Shown here one piece after another: positions 1 through 64,000 of a stretch of DNA of 64,000 nt. A model generated the notes under the pieces. That model made no database searches. It saw only the letters and a program-made list of their open reading frames with translations, and had not been told where the DNA came from. The stretch's first letter is position 1, and each line of letters begins with the position of its first letter. The DNA is from Isoetes taiwanensis (Eukaryota > Streptophyta > Lycopodiopsida > Isoetales > Isoetaceae), in the NCBI GenBank assembly GCA_021234155.1, contig JAJEKV010000070.1, positions 5,649,311-5,713,310 on the forward strand, given 5' to 3'. Made by a program: the position numbers and the translations under genes.

Positions 1-5
1 TGCGG

Positions 6-78
6 TCTTCCTCCTCCCTCCTCCTCCTCCCCCTCCCTCCCTCCTCCCTCCCCCCCCTCCCCCTCCCTCCCCCTCCAC
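6..78. repeat. CCT/CCCT pyrimidine microsatellite
   Basis: This is an almost pure C/T tract of irregular CCT and CCCT units on the plus strand. It has no coding interpretation and simply opens the window. Confidence 0.9.
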
Positions 79-820
79 TGGCTGAGGGTCACGCTACCGG
101 CCACACATTATCTACTCCCAAGGTGGTGGCTATGGATGAAGCCCGCCGCTCAACCTGCTTTGGCGGCGGTGGGGCCCGCAGCGAACTCAAAGCTTGTCGG
201 AAAGACGCAAGCCCCACCGCTTATGGAATGCGTGCACAATGTGATGTGGACCAGCAGATGCAGCAACGCAGAACGCTACCGCCGCAGCAAATGGGAGCGC
301 TGTTTCGCCGCTTAATGCAGAGGCCCCGTCATTACAAATAAGGTAAATTATCGACGTTGAAAGTGTTAATCCCATGCTCAATGAGGGGCCTGTTCACTAC
401 CCGCTACACTCCATCTACCCACATGAAAAGCCGCAGGTGAGCCTGCTTCCTGCCCTGCAAGTACGGTGCACACCACCTCCGCGATGAGACATTGTGGAGA
501 TGGATTCGAGCCGCTGCGGAGGACGAGTCCGCCGCTCCGCCAATCGTGGCGCCATTATTGAGCGAAAGTCATCGCCCGGCAGTATTTAGCATGACCGTGC
601 TCTGGGAGCTTCGCTATTGTGCTCTAATGCTCTGCATGAAGTACCGGTGCAATTCCGGTGAGGTTTGGACATCGTACTCTCGAGGTAATGGATACGCGAC
701 GTTCGGCGTCCGGTCCAACTACCGCATTTCTGTGATTATATAACGGGTGATGTCGCGATCTCTTATTGCTACTATCAAACTTCGGGCGGCTTAACCGTAG
801 TAATACGCCGCTTCTTGTAC
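79..820. other. Unassigned GC-rich segment
   Basis: This stretch is richer in G+C than the DNA that follows. Its open frames are short (under 85 codons), start at arbitrary positions and show no domain I recognise. I see no splice-bounded exon, RNA gene or repeat in it. Confidence 0.4.
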
Positions 821-1571
821 TTTGGGTCCTATAGCCGCTTGGTCTCCGTGGACTATAAAATCATACCCATTCCTATTCTATTCTATTCTCCTTCATCAAT
901 ACCTCAATTACACCATCCCTATTAACTTCCCACAAAGGAATTCTCCTACCAAGATAAAATTGAGGCAATCCAATCCTTGAATTTGTTGTTGCCCCGCAAA
1001 CACTCCGTGCATGGGAGTTCCTATGTGTTTAAAAACATGATATTTTCATCACTTTATCACCTACTAAAAAAGGTATTAAGTGCTATAAATAATCATCTAT
1101 AGCATCATCAAAGATCGCCAAAATTTTGGTCAACACTATATCACATCAATGACAATATATATGTTACTAATAATGTTATCAATAATATCATATATACGCA
1201 TCACTCTACCATCATTTATTACTCAATAATGTTAATGACAATATATGTTATGCTGGCCATTATCAAACATGCCTTCATCTATAAAATACATATTGACAAT
1301 ATATTATATCGGCCTTCTATCATATGATGCTATATGCTCATAATAGCTCATGATAATATCACTACTTACATCACTCTTACTATCAATACTTGTTAATTAC
1401 ATAATGATAATAAGGTGTTAATGCTTATGGCAATTGTAATATTTGGGAATGCATCTACCTTCTTCAAACTCCCATTGACAAAGTAATAACAAAATGATAT
1501 CATTCAACAAGAAAAGAATAGAATAGAATAGATTTTTATTGTCCATGGACAATTGGCCTATGGGACCCAAA
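821..1571. mobile_element. MITE-like element with imperfect terminal inverted repeats
   Basis: The left end starts TTTGGGTCCTATAG and the right end, read on the minus strand, starts TTTGGGTCCCATAG. The match continues through TCCATGGAC/ACAATAAAA-like sequence and ends in a (TTCTA)n tract on both sides, so the inverted arms are about 40-70 bp with mismatches and one gap. The 750 bp interior is AT-rich and has no credible ORF, which fits a non-autonomous DNA transposon. I cannot see a clean target-site duplication, so the superfamily is not assigned. Confidence 0.6.
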
Positions 1572-2737
1572 CAAAAGAGAGCGCCAGTTTATTACTATCG
1601 ATTAAAGAACCCATTCTATATATGGTGGAAAACCCCTACCAAGCATTGCATGTCGGTACATTAAAAATTGGTAGAATTACTACTACTAATCATCATGCCA
1701 ATGCAAAAGTAAGCCATCACTTAAAAGCAAACCATCATCTGTGTTAATTCTCCTTGCTCCCACTCTCCATATCCAAGCAAATATAACAATCTAACTTGAT
1801 TAATCAACCAAAGCATACCATTATTCATCACCATTGTTTAAACTCCAAAGTAGTTAGTTAGTATGACAATGGCAAGACATACCCCGTAAAAGGTCGCAAA
1901 GGCACATAATTAACATTGTGTTCTTTCCTCGTGCAGAAGTACAAGTTATGGAAGAAGACTGTAATTTAGGTTGCATCATCTATTCTATTTACTTACTCTT
2001 CAAATCTTTTTATTAATAAATGTAGTCTGTTACTTTTTAAATTAGAAAGTCTATTTTATAATAACATGTGAATGAATCTTGAAAACAACAGACATGTTCG
2101 ACTCGCCAAAGAAACGCTTTTGGTTGTGCTAACCCTGCTATATAAAAATAGCAGGCTATGCCACTATAAGCAAAAGATCATCAAAGCTTGAAATGCAAAT
2201 TGTCAACTTACATGCTAGACAACCTACAAAACTTGGCCTCTAATGACAAAGTTGGAATTTCAGCACATATATTTGAAAAATATGTAAGCTTGTCCCTTCC
2301 AATTCATTGAGTTGCCAATGATGCGGAAAACATAGTTACCTTGTTCATATGCAGGTCTTGGGGTCTGCCTTCAATAAGGCTTTTCTAACTCTGTCATAGT
2401 TGAAGCAAAAGAAACAATAGCCATACTACTTACACCTCTTTATAACGGTGCTAACGATTGCAACACACCATAGTTCTTTATAATATCCACAACTCAGTAA
2501 GAAATTTAAAGAACCAGAGATACAACACACAATTTTCATGGAGGTATGCATCTAAAATCTGATAAATTTGTGGACATAAATGAAGCAAAAGAATGCAATA
2601 CCTGTGTATTTTGTTGTGCGGTAACCAACAAAAAACTTTGGTCAAATCTCTATTGTAAAACTTTAAGCCTTTGCATGCTATGATTATAGACATCTAGATT
2701 CTGCAAAAGAGAATGAAGAGAACTAAATATTGAAAAT
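1572..2737. other. AT-rich intergenic DNA with weak exon-like pieces
   Basis: There is no gene I can name. On the minus strand a few short segments are bordered by acceptor- and donor-like sites, for example a piece ending at a GTAACT donor near 2355 and one near 2690 preceded by TTTTGCAG. Their translations match nothing I recognise. They may be remnants of the same spliced gene as the tandem repeat to the right. Confidence 0.3.
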
Positions 2738-3045
2738 CAAAGTTACACAGGAGAAAGACAACTAAGAGCAACTCACCTTCCTTATATGCCTCATTCACGA
2801 CCATGTCATGTTTATTGTTGGCCAGTATATTGAATTGCTGCAAGGCAAGGAGATGCATGATTTAAAAGATCCATTCCCATCCATCTATAAAAAATCAAAC
2901 AGGAGAGTGACAGCCAAGAACAACTTACCTTGTCTCATTCACGACCATGCCATATTTATTATAAATGTTAATACAGGTGGCCAGTATGTTGAAACGCTAA
3001 GGAGATGCATGATATAAGATCCGTACCCATGCTCCATTATAAGTC
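2738..3045 (-). repeat. Tandem duplication of an exon-like unit
   Basis: Two units of about 150-160 bp lie head to tail, sharing CTCATTCACGACCATG and GGAGATGCATGAT. On the minus strand the first unit reads as a small exon: a CTTGCAG acceptor, then codons for QFNILANNKHDMVVNEAYKE, then a GTGAGTT donor. The second unit has an insertion inside the same segment and a GTAAGTT donor. This looks like a duplicated exon of a minus-strand gene now decaying. I do not recognise the protein. Confidence 0.5.
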
Positions 3046-4780
3046 AAAGAGAAGATATGCTGTAATTCGACATTAACAAAGTTTTATAGATCTCTCCAAT
3101 TAGATGAAAGAGGTGATTCATATCCTTGTTCAATTTGGTTAGTAGCAAAATTTAAGTCTCGTACAAAAAGTTGTCATACCTGAGAATGTGAGGCACAATT
3201 TAGGAACTGTGCATGTCAATAAAAACAAGCCTAAACCCACAGAATTAGGGAAACACGGCTATTGGATCTCCAACTTTGCAACCATGTCCTTTATGAAGTT
3301 AAAGGACCAAACCTACCAGTCCAACAAAATTATATTTTATAAATAGAATCCGAGAGTTCTTATCATTGCTGGGTGGATTATAGACAACCTCATATGGCAA
3401 TGATCATGTTTCAATGTTGAATCCTGGAAAAAACACAGATTTAAGGTCATAGCTAATAGATAAATCATGACACTTGTGTTTAAAGAATACATAAATGTTA
3501 TCCTCAGATGAAGCTATTCAAGAGGAGCTCAGACTTTCCTACACAAATGCATTGCAGGCAAATAATTTTGAATCTAGAAAAATGAGCTAAAATGTAGGAC
3601 ACATGCAAGAATACAAACTGGAAATCGTTGTTTTTATATCTTATTCTAACTGATCTGAGCTGCAAGAAAAAAGGGGAAGGATGTGTGCCATACCACATTA
3701 CAATATTCTTCCGTTGTGTTGCATGAGTGGCAAAGAACCATCTGTTTTTATGAGTCCATATGCCCGGGGCATTCTCGCTCCAAATATACCATGCGTTTTG
3801 TGAATCCATATGCCCTGACCATTGCTTGCTCCAAACATGAATTGATATTTTTCTTGGGAAAGATGTGGAAAAACGGTAAAAGATAGAATATGATGGAAAT
3901 ATATCGCTGATTTGTAGAGCGGTTATGGGTTATCCGCTCCGTTGCTTCTCATAATTAGGGTTGAAGATTCAAAATATCTCGTTGCCAAGCTCCCAATTCA
4001 AAATATCCCGAAGGGGAAGAGGGAACACTGCATGCGACATTCCTGACATAAATATCAACACCATTCGTTTTTAAAAAAGAAGATTTAAGTACGAAGAACA
4101 ACTGTTAGCATGCCAAGGCCATATCATCCATAAATCTCTGACATTAAAAGCTGAAATTATGATCTCAAACTTTTAGCAAAGGTGTTCCTTAATTTCATGC
4201 AATGCAATGCACAATATTGCGATATATGCAATTTCATCTTTGCTCATCCTAAGTATTTCCTCACCGACATCACAAGCAGCTGTGCTGTACATACAAAGCA
4301 AAGTGAACCCGTGGCCAAACTACAAGCTACCCCACGTATTACGTCGTTATTTAAAGCAACTACTAGCAAGATACAAATTAAGCTCTCATAGGGTCGGTAA
4401 CGGTATCGAAGAGGCGGGTGAATACCATCGGAAGAAAGGTTATGTCAATTCACCGCTGCATGAAGTGGATAAACCATGTTTATCAGGTAACCATTCAATT
4501 AAATTGGGTTTATGTCTTAATCTTTTGGGACAAATTTCATATTGCATGTTTTTAGTAGCATATTCAAATTCACACATTTCACCTCAAAAATTATGAAAAC
4601 GCATTATCATGTTATTTACAAAAATAGTCAATATTTCACAATATAGCACCATATCATAAAACGTGATAACAAAAAATTTACATAGTTATTCAACTTTCTT
4701 CAAGCACCCCCAATGATATCATAGCCTTCTTCCCCTCACATCCCAGGTATTGTAATTCTCGCATTTTTAGTCGAATAGTG
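3046..4780. other. Intergenic, no gene recognised
   Basis: The sequence is AT-rich with short ORFs only. A near-duplicate pair around GAATCCATATGCCC lies at about 3750-3845. The overlapping frames of 129 and 69 codons at 4182-4596 start from the same AT-rich stretch, lack any motif and are probably fortuitous. Confidence 0.4.
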
Positions 4781-4789
4781 TTTGGAGTC

Positions 4790-7590
4790 CATGAGTACAA
4801 AAACACTTTCATAGTCTAGCCAAAGATCGTGATCACTTTGATTCTCCTCCATTTCTTTGTCCAACAATCTCGAAAGTACCTTTCTTTATCCGATACGCTG
4901 GTCAACCGATGCACCGACACCACCATTCCACCCGCATGGTTGAAGTTAATATTACCTTCTTCTTTGCAAATATCGTAGATAGTGAACCCCAACCACACCG
5001 ATATGTATCTAAATCTGTCGGCTTTTACTACCACAAATTGGTGGCATTCCAAGTCGCTGGAAGGTTCATAAGCATCCATGCCTAGAAACTTTGGCCTATT
5101 GTTCTTAGGACCAACATAGTGTTTGTCGGCGGAGGAGGAGCATATTGCTTATAATGCTACTTACAAGGTCATCAAAAATCCTCAAAGACCGCTAAGGTCT
5201 TCCACCTAGTTTTAGGCAACCACCCTTCTTTCAATTCATCCGAGGATGTGTCTATCTCCCCAACGTGTTAATCACCTTCTTCCAAGAAGCCACCAAGGCA
5301 CCTTGGTGTCATCCTGATTGGTTTGCCAATGCTTTTATATAGTCTTGATTCCTTCCTTAGTCAATCCCAATTGCTTCACTTCTTCAAGAGGTTTTAAAGC
5401 TTTTGGTTGACCTAGAGGTATCATAGGCTTGCCATTCTCATCTCTACGCCATATTTCCTCCCTCCTCTCCACTCATCCCTTCAAGGTCTCATCTTCCATT
5501 GGAAGATTGGAATCCCATCTCTCACCCAAAAAGTGAACTGCAGAGGCCTCGAATGACCTTCAAGATCCAATGTATAACCATCCACAAAGCTCTTCCAATC
5601 GGGCACTTCTTCTATGAGAGAAGCTATAGGGTTTGGGAGTAGTGCATTCATGCAAGATTTCCATTAGCCTAGGAAAGTTGGTCACCGCTTGTCGCTTCAA
5701 GATACAACTATATTTGCCAAATAATGCATCCACATCCTCATGGGTATGCCCGCATAAGAAACCCTAAATTAACTCTTTCAAATATCCCCACAAATTGCTA
5801 AGTAGGATAGGAAAGAAAACATCCACCTGTTCTTATTTTGGCCAAAGACAATTATCAAGTTGCAAGAGAAACCTTTTGGGTAGATCTTGAGGTTTAGCAC
5901 GTGAAGTTGAAGCTCCAACATGTTCATTAGACCCATGCTTCCTAAACCTTGCCTTTGTTGAACTTTTCAATATTGTTAGGGTTTCCATCTAACAATGCTC
6001 TATGTAGTGCCCGGCTAGTCAGAAGGTCCCCGAGGGTGACCATTGTATCCATTTTCATAGTTTCTCAAACACCTCATGATACTCCCCAATATGAAAATCT
6101 GGACCATCACTCCACAACTCCAAACTAAAATGGCCATAGTAGGTTTGATTCTCGCCCATGCAAGATTGCCCCACCCATTGAGATCCAGAAGGGGTATGAT
6201 CTTCCACATGACTTTGGTATGTACTTGAATTGTGGAAGACAAGTCTTTGCTGGTCCATCTTGTCATGTATAATACATAAATAGTTATTGGGTTCCAATGC
6301 ATAAAAAGTCCTCCACATCCAATAACATGATCTACATGATAGTTGGTCACTATATGGTCCTTCATATGCTCCCCTTATCCTAGCCCTTTGACTAGGTTGC
6401 ACAGCCTTATCAAGAGTCTCCTTCAACTTAGCACATAAATTGCACTTTGCAAAGTTGTTTGAAGTTGCTATGGTGACATGATTGAAATGCTTCTTCCATA
6501 ACCTACTAAAGCTAGGTTGGGATATTGGAAGAATTCCCACCTCGGTAGGGAATTCACTTCTTCCAAAAATACTCTTTTGAGTACAATGTGATGGCAACCT
6601 TTTCTCAACAACCGCTTTTCCCTTTTCATCCCTTCTTCGCTTTTGTGTGGCATAGACTCGCATTGAAATCAATATATTTTTTCAAATATCTCCCCTGGCA
6701 GCCGTGGTCCTAGCCGCTTGGTCTCAACAAACCATTATTTCCATGTAAAGCAATCCCGTTCCCCCGGCCTGCTTTTTTTTTTGCCAATTATGCCATGAAG
6801 AAGTTGGAATTGCATGGATACTCGGCCATGCTTTTGCACATATCCATTTGCCTAGCAAAGGGTATCTTTTTCTCGCTTTAGTTTCTTTCATCTTGAAGTG
6901 CATGCTCAAGATTGTGTACATGTAGGTCCTCCTCTCATCAACAAGTACTTTTTGAAAAGTGGCTCTTGCTTCCACCAATTGTTCTATTGTGAAGAATTGC
7001 ATACAATCACTCCAACAACAACTGAGCCCCTAACCTTCACCATTGTCTCACGCTTGGTGTCACTAATCAACTTGGCTCTTTTGTTAGGATAATGTCCGGC
7101 AACCGATACTTCTCCCTTTTGCCTAGGTTTAGAGTTCCAACCGCCAATGGATCAATATCAAGACAATCATTGTCCCCAACAACCTCGCTCTCGAAAAATA
7201 TAATCCTCCACAAATTGAACACTACTTATAGGCCATGCCATGATGCAAGGAACCTCCAATTGCTTGACACAACCAAAACATTCCTTTGTCACCCAAACCT
7301 TTACCTTTCCAAATTGTCTTCCAACATCGAAATTGCAATACCAATATTGTCTTCCCTAGCCTTTCATCATTAACAAATTTGACCAGATCTGCTAGCACAA
7401 TGACTCCTTGGCCTACTATTTCCTTTTGTTGCACTTGTGCATGATTCTCACCTTCTTGTTCCTCCATTGCACCCTACTATAGAGGACTAATTGTTTTTCT
7501 TCAACATTCTTGCTAGGAGTTGGTTTTTCATTGATATTGCTCTTTTTCACCATCTTGAGTTGAGGGGCACCATTGACCTAGGCAAATTGC
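4790..7590 (-). pseudogene. Degenerate transposable element, copy A
   Basis: Several broken frames on the minus strand belong to one protein that also occurs, equally broken, on the plus strand at 20480-23350. In translation order the shared landmarks are LVEARATFQ and DERRTYMY (near 6950), VEKRLPSHCT (near 6600), NFAKCNLCAKLKE (near 6440), QLSCRS.YWMWRT (near 6330), IHDKMDQQR (near 6250), YGHFSLELWSDGPDFHIG (near 6110) and, near 5050, CHQF..V followed by DCWTKKWRR. A Cys-rich segment, then a long helix, then an I-H-D-K-M-D segment is typical of transposase-like proteins common in non-seed plants (resembling the DUF7869 group, a remembered resemblance). Frames shift repeatedly, so it is dead. 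Ends are approximate because they come from comparison with copy B, and no terminal repeats were identified. Confidence 0.7.
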
Positions 7591-7923
7591 ACCCTTTTTT
7601 AGTCAATGAGTAAGAAAAAATTATTACACCATAAGATAAAAAAAGTAACATTTTATGGAATATGTAGAGGTAAATCAAATTTTTTAAAAGCAAGAAATTC
7701 CTTTGGAAATAGGTTTAATATAATAATAACAATGGGCGAAACGAAATCATTTAAAACAAGAATTTTCATGGCAACAACAAGGAAATGACATTTATATAAA
7801 TATATCCAAATTTTAATTATCGAAAATTTTGATATATGATTACTTAAAAGACATATAACTAATAGACGGAGAATTTATTATCCATAATAATATACCCTAG
7901 ATAATATAGCCGGGGGAATTTCA
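7591..7923. other. AT-rich spacer
   Basis: A-rich, low-complexity DNA with one fortuitous 60-codon frame. I see nothing else in it. Confidence 0.4.
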
Positions 7924-8041
7924 GACGCCATGGGCGGTTATTTGAGGCAATAAATTATTCACGCTAAGAGCTAATTAACCCTATATAAATCCGGTCACGC
8001 CTCAAGACCATTCTCGTCCCAATTTTTTTTTTTCGCCCGCC
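7924..8041 (+). promoter_or_regulatory. Promoter-like module 1 with TATA box
   Basis: A TATATAAA box lies at 7982-7989 and is followed by the motif TCACGCCTCAAG. The same arrangement is repeated at 9159-9250: GACGCC, a TATTCACGCT block, CTATATAAATCC, then ACGCCTCAA. The repetition suggests a mobile or duplicated promoter or LTR-like module rather than a chance TATA. The first ATG is 53 bases downstream of the box, at 8042. Confidence 0.4.
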
Positions 8042-8308
8042 ATGAAGCTGCTCAGCCTCGCCGCCATGAAGAACCCGAGGTCTCGGCCAAAGAGACGCCG
8101 GGTTGAAGAACCCCCTCTCTTCCCCATTCGATTTCTTTTTCCCAATTCTCCTCCTCGATTCCCATTCGTGAGGATGATGCTGATTTTGAAGAGGAGGGAG
8201 TTGAGCTCCTCCTCGATTCCTCCTCATTCTAAGAGGAGGAAGAGGAGGAAGAGGGAGGAGTTGGAGGAAGAGGAGGAGATGTCCTCCCAAGAGCATGAAA
8301 CCGCCTGA
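8042..8308 (+). CDS. Short ORF behind a TATA module, function unknown
   Basis: This is an 88-codon frame whose ATG lies 53 bp after the TATA box at 7982-7989. The protein is strongly basic at first (RPKRRR near residue 16, KRRKRRKR near residue 65) and ends in an acidic EELEEEEE run that derives from a GAGGAA microsatellite. A second frame over the same DNA also gives an acidic protein, so the true frame is uncertain. There is no domain I recognise. It may be an expressed leader or a chance frame over low-complexity DNA. Confidence 0.2.
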   Translation: MKLLSLAAMKNPRSRPKRRRVEEPPLFPIRFLFPNSPPRFPFVRMMLILKRRELSSSSIPPHSKRRKRRKREELEEEEEMSSQEHETA

Positions 8309-8354
8309 CGCCTGTGGTTGGCTTGACCCCCTCAAAAGGTAGAATGAAATCTCT

Positions 8355-8494
8355 GGGAGGAGGAGGAGGAGGAGGAGGAGGAGGAGGATTGGATGAGGAG
8401 GACCAGGTCGACACCACCAATTTTGAGTTTTGGTTTTTGATGAACCAGTTTTTGTTTTTTTGTTTTTGTTTTTGTTTTTGTTTTTTGTTTTTGC
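8355..8494. repeat. (GGA)n and (T5G)n microsatellites
   Basis: A perfect GGA run of about 11 units lies at 8355-8388 and a TTTTTG run at 8448-8494. Long Gly, Pro, Ser and Lys-Gln frames over this stretch are artefacts of the repeats. Confidence 0.9.
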
Positions 8495-8649
8495 ACCTTT
8501 CTTTCTTTTCTAACACCTTTCTTTCTTCTTTGTTGCAAGCGTGGAAGAAGAGTGATGCGCATCCCGGGCGCCCATTTTTTGTTTCCATTCTTACGGTTTT
8601 GGACACGCCCGCAATTTTTTTCTCAGAATTGTGTGAAAAGCCTTCGCAA

Positions 8650-9158
8650 CTCGCCTAAGCCTTCGGCATCCGTAGACATACAACCTGCTTTTAATGAAAT
8701 CAAACAGCTTTCTTCATAAACTTTGTCTTCAAACGCTTTTCTTCAAACAGCTTTTTCTCAGACATAAATTTTTTTGATAAAATCAAACTCAGATTCTCCA
8801 ATTATTTTGGCTCCAAGTCATTTTCTCTAAAATTTTGTCTCTCTAGAATTTTGTATCTGCAAATTTTGTCTCAACAAAGTCTCGAACACTATAAATCAAC
8901 CACATGAGAAATCTCTCGATTCATCCACAAGAACCATAGGAAATTTTCCTATACGACCTAAAACAATTCCCCAACCTTACAAGTCATTTTTAGCCTTCAT
9001 AATTTTGCCTTTAAAATCATTTTAATGTAGCCTATATAAAATTTCTAAATTCTATTTTTTCAATGCAATAAATGGAATAAAATGTCGGGAGAATTTATTG
9101 CATGAAATGCAATATTCTCCATATATACCATATACATGTCATGTCTCAAGGGAAGACC
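8650..9158. other. AT-rich intergenic DNA
   Basis: T-rich sequence with repeated TTTTGTCT and CAAACAGCTTT words. I see no gene or structured element. Confidence 0.4.
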
Positions 9159-9250
9159 AGACGCCAAAGCGTGTTAATTCAAGCAATCAATTATTCACGC
9201 TTAACTTTTTTCTAATTGTGCCTATATAAATCCATTTTACGCCTCAAAGT
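9159..9250 (+). promoter_or_regulatory. Promoter-like module 2 with TATA box
   Basis: This is the second copy of the module at 7924-8041, with TATATAAA at 9223-9230 and the same CACGCT and ACGCCTCAAA flanks. No ORF worth calling follows within 500 bp. The downstream sequence has short AG-bounded pieces but nothing I recognise. Confidence 0.4.
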
Positions 9251-9799
9251 TCCTACATTTTCTTCCTTCCTTCATACGATTTGCCGGCTATCTTGCATTG
9301 TTTTGATCCGGCCAGTCCCCAAATCTTGGTGAGCAGATTTATATTCATCAATGTTAGATGTTTGGTTTCTAATTCCTAACTTACTAAAAGACTCCGCCTT
9401 TTGTTCTCAGAGCATCCAGAAGCAGAGGAAATCGGAGACTCGTAATTAAAACCAAAAGCGTAGGACTAAGGTCCATGAATCGAAAAGCCTCTAATTAAAA
9501 CCACAAGATAGTCCTCCTCGCTCTTCAATCCTTCCAGCCTCGAACTCAAGGTTAGTTTTCATTTAGTTTTAAGTTGCATCTCAATGGCGTGTTTAATCCA
9601 AGAAGACAAGCTTTTGCATTTGCTCGAGGCGTAGGGAAGCAGATGATGTTTATGAAACCGTAATAGTTTTTTATAAACTTCATCCGCTTCTTTTTGTTTC
9701 GAGTAAATTCTTGAGTTTCTCTTCTGAATTAATCATGCTATTGCATGCAAGTTTCTATTATGAATGTGTAGTAGAAAGCATTAGAAAAATCTGAAAGAT

Positions 9800-10110
9800 A
9801 ATATTTGAAACACGCTTTGCGTGTTTTAGGGTAACCTTAGTTTTCAACATGAATACACGCCGCTACGGCATTCAAAGAGGGAGGAGAAAAAAACCTCGCA
9901 TTTATAGATAAGTAAATAGATAAAGGCCGTGCAATTATTTACACGCCGGTTATCGAATGCACGCCGAAGCGTATAGTTTTTCCTATATAGCGCTTTTTAC
10001 ACCGAAAGCGGCAAACAATTGTATCCCTACTTTCAACTTTTACGCTAAACACGGTGTGTCTCTTTAGTTTCTAAGTTTATAAATAAAGAAATATAACACG
10101 CCAGCGTGAA
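9800..10110. repeat. Cluster of CACGCC/GGCGTG-type palindromes
   Basis: Near 9812 is the palindrome AACACGCTTTGCGTGTT, then CACGCCG words near 9856, 9942 and 9960, a third TCCTATATA box-like string near 9982, and ACACGCCAGCGTG near 10097. These belong to the same motif family seen at 12.3, 14.6 and 18.7 kb. Confidence 0.6.
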
Positions 10111-10134
10111 TACCGACAATTCGGCCACTTCCTA

Positions 10135-10900
10135 TTGATAGATGCCGTTACATTAATCACCCTACTGGTGACGAAGATGGATTGGAATTACATTTGGGCC
10201 AAAGAATCACACGCCCAGCCCCAGCCGGCTCCAATCTCCAAATCGTTGAACCGCAAACAGCACCGCCTGGCCGGAGCACCGCCTTGCAACCCCCGAGTAC
10301 TTGGATCAAGTAATGATGATGGCGCAGAGCGCAGTGGCAATGATAGATCTGGGCTCGGGGCCCTTGTAATCGCATCGAGGCTCGCCTCTTATCTAATCAC
10401 TTCGAATGCAAAGACATGCATTGATCGAGAGTGAATCTCGCGATCCGCCACCAGATTCAAAATGAGGAGTTATGCTTTTAGTGGTTAGCCTCTATGCCCT
10501 GGATGCCCCAACACGAACCACACTACCACAAAGCGTATAATGATGCAATGGAGATGGCTCAACCAATGGAACCACTACCGCAGCGCTTATACGATGCATT
10601 GGAGGTTCAACCAATGGAGCAGAGGTGGAGCAGAGGAGGAGCAGGAGGTGGAGGTGGAGCAAAGTGGGGTGGTGGAGCTAGAGCCCGGTGTTTTTTTTTG
10701 GGGTTTTACCGTAAGAATTCACTATGCCCCGCAATGGAAATGGGAGATCGATAGCCCAGCCTACTCAAGAGGACCGGGCTTGAAACAAGAGGTCCGGATT
10801 TTGTCCGGTTTATCCAAATTTATCCAGATTATATACAATTGTAATCTTTTTCCAATGAATACAACAAATTTTGTCTACTTCTATATTTCTACAATGTAAT
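10135..10900 (+). other. Unrecognised coding-like segment with a short tandem repeat
   Basis: Frames of about 100 codons cover GC-richer DNA. Between 10531 and 10622 a unit of about 45 bp containing CAATGGAG and CAACCAATGGA occurs twice, giving Met/Gln-rich peptides, and is followed by a purine-rich GGAGG tract. No domain is recognisable. It may be the 5' part of the decayed element that continues to 15.4 kb. Confidence 0.3.
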
Positions 10901-11374
10901 ACATGTTACATACCTTTTTTTAAGCGGTTTCTTGGCCATGCAACAAATGTTCCAACACTTTCTCCAACCGTATCCCCACCGGGGTGTCTCATGAGGTAAA
11001 GCTTCATCCATAGCGCAGCTAGAAGAATCATCAGAATCGGACATACTTATCCCCGAAGGAATTCCATGACAAGCATACCGGATCGATGGAGTCGATCTTG
11101 CATAATCCTACTTTCCTTTTCTCGATTTGTAGTTAACATGAAACATTCATCTTCGACACCGCAAAAATTGCTATTCGTGACCTTTACTATTGGAAATTAA
11201 TGTTCAAGCTATTGGAATGAGATGAGTTCCGTGACTCAGAGCCATTCTTGAGAAGTTGATTTGAGTCTCCTCAAGTCGATTTGAGAAGCCGGGGAAATTC
11301 GAAAAATTCAATTAGAAGAAAGATTAGGTTAACTACGCTTAGGCGGATAAATTTGGCGGGATTTTAAAAACTTA

Positions 11375-11990
11375 ATGAAAGAAGCGGTGGACGGGTCTTC
11401 GCCATTATTATTTGTATGTGTCAAGAATATTTCAAACCGCATTTTGTGTTTTCTTGAAATTCAAATTTCTATTTCTCGTGCATGTAGAAAAAGCTATTTC
11501 TTCGAAAAAGCAAGGGCTGAAAGCGCCAGATCCGGCGACCTTCCGACTGCTACTAGGCTTACTCGGAGATGTCTTCTAAAGCGAATCGAGGTCGAGGCGA
11601 CGGGCAGGGAAGCGGTGGAAGAGGAATCTAAACCGACACCAAGTCACTATTTGCGACAAGCTAGGGAATTAGCTGACTTGAAAGCTTCTAAAAGGGTCCT
11701 AGATCTAGGGAAGAATGTTCAACCCGGGTTGTCGAAGGCATGGAGGCTTCGCTTTTGAGAATGAATGGGATACGAGTGGCGCAGCTAGAGGCCATGAACA
11801 AGCTGAATAAGTGACCGGACCATTATCCATTGGGTCTTAAGGAAACTTTTGCGATCCATGTGAAGTCCTCATCCGTTCACCAAGCTCCATTTATGTTAGC
11901 GGGAGATGATCCAAAGACATGCCATGGAGATTGTTCCGAAAGCATGATTAGTAATCCAGTCAAATGCCTATGCCACGGATGTGCTACCTT
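11375..11990 (+). pseudogene. Decayed coding fragment, unnamed family, copy 1
   Basis: The plus-strand translation near 11630-11720 contains SHYLRQARELADLKASKRVL and LDLGKNV. After a frameshift, QLEAMNKL and YPLGL follow near 11800-11850. The same order (YYLEEM..., RRLLDLGK, QLEAMSRL, YPLGQSF, IHVDR) occurs on the minus strand at 15721-16077, so this is a repeated protein family. Stops and frame changes make it a pseudogene. I do not recognise the domain; the recurrence suggests a transposon-borne gene. Confidence 0.5.
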
Positions 11991-12292
11991 TTGGATATGA
12001 TCTCGAACAAGCTCTTTAGTGGTGGATGAACGTCCCGTGAGCTATTATCAAGTGATGATATTAAATATGTCATCATCGACGGGCAAAGATTCCGTTGAGG
12101 CACAAAAGGCCATCATCGAGCAGAAGCCACAAACAAAGCCAAAAAGTGTTCTACAATCACTATAGGCGATAGGAGGTGTCGTATCTTGGATGCCAATACT
12201 TCACCTCAGATTTGGATGAGATTAGTGCAACTTTGAATGAAATGGGGAAGACATTTCTATACAAAAGGTAATCAACCCGGTTTCATAAATTG

Positions 12293-12476
12293 TATTCACG
12301 CCAGCGCAGCTTTCAAATCAAACCAATTCACGCCAGCATGTTTTGAAATCAATCAATTCACGCCAGCGTGTTTTCAAGTCAACCAATTGATTTGAAAACA
12401 CGCTGGCGTGAATTCGATTGATTTGAAAAACACCACCGGAATTGGTTTGATTTGAAAGCACGCCGGCGTGAATTGC
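12293..12476. repeat. Modular foldback: three forward and three inverted palindromic units
   Basis: Each unit is about 30-35 bp, roughly ATTCACGCCAGCGTG followed by TTTTCAAATCAACC, and is itself partly palindromic. Units at about 12293, 12327 and 12356 point one way. Units centred near 12405, 12435 and 12465 are their inverted counterparts. The centre is AACCAATT near 12385. The innermost 26 bp arms differ by one base, while the outer arms are diverged but alignable. Two more CACGCC words follow at 12497 and 12538. Confidence 0.8.
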
Positions 12477-12599
12477 ATTAGTAACTTTATTCATTTCACG
12501 CCAGCGTGATTTTTCTCTTCATCAATTCTATTCAAATCACGCCTGTGTTTCTATTCTATGATACCGATTCAATGTCCGTACTATTGCAGTCCATACGTT

Positions 12600-14350
12600 G
12601 AACAAGCTGTACGCCCCGCCAACGATGGGTGGAATATGGTTGCCCATTGCCCACCGCATTGCATGGGTCAAAGTCCGAGGCATTCAAGCCGCTGAGCGGA
12701 CTCGCCGCATGCACAATTATACTGAGAAGAAGAAGACCGCAAGAAAATCAAAGAAAAAAGGTGGTGATGACATTGCGGATCCTTCCAAAGCTCATCCAAA
12801 GTCGACCAACAGACTCGTGATAAGATTGTGTTTTGTAAGGAGGCAAGATGGCTCAAGTGGAATGAATTCGGGACGCTTATGCACAAGGGAAGCCGCCGAT
12901 ACTATGGGTAGGGTGCCTCTGTTGATGTAAGCATCTTTGACTTGAATGTGACAGATGAGAAAGACTCAGGGCTAAACGACGCCGAGACCATTTGGGTTTT
13001 AGACCGCTTAAAGAAGGAAGTCTTATACAAGAAGGGTGCTTTCACCAAGGATAGGATGTCCTTCGCTTGAGTGCCGCAAACATGTAAAGGATGTATGCGA
13101 CAATGAAGTCACCTGTAGGAGCTGAGTTACAAAGGCTATCGGGGGGATGTGGCATTATCCGAAATTGGATTGTTGGGGACAAATACAAGGTCAAGAATGA
13201 TGACATCAAGATGTTTGTATTCTGGTCAAAGGACTTCCTAAAGAATTGGAAGGCTAAAAATACAAAACATAAGGAGACTCTACCCCTAAGGTAATCGGGC
13301 CGAGTTGAGAAGAAAAGTGGCCCTTGTGAAGAAGATTATCGGAGAAGACGACACCATCCAAGATTCAGTCTCCATTGGGTACAAAGGTCTCTTGCCGATT
13401 CAACTTCCGGCCTTAAAAATATATCACTTTTGTGTTGGACAAAGGTGGGAGAGGAGATATGGGCATGAACCGTAAGGACTACAAGAGCTTCTTTACCACC
13501 GATAGGATTGACAACCGAGAGGTCCTTCACTATTGTCATCGTTGTCCTTCGTGAGTCACATCTCATGCACCATCTCGCCGCTCATGATCCGAGTGCCTCA
13601 AAGTTATTAGGGAGGGATGCCTAATATATGATGTTAAGGATAATGAGCCGCGAACGTAACTAAGATGGCACATGTGATCTTTATTATGATATCCATGTTT
13701 GCCGACGAGGAATATGATATTGCTAAGGCCAAGGGTGACAATAGCGAAAGGCATGGGAATGTTTTCTTCTAGATGATCCGCACTTAAGAACTATATTCTT
13801 TCATACGGATCGATCATCCGTAATCGGATGAGTCAAGAGGATGAGGATCGGGACCCCCTCCTAAGTGGGGAAATCAAGTACGAGCTACAAACTAAGGAGA
13901 AGGGCCCTTAAATAAAAATGGATTTCCCGCCTATGGTCGCTTACCTCGCCGAGACATTTGCTCCAATTGATACAACCCGCTTTGGAGCTTCATGTTGGAG
14001 GTTATATTGCCCGAGAGGCTCTTATGGGTGCAAGAAGATGTCACCGCTTTGTGAGTGATGAGCAGCCAAAGACTTTCTTGAACCATTCCTCATGCATGTG
14101 CTTGCCAAGTCTCCTAAAGGCCCTTATGGCAACCTGAAATCATCAAGAATCAAAAGTCTCAGACTTGTCCAATTCGAAAGTGGACGCTGCTCCCGGAGAG
14201 GGAACTAGTAACTGCACCGATAAGGAAAGCAAAGAATGAACAAATAGCCGCTAAACCGGTTGCTCAAAGTACCGTGGATGGCGGCGAACTTAGGGAATAT
14301 CCTTGCCCACATTGCGGGTGATGCAAGCAACAATAGAGTAGATTCACAAA
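12600..14350 (+). other. Coding-like but heavily broken DNA
   Basis: The composition resembles coding DNA, and frames such as the one at 13091-13294 (KVKNDDIKMFVFWSKDFLKN) look protein-like. Stops and frame changes occur every 60-100 codons, and I can assign no family. It lies between two other decayed coding pieces on the same strand, so it is probably the middle of one dead element. Confidence 0.35.
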
Positions 14351-14617
14351 GTTTAACAATGAAATAATTGGACAGGAAACCGAAATGAAGGCAACGGCGC
14401 TCTAGTGATTCTGGTTTGCCAAATCAATAGTAAAATAATGTCACGCAGAAGGACGCAAATGAAACTAATAGAAAATAACAATTCTAACAATGTAAGAAGA
14501 CGAAGATTAAGGGTGGCGGAGGGGAGAATGACGATGACTAAAGTGGAACCGAAGATGATAGGTATGGCCTTGCCCACGAAATAGCGCCACGATGATTTAA
14601 TTTGTATTACCTTTGAA

Positions 14618-14715
14618 TTAAATCGCCAAGCGTGCTTTGATTATTTTTCGTTGTCAAACTAAATCACGCCCGGCGATTTGGTTATGACTATTTCAAATCA
14701 CGCTTTGGCGCTTTG
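14618..14715. repeat. CGCC/GGCG motif cluster
   Basis: Within 100 bp are TCGCCAAGCGTG, ATCACGCCCGGCGAT and ATCACGCTTTGGCG, all variants of the CACGCC...GCGTG palindrome. The cluster sits directly upstream of the HAD-phosphatase remnant. Confidence 0.6.
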
Positions 14716-14781
14716 TATTGTTTGTGTTATCGTGATCTTGTCGACCGGATACATGTTTGATGTTTCAGCTTCCATTGCGCT

Positions 14782-15265
14782 TCTAAGAAGGTTGTGGTGT
14801 TCGACCTAAACGGAGTCCTTTGCAAGACTTTTCCTCAAAAATAAAGTGGCTAGAGAACAAGGTTCATCGGACACCGAGAATCAAACACCAAGTGGATCTA
14901 TCCGCCAGCACTTGAAGGAGATGCTAGACGAGGCATTCAGGTTATTTCGAAGTTGGTATTTGGTCATCCATGGAACTAAGGAACATCAAGGATACTTTGG
15001 AGGCACTTTGGGGAAATGCGTAGAAATTGGTTGACCCTTTGGGATCAGAACAAATGTGTGAAGTTCACTAATCCCAAGGATCCAACAGTGCCTATCTTCA
15101 TCAAACACTTGAGTAACATGATGGACTAACTTGGTATCGAGAATAAGGATGATATAATCATAGTGGATGATGATGCTCTCAAATGCTTCTACAATCAAAC
15201 ACAGGCCTCCGAATCCACCATCTTACGATCCAAAAACTTTGGGACAGATGATTTTCCGTGAAGTT
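14782..15265 (+). pseudogene. FCP1/NIF-type HAD phosphatase-like remnant
   Basis: The first segment reads KKVVVFDLNGVLCKTF, a HAD motif I of the D-L-N-G type found in FCP1/NLI-interacting phosphatases. After an in-frame stop, other frames give LKEMLDEAFRLF, then IWSSMELRNIKDTLEALWG (the W-S-S motif II region), LWDQNKC, IFIKHLSNMMD and finally IIIVDDDALKCFYNQ, which corresponds to the D-D motif that closes the family's active site. The motifs appear in the right order over about 160 codons, the family's normal domain length. Reading it needs at least three frame changes and passes two or more stops. It is therefore a dead copy, probably carried in a mobile element because neighbouring fragments are repeated elsewhere in the window. 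Confidence 0.65.
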
Positions 15266-15720
15266 TGTGTCTATTATGCATAATTTGGCTATGGGGATGA
15301 CGGGTGGGTGAAGTGTTAGATTCGCACTTAACCGGATAGAACGGCCGACATGGAACCACACCTTGTTAAATACGTGGAAAAACATGGATTGATCCCTTAA
15401 TGTTTTATTGGAATATATGATATTTTTGTATGATATTTGTGCCATGTATCGATAATTTCGAGTCTGGAATTGCCTCGCAAATAATGCAATTTGTTATTAT
15501 CAAACCTAATATTATCATCTATTGAGCAAGCAATATTTGTCTCATCTATGTTAGCAACTTGCTCTTCATTTCTGCATATTTCAATTCGCATATGAAAAGT
15601 CACACGTGAATCGCAACCTTATGTTATTTTTGAAGTCCAAAAAAAAAGATTAAAAAAAACAAAAACCCCCTAGAAGACAATAGCAGGTTGGCGTGATTTT
15701 GGAGTTGACATAATCCCAAT

Positions 15721-16077
15721 TTAATTGGATGATGGTTTAGGAACTTGGCCTGGATTCCTCACCATCGGCCTCAATATTTCTCTTGCATGCTCAGGGTCAT
15801 ACCTCCTGCTAACAAGACTTGACTTATGTGATCTCACCAGACGGTCAACATGGATGGGATGTGTAAAAGATTGGCCAAGTGGGTAGTTGTCTGCATACTT
15901 GACTAGCCTACTCATTGCCTCCAGCTGCAATTTCTTTTCGGAGTCATTTTCTGCCAAAATGCCATCAACTATTGCAGCGGGGATGTCCTTTCCTAAGTCC
16001 AGCAATCTTCGTACATCCCTGATATCATTTTGATGCTTCATCTCCTCCAGGTAGTAACTTGGAGAAGGTCCTCGCAA
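15721..16077 (-). pseudogene. Unnamed repeated protein family, copy 2 (118-codon open frame)
   Basis: This is an open frame on the minus strand with RRLLDLGKDIPAAIVDG, QLEAMSRLVKYADNYPLGQ and IHVDRLVRSHKS. It matches the broken plus-strand copy at 11375-11990. It is mostly helical and charged, with no metal-binding or catalytic motif I can name. The opposite orientation of two copies 4 kb apart, with the HAD-like remnant between them, suggests an inverted or nested transposon. It may be a fragment of a longer protein, since frames continue poorly on either side. Confidence 0.4.
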
Positions 16078-16159
16078 AAGCTCTCCTCACTACAGACACC
16101 CTTCACTAATAGAAACTGGAGTGAGGGGCGGTATTTTGAGGCCATCCGTTATTTGAAAC

Positions 16160-17250
16160 ATGACTCAAAGACTCATGTCCTTCTTCATCGTAACCATCTT
16201 TGAAAGCAAGGTTGCCTTGGCATGTTTAAATCGACGAGATCTTTCTTGTGGTTCTTCACAACCTCCACTAGGAGTTGACAACATATGTCATCCCGCCTCA
16301 CAAGTGATAAGAATATCTTGTTTCTTCATAAGATCGGTCTCTTTCTTTACGAGTGTAACACAAGATCCACCTTACCATTTGTTTTGCCTACATCAACATA
16401 CCACTCCTTGCCGCCATCCATCTTCTCCTGGGGCATGGAGGATCTCGGTGGTTCCGCTCTAATAATGGATCCGCTATCATCCATCGACAATGCATAGGAT
16501 AATGCGTTCTCATTGGGCTTTCCCTTCTTCTGGAGCTGGAGCTCGCTGGAGTATCTTCCGAGCCTCTTGCTTTCTTAGGAGGAGGTGTAGGAGCTACCAT
16601 TCGGTTTTGTCTCTTCTTCCCCGCAAACGAGGGTGCAATACACGCTTTAGCGCAATTTCGGTGGTCATCAATTCCGGCCAGGCTAAAGTACGAATGGCAT
16701 ACAAAGTCCCAATTACGATTATGCACTCATAAGGCGTGCAATTATAGCATGCCGAACAAACACCGAAGGCAGCCAACTAAACACTACGGTCATACTACTT
16801 TACAAATTATAGATAGAACAGTTAATCACGAGCAGGACAATTTAACACAGGAAGGACATTTATTAATGCGAGATGTAAATACAAGTCACTGCAGAAATGA
16901 GCGCCTAAAGAAATGATAGACAGAGTGTGAGCAGCTATAGAAATTTAAGTCAACGCTACAAAAATAATAGACGCGAGTATAGGCGTAAGATACAGAAAGC
17001 AAATACAAGAAATACGAGCAATGAACAATGAATGAATAACACGCTAATGATGACAATACGACCTTGAGCATCTTCTCTCGTCCTACCGAGTTTGGAGCAA
17101 AGACGACCTTTGGGCGGCATCTTCACGATGATCTTGAGCGCCTCGGAGTTCTTGAGTTCCCGAAGCCTTCTGGTTCTTGAGCGTCCTGAGCAAGTCGACA
17201 ATTAAAAAGCAAGAAATGGAATTCAAAAACTTATATAGATTTCCATAAGG
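16160..17250. other. Unassigned DNA with weak minus-strand frames
   Basis: Minus-strand frames at 16388-16726 and 16956-17201 contain proline/serine- and arginine-rich stretches (VAPTPPPKKARGSEDTP; MPPKGRLCSKLGRTRED). They could be decayed exons, but nothing can be named. The remainder is AT-rich. Confidence 0.3.
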
Positions 17251-17258
17251 CGATTAAG

Positions 17259-17415
17259 TCGGCTTTCGATCGACGGGTTTCATTCGGATCGACTTTTGAT
17301 CGACGATCCGATAGAAGCGAGCGGTTATTAAAATTTTGCGGATCGACTTTTAATCGACGGTCCGATAGAAGGGAGCGGATATTTAAATTTCCCGGATCGA
17401 CTTTTAATCGACGGT
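17259..17415. repeat. 54-bp tandem repeat with GATCGAC palindromes
   Basis: Units start CGGATCGACTTTT at 17285, 17339 and 17393, with a partial unit before. Each carries GATCGAC-TTTT-(G/A)ATCGAC and a CCGATAGAAG core. It is a CpG-rich minisatellite. Confidence 0.8.
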
Positions 17416-17590
17416 TAGCAATCTTACAATTGGGCCTAATGGATGGGACGCGATTGTACGAGCAGTAAATGGCTCTACGACCGTCGTATTGTCAAATCCC
17501 ATAATTAGATTTCACTCAGCGGCTAGAAAAGCAGTACAATTAACGGATAATTTGAAACTACCACCTAATCTTGCCGCCAGCCTTTATTGT

Positions 17591-17660
17591 CATTCGAACT
17601 CGAAAGAACTTGAAAGAACAGGAAGAACTCGAAAGAACTCGGAAGAACTAGGAAGAAGCC
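17591..17660. repeat. 10-bp GAAAGAACTC minisatellite
   Basis: Imperfect tandem copies of GAAAGAACTC/GGAAGAACTA occur here, followed by an AG-rich tail. Confidence 0.75.
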
Positions 17661-17748
17661 AGCGCCTGAGCGATGTCGAGCGCCTTCATGTAAGTTCATC
17701 TACTCTTCCAGAACCCAAGCTTCAAATTAATCCCATGATCTTGCGACA

Positions 17749-18000
17749 TTGAACAGCGTTGGAGAAGAATGCTACATGCTGACGACGAATTTGAAGAGGA
17801 GGGTGGGAAATTGCAAGATAGAATCAGTCGATCTGGAAGCAATCTGCCATGGAGTTCCTCTTGGAAATGATCATGTGAAGATTCTAGTAACCAGTTGCCA
17901 TTTCAACGACGAAGCATTACCTAGAAGGCATCCTGATGGAGACACAGTGGGTGAAAGCATCGGAACCTTTGTTGCATGGCCAGTAATTTGCTTAAAGAAG
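17749..18000 (+). CDS. Exon with DUF8039-like domain, probably transposon-derived
   Basis: The frame contains NCKIESVDLEAICHGVPLG, HVKILVTSCHF, ALPRRHPDGDTVGESIGTFV and AWP. The order HG-x-P-LG, a beta strand, LP-P, TVGEA-G and AWP is the pattern I remember for the short domain (DUF8039) found in plant CACTA-type and related transposon proteins. The segment ends at 18000 before GTGAGT, a good splice donor, so it is likely an exon. The ATG at 17749 is only the first in frame; the exon may start later at an acceptor. No neighbouring exon could be joined with confidence. Confidence 0.5.
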
Positions 18001-18479
18001 GTGAGTTTCATTTTCTTGGAAGGCATAGAGGAAGATTGAGTGCTCATACTAAAATGCACAAGCTGATTCTGTCATATGTATGAAATTAAAACGCTTGCAT
18101 GCCAGACCATTCATTCAATATTGCAAAACTATAAGGCCTGCAGACCAGAGCATTCAGGAATTTAAAAAACACTGTATTCTTTACATGGATGGGATATTCT
18201 TTAAAAAACCTACATTCTTTACATTATTTTAATTACATCTATGTGTTATTCATCCGTGTGTTATTCCTCAGTAGTCTCAAATGCTGGCACAATAGTCTCA
18301 AATGCTGTTGAAAAAAGATAAACTGGCATATAAGATTCTGGCAAATAAGATGGTGCAGCTATTGGAATATTACCCAAAATGGCTTCGAGGTCTGCAACTC
18401 TAATTATCAGCTTAGCATTCTCCATTTCAAGCCCCTCCAGAGCACGACACTACTCATTGAATAAGCTTATGCTTGTCGC

Positions 18480-18615
18480 CTATGCTGGCACAGGAGGAAC
18501 TTTAGTTGAATACGCGCCAGGTGTATGTTCAATTGAATACGCGCCAGGCGCGAATTCATAAATCTGTAAGTTAGAGAGAAAAAACAAATTAGTGATTTCG
18601 CGCCATGAGCTAATA
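18480..18615. repeat. GCGCCAGG and TTTCGCGCC motif cluster
   Basis: ACGCGCCAGG occurs twice (near 18511 and 18540) and TTTCGCGCC near 18597. TTTCGCGC matches the plant E2F-site consensus. The cluster lies just left of the large foldback, which carries the same motifs in both arms. Confidence 0.6.
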
Positions 18616-18659
18616 CCATTCACTTGTAATTTAAATGCCATGCGTGTATCCTGTATTGT

Positions 18660-18991
18660 ACTTTAAAGCAATACTGTAATTTCTTCAGAAGCTGTACTGT
18701 AATTTTTAAATTTGAGAGAGCTGAAGTGAAATCACGCCAGGCGCGAAATATGTTTGTGTGCAAAATGTTTACATTGTACAGGTCCAATACATGCCTGGCG
18801 TGAACTGCATAAAGCTAATTACTGTATGCAATTCACCCCATGCGTGTATTGGACTGCTTGACAATTTAAACATTTTGCACACAAACATATTTCGCGCCTG
18901 GCGTGATCTCACTTCAACTCTCTCAAAACTAAGAATGAAAGAGCTAGAATTCAAAACAGCTTCTGAAGAAATTATAGTTATGCTTTCAAGT
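18660..18991. repeat. Large foldback with arms of about 150 bp and a 15-bp loop
   Basis: The left arm (18660-18810) and right arm (18825-18991) are reverse complements with scattered mismatches. Both contain TCACGCCAGGCGCGAAATAT, TTTGTGTGCAAAATGTTTA, CCAATACA and TAATTTCTTCAGAAGCTGT. The central 95 bp of each arm pair best. Such a structure is expected of a foldback MITE or of a gene for a long hairpin RNA. No ORF uses it. Confidence 0.85.
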
Positions 18992-19219
18992 TAGAGTTGA
19001 CACTAAAGAAACATATTGCAGTCATTAAATCCTTGTATTGCCATTGAAAATTTTTACATAGGGCCTTTTATTAGAGTTGCCAAAATTGAAAACACCTTCT
19101 GCAGAAATTATAGTTCTGCTTTCAAGTTAGAGTAGAAACTAAAGAAACATATTACAGTCAGTAAATCCTTGTATTGCCATTGAAAAATTTTACATAAGGC
19201 CTTTTATTAGAGTTGCCCA
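18958..19219. repeat. 130-bp tandem duplication
   Basis: Two copies share TTCAAGTTAGAGT, AAATCCTTGTATTGCCATTG and GGCCTTTTATTAGAGTTGCC. The first begins inside the right arm of the foldback, so the duplication happened after the foldback formed or includes its edge. Confidence 0.85.
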
Positions 19220-19362
19220 GCTTCGTTACAAAATTACGGTTCTAGGCGCTTTTAAGAAGATGCCTAGCTCCATTCATAATCATCCTCATTTGAGGCCTTT
19301 TTTGGAGATGCCCACCGCTCTTCCGAACCAAAAACTAAATAACAAAAACAAAAAAAAAAAAT

Positions 19363-19566
19363 TCAGCCCTCTACCTCCTCCTCTTCTTCCTCATCCTCTT
19401 CTTCCTCCGAGCTTTCATCCGCCATCTTCGCCGATGATGTCTTGGCAACATCTTCGCCTTCTGGAGGAGGAGAGGGCCCCATAATCACCTTTTTTTTTTC
19501 GTCTAATTCTTCCCCTTCATTCTTCACCTTCCTCCATTTCTTCTTCTTTTCAATCTCGTTCTCCAT
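19363..19566 (-). CDS. Acidic open frame, function unknown
   Basis: This is a 67-codon frame rich in Lys then Glu (KKKKWRKVKNEGEELDEKKK; SPPPEGEDVAKTSSAKMADE; a terminal Glu run). It resembles the low-complexity tail of a nuclear protein, but it overlaps a CTT/CCT microsatellite and has no folded domain. It could be an exon or simply a repeat-driven frame. Confidence 0.2.
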   Translation of the reverse strand: MENEIEKKKKWRKVKNEGEELDEKKKVIMGPSPPPEGEDVAKTSSAKMADESSEEEEDEEEEEEVEG

Positions 19567-19639
19567 CTCCTCATCTGAATCAAGGGATTATGGGGGGACC
19601 GAGGGGCTGCTCGTCTTCGGTGCTCGATAATCTTTTCCG

Positions 19640-20470
19640 GCTGAAGCTTGCCCCAGAATAACTCCTCGCAATTATCCCGACTGTAGTGCGGAAGGCAGTG
19701 ACATCTGCCGGGGGGGAATGGATTTCTTTATCAATTTTTTTCGCCTCTTACGCCTCTGGAGAGGCGAGTCCCACGGATGGAGCGGGACGAGGGCCAGCAA
19801 AGATGGCTCACCATGGTAGAAGGTGCTAGAAATCAATGAAGGCGCTTAGAAGGAAGAAAGGATTGGCGGTTGAAAGAATGGAGGGTTTCATGCAAGATAT
19901 AGAGTAGTTGCATGCAAGGTTTCTTATAGGCGCGGTTGTAATTATGATTCCATCACATCATACAAGATTTATATCATATACGAATTACCTATCATTACTT
20001 CTATTGAATTAATTACCCTAGGTTATCATTAATTCTATAGAATTACCCACATGTCACTATACTTAAAACCTATGTTTTCATTAATTTTGTATAATTATCT
20101 AGACCCCAAATTTATACTTACAACCAACTTTGGCCCATCTAGATTTACTTACCTATACTTACCTCATTAGTACTACTAGCATACACCCTATGTTACCATT
20201 AATTTTGCAATAATTGCCTACACCTAAGCTATACTTACAACCTATTTTTGCTGCACTTACAACATATATTTGTCCATTTAATGGTTTTTTTGGTATTTCT
20301 TAAAGTTCCTTTTAATCGGTTCTCAAAATTACTTTGTCCTTTTTTCGAACTAATATTAAGACATTTCACTTTATATAGGTGAAGCGTGTGGATCCTAAAA
20401 AGGGTAAAAATGTAATACCTATCCCCCCAACATGTTTCAACATTGTTACCACATGTTCTTATCACATTGT
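19640..20470. other. AT-rich intergenic DNA
   Basis: No gene recognised. The 19980-20260 part is very AT-rich with repeated TTACCTA and ACTTACAACC words. Confidence 0.4.
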
Positions 20471-20479
20471 TACCCCATT

Positions 20480-23350
20480 GTAAACATTGTTCTTGTAGGT
20501 CAATGCTGTGGACCACCCAAAGGGTGTTGAGGCTGAGACTACTAAGCAAATTATCCTCTATAGTAGGTTGGATTGGATGAATAAGAAGGTGAAACCAAGC
20601 ACCAATGCAATAAGAAGCTAGTAGGTGAAGGAACTATCATACTAAATGATCCTATCCAGTCACCAATGTTGAAAGGTTAGGAGAGGATAAAGTGGGTGTG
20701 GCCATAACAAGTTTAGAGGAAAAATGGAAGGAAAAAAGGATCAAATCACCGTGATTGCACCGCTTGTATTAAACAATTGAGGTTCCATGCATCATGCCAT
20801 GGCCTATAGCCCCGCATTGAGTTAATAGGAGAATTCCTTTACCGAGCCGAGGTTGTGGATGACACCGATTTTCTTAATGCACCTCCAATAGCTGCCAGAC
20901 CACATTTTCAGAGAAGAGGGCACACCCATTGGTGAAACATTATCCTAGCAAGAGGTCCAAGTCAAGTAGTGATTGTTCACGTGAAGCTCCTGACTAAGGT
21001 AAGGGAATGGAATGTTGTTGGGATAATTGTGTTCAGAAGTTTGAAATTGATGAATTGGTGGAAGCAAGAGCCACCTTCCAAGAGTATACTTGTGATGAGA
21101 GGAGGACTTACATGTACTCCATTCATGAGCTTGCACTTCAAGATGAAAATTTTCCAAAGAAAAAAAAAAAAACACCGCTAGGGACATGGATATGTAAAGT
21201 TGCATGGATACATATTCATGGTATTCCAATTTCATCTTGGCAAAATTGGCAAGCAAGTCATGCAAAGGGGAGTAAAATTGCATTACATGGAAATAATGGC
21301 ATGTTGAGGCCAACTTCTAGGATCCCGGCTGCTAGGGAGGTTTTGAAAAATATGTTGAATTCAATGCTGAGAATATACCACATAAAAAGTAGGAAAGATC
21401 AACAGGGAAAAATAGTTGTCGAGAAGAGATTGCCATCCCATTGTACCCTTAAGAGCATATTGGAGGAAGTGAATGCTTTGCTTCGAGAACTACAAAACCC
21501 TGCAATATCTCAACCCACCTTCGGTGACTATGGAGCAAGCACTTCAAGCATGTCACTATAGACACTTCAACAACTTTGCAAAGTGCAACTTGTGTGCTAA
21601 GTTGAAAGAGATTCTTGATAAGACCAAGCAACCAAGCCAAAGGGCTAAGATAAGGGAGCAAATGAAAGATCACATGACGCACCAACTATCATGTAGATCC
21701 ACTTATTGGATGTGGAGAACATTATCATGTTTCAACCCAATAACTATGTTTGTATTATACATGACAAGATGGATCAATCAAAGACTTGTTTGCCACAAGA
21801 TAGTTACATACCCAAGCAAATCAATAGAGCTTATCCTTTGCAAGTCTCTCCTCGACAGCAATAGTGCATGGCTCAAAGCCAATTTATTATGGCCATTTTA
21901 GTTTGCAATTGTGGAGTGATGATCCCGATTTTCATATTGGAAGTGTGATGAGGTGCTTGAGGAACTATGAGAGTAGTTATTCTGGTGACCTCCACAACCC
22001 CGAGGTGGTAGCCAACCACTCTTCGCATTGTTGGATAGAAAGCCTAATAATTTAGAGAAGTTTACTAAGGCAAGGTTTAGGAAGTCGTGCTTCTGAACAC
22101 GTTGGAGCCAAGTTCACGCCCCCAACCTCGAGATCTACCACCAAGGTTCCTCCTCCAACTTGACAATTGTCCGATGTAATAAAAAACAGTATATGTTCTC
22201 ATTCCTATCTTATTTAACAGCCGTAAGTGTCTTTGAAAGAGTGAATTTAGGGTTCTTAATGCCCTGACATACTCATGAGGATGTGGATGCATTGTTTGGG
22301 AAGTATAGTGCCAGCTTGAAATTTCAATCATGGACCAATCTTCCTAGACTAATGGAAGTGCTTAGTGAATGCATTTCACCTTCTCCTATAGGGTTGATCA
22401 TACAAGAGGTGCCTAATTGGAAGATTTTTATCGAAGGTTATGCTCTTGATATGGAAGATCAATCTAGACCTCTTCAATTACACTTTCTCGGGTCATGGGA
22501 AATAAGCCAATCATGCAATGGAAGATGAGACCTTCGATGATAAATGGAGGCCGATGAGGGAGTACCTATATGGCACGAAGATGAAAATGGTAAACCTAAG
22601 ATTCCAAGGGTTAACCAAAAGCTCTTAATGCTTCTTTTCCAGAGGTGGATTCATTGCAAAGCACATTGACGGCATTTCTGAATACATCAAGTATTGGAAA
22701 ATAACCCCGATGATACCAACCTTTGCATTGATAGATTATTGGACACTCGGGTACATGGATTATTGGGACAAGTAGACACACATCCTCCGATGAACTCAAA
22801 GATGGATGGCTACCTAAGACTAGGTGGAGAGACTTGATAACACCCGAGGAAGCCGATGATGTGGTTAGTAGTATTCGAAAGTCCATGGCTCCTCCAAATG
22901 CTGAAAAACACTATGTTGGTCCTAGGAAAGGAAGGCCTAAATATCTCTACCTGGAGGATTATGATCCCAAAGATGACTTGCTTTGCCATCAATTTGCACT
23001 TATAGTACCGGAAATGCCATTGAGATATACCCCCTCGTGGATGATGGGTTACACCATCTCGCAGGTTTGCAAAGAAGTAGGTGACCGCAATGTGAACAAA
23101 GTTCGGTGGGTGGAGTGGTGGTGTCCAAAGGCACCCCGCTAAATGCAAAGGGAGAGGAAGAAAGGTATAAAGACCGTTGGACAAAGAGATGGAAGAGAAA
23201 CCCTATTGAAGGGGATGATTGGGTTGAGTTAGATACTATTTTATTTTCATGGACCCCAAAGGTCATCCTGTGCAAGACCCCTTAGGGTTACAATACCTGT
23301 GGAAGTGAGGAAGAAAGCTATGATATCTCTAGGGGTCACTTCTGAGAAGT
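20480..23350 (+). pseudogene. Degenerate transposable element, copy B
   Basis: This is the plus-strand counterpart of 4790-7590. In order it shows DELVEARATFQEYTCDERRTY (near 21050), GTWICKVAW and IHGIPISSWQNWQ (near 21185-21250), VVEKRLPSHCT (near 21415), NFAKCNLCAKLKE (near 21570), QLSCRSTYWMWRT (near 21690), an MTRW/DKMDQ-equivalent segment (near 21760), LWSDDPDFHIGSVMRCLRNYE (near 21915) and CHQF..V, MGYTISQVCKEVGDRNVN and DRWTKRWKR (22990-23200). Frameshifts near 21000, 21470, 21860 and elsewhere, plus several stops, show it is inactive. The longest uninterrupted piece is 184 codons (21007-21561). The 5' limit rests on shared sequence with copy A (CTCTATAGTAGG near 20560). No terminal inverted repeat or target duplication was found. 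Confidence 0.7.
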
Positions 23351-23553
23351 AATTGGCAATATGTAACTCGACATGCATATGTGAAATATTTTTAATTTTT
23401 AATGCAATCATGTTGTGCTGTTAAAAAAAAAAGTCACATTCTCGATGCAAATTTACTAACCCGGGAAAAAGTTGCAGTGCCAAAATGGTCCAAAATCCTG
23501 ACATAAATCCAATTTAAATGAATGATGGTTCCTACACTTTTTTTTTTTTTTGC
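23351..23553. other. Spacer with a short segment shared with 15.7 kb
   Basis: TGACATAAATCCAATTTAAAT and ATGATGGTT near 23499-23530 resemble 15709-15740. Otherwise there are homopolymer runs and no gene. Confidence 0.35.
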
Positions 23554-23648
23554 CATTGTGTTCAGCGCCTGCACGATGGATGCTAACCATAACGACTATA
23601 GGATGCCGCCGCGAACGTTTCTCTTCCCGATCTTGTCCATTTTAAGCT

Positions 23649-23739
23649 AGAACCTGCAGGAATTGAACCTGCATTTCTTCAACGTGCGTTCAGCGCCTGC
23701 ATGATAGAAGGTTGCTGATCATAACGACTATAAGATTCC
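23649..23739 (-). repeat. tRNA-like unit (pseudo-tRNA or SINE head)
   Basis: Read on the minus strand, 23739 to 23649, the ends GGAATCT and AGGTTCT form a 7-bp acceptor-like stem with two G-U pairs. The T arm is canonical: stem GCAGG/CCTGC around loop TTCAATT. The A-box region (TATAGTCGTTATG) is diverged, and the middle is too long for a normal anticodon arm. A partial second copy lies at 23554-23607. It is probably a tRNA-derived SINE head rather than a working tRNA. Confidence 0.55.
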
Positions 23740-23784
23740 CAATGCAAAGTGTTATATATTTTTCTTTCAAACATGTCATGCAAT

Positions 23785-23857
23785 GATAGCCAGTGGGGTT
23801 TGAACCTTGGCAGGGAAGACCCATATCCAGTGGTCTGACCACTAGGCCATCATCGCC
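23785..23857 (-). repeat. tRNA-like unit with good A and B boxes
   Basis: On the minus strand this 73-base unit has TGGCCTAGTGG, an exact pol III A box, and GGTTCAAACCC, a B box. The acceptor ends pair poorly and no convincing anticodon arm forms. The internal promoter could still recruit RNA polymerase III. It is likely a SINE head or tRNA pseudogene. Confidence 0.6.
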
Positions 23858-23888
23858 ATGAATATAGAACATTTATGGCCACCCAATA

Positions 23889-23963
23889 GTAGCTAGTGGG
23901 ATTTGAGCTGGGGCGGGGGACACCCGTTTCCAATAGCCTAACCAACAGACTGCTATTGCTAGT
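23889..23963 (-). repeat. Third tRNA-like unit, degenerate
   Basis: On the minus strand it has GTTGGTTAGGC in the D-arm position and GCTCAAATCCC in the B-box position, with the same overall size as its neighbour. It completes a cluster of three to four tRNA-like units within 420 bp. Confidence 0.4.
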
Positions 23964-24029
23964 GGAACAATCCCAGTAGATAAAAGACGTTCTCAGCTAG
24001 TGCCCTTGTTGCGAGGATCTCAGCTAGTG

Positions 24030-24298
24030 GGTGTAAATATGGTAATGCTACCCAAAAAAATGCGAAAGCACATAGCACCTAAAGCACCTATGACTAAGAA
24101 ACAATGTGTCATAACTTGACCTCCACAATTTGTACGCTCCTCTACGGGATCTATATCATCGCTCCTTGCCTTCCTACATCATATATATTGTTTTTTAAGT
24201 AACAACTCTAAGGTCGTTGAAGAGAAATGTCTTCAAGCAAAGCACCTAAAGCACTTGTCCGGATGGTGCTTTTTGGGTAGCATTACCATATTTACACC
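24030..24298. mobile_element. 269-bp MITE with CTAGTG target duplication
   Basis: The left end GGTGTAAATATGGTAATGCT, continuing ACCCAAAAA, is repeated exactly in inverted orientation at the right end, which finishes CATATTTACACC. The element is flanked on both sides by CTAGTG (24024-24029 and 24299-24304). The word AGCACCTAAAGCAC occurs in direct orientation inside each half. There is no ORF. The superfamily is not clear: 6 bp is unusual for hAT or CACTA. Confidence 0.8.
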
Positions 24299-24309
24299 CT
24301 AGTGCCCTT

Positions 24310-25740
24310 GCTGCGAGGAAGTTGAAACTTTGACTGGGAAAGGAAAGATGAAAATTTTGAAATTTTTGATTTTCCTAGGGAACACAAATCCAATTGGTTG
24401 TTCTTGCAAATTTCAATGAGTATGGTAATTGGATGGGTTAAATTGGAATTGACTTATTTCTACTGCCTAATAATTAATCACCATTCCAAATGTTGCGTAA
24501 TAATTAATGACCATTCCAAACGTGCAAAGTACAACAATATAGATACAATTGTCTGGAACTAGCTTTCCTTTAGCATTATATAAAACAATCCGAGCTCTCT
24601 GTATCATTGTAAACATCAAATCCTGCATCTGGATCACAAAAGAAATTAATTCTTCTTCAGACATGGGAGGGAAGAACCTGTGTTATTAGTATTTAATTTG
24701 AGGGGATTTATGCGTCTGGCTCCTATGGTGTATGAATTGTTTGAAAAGGAAACCATTTATCGCAAATCAATTAGAGATCCAAGTTTCGAAATGGCAATGA
24801 TGGAATGTGTAGAACTGGGAGGATCAAGGGACAACGATTAAAAGTCTACATAGAGAACAGATTTAGCCAGCAAAGCATCTTGAGATAATTATGACAAGCT
24901 TAGTAATCAACTTGCATTGTTTCTTGAACAACTTGGCGCCTCCTCGATGTTAGTGGATGTTAAATCACCAATTAAGATGGGTGGAACTGCGGATCTATAG
25001 TGTAGTGTGTTCTTGTCCGCTCAATACCAAAGACTAACAAAGATGAAATAGGCATTGGCACCAATCTTCTTCCTCTTATTCTTACAAAAGACATAAAGCT
25101 TCTCTCACCCGCAATGAATCATGAAAGGGCCAAAGATCAACATTTAAATATTTCGCAAAATGAAGGATAATCTGTAAAGGCTCTCCTCCCCGTACAATCA
25201 TAAGAAAGGAACTTAGAACAATATAATCACATGACAATCACATGACATGCTTTTGTGAACTCATGAACCAGAAGGCAATAAGTAGAGAAATATTTCTTCA
25301 ATTTGTATATAATGAAGATCAAACTGAAGGAAGTGAATAATGCTTGATGTAATATCTAGTAATGCATAAACATTTTTAATAAGAGGAAGCTTGCTTACCA
25401 TGGAGCAAAGCTGCACCCCTTTTCTCGCTACCGATATGACATCATTGCAAGAAAAAGAGGGACAATGCAAAACCCGTTGAATTTGAGCAAATGCAATGGC
25501 TTAAACTCGTGGTCTTCCAGAGCCAACTAATCCATCCATAAAGCATGGCTAACACATTACCCGTAAGGCTAATATTGCAGATCGCTTATTTATATGGTGT
25601 GGTTATACACTCTCGCCTTAGAAGGCGATATTGCAAAGAACTATCCGCTAGCCGCCATGGGGAAACATATTCTCAATGGGTAAAGGCCGTTCGTTCAAGG
25701 TTTTTAAACAAGGATTTGAAAAAAGCGTACCTCTGGAAAC
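24310..25740. other. Intergenic, no gene recognised
   Basis: AT-rich DNA with a short duplication (AATAATTAATCACCATTCCAAA-like, near 24470-24520). No domain or RNA gene seen. Confidence 0.4.
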
Positions 25741-25746
25741 ATACCT

Positions 25747-26290
25747 CTGGAATCCCATCGATCCGAGACATCGGATCGCCATTCTAGAATGGGACGAGCA
25801 TGCTTGTTTTGCATGCATGCGGGCGGCGATGCCCGCTCTGGTTGGGAGTTCGCTATTTTAGGCGAAGCCGCGATCGACTTCTCATCTACGCTTCCTCTTC
25901 TTCTCGCCAGCACCTTTATTCTCTTTGAATTGTTTCCGGCGGGGAGGGGCTTCTTCCCGCCTGATTTTGGCCAATTTGGCGCCTCTTCATGCTGTCCTTT
26001 CTCGGCCTTTTAGCCTTCATCCCTGCGACCTTCGGCCCTCGATCCTAGTTTGTTAAGGAAGTCCTTTGGTATTCTAGCGGTTTTGTTGGTTTTCATGCGA
26101 GTCCCATTCTAGAATCCCATCGATCCGGAACATCGGATCGCCATTCTAGAATGGGACGAAAGCATGCTTGTTTTGCATGCATGGCGCGATGCCCGCTCGT
26201 TGGGAGTTCGCTATTTTAGGCGAAGCCGCGATCGACTTCTCATCGGGCGCTTCCTCTTCTCTCTCGCCAGATTTTATTCTCTTTGAACCC
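25747..26290. repeat. Pair of direct repeats of about 180 bp, one bordered by a strong hairpin
   Basis: Copies at 25747-25930 and 26109-26290 share CCATCGATCCG, CGGATCGCCATTCTAGAATG, GCATGCTTGTTTTGCATGCA, GTTGGGAGTTCGCTATTTTA and GGCGAAGCCGCGATCGACTT. The right copy is preceded by GTCCCATTCTAGAAT, the perfect inverse of ATTCTAGAATGGGAC inside the repeat, giving a 15-bp arm with a nested CGATCCG/CGGATCG stem. The pair may be the ends of a small element (359 bp apart) or a plain duplication. TG...CA termini are not evident. Confidence 0.75.
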
Positions 26291-26496
26291 ACCCTCCCCC
26301 CTTCTTTGTTGTTGTATTTTTTTATCGGGCACGCTACAGAATCAGCCCCCTCCACTTTGGGAGGTTTGTTTTGTCTTGTTGTTTTGTTGGTGATGTGCGT
26401 GTACGTGTTAGCTTAAGCGGCATCTATTTCACTTTTTCGCTCGCGGGTTTTGGGAGCGATTTTTATGCCTTACGCTTGTCCAGCCCCCTGTCAAGG

Positions 26497-26555
26497 CTTA
26501 TCACTAGGGTTTTTCCTCGAAAACCCGAAGGGCGGGGTTTTTAATCCCTGATAAG
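26497..26555. other. Two-stem hairpin
   Basis: Outer arms CTTATCA/TGATAAG enclose inner arms AAAACCC/GGGTTTT and a GAAGGGC loop region. The function is unknown; it could be a terminator-like or cruciform structure. Confidence 0.5.
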
Positions 26556-26637
26556 CTTTCTACAGTACACTAGCCCAATCTCTATTAGCATTGTATTTTG
26601 TTGGGGTCCAAATGATAATTGATTTTCCTTTATTTTT

Positions 26638-26668
26638 GTGGGTAGTTCGCATGTGTGCGGCTACCCAC
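26638..26668. other. Perfect 8-bp hairpin with CGCA/TGCG inner stem
   Basis: GTGGGTAG and CTACCCAC pair perfectly around CGCA-TGTG-TGCG. It lies 83 bases right of the previous hairpin. Confidence 0.5.
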
Positions 26669-27189
26669 TATCCACCATTGTAGAAAATCTGCTGAGATGA
26701 ATGAGAAGCAAGTCTAACCTAGATGCTACAACACAAACCGGCTATGGTGGACGCATGAGCAGTTGGGTATGGCGGACCCAATGGTTGCCCGCTTGTACCG
26801 AACAGAGGCCGCACAGAATCCCCTGATTGTAGAGCCAATTCTAGAGGTTGTCTTGTGGCAGAGGAACTCCAAAATACTCAATGGCTGGGCAATATCCTAC
26901 TCAAACTCCTGAAGCAAGCAACATGTTCGCCCCCAAAGCTTCTTCTGCCGCCATACTCAAAACAGAGAATAAAGACCTTAAACAGAAAAATATCCAACCG
27001 CTCAAGGGTTGATTCACTGTGGTTCAAATTTTATCGCCTTTCATCTCCTTTCTGTGATTTCTAGAGTACCATGCATCAATCTGGGTGTTCAAAATCAGGA
27101 TGGCACCTCGAAGCTTTACAACAAAGTGCGGAGATTGTGCCGAAATTCTCAATGACTATGGCTATGGCGGCCGACGGTGAAGGGGCATC

Positions 27190-27350
27190 ATTTTTTCTTT
27201 TTTTTTGTTGCAAACCGGAACTCGAAAGGTATGGATTGCTTGCTCTGCAGGGCCGGATTGCTTGTAGGGCAAGAAAGGGACGTCACTTCTTTTTTTTTTT
27301 TCATTTTTTTTAAAGACACGTGTCTCTCTCAGGTTTTTTTTTGCATCAAA
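27190..27350. repeat. Poly-T rich segments
   Basis: Several T8-T13 runs occur here, with a perfect GACACGTGTC palindrome at about 27316. No gene. Confidence 0.7.
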
Positions 27351-27411
27351 CAAAATAGAATAGGAACATGCTTTATATATGGATTGAGCACATGAACATG
27401 ATTCCACCATG

Positions 27412-27487
27412 ACATGAGCCTGGGGAATTGAACCCCAGTTCCAATCCAATTCTCAAGGCTTACCTGAAGCTTAAGTATGGGCAGACC
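27412..27487 (-). repeat. tRNA-like unit (B box and T arm)
   Basis: On the minus strand CTGGGG-TTCAATT-CCCCAG forms a 6-bp T stem with a canonical loop. The upstream AAGCTTCAGG could be a decayed A box. It is probably a SINE fragment. Confidence 0.45.
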
Positions 27488-27489
27488 AA

Positions 27490-28517
27490 ACAACATAGAA
27501 AAACACATAATATCATACAGTAGGACCAAAGAGGTTTTTCAAAATTTGTACTCTTTCATGGTGCAATAGGGTAATTGAACCGTATATGCCATGTATGTTA
27601 TGTATTTTCATATGCAACAATAAAATCTAAAACGTTAAGTACATGTTAAACTTGGAGGGCTTAACTGCTTACACATCTTTTAGAGGTAGCAAGTTAATAT
27701 CAATACCTGAGCACATGAACATAAAGGTGTTCTGTAATATACAAACACGTTTTAACCAACATAATACATCATGGAAGATAAAATATATCATAGATGTTGG
27801 GTGTTGCTTGGCTTCTACAAATACTTGTCATGTTGTTGCGTGCTCAAGGAGAAAATATTTTATGCTCACTATGGAAAGGAACTGGAAATGGAAATATTTT
27901 CCCTCTCAAGAACATTCCTTTTTAAGTAGAAGTAGAGCTGGCATAGGTTGCTTGCAGCTGAATATATCTTAATATGCCTGCATGTCCAATATGAAATAAC
28001 TTGTTCAAACTGAATGCTTTTATTTCTTTAATAGATCTTCATCTCTACATTGGCCTTAAAGTTTCCCACAAATAAGGCCATCTTCATCATCTACTGCTAC
28101 TCAGCATCATGAAATCTATACTTCATCCTAATCAATCATCAGAGCACACTATCCATCTTTCACAATATCCAAGAACCTGCATTTCAAAGCCCAAGGCATT
28201 ATTTTGCTCGATATCAACATGTTCCCTATTTATCAATAATCAGACACCAAAATTTACAAGTGAAAGGGGGATTCTTACCAAAAATATCTTTATTAATTGG
28301 AAATAATACATGAGCCTTTTCTTTAACATAGGTGCTATTAATTCCAACTTACATGCACTTCCAATGAAACATATTGTAACTCTAGCAATAAACAATAAAC
28401 ATTAAAAACTATAAGGATAGGAAGAGATCCTGCTTGAAAATGAACATGATTCAGATGATTATCAGGCTATATATAAGTGGCTAAAGTTTTGGAGAAAGTA
28501 GTAGTTGTGAGCATAAA
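27490..28517. other. Intergenic, no gene recognised
   Basis: AT-rich DNA without recognisable exons. Composition changes abruptly to GC-rich at about 28518, where the LINE begins. Confidence 0.4.
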
Positions 28518-29845
28518 TATGGCCATATGCCCGGCCTGGCCTATGGCAAAGGGGAGATGGAGTCCCTGCAACCCATGTGCTCAAGGCAACTAGTGGTCGA
28601 AGAACCACACCACATGCATGGAGACCCGACACAACACATGCTTGGCCTAGCACACTTCGAACGGCAACAAAGCCGACAAAGAGCTCATCGACATGCGGGC
28701 TGCCTAGACTGTGGTTCACCACTCTGGACACCATGACACAGGAGAGGGAGCGGGCAATGCACGAGACAATGGTCACCGTGTCTCGGCTTCAGTCAGAGGT
28801 TGAGGAAGCCACCACCATGGCACGGGGAGCGCATGCCGCTCTTGCAGACAGCCGCATTACGCCTTCGGGTTCTTCGTAGTACGATCGAGCAGCAAACCCA
28901 GCTCTGGACGATCGTGTCCCGGGCTCGAGCACGCCGCTACTCAAAGCCCGAAGCTCCGTGGGTGCGGGCAGCCATCCATAGACAGGCCGTGGGTTTCCCC
29001 ACCGGAGGTTCATAGTCACCGCAAAGAAGGCGCATGTGAGATGGCCAAGCAAATAGAGGGCTCCCGCAAGAGCCGAGCTCCCCGACTTCACAGGTCGCCG
29101 GACGGCTCGCACCACTACCAAGCAACCCCCACAAAGATGCACGAACCGGCCAAGCAGCCTGGGGACCACGACCGCTACCCGCAAGACAAGCCACCCCACC
29201 ATCCCATCCACCACCACCACCACCACCACCCCGCAAAGATGTGTCCCGCCCGCCCACCTTTTGACCCAAGCAGTCGCAGAATCCGAGAGACCACAATCCG
29301 TAGTTTGAGGCATGCCGTAAGAGGAGGGGAGAGTTCGCCCACAACATCCTAACACACATTCTCGATGGGATGACATTCCTGAGCCAGTTCACATTTTCCC
29401 GAGCAGCGCCATGGGGCTCGGCATTTCTTTCGCGATTCTGCGGGCAGCGACGGTCGTGTGCCGATTACATTGCGCCCGGGCAAGATGCTGGGGGCGTCCT
29501 ATGACGTGGACCCGGGACCTCACACCCGGGGAGCTTGTTAGGGTCGAGACATCCGTCACCAAGGGGTGCCAGATTGGTTGAGGCGAGGGATGCACATTTT
29601 TCCCGACCCCATTCATTTCTGCAACCCCCACAAAATATCGCGCACCAACGTGGCCCCGCTTCTCGCTTCTCTTTACCCGCAGTCGCCCTTCTCCCTACTC
29701 CCACTCCCTGCTTCCCTCCCGACCCATGCCCTCTGGGCCACATCGCGCCTAAAGCTTCCATCTGCTTTCACTCAACCTACGTCCCGTCCTCCTCCCACTT
29801 AGGGGTGCGCCTACCACTCGCTGGCGGCAAATAGAAATGTGCCTC

Positions 29846-30320
29846 GAGGGTGGTCTCATGGAATTGTCGAGGCTTTCCTTGGTAGAAGGGGGACAGTCTC
29901 AACTCCGTGGCAGCCGATATGGATCTCATCTTTCTCATGGGGACATGGGAGCATGCCGGACACAGGTTACCTGATCTGCCGAAAGTTACCAACATTTCTC
30001 CGTTTCAATGACGATCAGACAGATGAGGGGGTCATGGTGGGGTTGCTTGCTACTACTGGACAACCTTGGCACATTCGGTCGCCTTCCAGAAGACAAACAG
30101 ACACAACCGGTACTTGTGGATTTGTGTGCATAATGCCGCTGGCAACCCTCTTTTTCTCGTCACCGTTATTTCCCTCACGCAGAGAGCACCTTCTATCGCA
30201 GCCAATCCCGGACGCGATAGGATGGACCCTTATGTCGATCTATATGATGACATACAGATGGCAAGCGCTTGGGTAGGGTCGCCCTTCTTGGGGATTTCAA
30301 TGCACCCGACAGAGTAGAGT
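29846..30320 (+). pseudogene. LINE AP-endonuclease domain remnant
   Basis: The domain opens with SRVVSWNCRGFP, the usual start of a LINE endonuclease (W-N-C-R-G). AADMDLIFLMGTWEHAGHR stands where family members have the L-Q-E-T region. In another frame NRHNRYLWICVHNAAGNPLF is the central strand region, and LLGDFNAPDR near 30290 is the G-D-F-N catalytic motif that cuts target DNA. At least two frameshifts and a stop separate these pieces. Confidence 0.75.
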
Positions 30321-31199
30321 AGCCCATGAGACTTGACCTCCTCGGCCGACGATGTCCTCGCAGCCTTTACCCAGCAGGGCAACCTGGTCACGAGGATCGG
30401 ATGACGCCCGGGTCCTATGCGGTATTTTTGACTTGATAATTTGCAATGGCTCCCCACGCGAGTGGCCTCGCTTCTCACAAGTGCACCTCGCAGAAGGTGA
30501 CAATCGGGGGAGGGTCTAGTGTGGTGGACTATGTGCTCTAGTTGCGCAAGATATGCATCTCATCGGGCTGCTTTCCGGTGGGCACCGACACGGGATGAGG
30601 AGGTCGACTCGTGATCACCTCCCACTTTATTTGGACATGGCTTGGCAAGCCGCCAGAACCCCACTATGCCAGCCCTCGCCATCCTCGGGCCATGCATCGG
30701 ATTATGAGCGTGGAGGACTACGCCAGATGCTCATGGACGCCTCACCAAAGAATTTCTGGGACCCCACACTAGAGCAAAGAGATGACCAGTTGACTGAGCT
30801 ATTACGGATGCGGGCGGACAGTGTTTTGGCACCACTCTCCCCCTCCCCCATCGCCGCCAGGGACAAAGAACCTTTCGCGGTAACCGGTGGTTTGATGCGA
30901 GTGTAAAGAACGCAGCGCCACCCATCACGCTCGATCCGTATCCGCTTGCAGCCACCACACACGCATCGGCCCATCCGGCGGAGACAAAGGCGCTGCTTAC
31001 CTTGCTGGCACCGTGGGAGATGTTCGGCCTGGCTGACACTCATTGTCGAACCTTTTGGCGCTAGAAAGTGCTTCTCGGCGCCACCAAAACCTTACAAGGG
31101 ACATCACACCGGGCAAGGGGAGCAAGATTTGCGGCAACTCTATGACCCACCGTGGACGCGTCACGCCATACCCCCACGTGATGGCCCCCCATTGGTTCT

Positions 31200-32160
31200 C
31201 GCGATGGTTGGCTAATGGGAAGGCAAACCGACCTCGATGGTATGCGTGCCGAAGTTACTCAAATGGGCGTGGCACCGGTGCCGATCCTCACTACCCCGCT
31301 CAACGTAGCATTGCAGAAGGTTTCCCCGACAATGGACCACAAGCGTGGTTGTTCCCATTCACAAAGGCGCATCTACACCGTCCTACCAATTAATGGACGA
31401 TCATGGTCGATTCAAGATTTGCCAAACCGCTATCGGCATTCTCGAAAGCAAAGCGATTGACCCGGCCGGGCGAGGCAAAGGATGTGTTGAGCCCTCACAC
31501 AAGCGCTGTGCTTTTAGACCCCGCCACTCAACGATTGACCATATATTTACACCGGGCTAGCACCGATTGAAGACAATGAAACCATCGGCAAGACTTGTAT
31601 TGTCGCTTGTAGACTTCGAAGGCTTTCGATACGGTCCCTGAAAAGCTATGGTGGGCTGCCACCGCATGCGTAATGCCATATACGTGCTGTATAAGAGTTG
31701 TTTTGGCGGATGCACCGACGGGCCAAGCATTCATCAAGAGTATCGATCCGGCAGGGCTGCCCCTCTCACCAACACTTTTGGCCTCTACATTGACCAGTTA
31801 GAGCCTTGGCTTACCGAAAGCATGGGGGGATAGCATACAAAGACCGTGTCATCCGCCAGCCATCTATATGACGATGTTGACCTTCCGCCCACACCCCCGA
31901 GGTATGCGGCCTCATCTCGATGCCCTAGTCACATTCTCGCCAGCTACATGACATGCGCTGCGAATCGCCAAGACCGGGTGGTTCTCATATCCTCTTCACG
32001 CCACCCCACGCCCCCGTGACTCACATATCGAGGGACAGCCTGGGGGTCATGCCCACCTACAAGTACCTAGGGGTGGAGTTCCCCTCCTCGCCGGGCTTGG
32101 GAGATCGCCCATCCGCCATGTGGGTGACAAAGAAGTTGGAAGGCTTTTATGCCATGCAGT
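31200..32160 (+). pseudogene. LINE reverse transcriptase domain remnant
   Basis: In order the frames give VPIHKG (near 31350), FRPRHSTIDHIFT (near 31515; family G-F-R...S-T-x-D-H-I), KAFDTVPEKLWW (near 31620), GLPLSPTLFGLYIDQLEPWL (near 31755), HLYDDVDL (near 31865) and VMPTYKYLGVEF (near 32050). The catalytic Y-A-D-D box appears as Y-D-D, one codon short, which by itself would probably inactivate the enzyme. Stops and shifts occur throughout. Confidence 0.8.
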
Positions 32161-32960
32161 AACAACAAATACCGTGCGTAGCTCTATGATTAGGGCCATC
32201 GGGCCACATCCTGCTTTCGGGCAAATCGAGCCCGCCCTTCAGATGGGGTCGGTTTGGGGCCCTACGCCTTTGGCTTAATTGAATGACTTGGAGCAAAAGC
32301 GTAAGGTATTTTTGGCACGCACTTGGGGTGAAACCTTCAGGCCCTATCATCGATTCTCGGGCTGCAAGAAATCGATTCTTTACGCCGCTTCGGGCAGCCC
32401 TTGATAGACATTACATTGTCTATTTTAGAAAGTGGTTAATATGGGTGATGCTCGGCCCTCGCGACCGGGTTTACGCCAGGGCAATGGGCCCGTGAGCGCC
32501 CGTGGCCCGCTGGAGGGGTAAGAGAGATCAGCTGGTTCGCCAGATGGAACGCAAGGTGAGCACGATGCGTGCAGGTGGGTACAGAGGCCGATCGCGATAG
32601 CCTGTGGGAATACCTGACGCTTTGTTTCCTTTGGCAAGCTCGGGACCCCGGCGCTTTAGAGCAGGTCAAAATGGTCCATTACAAGGAGCACATCAACCCC
32701 ACGTTGGCTCGGGGCCCACAGCTCTACCCGCTCCCACCGCCTCTCCCCTTAAAAGCGCAGTGCGTTGCCTTCATTCGCGACAGTGCCCACCATCTCCGCG
32801 ATTGAGACGGGCATGTGGATTGGGGGCCGCCAGCCAAAGACGCTTTGTCGCTTTGCCGACGGGTGCCATTGAGAATGAGTCTCACACTTTCCAGAGTTGC
32901 CCAAAGATTCACGATCCCGCCGATCACGCTCCCTTAGTAAATGCGTGGACGATAAAAATA

Positions 32961-32983
32961 CCTTCCTTCCTTCCTTCCTTCCT
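32961..32983. repeat. (CCTT)n tail of the LINE
   Basis: Five to six CCTT units mark the 3' end of the element. Non-LTR elements often end in a short microsatellite used at insertion. It abuts the 3' flank of the CHCHD10-like gene remnant. Confidence 0.8.
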
Positions 32984-33077
32984 ATAAGCCTCATAAATTT
33001 CTGTAGAACACAATACAATTACACCCCAAAACATCAAGAAACTGGAATAGCAGATGAGAATGCAACTCGTAGCAGAA

Positions 33078-33568
33078 GTTGAACTGCTCCAACATTCAGC
33101 AAGCATATCCATATAGAATTTGCATTTACTGATGCCATTCCCCATCAATTCATTGCAAAAATTGCAGGTCATTTTAATAGCATAAGAGCAAACAACCAGC
33201 ATAAAATTTCAAAGAAAGATTTGTTCCAATAACTTTTGTTCTAATAACTTACATCTGGGAATGGCTTTGTATGATTGCCACATGCATCAGCAGCCCGAAC
33301 AGTTGTGAGTGCTGGCAAACTCATGGTTGATTGGACTCTCTTGCACCAGTCTAGGTCCCATGATGCCGTCAATTGCACGGTGAGCAATCGCGTTGCCATT
33401 CCAAATGTGGTAGGCAATTGCATTGCCATTTCCATAAGCGACTCCTGGTCATAACACCTGAGTTAATAATCTAAGCAACACAAAAACAAAGTCAAATAAA
33501 AAAGACATTACCTTGTGCCACTGTGCTAGCAAGACTGCCCACCATCATAGAGCCAGGATGCGCTGGTG
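33078..33568 (-). pseudogene. CHCHD2/CHCHD10-like (MIX17-type) mitochondrial protein gene, broken
   Basis: Three exons read leftwards. Exon 33568-33512 gives PAHPGSMMVGSLASTVAQ and ends at a GTAATG donor. A 67-base GT-AG intron follows. Exon 33444-33253 gives GVAYGNGNAIAY...NAIAHRAIDGIMGPR and, in a shifted frame, AADACGNHTKPFPD, then a GTAAGTT donor. The last exon, from 33157, gives CNELMGNGISKCKFYMDMLA and EC. This is the family's layout: a Gly-rich hydrophobic segment ending in A-H-R-A-x-D-x-x-M-G-P-R, then a C-x9-C twin CHCH domain for the mitochondrial intermembrane space. Damage: a short internal duplication of the N-A-I-A segment, a frameshift and TGA before the CHCH domain, a missing AG acceptor before the last exon, and loss of the normal stop. 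The first exon was not found. It keeps its introns, so it is not a processed copy. Confidence 0.8.
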
Positions 33569-33569
33569 C

Positions 33570-36500
33570 TGGAGAAGATGCAAAGATGGAAGTCAGCAGT
33601 GATAAGGAGAATGTCGTAATTGGTAAATCTTAGATTTTATCTTTAACATGAAAGCTAAGGAAATTGGATAAAGACATGCTTAGTGCAAACAAAAGACAAT
33701 TATTTCTATAAAAGGAAAAAAAGTCTAGCGTGGAACTTTGTCCTTGGTAACTGGAGCACCAAAGTGGATAAAAACAACTAACAACATGTTCTGCGTGTTA
33801 CAAAAACAATTTATTTATAGAGGTCTAGAGGTGCTGACATGCACATCTGCAAGCAAAAGCAACAATATTATATATAATTTGCTCTAATTGAGACTTGAGA
33901 CCTAGGATCAAAGGATAATAAACTGCACAAAACAATACCTACTTGCTTTCACATGCATATTGGGCTCCAGTATTTAAAAGGCCAAACATCGTGTCAACAA
34001 AGCAATCTTTATCATTTGACGACTTGCCTTTATTGAATTATGCTGGATCATGAATATGTATTCTTGCTTTCTTGAATTCTTTTGGGATCATCAACGTGTC
34101 TTAAAGCAAAATAAAATGAAGAGTGCACGAACATCTTACCAATCCTAGAGAAGGTATCAAAGTTAAGGACAACATATGATAGAGCTGCAATCTAAGGAAG
34201 AGTTCGAGCTACCTAACAGATCTACTGCCCATAATATGAACCATAGCCCTGCTCATTGCCTGAATATGTTGCATGAAAAAATAGACCCACTGGTGAGTAT
34301 GTTCCCAATGGCCACAAAACATGAAGTTTTAATCTACAAATCCAGCAATTAAATCGACCAAATCTAAAGTATTAATTCAAACGAAAGAATCAACCCACAC
34401 TATTTTAATACATACCCAATAACACAACCACCAAATTCGAGAATTTGATGACGGACTTAAGCTCACAAATCTAAAAATAGAAGGAAAATATCTCGGCAAA
34501 TTGCACAAAGCTGCAACTATTGTTTTAATAATTGAGAAACAAAACTCTTGGAAGGTGGAAAAGCATTTGTAAGATTTGACTAAACAATGATGTTTGGAAT
34601 GAGAGAAGCTTGATTCACTGGTTGCACAATGTGGATCCAAATAAATTTTTCAAAGGAGCTGCCTCTATTTCTTGTAACTCTAGAAGAAGAAATGGATCTT
34701 AAGAAATCTACCTAATGTAGTATTGGCCCGTAGTTCATGCATATCAGGCCATGATTTGCATGATTCCAATTGCCACTTGCTCCTATTGTAGGGTGGCACC
34801 ATTTAGGAATGGAACATGGAAAGAGCACACAAAAATTCAAATTGATTCAAAAACTTGCAGGGATATTGGGATTCAAATATCTAGAGTCTTCAACATGATT
34901 AATAGAGACATCTAAAGTGATGGTCTATGTCTATTAAGTTTGAAAAAAATGGATTGAGAATGCAAAAGCAAAGGTACCTGGAAAATAAGTTGCCAATAAA
35001 GCAACGGGGTGTGAATCCTCCTGCCTTCATAGTTTATGGCCAAATAATCTGTAACAAAAAGTCTATGTTCAACATTTACAAGCACAACAATACTAAACTC
35101 CAAATCTTAGATTTTTTCAAGATAAAATTTTGAAGTTGCAGCCATTCGGAATGCCTAATTTTTGAGACTTAATGGTGAAATTGTTCGCTTACACATAAAT
35201 GCAACTCTCCTAATGAAGCTTTCCCAATCACCAATAGACACAGAGTTTCACGGGATCCAGAGGACTCAACATTTCAACAGCTGGATTGGGAAGGTTATGA
35301 CTCGGCAACTAAGAGAAAGGAAAATTGTATCCATCACAGAAATAAACCTTCAAAACTGCTTCAACGCTTGTTGCAACCAATGTCAAAGCCCTAACCTAGA
35401 CTATTACTACTTAGACAAAATCCGTTCCTTACCTTGTTGATGAATGGCGAAAGTAATCATGCTGCTCCAAGAGGTATGGCAGATTTAATCTAGCAAGAGT
35501 TGCCACTGTGATCGCCTAGCTTTGTGTTCCAGAGCAATAGCAGAGGTCCAATACCTCAATACACAGGGAGGCCAGAAAATTATCTTCCACAGACAAATCC
35601 CAACCTAACGTGGAGCCAACGAAAAAAGGAATGCAATCCCAGAAATTCCAATCATAACGATCGTGGCAAACATGCGAAGGATGATCCAGGATAAGAAATC
35701 CATGAAACCTGCAGAGGGATAACCAAGCCATGAAAGCCGAAAATGTCAAATAATAGGAGATAATTTTCTGTGATTTTTAGAAATCGGATTTTTTTTTCCG
35801 GCATCTAAGAAACCCAAAACCTTAGGGAAATAACTTAAAAAGAATTCCAAAAAGGTTTTCTCCAAACCGGAAAAACCGAATTTAAACAAGAGATTAGCAA
35901 CGTCTCATAAATGCCTTGTCATAAAAGCCTTAAGATGTATAATCTCCATCAGACTACAAATTGATTAAAATTTGCAGCTTTTTTTATTTTTATTTTTTGG
36001 CACGCTTGCATAAACATGCATTGAGACTTTAAAGAAATTTTAGAGTTTCCACATCATTGCCAACTAGGATTTTTGTACACTTGGATCACCTACAAGCATC
36101 GGATATGATCTACCGCGGTGAAAATTCAAGAAAATTCTAAATGGGTTGGGTTGTCGGTTACGTCGGCCACAGCTAAGGTTTCCGCTGATGAGAGGAATGC
36201 TTGTTTATTTATTTTTTGAAAACTTCTCAAGAAGAGTGAGAGCATGGAGCTCTAACCGAAGAAGATGGTTCATGCTATGGCGTTCAACGAAAACGGCTAA
36301 AACGATAGAGAAGTAAAATTGCCTCGGGCCACTAGAGTTAAGAATAAGACATCTGCTTGTTGCATTTTCGCTTGCATTTTTGCGATTTTTCTGCATGTTG
36401 TTCATATTCAGAATATGGATATTTGAGTGCTGAAGTTACCTTGGTGGATTTGCATTCCATTGTGGATTTGAAGGATTCCACCACATTTTAGAGCTTCCTG

Positions 36501-36600
36501 TACGGATTTTTATTTAAGGCTTGAATTTTTCTTATTTCTTTTGGCTTTCTCAGAGTTGGGCATTTGAAGCGACTGTTCCAGAATTTCGCGCTCATTTTGG
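33570..36600. other. Intergenic, no gene recognised
   Basis: AT-rich DNA. Frames at 34377-34640, 35162-35440 and 35516-35749 lack motifs and splice context. The missing first exon of the CHCHD10-like gene should lie here if present, but I could not find it. Confidence 0.35.
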
Positions 36601-36730
36601 TGAATTTTGAGACGACATTCAGAGGTACAGGTAAGGAAATCAAGAAACCCTCTGGGTCAATGGTCAATACTGGTCACCAGACGATATCATCAGTCCCCCT
36701 CTGGCTTCAGATGCGCAGACCATGCATACG

Positions 36731-36764
36731 GAGCCATATGATGTGAGAGTATCATGTACGGTTC
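36731..36764 (+). ncRNA. Group II intron domain V (organelle-derived fragment)
   Basis: This is a 34-nt segment with the full domain V layout. GAGCC pairs with the terminal GGTTC and carries the A-G-C triad. A short stem and a two-base bulge on the 3' side follow, then a distal stem TGAT/ATCA closed by a GAGA (GNRA) tetraloop. One lower-stem pair is disrupted (A opposite C where most introns have G-C). Plant organelle introns, mitochondrial or plastid, carry nearly the same sequence, so this is probably organellar DNA moved to the nucleus. About 100 bp on each side may belong to the same insert, but I could not name the host intron. Confidence 0.7.
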
Positions 36765-37539
36765 TCTGAGAAGGAAAGAAGAAAAAGATAGATCTAGCAA
36801 TCTTTATGTTGTAACAACCAATAATAAGGTGCTGCATTAAGGCTTATGTAAGTTTTTAGTGGCATATATGTTTTCTTAGCCATTGTCAGTTTTTAGTCTG
36901 AGATCATGCCTACTTCAATGCTTGCTCGGTTCTTCCGGATCTATGTCTCTGGACTCCAAGGCCATCATGGATGACTCACAGGTGTGCATTCCAAGGCTGC
37001 CATAACAGGCTGGGCGCCTTCCATTTGCATTTAAGTAAGAGGTTGTTTGAGGACATCTCTTCCACCTCGACCAATCTGTAATATGCTTTTATGATTCTTC
37101 TCTAGGCCTTTTTTCCACCCAGGATAGCTTACAACTGAGATAGTTTATATTTGCCCATGTTTTCTACAGATTAAAGTGGAGAGGTCCTCGGTTTGCTGCT
37201 GGAATAGCCAACATAGTGTCAAAGGGAACCCATGAAGTTTTCTGGCAAAGGCTAAATAGGTATTTTTCACCTACCTATATGTTACAAAGAGAAGAAACAG
37301 ATCTAAAGCATAGAGTTTGCGCTTGTGTTTTTTTGTTGTTTTGTTAATGATCCAGATCATCCATTTGCCTTTTCTTCCTAGACATTATCTGGTTCTAAAA
37401 TCTGGTGACATTTGTTTGAAGCTCAGTTGCAACAAACCGAGCATGCAACATGGATTAAGCCGATAAACAAGAAAAGTGGTGATGGATCTGCCTATTGTAA
37501 CAAGAATACCGCAATGATAACACAAATTTCTACTTTGGC

Positions 37540-38205
37540 CATGGTTCTCATGAATATAGATATATTTCCCAGCAGCGTAAGCTCGGAGACATGGCTAAAA
37601 CTTGTTGTTGCCGAGTGTAAGGTACACCGCCCTTCTAGATCTGCAATCACATTGTCAAAGTTCTGAAAAACTCATTAAGGTACAGCTGCTCCTTCTAGAT
37701 CTAAAATCACATTGTCAAAGTTCTGCAAAAACTCATTCACATCATCATTTTCATGAAATTTTAGTCTCCTTAACTCGTTTTCCAACACATCAATCTGTGA
37801 GGATGTCTTTTCCTCATAGTTAATCAGCATGTAATTCCACATTTGCTTGGGGGGATACCCCTCAATTTAAGCACAATGCTGGAACTTACTTTACTCATGA
37901 TAATTCCTTGAGCTTTCCTTATTCTGGCCTTATCTCCAGATCCTTCTCTTGCTGATGTTTCACTTACTTCTTCAACTTGCACTTCTACATCTCTTCAGTA
38001 TTTGAACTGCCCTTAGCAGCAACTCTTCCAACTAGACTCCTTAGCCTTACTTCCTCTTCAGTTGTCTCAATTAGATCTAAAAGATCTTCAACCTCCAGCA
38101 CATGCTTAAATCTTTTTCTTCCAAACTTGAAAGCCAGAATCTCCCTTGAATACTTCTATGGCATTCAAAAGCCCTGCTCCAAACCTACTTGACATCTTGT
38201 CTACA
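37540..38205 (-). pseudogene. LTR-retrotransposon gag remnant (copia-like)
   Basis: Minus-strand codons near 37810-37690 read ENELRRLKFHENDDVNEFLQ then NFDNVILDLE, a pattern typical of copia-type gag (UBN2-like) proteins. About 60 bp of this (NEFLQNFDNVI...DLE) is tandemly duplicated at 37625-37735. The beginning, close to the primer site, reads MSSRFGAGLLNAIEVFKG. Stops lie between. Protease, integrase and reverse transcriptase are absent to the left, so the element is truncated. Confidence 0.6.
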
Positions 38206-38209
38206 ACCT

Positions 38210-38221
38210 GCTCTGATACCA
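38210..38221 (-). other. Primer binding site for initiator tRNA-Met
   Basis: On the minus strand the sequence is TGGTATCAGAGC, the standard plant LTR-retrotransposon primer site, one base inside the end of the putative LTR. Confidence 0.85.
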
Positions 38222-38222
38222 C

Positions 38223-38992
38223 TGTTAGATAATTTAATAATCACTTGATTAACAATTTCAATTTCAACAATGCAACATTTCACTGAATAAACTAGATTCA
38301 ATTTCTGAATTTAGTGGTCACAATAAGGTTTACCATATGGAGATCCTTAAAGACTTGTGAACCATTAACCTTGTAAATGACATTAGCCATAGCTTCATAA
38401 TCCATAATTTCATTATTCATAACTTCCTGGTATTGCAATTCAAAAGATCAAATATCTTATCTATACCCTAAACTCCGTTTACCTCAACGAATAACAGACT
38501 GTGTTAGAAACTACCGTGTATATTCAATGAATCTATACATTTTGATTTTATTTACGGGGATCCGGCTATTTTGCAACTACCGATCTGCTCTCATGTTAGC
38601 TTCTTTCAAGCTCATTCGACCGAATCAAACATGACATATTTGATCTCATTTTCCCTCCAATAAGATAACTATTGGAGTATTAATAATTCGATGCTTCACA
38701 AATAACTAGTTAACTATATTGCCTTGAAACAATTTTGACCTTGCTCTTTCAACCCTAAAAATTAATATGAACCATATTATCTTGTCTTGTCTTTCCCCTA
38801 CTTCAAAATAATGATGGTAAACCCTGTTGTCTTCTCGAAACTTCAAACTGTTTACCATGGTTACTCCTTCAGCACATCAACTGATTATGTAGTGAACCAT
38901 GATATCTTCTAGTAAATATTAACAATTCATCATGGTTACTGCTCTTCCTCCTTAATGATTATGAGGTGAACTTGAAATCGTGATCTCCAACA
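38223..38992 (-). repeat. Copia-type 5' LTR, about 770 bp
   Basis: On the minus strand it would begin TGTTGGAGATCACG (at 38992) and end TTATCTAACA (at 38223), directly before the primer site. TGTTGGAGA...TAACA ends are usual for copia LTRs. No partner LTR was found in the window, so the outer boundary rests on the TG...CA rule and on the Helitron sequence resuming right after it. Confidence 0.65.
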
Positions 38993-38999
38993 GATAGTT

Positions 39000-39724
39000 C
39001 CGCATAATTAGTGGCCGCTTGAAAAGTACAAGGCGCATATCAATGTAGAGTAGTGTTTCAGTGTTGGCAGCGTGAAGTATATCTACAAGTACATCCACAA
39101 AGGGGCTGATCGAGCATCCATCAAGATCACTACAGAACTGACAGAGGAATCCACATCCACATTAAATTGGGACGAGGTGGAGCAATACCTTGACATGAGA
39201 TATGTCTCTGCAGCTAAAGCCACGTGGAGGCGGGTTCAAGCTGCATGGCAACTCCCACACAGTACACAGGCTACTTGTTCACCTGCCAAACAACCAAGCT
39301 GTTTATTATCAGGAAGGCCACGAAAGAGAAGCCATCGAGTGACAGATGCAAAAAAGAACAATGCTGACTGCATGGTTTGAGCTCAACAAGGACGACCCAG
39401 CCGCACGTGAATACACTTATCCAGAAATTCCCCAGCACACGCCAGACATCATGGAAAAAGTGGGAGGGGAAGTTCAAGCTCATTACATGGATGTACAATG
39501 TGAGCCCTAAGGAGCGTGACTGCTATTATCTCCGTCTCCCGTTGCTATATATCAAGGGTGCAACTAGCTTCGAAGGCATGCGCACTGTCAATGAAAAACT
39601 ATGTTCAACTTTCAAGGAAGCTGCCAAAGAACTCAGCTTATTGGAAGACGATGCTGAGTGGGAGAAGATGCTCGAAGACGCGAGCATTCACATTCATTTG
39701 GCTACACAATGACCCAAAAGATCC
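39000..39724 (+). pseudogene. Helitron Rep domain (left part of a RepHel pseudogene)
   Basis: The frame gives KYKAHINVE, a TAG stop, then VGSVKYIYKYIHKGADRASI, which contains the tyrosine motif region of Helitron Rep proteins (the Y2 rolling-circle nuclease). WDEVEQYLDMRYVSAAKATW follows. Frame changes lead to HLPNNQAVYYQEGHER-like sequence and the 39377-39712 frame (TAWFELNKDD..., YPEIPQ..., SWKKWEGKFK, YYLRLPLLYIKGATSFEGMR). The upstream Rep part with the HUH site is missing; the copia LTR occupies that position. The sequence is cut at 39724 by the CACTA element and resumes at 43730. Confidence 0.8.
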
Positions 39725-39744
39725 CACTACAAGAGAATGATGGT

Positions 39745-40030
39745 TAAACGTCAGAATAATCGTCAGAGAGCCTTTATAAAATAGACAACTGCCCGGGCCT
39801 TATTCCTGACGAATATACTGACGAGTTTTATCTGACGAATTAACGTCAGAATAATCGTCAGATGATTAGTCAGACATAGTCAGAGGAATAGTCAGTTGAA
39901 TAGTCAGAGAATTAGTCATTTAAATAGTCACACAATTCGTCATTTCATTAGTCAGATAGTTCGTCAGTTAATCATTATATTAGTCATTGTATTAGTCAAT
40001 GCAATAGTTAGAATATTGGTCATTTTATTG
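39745..40030 (+). repeat. Left subterminal AGTCA/CGTCAG array
   Basis: About 19 copies of A/CGTCAG, AGTCA or their inverse CTGACG lie at roughly 10-20 bp spacing. In CACTA elements such arrays bind the element's own DNA-binding protein. Confidence 0.85.
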
Positions 40031-40079
40031 AAAATATTGCCAGTACATAAAAATTGGTATTTTCCGTACTGCAAATAAA

Positions 40080-41660
40080 TGAAAGGAGCTCCAAGGAATC
40101 GAACCTTGGTTAAACCATCATCTCCAGTTATTCAAATAGATATATAAATAGCAATCAAGTAAGCCAACAACAACTGATGTGTATAAAAGAATCATTTTTT
40201 CAGTCTACAGAAGAATCAATTTTTCAATCGCTCATAACTTTGCTAGAAAAGAGAATTAACAAGACCAATCTTTAACTAATTATGGTTACCTTGTTGATCT
40301 CCAATATGCGTATACTCATTTTCGCATGTAAGAGGATCTTGTTGTAATTCTGTATATGACACAGAGAGATTTTCAGAGCAAGAATGTACCAAATACACAT
40401 TTTCACCAAATCAAGTTGCACAAATCGTAAGAATAACATAAAATAATTAAAGCACCCAACAAACCTGTTGTCACTGTGGCTCACTCTTTTCTGCATTCCA
40501 ATCAACTGCCAGTCAGAATTTAGGGATGCTGCATAGAAAGGCAACAATGCTACGAAATGAGAAAGGAAAATAAGAAAAAAACGGCAAGAAACACTGGTGC
40601 AACTTCTTTTAGAATTCATACCATGTTTTTCTTCATCCCTACACTGTGCAGCTTGCTTTGACCCCAATTGTTATGCATAAACTAAACAAAAATACATTTT
40701 AAAAAGCTTATGCATGTATTTTCTGCAGTACTTACCACTCCTTTGAGGTCTAAAATTGCAAGGGAATGAAGAATAGACCTTCCAGCTTTCTTAGAACAAG
40801 CAAAAATTCTCCATTCGATCATTACCTTCCATTCTTTGCTATAACTGATTGATACGAAAAAGATAAGGAACAAATTTTAGAATAAGAGTAACAGTACTAG
40901 ACTCCAAGATCTAAGCCAAAGCAAAAAAGAAAACTGACAAATAATTAAATAATATGGCTATGCTTGAATAATAAGGAAAACATCATAAAGGGATTAACCC
41001 ATGCAATCAGCATAAGCCAATTGGAACTCATGTAAACCAACTGGATAGAACTCATGAATATGCTGGCCAAAAGCTATCAGAAATCACGAGTAGGATAGAA
41101 TAAAGATGCAAGATAAAATGAAGCTGCATTTTAAAGACCATAATGCCCAAGAGATCAAGCTGCATAGTAGAATTATGAGGCTCCTGTCTAAAAATTGTCA
41201 GTGCATGGCATAATAGAATTGAGTAATTATCTTCAGTAACATAGTATGCAGCATATAACCCCTGCCACAGAACTGAATGGCAACGAGAGTGATATGATAT
41301 CAAGAATCTGCAGGGTCTTAACATGCTACAATAATGAATTTGGCAACCCAACAAGAGAATAATGTCCATTTCATTCTGCTACAAAAGACTAAGCAGTAAA
41401 AACAAAGGGATCACACTAACAATTTCGTATGCTAGACCAAGAACAAGAATATGTATAAGTGATAATCCTCCATGTACAAGAATGATACTACTTCCACAGA
41501 TGGAAATGAAATTTAGACAATATATATGCAAAGTAAGCATTAGGCTAAATAAAACCTGATTGTGCTGTGCTGAATATCATCGTCAGTATCTTCTTCTATC
41601 AATGTCATTGAATAGCATCGTCAGTATCTTCCTCTATCAATGTTATTGGCAGGAGAATCC
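40080..41660 (-). other. Exon-like pieces inside the CACTA element (captured gene candidate)
   Basis: On the minus strand several segments have acceptor and donor sites. Near 40520-40465 a TATGCAG acceptor precedes codons for SLNSDWQLIGMQKRVSHSDN and a donor. Near 40800-40735 is SKKAGRSILHSLAILDLKG with a GTAAGTA donor. At 41575-41652 a 38-bp unit (CATCGTCAGTATCTTC...) is tandemly repeated. A T-arm-like palindrome (CCAAGG-AATCGAA-CCTTGG) lies at 40092-40110. The peptides match no family I know. The spacing and splice sites suggest a host gene fragment captured by the element. Confidence 0.4.
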
Positions 41661-41934
41661 AAGCTTTTGGAGGCACTGCTACATGAGGCTAGGACCGAAA
41701 TGGACCTCTTGATGCTGAATCATCTATGCCTTTACAAGTTCTAAGCCACCGGACCACTTATTTGAGAGAAATGCCCAGAATCTTAAGTCCTTTAGGTCAG
41801 CCGCTAAGGAGCCCGTCCCTAATTGCGATCATAAGCACAAGATATTGGGTTGTTACAGGCACCTGTTATCAGCCAACTTTCTTGATTCTGATTTTAAGTA
41901 AAGGCTAAGATTTTATATGTTAAATAAATACTAG

Positions 41935-42110
41935 TGTGTATGGTAAGGAAACAGTTTATGGGCCTTGAGACTGGGGTTCAAATCCCTACAAGTAATTTTA
42001 TAGTCCCAAACAAATGCATTTTGAGACAACAAGCCAACGCAAGTTGCCTGCACAAGTTCGAAAGCAATTTTTATAGTCCAAATGCAATACATTTTGGGAT
42101 AACAAAATAA
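41935..42110 (+). repeat. SINE-like unit with B box and a direct repeat
   Basis: GGGGTTCAAATCCC at 41973-41986 is a good B box. TTTTATAGTCC and TGCATTTTG(A/G)GA(C/T)AACAA recur about 70 bp apart to its right. It lies inside the CACTA element. Confidence 0.4.
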
Positions 42111-43309
42111 CACACTTGGCTAGAATATTCGACAACATTATACATGTACCACTTTCTAGCATTTACGTTCGCAACAAGCACAATAATAACTTTTTTTTAA
42201 ACCCACTTTTGCAATGGTAGCCTTGTCTGCAGTATTGAGCGGCCTCTGCGGCTTTGCCTCTACATATGATTAAAAATGCCATACCCTGATCCTGTCTTTT
42301 GCTGCATTCAAAAATTTGATAGTGCATTTCATTAGATTACTATGTAAAACATGTTATCTTCTCTGATCATGCGCCATATCAGTTTGCCGCTCCGCCAGAC
42401 TCTGCCGTCCCTCCTGAACGAAAACCTAATGGAAATGAAACCCTAAATCATGTTCTAGCATGTATAAACGAGTTGGGGAAGAGAAACGTTCGTGGCAGCC
42501 TTGGCCGCCGCGATAAGTTTCTTGTATATATAAATGCTTGTAAATTGAATCCTCAAAGATGGGACTACCAACATTAGGCTATGCTTTTTTAATTCTCCAT
42601 TCGTTTTAATGGCAGTCATCTTATATGTCGGGTTAACATCAAACATGCCATTTTACATCAAATACGCCATAATATAATGCTCCAAATGCTCCAACCATAT
42701 CCTTAGCAACATCAATGGGTTTAAAAAGGGTCTTAGGGAGGATTACATGGTACTATAGTTATATGAGTATTATATATTGCTGGAAAAAGTATTTAGCATT
42801 ACTACACTTTCATTGGGATCTTATCAAAATAGCTTATAATAAAAACACATTGCAAGTGCTTGATGATCTTTGAAACATCATAGACATTGGTACTTACTTT
42901 GCTAAGCATTTGAAGTTGATATGTTGTTAAGCAAGAAGTGCATCATTATAAATTATAGGTGTGAAATTTTTCTAAAAGAAGTTCCTCAAGCGGGCAAGTT
43001 GACGGGCTAAAGTATTTGGTTGATGTTAAATGTCTAAAAGTGGATCTCGTGTGACATGTATTCTTGATTGCTTTTAAGTTGGAAGGTACATGAGAGGAGA
43101 AAGAAATTGTAGTAAACAACACCTAAACAAACACAGAATTATTACAATGGAGTTGGTGAAACATGATCTCCTCAAATACAAAACATTTGGAGATAGAGAT
43201 GTTATTCGATAAATGAGAAAGTCTAGATGCTTAATATATCATTTACATCATTATATTAATAAAGGAACTAAGGAATAGCAGCAACTACAATAGATATTAT
43301 GCATGACCA

Positions 43310-43715
43310 TTATTCTGACGAATATAGGAAGATAGTCAGCATAATAGTCACAAAATTAATCAGTGTAATAGTCAACTTGTAAGTCATCTAATTAGTCAGA
43401 TATTTAGTCAAACATTTGGACAGACGGATAGTCAGGCTACAAGTCAGACTTTTAGTCAGCAAAATCGTCAGAAATGATTCGTCCGGCTACTCGTCACCTC
43501 ATTAGTCAGATTATTAGACAACTAATTAGTCAAGCTAAACGTTAGTCTAAATGTCAAGTAATTCGTCAGATGCTTATTAGTCAGTTTATTAGTCAGGATT
43601 TTCGTCAACTCTAAACGTCAGTTTGTTAGTCAGATTAAGCGTCATATTAATAGTCAAATACGCATTTGACAAACTATTTTAGACCCTCTGACGATTTTTC
43701 TGACGTTTAGCTGTC
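43310..43715 (+). repeat. Right subterminal AGTCA/CGTCAG array
   Basis: More than 20 AGTCA or CGTCA words lie mostly in the same orientation as in the left array, so the arrays are direct rather than mirror copies apart from the terminal 45 bp. TCTGACGAATATA is shared with the left end. Confidence 0.85.
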
Positions 43716-43729
43716 ATTCTCTTGTAGTG

Positions 43730-45323
43730 TCCAATACGGCTATGGGAGCTCTACAAGAACAGCCTAACAGAAGATTACCAACGATAGATGCCACAAGAGC
43801 AAGCTTATAACAACGCATTGAGGGATATTGACGACATCTTCCAGATGAGCGGCTGCACATGCCAACAACTTGGCCTACTAGAACTACGGCTAGATATTCT
43901 AGGCAACTTCCCAAATGAACTGAACATTGATGCAGAAAAGGAATTGAAAGAAGAGCAGGAAAACTATGGCAAGCTCAATAGGGAACATAAGCACATAGCT
44001 GACATTATGCTCGATGCAATCAGCCAGCATCAAGCCCCATGTATCAATGTGGACGGCCCAGGAGGTACATGCAAGACGTTCCTCTTCAACAGTCTGATTA
44101 GTATACTAAGAGGATGCGGTGTTGGCATCGTATCAGTAGCTTGGATAGGTATTGACAGCCTCCTCTTGAAGGGAGCATAAGAGGCAACCTCCTCACTATA
44201 TGTACAATAAGCCAACAAGCGGAGGTACTCAGAAAGGCAAGCATCATGGTTTGGGACGAAATGGAGATGACACACACGCAGGCACTAACTGCCATCGACA
44301 GGCTTTTATGTGAGATACGCCAGGATGACAGGTTGTTTGGGGGAATGATGATGCTCACTGGCGGCGATTTTCAACAGCAGTTGCTTGTGGTCAAGCGTGC
44401 AACAAGGACGGAAGCCATCTCGAAGTGTGTTAAGAGAAACCCGTTGTGGACTAACTTCAAGACCCACAAGCTGACACAAAATATGCAGGTCGGAAGAGAC
44501 GAGAAAACCTTCTCAAATTGGCTGCTACGTCTCGGTAATGGGGAACGGATGCGACTCCGACTTGGTTGAGATACCCGAAGAATGCGTTGTGGAAGATGAC
44601 TTGATCTATCGCACCTTCGGCAAGGAAATAACAGAAGCAAATGTGCACCTGTTGCATGACAAAGCCATCTTAACACCAAAGAATGAAGACATGCTAAAGA
44701 TCAACAATAAGGTCCTCCTAAGGTTATGCGGGCAACTCCATATATATACGAGCATAGACGCCATCATTGTAAAAGGTGAAGATGCTACAAGAGACTTCCC
44801 AATTGAGTCCATCAACTACCTGACCCCTTCTGGCATGCCACTGGATAAGCTGCACATACGGTGCCATCGTCATCCTACTCAGAAAGATGAACGTGAAGTC
44901 CGGTTTCTGCAACCCGCCTCCACGTAATAAAAGCACATCCAAGAATCATAGATGACAGAGATAATCACAGGCACCTACAATGGAACACGGGTTCTCATAC
45001 CAAGGATAACCCTGGAGCCATCAGACAACGACCTCCTCCCCTTCAAGCGAAGGCAGTTTCCCGTATGACTTGCATTCTCGATGACCATAAACAAGACACA
45101 AGGCCAGTAAATGACCTCCGTTGGCATCTACCTACCAACGCCAGTTTTTGCCCATGGCCAGCTCTATGTCGCATTCTCAAGGTGCACCACACAACAAGGA
45201 GTGAAGGTATACATTCAAGACACCTCAAGACAAAGAGCTCTGCTCAAAAACAATAGGAGGTTCATTCCAAATGTAGTCTACAAAGAAATCCTATGGGATG
45301 AAATAGCCCCTGAGTTCTTATAG
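43730..45323 (+). pseudogene. Helitron PIF1-like helicase (right part of the RepHel pseudogene)
   Basis: After RLWELYKNSLTEDYQR and a stop come the helicase landmarks in order: QAYNNALRDID, VDGPGGTCKTFLFNSL (Walker A with Cys in place of the second Gly), SIMVWDEMEMTH (Walker B), MLTGGDFQQQLLVV, LTQNMQV, then in a new frame DLIYRTFG, ILTPKNEDMLKINN, YLTPSGMPLDKL and finally PVFAHGQLYVAFSRC (motif VI) and ILWDEIAPEFL. This is the SF1B helicase that unwinds DNA during Helitron rolling-circle transposition. At least three frameshifts and several stops, plus the damaged Walker A, make it inactive. The 3' hairpin and CTRR end were not located. Confidence 0.85.
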
Positions 45324-45447
45324 CCCCTATTTTGGAAGAAGGCCGGTAGGAGAGGTAAGAGAGTGGTTGAGCCTGTGCTTCCATCTATAAGCTCCTTGCA
45401 AATTGGAAGTTGTTCTTCTGGAGGGCCTTAGATTGGAGGTTCTTCTG

Positions 45448-46251
45448 ATGGTTTCTTCTTTGGGGCAAGGCTGGACAGCCATCGATGTTAGTGTGACATT
45501 GGGGCTGTCTGGGCAAGATGTTCCCACGAGTTTTTATGATGCCATAGTTGGGTTTTGTAATAGGAGATGTTTGGCTGGAGTAGTGGCATTGGGGCATGGT
45601 GCTATGCTTGATCATTTGCATTGTCAGGTCGTGCTTAGAGCCCATTACAAGACTCCAAGGGCCATGAATGATGCTATTAAGAAAGATTTCAATTGGCCTT
45701 CAAAGCCTCCAGGCGTTGTTTTGGTTTGTATGGCTCTAAAGAATAATCGTCTTCATTACTTTGAGTATGATTGGTTATTGTATGAAATATTTTGGAAAAT
45801 TCATTATGTATGCCATTTCCATAACATCAGCGAAACCATAATTGAAAAAGGAAAGGATTTATATTTAAGGTGGGGGGCTGATGACACCAAAAATATTGTT
45901 GTTTTAGATAATAAGAATCTGTTGAATAGAGCGGCTTACTTTGGGAACTGTCATGGTAATCGAAGGTTGACTGCTAATTTGGCATATACCTTGTGCAGGA
46001 TGATTAGATCTGGAAAACTCACGTTGTCTAGTTCGTGGATCATTCCTTCTAATACTGCTCATATTAATGAGCATAGAATTAGAGCGGCTTTGAGGGTCTT
46101 GTTGAATCCTAGTCATTGCATGCCTTCTGATATGAGGACTATACTATATGTGTTGCCTACAAGGTTTGTGCCTATTGAACAAAATGGTCCGAAGTTTGTA
46201 AGTCCATTGCAGCAAAATCTTGCCTCAACCTTGATCTTGCATGACCCTTGA
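45448..46251 (+). CDS. HUH endonuclease-like Rep, Replitron-type candidate
   Basis: This is an uninterrupted 267-codon frame, the longest open frame in the window. The frame is open from 45391, and 45448 is its first ATG. Residues 56-58 are H-L-H followed by C-Q, preceded by a hydrophobic strand and G-H-G: an HUH metal-binding site as in rolling-circle Rep nucleases. About 54 residues later Y112 (LLYEIFWKI) could be the nicking tyrosine, but the usual Y-x-x-K is Y-x4-K here. The rest (DLYLRWGADDTKN, LTANLAYTLCRMIRSGKL, SSWIIPSNTAHINEHRIRAA, LRVLLNP) resembles a family of Rep-like proteins I remember from algae and non-seed plants, associated with Replitrons. No helicase motifs are present. 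It starts 125 bp after the Helitron helicase stop and could be an independent insertion or a passenger. Confidence 0.6.
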   Translation: MVSSLGQGWTAIDVSVTLGLSGQDVPTSFYDAIVGFCNRRCLAGVVALGHGAMLDHLHCQVVLRAHYKTPRAMNDAIKKDFNWPSKPPGVVLVCMALKNNRLHYFEYDWLLYEIFWKIHYVCHFHNISETIIEKGKDLYLRWGADDTKNIVVLDNKNLLNRAAYFGNCHGNRRLTANLAYTLCRMIRSGKLTLSSSWIIPSNTAHINEHRIRAALRVLLNPSHCMPSDMRTILYVLPTRFVPIEQNGPKFVSPLQQNLASTLILHDP

Positions 46252-46679
46252 TCTTGCATGATTTTCTTCTGAAGCAATATAGAGAAACCAAACCCCTTAT
46301 AGCAAGAACTTCATGTTAAAAAAAAAGGAACTTTCTGTTAAAAGAGAGAACATTGAAAGCAAGAATGTTAGAAATTGAACCTCCAGATTTGCCGAAACAA
46401 ACACGCTTCTGCTACATACGTAGAAATTTATGTAATATTGAAATTTAGACCACGGTTTGATCCTGCCAACTTAGTTCTATAGGAATGCTTAGCAAATCTA
46501 GCTAGAAACCCTAAAAGAAATAAGAAACACCATCTTGGCTGCATTTATAGTTATAGATTGTTGATATTCCTCCACATTAGTAGATCCAGTCAGAACTTTT
46601 CATGTGCCATTAAACAATAGCAGCTACTTTATATAAGCAACACAAGTAGGCAGCACTTCAATAAAATATATAGATCTCC

Positions 46680-47795
46680 AATTAAAAGATGGATTGAGGT
46701 ACCATGAGACATGACCATAGATTTAGGAAAAGACGGAAATATCTTTTGTCACAGGGACATATAGGCATTAAACATAGAGCCGTATATAGTGAAGATGCAA
46801 AATGACTTAGCATGTATCTGCATCTCAAATTTTTGAAGCATGCTTTGAAAGGGCCAAAGCAAGCCACATCCAATGGTTGCAGCATATGTCATGTGTGTGG
46901 AGATAACTTCAGAATATGTAAACCCATCTCTTTATCATGTTGAATGGCTTTCAAAGAGATGTGTGAACCATAGCCATCACATATTAATACATTTAGCCTA
47001 AAGTGCACCAACTATCAAACAACTCATCAGTTATCCAGACCTTCTTTTGGTAGGACATAGCAGCACCAGGCTCACAACCAGCCATTAGATTTCTATATCT
47101 AAGTCTCTTACATTTAAAAACATATAAATTTGGAATTATAGGACCTGCTGCATTGGAACAATAAGCCATTCCCTATCCTTAGGAATGGTTTGATTCATGT
47201 TACCCTACCCCCTTCTAGCCACAACTCTTACACCAGATCTACTTCCAGCCTAGATTTTCATTTCATCACAATTCCATATAGTATTAGCTTGAAAATGAAA
47301 ATTAGTATATAAAGTTTCAAGAGAAGAGAAGAAAGCATTCGGATTAGTAGAAGTCATAGCTTTACCTTTTGAACCTCCACACAGTTGATCTCAAAGATAT
47401 TTAGGGTATCTAGCTTTAAAATTCCTCCACCATTTTTTTCCCAGGCAAACCATCTTTAAAATATGTATCTCTACTAATACATATTTTTGTTACCCTCTCT
47501 CTCAATAATTCTAGTGTCACTCCTCTACCTTCATCAACCATTTGCAGGCACCATTTCACTAAAGTTTCCTCTTCTTCAACTGTCAAACCCATAGCTTTGA
47601 TCCTAATTTCACCTCAATTATCCCACCTAGCCATCTTCTAAGAGTGCTTTTGGATATGGCATAATGTGGAGTAGCTTTACCAATGCTTAACAAACCATCC
47701 TTAATTGCTTCTATGGCTTCATGCATTTGCTCCAAGAGCCCCTGACCATGGATCTTACCCTCTTTTCTCCCAAGGAATTCTTCTGTAACTAGGAA
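46680..47795 (-). pseudogene. Pogo-like (CENP-B/Tigger type) transposase relic
   Basis: The N-terminus near 47790-47640 reads GQGLLEQMHEAIEAIKDGLL, then GKATPHYAISKSTLRRWLGG, a CENP-B-like helix-turn-helix. EEETLVKWCLQMVDEGRGVT follows near 47580. The DDE core comes next: IWNCDEMKI near 47285 (first Asp), ICDGYGSHISLKAI near 46975 (second), and LSPHT..MLQPLDVACFGPFKACFK near 46870 (third Asp in L-Q-P-L-D, about 35 residues after the second). Four or more stops and frame changes occur across the core. The protein would bind and excise its own element; this copy cannot. Terminal repeats were not identified. Confidence 0.8.
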
Positions 47796-48150
47796 TATAT
47801 TGTGGCGGAATTGGATTTGGACTTGCTTCTATGGGCTTTAGGATGACCAAAAATTGGTTCTGGTTCTATGGATGAAATTGGTTCTGGTTCTGCTTTTGAA
47901 ACTTTCTTTGCATCACTTGCAAACCACGACATGCAACCAAACTGCTGAGCTCCCAAAAACTGCTTCAACAGTAAAAAGCCACTGCCTTTGTAACCACAGA
48001 ATCGCTAGAAGACATGATCAGCGCATTTTTGAACTCAAGATTTAGCAAGCAAACTGGAGCGGCTAAGAATCAAAAGCAAACCGCCAAAGCAACAACCTAA
48101 GCGCCATCGCCGAAGAAAAACAGAGCAAAAAATGCTCCCCAATTTCTATA

Positions 48151-48272
48151 TTGTAGGGGAAAGGACAAGGGTCCTGCTTTTCGGTGCAGCCGGTGACCCG
48201 GTCCTGGCTACCGCCGGTCGCGGAGCCCCACCGGCTGCACTGGAAAGCAGTCCCTTTTCCTTTCCCCTATAC
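48151..48272. repeat. 122-bp GC-rich foldback
   Basis: The left arm starts GTAGGGGAAAGGACAAGGGT and the right arm, inverted, starts GTATAGGGGAAAGG then AAAAGGG. Both continue through CTGCTTT and GTGCAGCCGGTG before a loop of about 35 bases. The arms are about 43-45 bp. ATT flanks both ends (possible 3-bp duplication). It could be a tiny MITE or a miRNA-type precursor. Confidence 0.7.
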
Positions 48273-48390
48273 ATTTTTAAGATAAAAGGTGAAAATGTAG
48301 TAACCATTGCAGACTGTTTGGGTTTTCCGGCAAATTGTTGGTTTTCCTTCATTCCCGCACAGTTTACTTTTTTCTCCGGTTTTTGAGTTT

Positions 48391-49645
48391 CCGGCATGTT
48401 TCTGGCAGGGGGTCCCCCCTCTACGACACTGCAAAATGGTTTGCAACTCCAGAACGTATCAGGAAATCAAAACCGAACACCTTTTGGTTGCAAGGGCGTG
48501 GTTTTTCATGTGATATGTCAGTTTTTCGCCAATAAAAAGAGGATGAATTGCTTGATATTTTTCTACGTCTGTTTTATTTTGAAATTTTTGAAATGGCAGC
48601 AACTGCCATTCCAGAATGGTTGAAAACCTTGGTGCAGCTGCATTACGAGCCAGGTGGTGGGGAGAAGAGGAATTGGTTTTGCATGCAATGCAATGTGCCT
48701 GAATTGATGAGTGAGAGGGAGTTGACGGCTGGTGGCCACTATAAACATTTCCGTGTCAAATTTTGGAGACATTCCAAAGAAGAAGACTGTGTTTACTGCA
48801 GTGAGTTGAAGGCATTTCCTATTCCTTTTCCTCAGATCGAGTATGTGGACAAGAAATTAATGCAGGGTGACTTGGTTTACTATGTCCATACAAGAATCGG
48901 ACGAAAAAAGATCAAAACCAATTTATCCAGATGCGCTACATGTGGTTTTTTGTGCCCAGATAACATCTACTGCAGTTTGGAATGTCTAGTAGCAGCAGGG
49001 GGGGCTGTGCCACAAACCAGATCACAGCAGCATTTAATGCAGAGTTTGGAATGTCTAGTAGCAGCAGAGAGCGCACAAGCTGAAGGACAGACTGCAGCAC
49101 TGGAAGAAGCAAATGAGCAGGAATCCCAATCCTAAATAAAAGAGGAACCATTACTTTTCTGCTCTATTTTAATTTACGCTATGTTTTTCCTTGCTTTTAT
49201 TGTAGCAGAAGTGCAGTTTTTTAAATTTATCTGTTCTCTTATTACACTGGTTTATCTCTGCCAATTTATATGTGCGTTTTGTTTTTCCATTTTGGGTTAT
49301 GGGTTTTTACTGGATACCTGGAATACATTCAACGAACTGATTCTGATTTGATGATGCATATAACTGGTTTGATTTGATGGATTTTGATGCACATCACTGG
49401 TCTGATTGTGCTCTGATGCTTCTGAAAAAATACAAGAGTCTAGATTTCCTATATTATCTCATTTTCTTCTCTGCAACACAGTCTGGTGCTTCTGAAAAGA
49501 CACAACACAAGAGTTTGGATTCCTAAAATGTCTCATTTTCTTCTCTATAATGTGATAGAACGATTCTTTATTTGTTTTTGTTCTTTGTTCTTGTCTGTAA
49601 TGTCTGTCAGAACTATTTTACCAAAAAAGAACATTGGAATGAGAG
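48391..49645 (+). repeat. Segmental duplication, unit 1 (carries PLATZ-like gene 1)
   Basis: This unit matches 51470-52693 from CATGTTTCTGGCA to AACATTGGAATGAGAG, including about 200 bp upstream of the ATG (CTACGACACTGCAAAATGGT) and about 500 bp of 3' flank. The 3' flank has its own repeat of about 70 bp (GCTTCTGAAAA...CTCATTTTCTTCTCT), which occurs twice in each unit. Confidence 0.85.
48593..49135 (+). CDS. PLATZ-type zinc-binding protein, copy 1
   Basis: This is a 180-residue single-exon frame. IPEWLKTLVQ at residues 6-15 matches the P-x-W-L-x-x-L start of PLATZ domains. Zinc ligands follow: C-x2-C (FCMQC, about residue 31), His in GGHYKHF (about 50), C-x2-C (CVYC, about 66), then a strand region FPIPFPQIEYVDKK and the closing CATCGFLCPD..YCSLEC (about 113-130). 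PLATZ proteins are plant-specific, DNA-binding regulators of A/T-rich promoters; most have introns, this copy has none. I chose ATG 48593 because similarity to copy 2 in coding phase starts there. The tail repeats SLECLVAA, then ends in an Ala/Glu/Gln-rich stretch. Confidence 0.72.
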   Translation: MAATAIPEWLKTLVQLHYEPGGGEKRNWFCMQCNVPELMSERELTAGGHYKHFRVKFWRHSKEEDCVYCSELKAFPIPFPQIEYVDKKLMQGDLVYYVHTRIGRKKIKTNLSRCATCGFLCPDNIYCSLECLVAAGGAVPQTRSQQHLMQSLECLVAAESAQAEGQTAALEEANEQESQS

Positions 49646-49746
49646 CGATCGATATTAGAGGATCTTGATATCTATCTTGATATCTCTATATCTTTATTGT
49701 TATCTAGAGAGAATGTTATTGGTAATGTCTATAGATAGTAGTGTAT
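49136..49746. other. 3' flank of PLATZ-like gene 1
   Basis: AT-rich DNA with an internal repeat of about 70 bp around GCTTCTGAAAA and CTCATTTTCTTCTCT (49422-49560). The duplication ends near 49645 and is followed by GATATC-rich sequence (ATCTTGATATCTCTATATC). Confidence 0.6.
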
Positions 49747-49818
49747 GCGGAAATAGCTCAACGGTGGAGCATAGCCTTGCCAAGGCTGAGGTTGAGGGTC
49801 CAAGTCCCTTTTTCCGCT
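49747..49818 (+). tRNA. trnG: Plant-mitochondrial-type tRNA-Gly(GCC), nuclear copy
   Basis: A 72-base cloverleaf: acceptor GCGGAAA/TTTCCGC, D arm GCTC...GAGC, anticodon arm TAGCC-TTGCCAA-GGCTG with anticodon GCC, T arm GAGGG-TCCAAGT-CCCTT. The sequence is nearly that of the mitochondrial trnG of land plants. The T loop begins T-C instead of T-T, and the first T-stem pair is G-U. It lacks an encoded CCA. The changes suggest a nuclear copy that is no longer used, but it still folds. It directly adjoins the coding end of the LIN1-like pseudogene. Confidence 0.8.
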
Positions 49819-50575
49819 CTCTATTAGATTTGCATTCAACATAGTTCCCATTTGCATCGAAGTATCCTTCTTTTCTTTCCTTTTTTAGGTTAAAAGGTTC
49901 AAGTTGCACTCTATTTTCATCTTCCTGGTTGCTTATCTGAAGACACATATAGACAGCCATATTAATGCATTTGCCGATATCCCTCTGAGATAATACAACG
50001 ATCTAAATAATCAAATTGACCGATTATATTACCTCGTATTCTTCTTCAGCTACCACCACATCATTTAGCACAGAAGTATCCTCCGAGCTACGCAGTTGTT
50101 CATCCATAATTGTCCAGAATTGCCCTTTCTGTTGCAGCAACACGAGGGCCCCTTTGGAGCATTGGGCCACATTGTTCTTTACCTGAGACCGTATCCAACT
50201 TCTTAACACCCTTTTTTCCTTTGAGAAAACGAAGCTTCTTTTCCCTAAAACACAATCACCGTGTCACAAGGCTTCGAGATGCTAGAAGAAATCACATAGA
50301 ATATAACCCTACCAGAATAAGAAAAACTTAAATAATTTAGAACCTAAGCATACCTGGTTGTATCTTCGTGCTCTTCCTTGAGGTCGTCATAGTTAAACAC
50401 ACATCATTTACCACAGAAGTAAAGTCATTCATCCATAATTGTCTGCTGAACTGCCCTTTCTGTTGCAGCAACACGAGGGTCCTTTTGGAGCATTGGGCCA
50501 CATTGTTCTTCACCTGGGACCGTATCCAACTTCTTAGCACCTTTTTTTCCTCTGGAAAAATGAAGCTTCTTTTCC
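49819..50575 (-). pseudogene. CD2BP2/LIN1-like (U5 snRNP GYF-protein family) gene remnant with duplicated exon
   Basis: Three exons read leftwards with GT-AG borders. Exon 50575-50354 gives EKKLHFSRGKKGAKKLDTV and QKDPRVAATERA...TIMDE. Exon 50244-50033 is a second copy of it: EKKLRFLKGKKGVKKLDTV, GPRVAATERA and, after a frameshift, TIMDEQLRSSEDTSVLNDVV and AEEEYE. The third exon, from 49936, gives NQEDENRVQLEPFNLKKERK and EGYFDANGNYVEC. The order (K-V-R-F-P-K-G-K-K, D-P-R-x-A-A-x-E-R, L-N-D-V-x-A-A-E-E-E-Y-E, E-P-F-N-L-x-x-E-R-E-E-G-Y-F-D) is the N-terminal half of CD2BP2/LIN1, a U5 snRNP component. Stops and frameshifts are present, and the GYF domain is missing. The reading stops at the tRNA-Gly copy. 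Confidence 0.75.
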
Positions 50576-50730
50576 CTAAAACACAATCACCGTCTCACAA
50601 GGCTTCGAGGTGCTAGAAGAAGTCACATAAAATTTAACCCTACCAGAATAAGAAAATCTTAAACAATTTAGAGCGGATGCAATTCTTCTGTCTGGCCACC
50701 GTAATGCATGGCACTACTCTTCTGCTCGGC

Positions 50731-50924
50731 CATGGCATTTCTAGGGCCCAGCAGTTACCCAGTTAGAACGTTCGCCATCTTGAACACACAAAACCGCCAG
50801 TTTACAGCCAACAATGGGTTTTGAGCAGTCACCAGCATATCCTAAGTATATTCTAGTATATACGTAGGATATGCCACAACCCACATAAATAAGGGTTTGC
50901 CCCCCTAGGGGCAACCCAAAAATT
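50731..50924 (-). repeat. R repeat, copy 1 (palindrome plus ATGGC)
   Basis: On the minus strand it begins with GGGTTGCCCC-TAG-GGGGGCAAACCC (50917-50893), then TTTATGTGGGT, a palindromic ATATCC/GGATAT region, GGTGACTGCTC, GCTGTAAACTGGCGG and, about 160 bp on, ATGGCCGAGCAG at 50733. That ATG lies shortly upstream of the LIN1-like exons on the same strand and could be their old start (MAEQKSSAMHYGGQ). Confidence 0.7.
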
Positions 50925-50939
50925 AGTTGTCTTAATATG

Positions 50940-51469
50940 ATACACAAAGATATGAATATGCTATGTAGATCCTATCAACTACTGCAAAATATGTTCTAAT
51001 TAATTGAATTGATATGGCCGTTGATATTGCTACAATGGCAATCATATAACAATAGCACAAGCTTGTGATTGTGGGATTTTGAATAAAAGGAGACAAAAAA
51101 CCTAGATTCATCAATTAATCAATCCTTTTCTAAGGTCAACGTTTTATTTCAAACTCATTGAAAACTGTAAGCCATAACCTCCAAGGTATATCTTCCTTTC
51201 TTATTGTCAATATCATCTTCCATGTAACTTCTCAAGGTACAAACTAGCAAGCACAAGAGAAGTGACAAACTTGAAAGAAAAGCCGCCGCGACAAATTCTT
51301 GTATTTGTTAGTCCTAGATAATATTGGTAGTTCACTTCAATGTCTCAATTGCTAGATGATATATGTTAGTTTCAATTGGGAGATAATATATATTCGAGAC
51401 CAAGGACTTAATCCCTATTTATTTTTTAAAGTGACATGTTTACTCATTACAATGAACTGCAGAATGTCA
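50940..51469. other. AT-rich spacer
   Basis: No gene recognised between the R repeat and the second PLATZ-containing unit. Confidence 0.4.
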
Positions 51470-52693
51470 TGTTTCTGGCAGCTTGTCCCCCAGACTCTCC
51501 CCTACGACACTGCAAAATGGTTTGCAACTCCAGAACGTATCAGGAAATCAAAACCAAACACCTTTTGGTTGCAAGAGCGTGGTTTTTCATGTGATATGTC
51601 AGTTTTTTCCCAATAAAAAGAGGATGAAATGCTTGATTCTTCTACTTCTGTTTTATTTTGAAATTTTTGAAATGGCAACTGCCATTCCAGAATGGTTGAA
51701 AACCTTGGTGCAGCTGCGTTACGAGCCAGTTGGTGGGGAGAGGAGGAATTGGTTTTGCATGCAATGCAATGTGCCGGAATTGATGAGCGAGAGAGAGGTG
51801 ACGGCTGGTGGGCACTATAAACATTTCCGTGTCAAATTTTGGAGGCAAACCAGAGAAGAAGACTGTGTTCATTGCAGTGAGTTGAAGGCATTTCCTATTC
51901 CTTTTCCTCAGATCGAGTACGTGGACAAGAGAACAATGAAGGGTCACTTGGTTTACTTTGTCCATACAAGAATCGGAGGAAAAAAGACCAAAACTGATTT
52001 AAACAGATGCGCTACGTGTGGTTTTTTGTGCCCAGATAACATTTACTGCAGTTTGGAATGTCTAGTAGCAGCAGGGGGGGCTGTGCCAGAAGCCAGAGCA
52101 CAGCAGAATTTAATTCAGAGTTTGGAATGTCTAGTAGCAGCAGAGGGCGCACAAGCTGAAGAACAGACTGCAGCACCGGAAGAAGCAAATGAACAGGAAG
52201 CCCAATCCTAAATAAAAGAGGAACCATTACTTTTCTGCTGTATTTTGATTTCCATTACTCTCTGTTTTTCCTTGATTTTATTGTAGCAAAAGTGCAGTTT
52301 TTGTGGAATTTATGTGTTCCGTTCTCTTATCACACTGCTTTATCTCTGCCGATTTATATATGCATTTTGTTTTTCCATTTGGAGTATGGTTTATTTTATC
52401 AATTTTAAAGTATGGGTTTTTACTGGATACCTGGAATACATTCACTGGTCTGATTGTGCTCTGGTGCTTCTGAAAAAATACAAGAGTTTAGATTTCCTAT
52501 ATTATCTCATTTTCTTCTCTGGAACACAGTCTGGTGCTTCTGAAAAGACACAACACAAGAGTTTGGATTCCTATAATGTCTCATTTTCTTCTCTATAATG
52601 TGATAAGAACGATTCTTTACTTGTTTTTGTTCTTTGTTCTTGTCTGTAATGTCTGTCAGAACTATTTTACCAAAAAGAACATTGGAATGAGAG
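51470..52693 (+). repeat. Segmental duplication, unit 2 (carries PLATZ-like gene 2)
   Basis: This is the counterpart of 48391-49645 in direct orientation, about 3.08 kb downstream. It lacks a segment of about 65 bp from the 3' flank (the GATGCATATAACTGG part) and carries several small indels outside the coding frame. Confidence 0.85.
51672..52211 (+). CDS. PLATZ-type zinc-binding protein, copy 2
   Basis: 179 residues, about 85% identical to copy 1 by eye, with one Ala fewer at the start and no frame-breaking indel. All Cys and His residues of the zinc sites are kept (FCMQC, GGHYKHF, CVHC, CATCGFLC, YCSLEC), and replacements are largely conservative. The C-terminal SLECLVAA duplication is also present, so it predates the segmental duplication. 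The frame is open for a further 63 codons upstream of the ATG, but the shared in-phase start at 51672 fits both copies. Intact frames in two diverged copies suggest that both are, or recently were, functional. Confidence 0.72.
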   Translation: MATAIPEWLKTLVQLRYEPVGGERRNWFCMQCNVPELMSEREVTAGGHYKHFRVKFWRQTREEDCVHCSELKAFPIPFPQIEYVDKRTMKGHLVYFVHTRIGGKKTKTDLNRCATCGFLCPDNIYCSLECLVAAGGAVPEARAQQNLIQSLECLVAAEGAQAEEQTAAPEEANEQEAQS

Positions 52694-53970
52694 GCAACAA
52701 GTTCTTCTCTCTTGAGAAGTTTGCTGGAAATTAAAATGGAAAATCTTGTAAATGTTGTAAATTAATAATCTTGTAATTTGTAATCTAGTGGAAGCTCTGT
52801 AAATCGGAAGACTAATTGGAAGCTCTGGGATCGGAAGCTCTGGGATCTGGGATTGTCGAGATATTGAAAGAGGACTGACAGTTACACTGAGCGCCATTCT
52901 TACCCTTTGTATAGAACAAAGAAATTTCAGAAACATAGAACTCAAAATAATTGAATGGCTAGATTTAGAGCCACATAGATGATCCTAGAGGCAAACAGAC
53001 AACTGGAAGCCAACATGGTCACAACCCTAAACCAGTCAAATTGGACCATGTGGACCGTTAGGGGCACCACCTTAGCTCATGTGCAAAAATATTGCGCCAT
53101 GTTAGGGCACGTGGGCCATGGATGGGCACCCCCCTTTATTTTCAATTGCATGTAAACATAGCAGTAACTGGCTTCACCACCCTTTTGAAACTGGACAAAA
53201 ATCACCGCTGATTTTTGCTTCATGTAAACTGCACATAATATGTAAAACGTTTTAATACTAATTCAAGAATTTAAACGCTGTGATTTATTTATGCACAATA
53301 GTAGAAGCCATCTAGGTTCTCATGTTACCAGAAGGCCGACTCTACTCTATATCAGGTAGATCAAATAACAAATGGGAGTTCTACAAACAAAAAGATTCTC
53401 AGTTTGATTGCACGTTTATCAGATGTAATGGTCTCACATGGGAGGTAACTGATATACCATTTCCTAACAATCAAACACAATTTGAGTCTTTCCAAAGCAA
53501 AGCAAGCAGCACATTTAAAGCTTATGCAAGACATGTTCATCATATCTATTCCATCCCATAAAACATATAGAGCTTTGTATATAATATTCAACTAATACCG
53601 TCCTCAATGTGGTAGTGCAAGCGCTAGCAATTGTATTAGATGTGATCTAAACTGGAGTGATTCTGAAGCAAATGATTTGACCTTCAAATAAAATGCTAGT
53701 TATAACTCAAACACAAACTAACGAATTTTGCTAATTAATATGACACCCAAAGTTATGTCTATTGGAATAGATTAGGTTGCTTGTGTTTCTAGCTTTAAAA
53801 TTAAACTAGAAAATGTGGATCAATTAGAAACTAGTTATCATAATATGATACTCAAAGCCAAAGTTAGGTTTACTGGAACAAATTAGATTGCAAATGTTTC
53901 TAGCTTGAGTATGATACTCAGAAATGGGGATTAATAAAAAAATTAGTTGTCTTAGGGTCCATTCGCACCT
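52694..53970. other. Intergenic, with short repeat and one orphan frame
   Basis: GGAAGCTCTGGGATC repeats near 52810-52850. A 79-codon frame at 53322-53561 (WEFYKQKDSQFDCTFIRCNG) is protein-like in composition but matches nothing I know and has no splice or promoter context. Confidence 0.35.
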
Positions 53971-54320
53971 ACCGTTAAGTTAAGTTAAGTTAAGTTAAGT
54001 TAAGTTAAGTTAAGTTAAGTTAAGTTAAGTTAAGTTAAGTTAAGTTAAAAAAATTTAACTACCTGATGAAACTTAACTACAACAACTGCATTCACACTAA
54101 AAATAGGTAAGTCTCGGTTAAATAACTTAACTTAACCAAGATAAGTTAAATACTTTCACACCAAACACAGTTAAGTCAAAAAATTTAACCGAACTACTAG
54201 TTGTTCAGAGATGGTCTTGTTAAGTTAGTGGTTAACCAAAATGTCTTCAGACAAGCTTTAGTTAAGTTACAATGTTAACTTGACTAAAACATGTTCACAC
54301 CAATCTAGTTAAGTTTATCG
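53955..54320. repeat. TTCACACC...GTTAAG repeat zone
   Basis: The pair TTCACACCAA plus GTTAAGT, in variants, recurs near 53962, 54092, 54150 and 54294. The zone looks like the subterminal region of a DNA transposon whose TTAAGT word expanded into the microsatellite. A right boundary with matching inverted end was not found. Confidence 0.45.
53974..54048. repeat. (TTAAG)15 microsatellite
   Basis: A perfect pentanucleotide run. It is preceded by GGGTCCATTCGCACC and followed by scattered GTTAAGTTAA words to about 54310. Confidence 0.95.
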
Positions 54321-54858
54321 CTTTTTGTCGCCGCATTATTTGAAGTTGACCAATAGCAAATTATAAATTTTTGTTTTAAGTCGAGCCGAGCCAATGTTGG
54401 TTTCAAGCAAAGATTTCACCAATGAATCCAAAATTTCAAATTCGATGTTAAGGTTATAACGTGCTACTATTCCATAAAGAGAAAACCATCGAGTAGTTGA
54501 ATGAAGAGCTCGCATTTTATTTCATTTTATATAACTTTCTTCATGGCCTCTACAAACCCCAACAACTGATAGCGCGAACTTGGCTATAAACATTAAACCT
54601 TGAAGTCAACAACATTACTTGTCATATAAATGAAATTGCCATAATATCCTGACCACAAAGCTACTTACTGCCTTCACCATAGTTCAATTCCCCATATATT
54701 GTAGTGCCTGGAGAAATGACATGAGTTGTTTTCCAAGTCAATGATATGACAATATTGTGGTGTGCATAAAGATTGTGGAATGTCTTTTCATCTTGCCATT
54801 CTGCTTCACAAAACAGCCTCTTGGAGAGATGGGCCAAAGTATCTGCTGGTACGATTAA

Positions 54859-55994
54859 TCATGTCACACTGAAAGCTTGAAGCTCCTTCCCTTCTAAGCA
54901 TGAGAGGAACCAATAATGCATCCAAAATAACCTTTGATGCGTTTTGCCACCATCATCACAAAGACATGTCGTTTTGATGTCGGGTGCTTCAGCTTCTAGG
55001 AGCTTTGGAAAGAGAGTAAACCCACCACCAATGGACCACATATAACCTTCCTCGCTTCCAAGCAAATGATTGACAAAAAGAAGAATTATATTATCTTCCA
55101 TTTCCTGGGCTTTTATTGTGTTGAACAAACCGACTAACCCTTTGCAACGCCCAGCTCGATATTGAAGTCTTTGGTGCCAAGAGCATCTCCCTCAAAGACA
55201 AGCATGGCGAGAATGCAATTGAACATCAACTCAAGCGCACTAATCGTAACCTTCGGGTCCTCCCCGAAGTTATGCATATATCCTTTCTCCAAGAATGACA
55301 GATCGCCATCCATCTCCATGGCGTAAATAATACTTCATTTTCCGCCTTTGTAACAAAAATACCGTGAGCATTATCTTTATGTGAATTGGCATCTACTCTT
55401 TTCTCATGTTGATCAAAGAGGCTTGAAATGGTATCATCCTCCAAAACTTGCTTTGCTTCAATATCCACCTTTTCAACCTCTTCTAAAAGCGGTTGCAGCC
55501 TTAGAAAAAAAAACATCCCTTCAAGAGTCTTTAACTCATCGAACAGCTTGTAGAAAAGGATCACACTCTATCATACATTCTTGAATTATACCACTTCCCT
55601 GAATTTTCTGCTCTGGACATGGAAACCAACTTTCATTGACAGGTGCAGACACAGCATTGCACTTATACAATGGCACTAAACTTACCATCAACTCGATGCA
55701 TTGGCGCATTACCTAAATCAAGAAGCATTTTGGCACCACAATAAACCCAAAAGTCCACTTCATGTGAGGATAGTAGCCGCATGAATGTGCATTCCAAGAG
55801 GTGCAGAATGAGCATGTTCTGGCAATATAGTTGTACCCAACAATTCTAGCACATTCCTCTCTAGAAATGTATCTTGCATTTCGTCTTGCAAACAAGCTAT
55901 CTTTATATACTATATGGAAAAGTTTAACTATTTCTATGGCTGATGCATGTAGCTCTGTGCGCCACTTTCCAAGCGTGCTCGAGTAGCCTTTCAT
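54859..55994 (-). pseudogene. Broken coding region, family not recognised
   Basis: Consecutive minus-strand frames look like one protein: WRTELHASAIEIVKLFHIVY and EECARIVGYNYIART (55990-55800), FYKLFDELKTLEGM, LLEEVEKVDIEAKQVLEDDT (55560-55430), EDPKVTISALELMFNCILAM, FEGDALGTKDFNIELGVAKG (55270-55134) and VNHLLGSEEGYMWSIGGGFT with DIKTTCLCDDGGKTHQRLFW (55080-54940). Frame changes and stops separate the pieces. Composition is coding-like and partly helical. Neither a transposase nor a host family can be named. Confidence 0.4.
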
Positions 55995-57805
55995 AAAGTA
56001 TAGTGGGTGGATATGGTTGCATCACAAATTTCATAGAAGCTGTAGATTGGTGCACAGATGCCTGTCTGAAAATAACCTGTTTCACTGTGTCTTTATAAGC
56101 AAAGTAATTTCTCTAATATTAATGACAACCACGACAGATTCAAGAAAAAGTACCACCTCAAGCTTGACAAACGTGTTTCGGAGAAGCTGCAAAGTGTGCC
56201 CTTTATCTTTACAAAATTTGGTATAACGTTGTGAGAGCCCCACCTACAACACTGCTGACCGAAATGACATGCAATTAAGATTATGTCAACCGTAGACTGA
56301 ATGGTTTAAGATACAATCCCTTGCTCTCTCCTATTGGTATGCCTTCATTATTAGCTCTTACAGATAATATTGTGGTCATACCTGACTGTCAAGTGGATCA
56401 GTCTCCCTGGATATCAGTTGTTGTATGCTCATGATGACAAATGATGCTGCCAAGATGGGATCCACTGCTAAATATGGAAAGCCTGCATGCCCTCATTTCC
56501 CTCTTATTGCTTGTTGAGGATATTCCTGGCAAACCCTCAACCTCAGTGGTGTAGAACCTCCAGGTTGCTGTGAGAGAATACTGCAGAAGAATTACTCAAA
56601 CAACCAAGGTAGATCAGTTTCCCTGAACAGAAAAAAGACTGTCACAGCAAAATTCCTCTCATGTGTGGTTTCTTGGTCTTTTTTTCATTTGATCAATTTT
56701 GTTGGACACTAGACAAAGTACTCAATCTACCTATGAAAGTCTGCTAAAGAATCCCTAGGGCAACTATGTGCAATTGATCAAAATGACCGGATCAATTTTT
56801 GGTCAATATCCCAACCCGAAGTTTCTTTTGCAAGTGTGTGAGCGTAATGTCTTTTCAAATCTTGTCGGGCTTGAATAGTTTCCGGTGATTCTCAAGAGTA
56901 GGTGCAAGGAGTTCTTTTTGGGATCTAGTCTTTCCCCTTTTTATGAAGATTTTTGGTAAGGAATAGCAACTTAAACTCTAAGGTGAATGAATGAAATATT
57001 ACTACGTAAGATGCAATACCGTGGATGTTTTCTTTTGCTAATATTTGGTTTCTAAAACAATCATCTACACCTAGGCTCGTTAACTGAATTGAGATCATTA
57101 ATTGCTCCAATTATTATGCTTTAGGTTATCAAATGAGGACAATGCTTACCAAGTTCGAATTTTCTTTCATTGAATCATCACAGAATAGGAACATAAATTC
57201 CTAAGCTCAGAGTCTTGGGCACAGGATCGGAAATAACCAGATAAAGGTACACATTCAAATAATTTGCATCAAATAAATGAGTATTTCATGCAATGCAGGT
57301 CATTCTCCGCTCATGTTCCGCAAATCCGCTCCAAATACAGTCATAGAGGTCGAATCTTTCGCACAGAAGCCGGCCCTTTTTATTTTCTCATTTCCGGCAC
57401 ATTCTTGGCATTCGAGTTTGTTTGGCTTTGGCTTATGCGTGCTATGGTGTTTCTTGAGGCACAAGGATACAAAAAGGATGTTAAAGCTCATGATTGACGG
57501 GCCGGATCCATCAGAGGGATAGGGTCAGAGAGTTTTTAATGAAGAACAATATCCCACAGGCTTCCAACGCAAAATAATACCAGGATAACATGGCGCATGG
57601 TGATTGGGTGAAATGATGCTTAGGCCAAGGGGTGCATAAGAAAAAATATTATGTTCGCATCCTCCAAACATAGGGCACTCTTCCCTAGGAACCAAACTAT
57701 AGGGCCATGTCATGGTCTATTTGGGAATCTTTTTGTGCTACATGGAATCTTTTTGATGCCCCACCCTATGGGGGAATTTCTTAGGTGAAGATTTGTTTGC
57801 ACATA
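55995..57805. other. Intergenic, no gene recognised
   Basis: AT-rich DNA. Overlapping frames at 57264-57522 have no motif I can place. Confidence 0.35.
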
Positions 57806-57990
57806 TTTTTGGGTTGCCCCTAGGGGGGCAAACCCTCGTTTATGTGGGTATGTGGGTATATCCAGGTATATTCTGGCATATGCCTAGCATATGCTGGTGA
57901 CTGCTCCAAACTGGCTGCTGCCTGTAAACTCTCGGTCATCCAGCCCCATTCCTTCGCAGGCGTGGCTATGGCACAGCTGGACCCTTCTTC
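57806..57990 (+). repeat. R repeat, copy 2
   Basis: Palindrome GGGTTGCCCCTAGGGGGGCA then AACCC at 57811-57835; then CTCGTTTATGTGGGTATGTG, two nested palindromes GGCATATGCC and AGCATATGCT near 57875-57893, GGTGACTGCTCCAAACTGGC, and ATGGCACAGCTGG at 57968. A 24-codon frame follows that ATG (MAQLDPSSSKHYF...). Confidence 0.8.
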
Positions 57991-59150
57991 TTCCAAGCAT
58001 TATTTTCGTTCTAGTGGTGGTGCCGTGATTTCTAATGCATAACAAGTGATCTGAAGTTGTCGCAAGCAAGCAAACCGCTTCTTAGGGTTTACGTATGGAC
58101 CAACGCCAAAATGTGTATGGTTTGAGTCTTCTTTCGCCGGCGTTTGCATTGCAAACAAAGCAACGCAGACACATGTATTTGGGCGCCTTGGAGGAAAAAA
58201 GTGGTCGCAAATGAGATGTTGAATTCTGCACAAAACACAGATCAAGATGATTTTTTTTTCCGGATATATTTTGATTCTAACAATGATTTTTATTGATCCC
58301 ATTCTTTTCTTGATCATTGATATGAGTGCATGATCCAGGAACGCTTTTGTTATGATAGGCATTATCCGCCTCAAGATCTCGGATTCCACTTTTCTTGTTT
58401 TGGGCTTATATCAAGTAATGCCAATTTCTAAAGAAAAGCGATACAGATATGGGAACGATCACTGCAACTAAAACGCTTAATCAAGTATTGTCCAATCGAA
58501 TAAGGTTTGTACTAACTGAAGCCAATGTTATTGTCAATATGCACAGGATTCCAATTTTCGCCATTAGTCCATATGTCCCTTTTCCGTGGCACCAAACTTA
58601 TGAAGGAATTGTAGATTTAGAAGCCATAAAAGTTGGTCATGAGGAAATTTTAGATAGATGCAAATTTTGTTCGTGTGTGAAAGCAGATACAATGATTAAA
58701 TGGAGTGCCAAAAACCATATTCCCTCACTTCAAACCGAACAATACGACTACCTATATTATCCTCGCAAGACCGATTGTAATATCGCATAAGCTTCCTACC
58801 GCCATAGATAGATATAACCAAGATGAAATTCTCGATATCCGAAGGAGAGTGCTCAAATCTAGAAGAATGATGTACATTTAAGAAGAAACAAGAATGCACT
58901 AACATATAATTTAAAAAAAAATAATGCTGACTAACCGTTTCATCCGCCGTGGTCTTTGCTTTGGTGCCTAGCGTTCGCCATACCATTTCCATTTTGTTAA
59001 AACTGAACTAGTAATGGTGCCCAGCATTGCTGGGCATAAGTTGGAATCTGTGTGGACGTAAACCTGTTCAGCTCAGACTCATTTTCATAAATCTAATGTA
59101 ATAGAAACCAAGCACATTATTGCTAGACTATAAGAGGTTTTTGTGCATTC
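57991..59150. other. Intergenic with one orphan frame
   Basis: A 113-codon frame at 58449-58790 (IRFVLTEANVIVNMHRIPIF, YEGIVDLEAIKVGHEEILD) is the best coding candidate here. It is unrecognised and has no known neighbour. The rest is AT-rich. Confidence 0.3.
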
Positions 59151-59154
59151 GACA

Positions 59155-59646
59155 CCCTTCCCCTTTCCTTTACCTTTTGCTCTATCCTGTCTTTTTTTTT
59201 TTCCCTATTTTCCTACACACTTTCTTTTTTTCTTTTTCTTTTTTTAACCCACTTCTTCCTCCTCTTCCCTTCCCTTTCTCCTTCTTCTTTTTCTCTTCCC
59301 TTTTCATCCTTTTCCCATCCTTCCCATTTTTTCCGTGCCCTTTTCCCATTCCCATTCCCTTTTTCTTTTTCCATGCCCTTTTCCCCACCTTTTACTTTTC
59401 TTTCTATCCCCACCCTCTTCATCTCCAGTGCTCTCTCTTTTCCCATTTCCCTCTCCCCTTTTCCTCATGCCCGTTTTCCCTTCATTTCCCCCCTTTCCGC
59501 CTCCCTTTTCCTTTTTCCTTTTTCTTCCTCTTTCATCCTTTCTCCACTCTTCCCTTTTTTCTTGTGCCCTTTTCCCGTTTTCTTTCCCCCTTCCTTTTCC
59601 CTTTCTCTTCCCGTTTTCCATATCTTTTCCATCCTTTTTTTCACTT
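59155..59646. repeat. Long polypyrimidine (C/T) tract
   Basis: About 490 bp are nearly all C and T on the plus strand, built from TTCC, CCTTTT and CCCATT words. Phe/Pro-rich plus frames (up to 180 codons) and Lys/Glu-rich minus frames over it are composition artefacts. It ends within a few bases of R repeat copy 3. Confidence 0.95.
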
Positions 59647-59800
59647 TTTGGGTTGCCCCTAGGGGGGCAAGCCCTCGTTTATGTGGGTTTGTGGGTATAT
59701 CCAGGTATATGCTGGCATATGCCTAGCATATGCTGGTGACTGCTCCAAACTCTCGGTCATCCAGCCCCATTTCATTCGCAGGCGTGACTATGGCTTCCAA
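59647..59800 (+). repeat. R repeat, copy 3
   Basis: Palindrome at 59650-59674 and nested palindromes GGCATATGCC and AGCATATGCT. Compared with copy 2 it lacks the GGCTGCTGCCTGTAAA block, then continues CTCTCGGTCATCCAGCCCCA and reaches ATGGCTTCCAAGAGC at 59790. Confidence 0.8.
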
Positions 59801-61470
59801 GAGCATGGCGCTTATTTACTTTGCCTTTCATGATTTGCTTTGTCGGAATCGCTTTGGAATAAATAGCTATAGGGTATTATGATGTCTCAGAGTTCGATTA
59901 GTTGAATGAATGGATTCTACAAAAGGGACCCTCTGTTTTTTTGTTGTTCTGCAATACTTGGAGATAATCTTTGCACTCTGCGAATATTTCCAGCTAGGGA
60001 AAAGATGCTAGCATGCTCACATCCCGTGCTTTGCCTCCGACCAACAAAAAAATCCTGTTGCAGCAGGTATGTTTTCTTCGATGGAATCCATTGTTTTATC
60101 TAAGGACTAAAGAGTAATGGATGCTTAGGTTAATGGAGCTCCTGTGGTATTGCAAATGCTAAGAGCTCCAAATTAGTTTGTACGAACAGATGTTTTATTG
60201 GTATTTAAATGTCTAGAAATCGTATGGAGAATTAAAATTTGGATCTGTGAATCAACCAAAGATTTCCTTGGTCACGTCACGCTATGCTACCCAACAAGCG
60301 GTTGTTTGCCAAATCGAGTGTAGCTATGCTAGATTTCAAGGGGGGCTTCCGGAATTTGCATCTGGATTTGTAGGACATTTCGATTTGGGGCAGCAGAACA
60401 TTTGGACAGATGACGGCACTGTGATGGCTGCAAGTAAGCAAGGTCTGTACTCGAAGCTTTTTTGTGCATTTTGATTGACTCTATTAGACAGGGTTGTTTT
60501 GTGCATTTGGGGCCCATCAAAAGAGTTCTATGTTAAAGCTTACTTCCAAAAGAAAATTATACAGAACGGTTGGCTCCACTGGGGATAAGAAAGAAACAAT
60601 AAAAGGTTGAAAGTAGTGAGATTTTAGTTTTAATCTGCATAATTATGTTAGCCTTGTCACTATTACATGCTAACACCTTATCCACTTTTATGCCAACCTA
60701 GATATGCAGCTTCATCTACTTTTGGCATTCCCATCTGTACTGTTAACTGTTTCTTACAGGTTATATTCTATTCCCATAACATCACTAGGCAGATGGCCAT
60801 CATATATTCTAATATGGTGGACTCTATCTGCATGTTTACACCTCCTATACCAGTCATCAGGAAGTGGATACCTGATGGTGCATATCTGTCTTCACTTATT
60901 TCTATATCTGGAATTAGAGCTAATAAAATTGTTTCTCAAATAGTTCCTATGAAGTCAACAAAGTATATTTACCTTTGGCCAATCTTCTTTCTGATAGTAG
61001 TATACATGGAAGCCATAGTATATCGTCGTGTTTTTCTTTAAGCCTATATTTCGTTGGACAATATGTGCTACTCTTTATTATGCAACGAATTCTATCTAGA
61101 GGGTGTGATTTTGTCTATTTTTTCTAATTTCTTGTGCAAAATCAATCTCCAAATCAAAATCCCTTTTCCCTCTTATTGTCCCTCTTGAACATGAAACTCC
61201 TGCTACTCCATATTATGTGACTCAGATGATGTCGTTTGCAGGTTGGTCCAATCTTTGTTATACAAATCATTTCATCCCATTTGTGCCCTCTTGAAGAGGA
61301 AATTCTTTCTGTTTATTATGCGACTCGGATGATGTTGCAGGTTGTGGTGTTCTCACACTCTGTTATTACAAATCATAGAGATCTCTGTAACAGAGATCTT
61401 ACAGCATACAAATTACATTTCACACTCTGTTACAGCACACAAATGGCATCGTTATTCAAACATCTCTCCA
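59801..61470. other. Intergenic with unrecognised frames
   Basis: Frames at 60247-60474 (ECSYARFQGGLPEFASGFVG) and 60667-61041 are open but match nothing I know. Between 61240 and 61460 the words ACAAATCAT and CACACTCTGTTA recur, forming part of the duplicated zone to the right. Confidence 0.3.
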
Positions 61471-61474
61471 TCTC

Positions 61475-61985
61475 TATTATAACAAATCATTTTCCATCTG
61501 CAGATAATGTCTGGATTCAAAGATGTTGTCGTCGGTTAGGATGATCATTGGGTAGATCTTTAATGCTCCTTTAGGTCCTGCGCTCTAAAGCTACTGGTAA
61601 GGATGCTACTTCAAGGTCAGATTGGAATAGAAATCTGAAAAGAGAAGGTTGTCCAGGTTCAAATCCTGGTCCACGCAGTTGGACCCTGCCAACACGGCAG
61701 CAAAGGCTCCAGCCCGTGCATGAGTTCTCATAAGCCTGCATGGTTGGAATGGCCACACAAGTGTTGTGTTTAGTTTAAGAACTGTTCGGTGTGTTATAAC
61801 AAACCATTTTCTGTTTGCAGATAATATTTGGAGTCAAAGATGATTGTGGTGGGCAAACAACAAGATTTTCATGCACATTGGATAGAATTTTAATGCTCCT
61901 TAAGGTCACGCACTGTAAGCATGCCACCTCAAGGTCAGCTTGAAATAGAAAGTTGAAAACCAGAAGGGTGTCCAGGTTCAATTTT
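61475..61985 (+). repeat. Local duplication carrying a tRNA-like unit
   Basis: Units at about 61475-61665 and 61790-61980 share ATAACAAA(T/C)CATTTTC, TGCAGATAAT, TTTAATGCTCCTT, CTCAAGGTCAG (CTTCAAGGTCAG in the first), GAAATAGAAA and GTCCAGGTTCAA. In the first, CTGCG (61578) and CGCAG (61674) can pair as an acceptor-like end, with a perfect T arm CCAGG-TTCAAAT-CCTGG at 61653-61669 and an A-box-like AAGCTACTGG. The second is cut just after the T loop. This looks like a tRNA-derived SINE duplicated in place. Confidence 0.55.
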
Positions 61986-61989
61986 TATA

Positions 61990-62980
61990 AGAACTAGTTG
62001 AAGCGCTTTATGTAAGAGTGGAAGAATTGGTTTATCTTTCTGTACAACATGTAACTGCAAGATGACAAACCAGATGATGATGATGATGGTTTACATTTTT
62101 CTGGAAGGAAACTGCTCATTACATTTCTGTGGTTCATTAGTTTCCATGGATGCTTTATTAGGAGTTGCTAGACGTTTATTTGTTTGCAAACAAGATATTA
62201 TGTGTGCGGCCACATCTAATAGTTTGTACAGTTTGATAGATGGATATTATAAATTCCTTACAGTAGCATCAGATCGTTATGCTGCATGTGATAGTGTTTC
62301 GGCTGTCATAGTCCAGTCCTTGTAAATGGTCCAAGTCAACGGTGGCGGCCTTCATGAAGCTAATGTCTATACTCAATAATTTATGTTCCGTTTTGGAAGA
62401 GAATAATCGATGTGGGTGTTATGTAATTGTCCCCGTGGTTGTGAATCGATTCAACATGCTAAAATTGTTAAGGACCTGTTTCATACAATGTCCTTATGCA
62501 ATCTCCAAAGAAATGGTTCTTAGTTGTCTTTTTGTTTTGCATTACCGGCCCTGCTCATGTATACCCGCCCGATAAAAGTACGCCCTGCACCTTACTTTTT
62601 ATGCTTGTGTTTAGAAAAGCTGATCTTTTGTATAGTAGGCTCTTAAGGCTCCAGCTTTTGCATTGGAACTTGACCAAATGGGCTTTAAGTCGTTTTTGTA
62701 AAGAGGTTCATGAGGAGTTTCAGTTAGGTTAGACCAAGACTTTCGTTTGCTAACTTGCTTCAACATCATTGTTACATTACTCGAGTTTCAAGTAGATACT
62801 AAACATGGTATTTCAAAACAATTTAAGTATGAACAAAAATTCAAGTCCAATAAATACCTCGTACGTTTCTTGAGTCCCATCTCTATCATATCCACCTTAC
62901 ATTCTCAATTGTGAAGTGAATATCTTTATTTGAATGAATGGTTGTAGAATTGACACAATACTTCACTTGTTCTATCAAAC
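61990..62980. other. Intergenic, no gene recognised
   Basis: Frames at 62062-62325 and 62342-62575 are open but unrecognised. They might be pieces of one decayed coding sequence. Confidence 0.3.
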
Positions 62981-62983
62981 AAC

Positions 62984-63051
62984 AAATCCTCAAATGTTGG
63001 ACTTGATGGTATGCCCAAATCCTCAAATGTTGGACTTGGTAGTATGCCCAA
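62984..63051. repeat. 33-bp tandem duplication
   Basis: AAATCCTCAAATGTTGGACT followed by TGATGGTATGCCC occurs twice. Confidence 0.85.
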
Positions 63052-63127
63052 CGGTGATGTTAAACATGAAGACATCAACAAATAGGTATCATACATTTCC
63101 ATACCAGCTTTCCAAGTAGTTGCAATT

Positions 63128-63240
63128 TAACATCTCTCGAACTATTCTAGCTTTGTTTATGACTCTGGCTTGACATAACCAGAATCTAACATCTCTCGAA
63201 CTATTCTAGCCTTGTTTATTACTCTGGCTTGACATAACCC
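63128..63240. repeat. 59-bp tandem duplication
   Basis: TAACATCTCTCGAACTATTC and CTCTGGCTTGACATAACC occur twice, with few differences. Confidence 0.9.
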
Positions 63241-63411
63241 ACTCTTGTGTGTCCAATCTCAAGGATTTTCTTACGTAATAGAGATATCATATGTAAAATA
63301 TGACTATAACAAAAAGTTCATGGGTTCAAGATCCTTGAAGTACACTTTTATTTGCTAGATTTGACAGAGAGAAGCTGATTGTATATAGATAAAGAGTATG
63401 GAAAGAATTGT

Positions 63412-63478
63412 GATTGTAGGATCCCATTGAGTTCAAAAGAATATTGATTGTAGGATCCCATTGAGTTTAAAAGGGCAT
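63412..63478. repeat. 34-bp tandem duplication
   Basis: GATTGTAGGATCCCATTGAG followed by TTTAAAAG-like sequence occurs twice. Confidence 0.85.
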
Positions 63479-64000
63479 GGATGGATCAAATCAAGATAGA
63501 AGTTGGGTTGTAGTTTTGGGATGTCGTGTAATTCTATGGTGCCATTTGTTGCTCAATCCTTAGTCGGTGATGCAAGGTAACGCTAGAAGTGATATTTTCA
63601 AAGCTTAATAGACACTGCGCATTAGCTTAGAAGATGTTCATCTTGGATTGCAAAACAAACATCTTACAGGAAAAACAATTTTGAAATTCTATCCATTGTT
63701 CACAACAAGAGAATGTCAAGCCCGAGAGTAATTACTTGGTATGCACTTTTAAGTGTATGCATATGCACTTCAATTACATTTATTATTAATATCTTTCACT
63801 GAGATTGCCAATAATACTTCTAGTAGTATGATTGTTATTGGTTCAACTCATCTTCCCGAAAAAATGGATCCATCTCTAATATGTCCAAATCGAAAAAAAA
63901 TAAAATAAAAAATATTCGAATGCTTAGTATCTCAGAACGACAGAAGGGATTTCCTATTCCCCTACGTAGTATATGCTCGAAAACATGACTTTGAAGTGTA
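63479..64000. other. AT-rich window end, no gene recognised
   Basis: No ORF, repeat or RNA gene worth calling. Confidence 0.4.

Follow-up and report, generated by a model that had tools for sequence, protein, structure and literature searches.

The open reading frame and its surroundings

The Isoetes taiwanensis DNA analyzed here, referred to as the window, is 64,000 nucleotides long and contains eight open reading frames of at least 150 amino acids. The longest of them, listed as 282 amino acids from a TTG at 45403, lies in the stop-free stretch that ends at 46251 (Table 1), and it comprises 267 codons when counted from the ATG at 45448, in agreement with the initial annotation. The H-L-H motif that had been recognized in it is also present, encoded from 45613. 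Around the putative nicking motif, the literal translation of the frame is Y-E-I-F-W-K. In working copies of a Replitron, a metal ion would be bound by the H-L-H, and one DNA strand would be nicked by the tyrosine of a Y-C-M-K-D motif, which would stay covalently attached to it.

We compared the frame with the Pfam profiles up to an E value of 10. The sole match was PF21859 (Replitron_HUH), with an E value of 1.8e-4 and a score of 22.3 bits that stays below the curated gathering cut-off of 28.5. This match is confined to positions 1-66 of the 128 positions of the profile: the half of the frame bearing the H-L-H is recognized, whereas the half bearing the tyrosine is not. A phmmer search of the window protein against solved structures gave only one match, to an OTU-domain protein, with an E value of 0.85, and a single-sequence AlphaFold2 model reached a mean pLDDT of 40.4, which is too poor for a fold search.

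Table 1. Features of the locus, in window coordinates.
Feature	Position	Strand	Basis or detail
Decayed PIF1-helicase repeat, a separate repeat family adjoining the Replitron remnant upstream	43730-45323	+	PF05970 (PIF1), E 8.1e-11 for 43788-44177
Decayed coding remnant of a Replitron Rep (HUH endonuclease), truncated in 5' and 3'	45330-46190	+	DNA matches to L011-L016; PF21859, E 1.8e-4
Reported open frame, partly out of the ancestral frame	45391-46251	+	286 codons plus stop
TAG in the ancestral N-terminal frame	45429-45431	+	Alignment with relatives
H-L-H motif codons, in the frame of the ORF	45613-45621	+	HLH in 28 of 33 copies
31 nt out of the ancestral frame, source of the apparent Y-x4-K	45765-45795	+	Alignment with relatives
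Ancestral Y-C-M-K codons (TAT TGT ATG AAA), present in another frame	45776-45787	+	Y-C-M-K-D in 30 of 33 copies

Downstream of these features, the segment 46200-46809, directly 3' of the remnant, has a single counterpart elsewhere in the genome (designated G000), at G000:C512:221566-222206, with 78% identity. The segment 46702-48100 closely resembles G000:C1092:57335-58732 (97% identity), and part of it, within 46810-47784, matches 25 other places with identities of 65-68%. A frame on the reverse strand at 47416-47592 gives a sub-threshold match to the HTH of Tc5 transposases. Two similar frames for cysteine-rich proteins are found on the forward strand, at 48548-49135 and 51483-52211; their best Pfam match, far below the cut-off (E 0.29 and 0.37), is PLATZ, and by eye they resemble PLATZ proteins.

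A Replitron family in the genome

We searched the Isoetes taiwanensis genome (1,658,258,908 bases in 1110 contigs) with the protein encoded by the window frame. At least 137 rows matched, the query itself included (136 of 4029 candidates scored), and the 136 non-self rows display identities of 61-77% with a best E value of 8.2e-126, far beyond what chance would produce. In nearly all rows the first 20 or so and the last 20 or so residues of the frame fall outside the match, the best non-self row covering residues 23-268 of 286. A search of the same genome with the PF21859 profile yielded at least 150 matches, and all 150 of those listed, from 2165 candidates, score above the cut-off; no PF21859 match was found in 14 control genomes. 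The four relatives tested all match the profile from position 1 or 8 to position 127, with 71.5-79.2 bits. The Replitron-type HUH domain is thus found in the family, the window copy alone being sub-threshold. Together with the identities of 61-77%, the family matches to PF21859 bear out the link to Replitrons proposed in the initial annotation, and they support the view that the window frame descends from the HUH Rep of a Replitron in a land plant.

Among 33 copies that were read, 30 carry Y-C-M-K-D and 28 carry HLH, frequencies that do not describe a random sample since the copies were chosen from two match lists. Those labeled L001-L010 and L021-L036 were picked from the 137 protein rows and are mostly high-scoring, with open frames, while L011-L016 and L020 are rows 2-7 and row 12, respectively, of the 41 rows of a DNA search, rows 8-11 having been left out. 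Four PF21859 matches (G000 C1056:19694288, C1031:150398, C919:6177037 and C1078:19254559) lie in unusually long frames of 516-568 codons, which perhaps hold an extra region.

Pairs of copies with different flanks set the span of the element at about 2.4-2.7 kb (230-2648 in L024, 232-2669 in L035 and 3075-5784 in L010). The 5' ends begin with ATAATG, exactly in 13 of the 21 printed and with one base different in the other eight. At the 3' side, ATAAT(A/G)CAC is found in 15 of the 22 ends printed and the boundary is ragged. ATAAT therefore stands at both ends of the element as a short direct repeat. Five 3' ends were folded as DNA, giving z-scores of -1.95 to -3.00 in four of them and 0.14 in L023. 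All five have a hairpin of the GGCATATG type, located some 40-56 nt upstream of the 3' end, and three of them display the same ten-pair stem, which is weak evidence since the copies are related.

Replitrons are reportedly the subject of a 2023 PNAS article by Craig. The word "replitron" has no occurrence in the main text of PMC10541799. In a review, section 3.1.7 attributes to Replitrons direct terminal repeats of 5-11 bp without terminal inverted repeats, and it counts lycophytes among the groups already reported to carry them; a length of 900 bp to 4 kb and a target-site duplication of 2-8 bp are also given there (PMC10741241). The genomic family resembles Replitrons by its HUH domain as detected by the profile, by H-L-H and Y-x2-K motifs that the majority of the examined copies possess, by the 2.4-2.7 kb of its elements with their putative short direct terminal repeat, and by its host, a seedless plant. 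The window copy differs in being a fragment of about 0.86 kb, apparently dead and truncated, and the family differs in that no target-site duplication could be demonstrated in 14 copies. At most four of these agreed over 3 bp at any single offset pair, compared with four to six in 200 mismatched pairings, in a test where the 3' ends are ragged and the mismatched control covers exact 3-bp matches only. A first count had given at most six of the 14 copies with a match of three bases or more at one offset pair, and the offsets of these matches fall inside the element, at the ATAAT repeat.

Some pairs of copies are 96% identical over their whole length. The differences at codon positions 1, 2 and 3 lean to the third position in L024/L035 (8, 1 and 16) and in L028/L031 (9, 6 and 17); no such lean is seen in L021/L033 (47, 39 and 48), for which decay or a slip of the alignment frame are possible causes. 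At least 150 copies were scored in the genome, with candidates that number in the thousands. One could imagine from these copies, from the near-identical pairs, the ATAAT repeats and the hairpin, that the genome, as opposed to the window copy, harbors a recent Replitron expansion ranking among the larger ones. Its elements would perhaps insert without a target-site duplication, none having been detected, in contrast to the Replitrons of the review. We regard this idea as conceivable and rather doubtful.

The junction with the PIF1-helicase repeat

Helitrons combine a PIF1 helicase with an HUH Rep. The window remnant shares with them the HUH class, and it is adjoined by a PIF1-helicase repeat that is presumed to be a Helitron and for which 29 of 42 non-self genomic rows extend over nearly the full length. 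One could propose a composite element that carries both a Helitron-type helicase and a Replitron Rep and moves as one unit, all the more as the homology of the helicase ends at 45323, about its stop codon, and that of the Rep begins at 45330, about its start codon. This proposal is highly unlikely in view of the sequences found at other helicase repeats. Using a 181-base probe spanning the junction, we found that the 39 non-self rows all match the helicase side only, ending at query bases 81-84 (40 of 273 candidates scored). Moreover, three helicase repeats (L017-L019) continue, past the point that matches 45323, into a sequence common to them but not to the window. As these three run on differently and the probe rows all stop on the helicase side, the junction looks like a one-off, for which an illegitimate joining or a deletion is inferred as the cause. 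A Rep and a PIF1 helicase belonging to one element, as in Helitrons, were consequently not found, this junction being unique among the 40 scored matches, and PF21859, the only profile matched by the Rep frame, also sets the remnant apart from Helitrons.

Frameshifts, truncation and the fate of the window copy

We aligned the window copy with seven relatives (L011-L016 and L020) and two other copies. L011-L016 are the six nearest copies by DNA score; their matches to the window copy, with 80-86% identity, start at 45330-45331, and five of the six reach 46189-46190, that of L016 ending at 45981. Compared with its relatives, the window copy has lost 2 nt after 45764 and 1 nt after 45795. These two deletions flank the Y-C-M-K codons and put them out of frame, hence the apparent Y-x4-K; a different frame of this region still reads M-I-G-Y-C-M-K. 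The initial annotation was right about the literal spacing, which is indeed unusual, but the divergent nicking motif that it saw there appears to have been made by the two deletions, and Y-x2-K is not in frame in the window copy. That the 31 nt between the deletions contain no stop would easily come about by chance.

One may wonder whether the window copy could be an intact, divergent HUH transposon endowed with a new Y-x4-K nicking motif. Its open frame, its H-L-H and the literal Y-x4-K would fit such an element. However, both deletions are absent from all seven aligned relatives, L013 lacking 1 nt at another site, a few alignment columns off. In addition, when the first deletion was looked for genome-wide as a string of 27 bases including its surroundings, with up to 3 mismatches allowed, the window locus alone was retrieved, in a search that more diverged forms could escape; the reversed control gave no match. 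No ends of an element were found around the window copy and its ancestral frame has no start codon, so that we give this possibility almost no credit. A divergent or new type of element, as had been suggested, is likewise not upheld, the Y-x4-K being traced to two deletions of which the first occurs in its context at this locus only. We also considered a lineage of variants sharing Y-x4-K, which was rejected because neither deletion is found in the seven relatives aligned and the first one is unique, at up to 3 mismatches, in the genome search. On the basis of these alignments, Y-x4-K is best read as the scar of a double frameshift and not as a new enzyme.

The rest of the copy is no better preserved, and it does not deserve the term "intact" that had been applied to its frame. 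The relatives begin with an ATG followed by a basic N-terminus; in the window copy this ATG is lost, and the ancestral N-terminal frame contains a TAG (Table 1) as well as a 1-nt insertion at about 45452. At the other extremity, homology ends at 46190, which a visual count on the protein sequences places roughly 55 codons short of the C-terminus of the family. The nearest copies cease to match the window copy at 45330 and 46190, whereas the match between L011 and L012 extends about 350 bases beyond both of these points. This continued similarity indicates that the window copy is truncated, and it is better evidence than scans for end motifs. In the latter, the 5' end motif of the family (up to 3 mismatches) was found at five scattered sites of the window, of which that at 47797, downstream of the copy, is the closest, and the 3' end motif (up to 5 mismatches) at no site in the window; these motifs come from other copies of the family and may not fit the nearest subfamily. 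It had been anticipated that genome copies would have common ends around this ORF: copies of related ORFs do share ends, but none were found around the window copy itself.

The nearest subfamily is itself decayed, six of its seven copies (all but L011) having frame-shifting indels relative to L004. In L011, positions 3253-3630 and 3648-4039 contain the 5' region of this subfamily as a tandem duplicate of about 77% identity, as deduced from cross-matches with L020. Two pairs of loci, L011 with L020 (separated by about 37 kb) and L012 with L014 (by about 30 kb), show 93-94% identity across some 8.8 kb, Replitron remnant included, and look like segmental duplications from these alignments.

Finally, we examined private substitutions, that is, changes found in one copy at columns where all the others agree (Table 2). 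The 19 private changes of the window copy show no excess at the third codon position, and the seven relatives pooled behave in the same way. In contrast, a third-position excess is observed in nine copies without stops in the match and in a second set of eight copies, three of which are common to the first. The share of third-position changes in the window copy, 4 of 19, compares with 54 of 128 in the first intact set (p 0.13) and with 59 of 113 in the second (p 0.013). With just 19 private changes, this test is weak alone and provides supporting evidence only.

Table 2. Private changes by codon position.
Copies	Position 1	Position 2	Position 3	p
Window copy	6 of 179	9 of 171	4 of 89	1.0 (Fisher)
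Seven relatives, pooled	36 of 1191	31 of 1125	17 of 574	0.89
Nine copies without stops in the match	39 of 2568	35 of 2600	54 of 2027	7e-4
Second set, eight copies	28 of 2340	26 of 2434	59 of 1819	3e-8

That a Rep-derived protein has been domesticated by the host, for example as a DNA-binding repressor without nicking, could be suggested by a frame open amid decay and by the retained H-L-H region, but seems hardly credible given the loss of the start and of the C-terminus, the decayed repeats that surround it and the private changes without third-position bias, the latter being, with only 19 changes, the weakest of the three rejection tests.

Altogether, we are confident that the window copy is an old, dead and truncated fragment of a Replitron, a kind of eukaryotic transposon endowed with an HUH-type Rep. 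In working Replitron copies, going by what is generally known of HUH enzymes, the nick made by the tyrosine would move a single-stranded copy. The window copy would hardly be able to nick or to move, with its start codon, its flanking element sequence and its C-terminus gone, and with two deletions, which jointly restore the frame, enclosing a catalytic tyrosine codon that is no longer in frame. On the other hand, a dead copy would not have to keep 282 codons open, as this one does, and two frame-restoring deletions could be read as a sign of selection for an open frame. We propose that the long open frame would simply be a leftover of formerly coding sequence.

Since Y-x4-K is best read as a scar, there is no new nicking chemistry to claim from the window copy. 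The locus illustrates how, in plant DNA rich in repeats, an extended open frame may outlast a pair of frame-restoring deletions. The window copy is an ordinary dead member of a known transposon family, in a host group already reported, in the section of the review cited above, to carry Replitrons (PMC10741241). The wider Replitron family of this genome, for its part, offers suitable material for work on the cutting and joining of Replitron ends.
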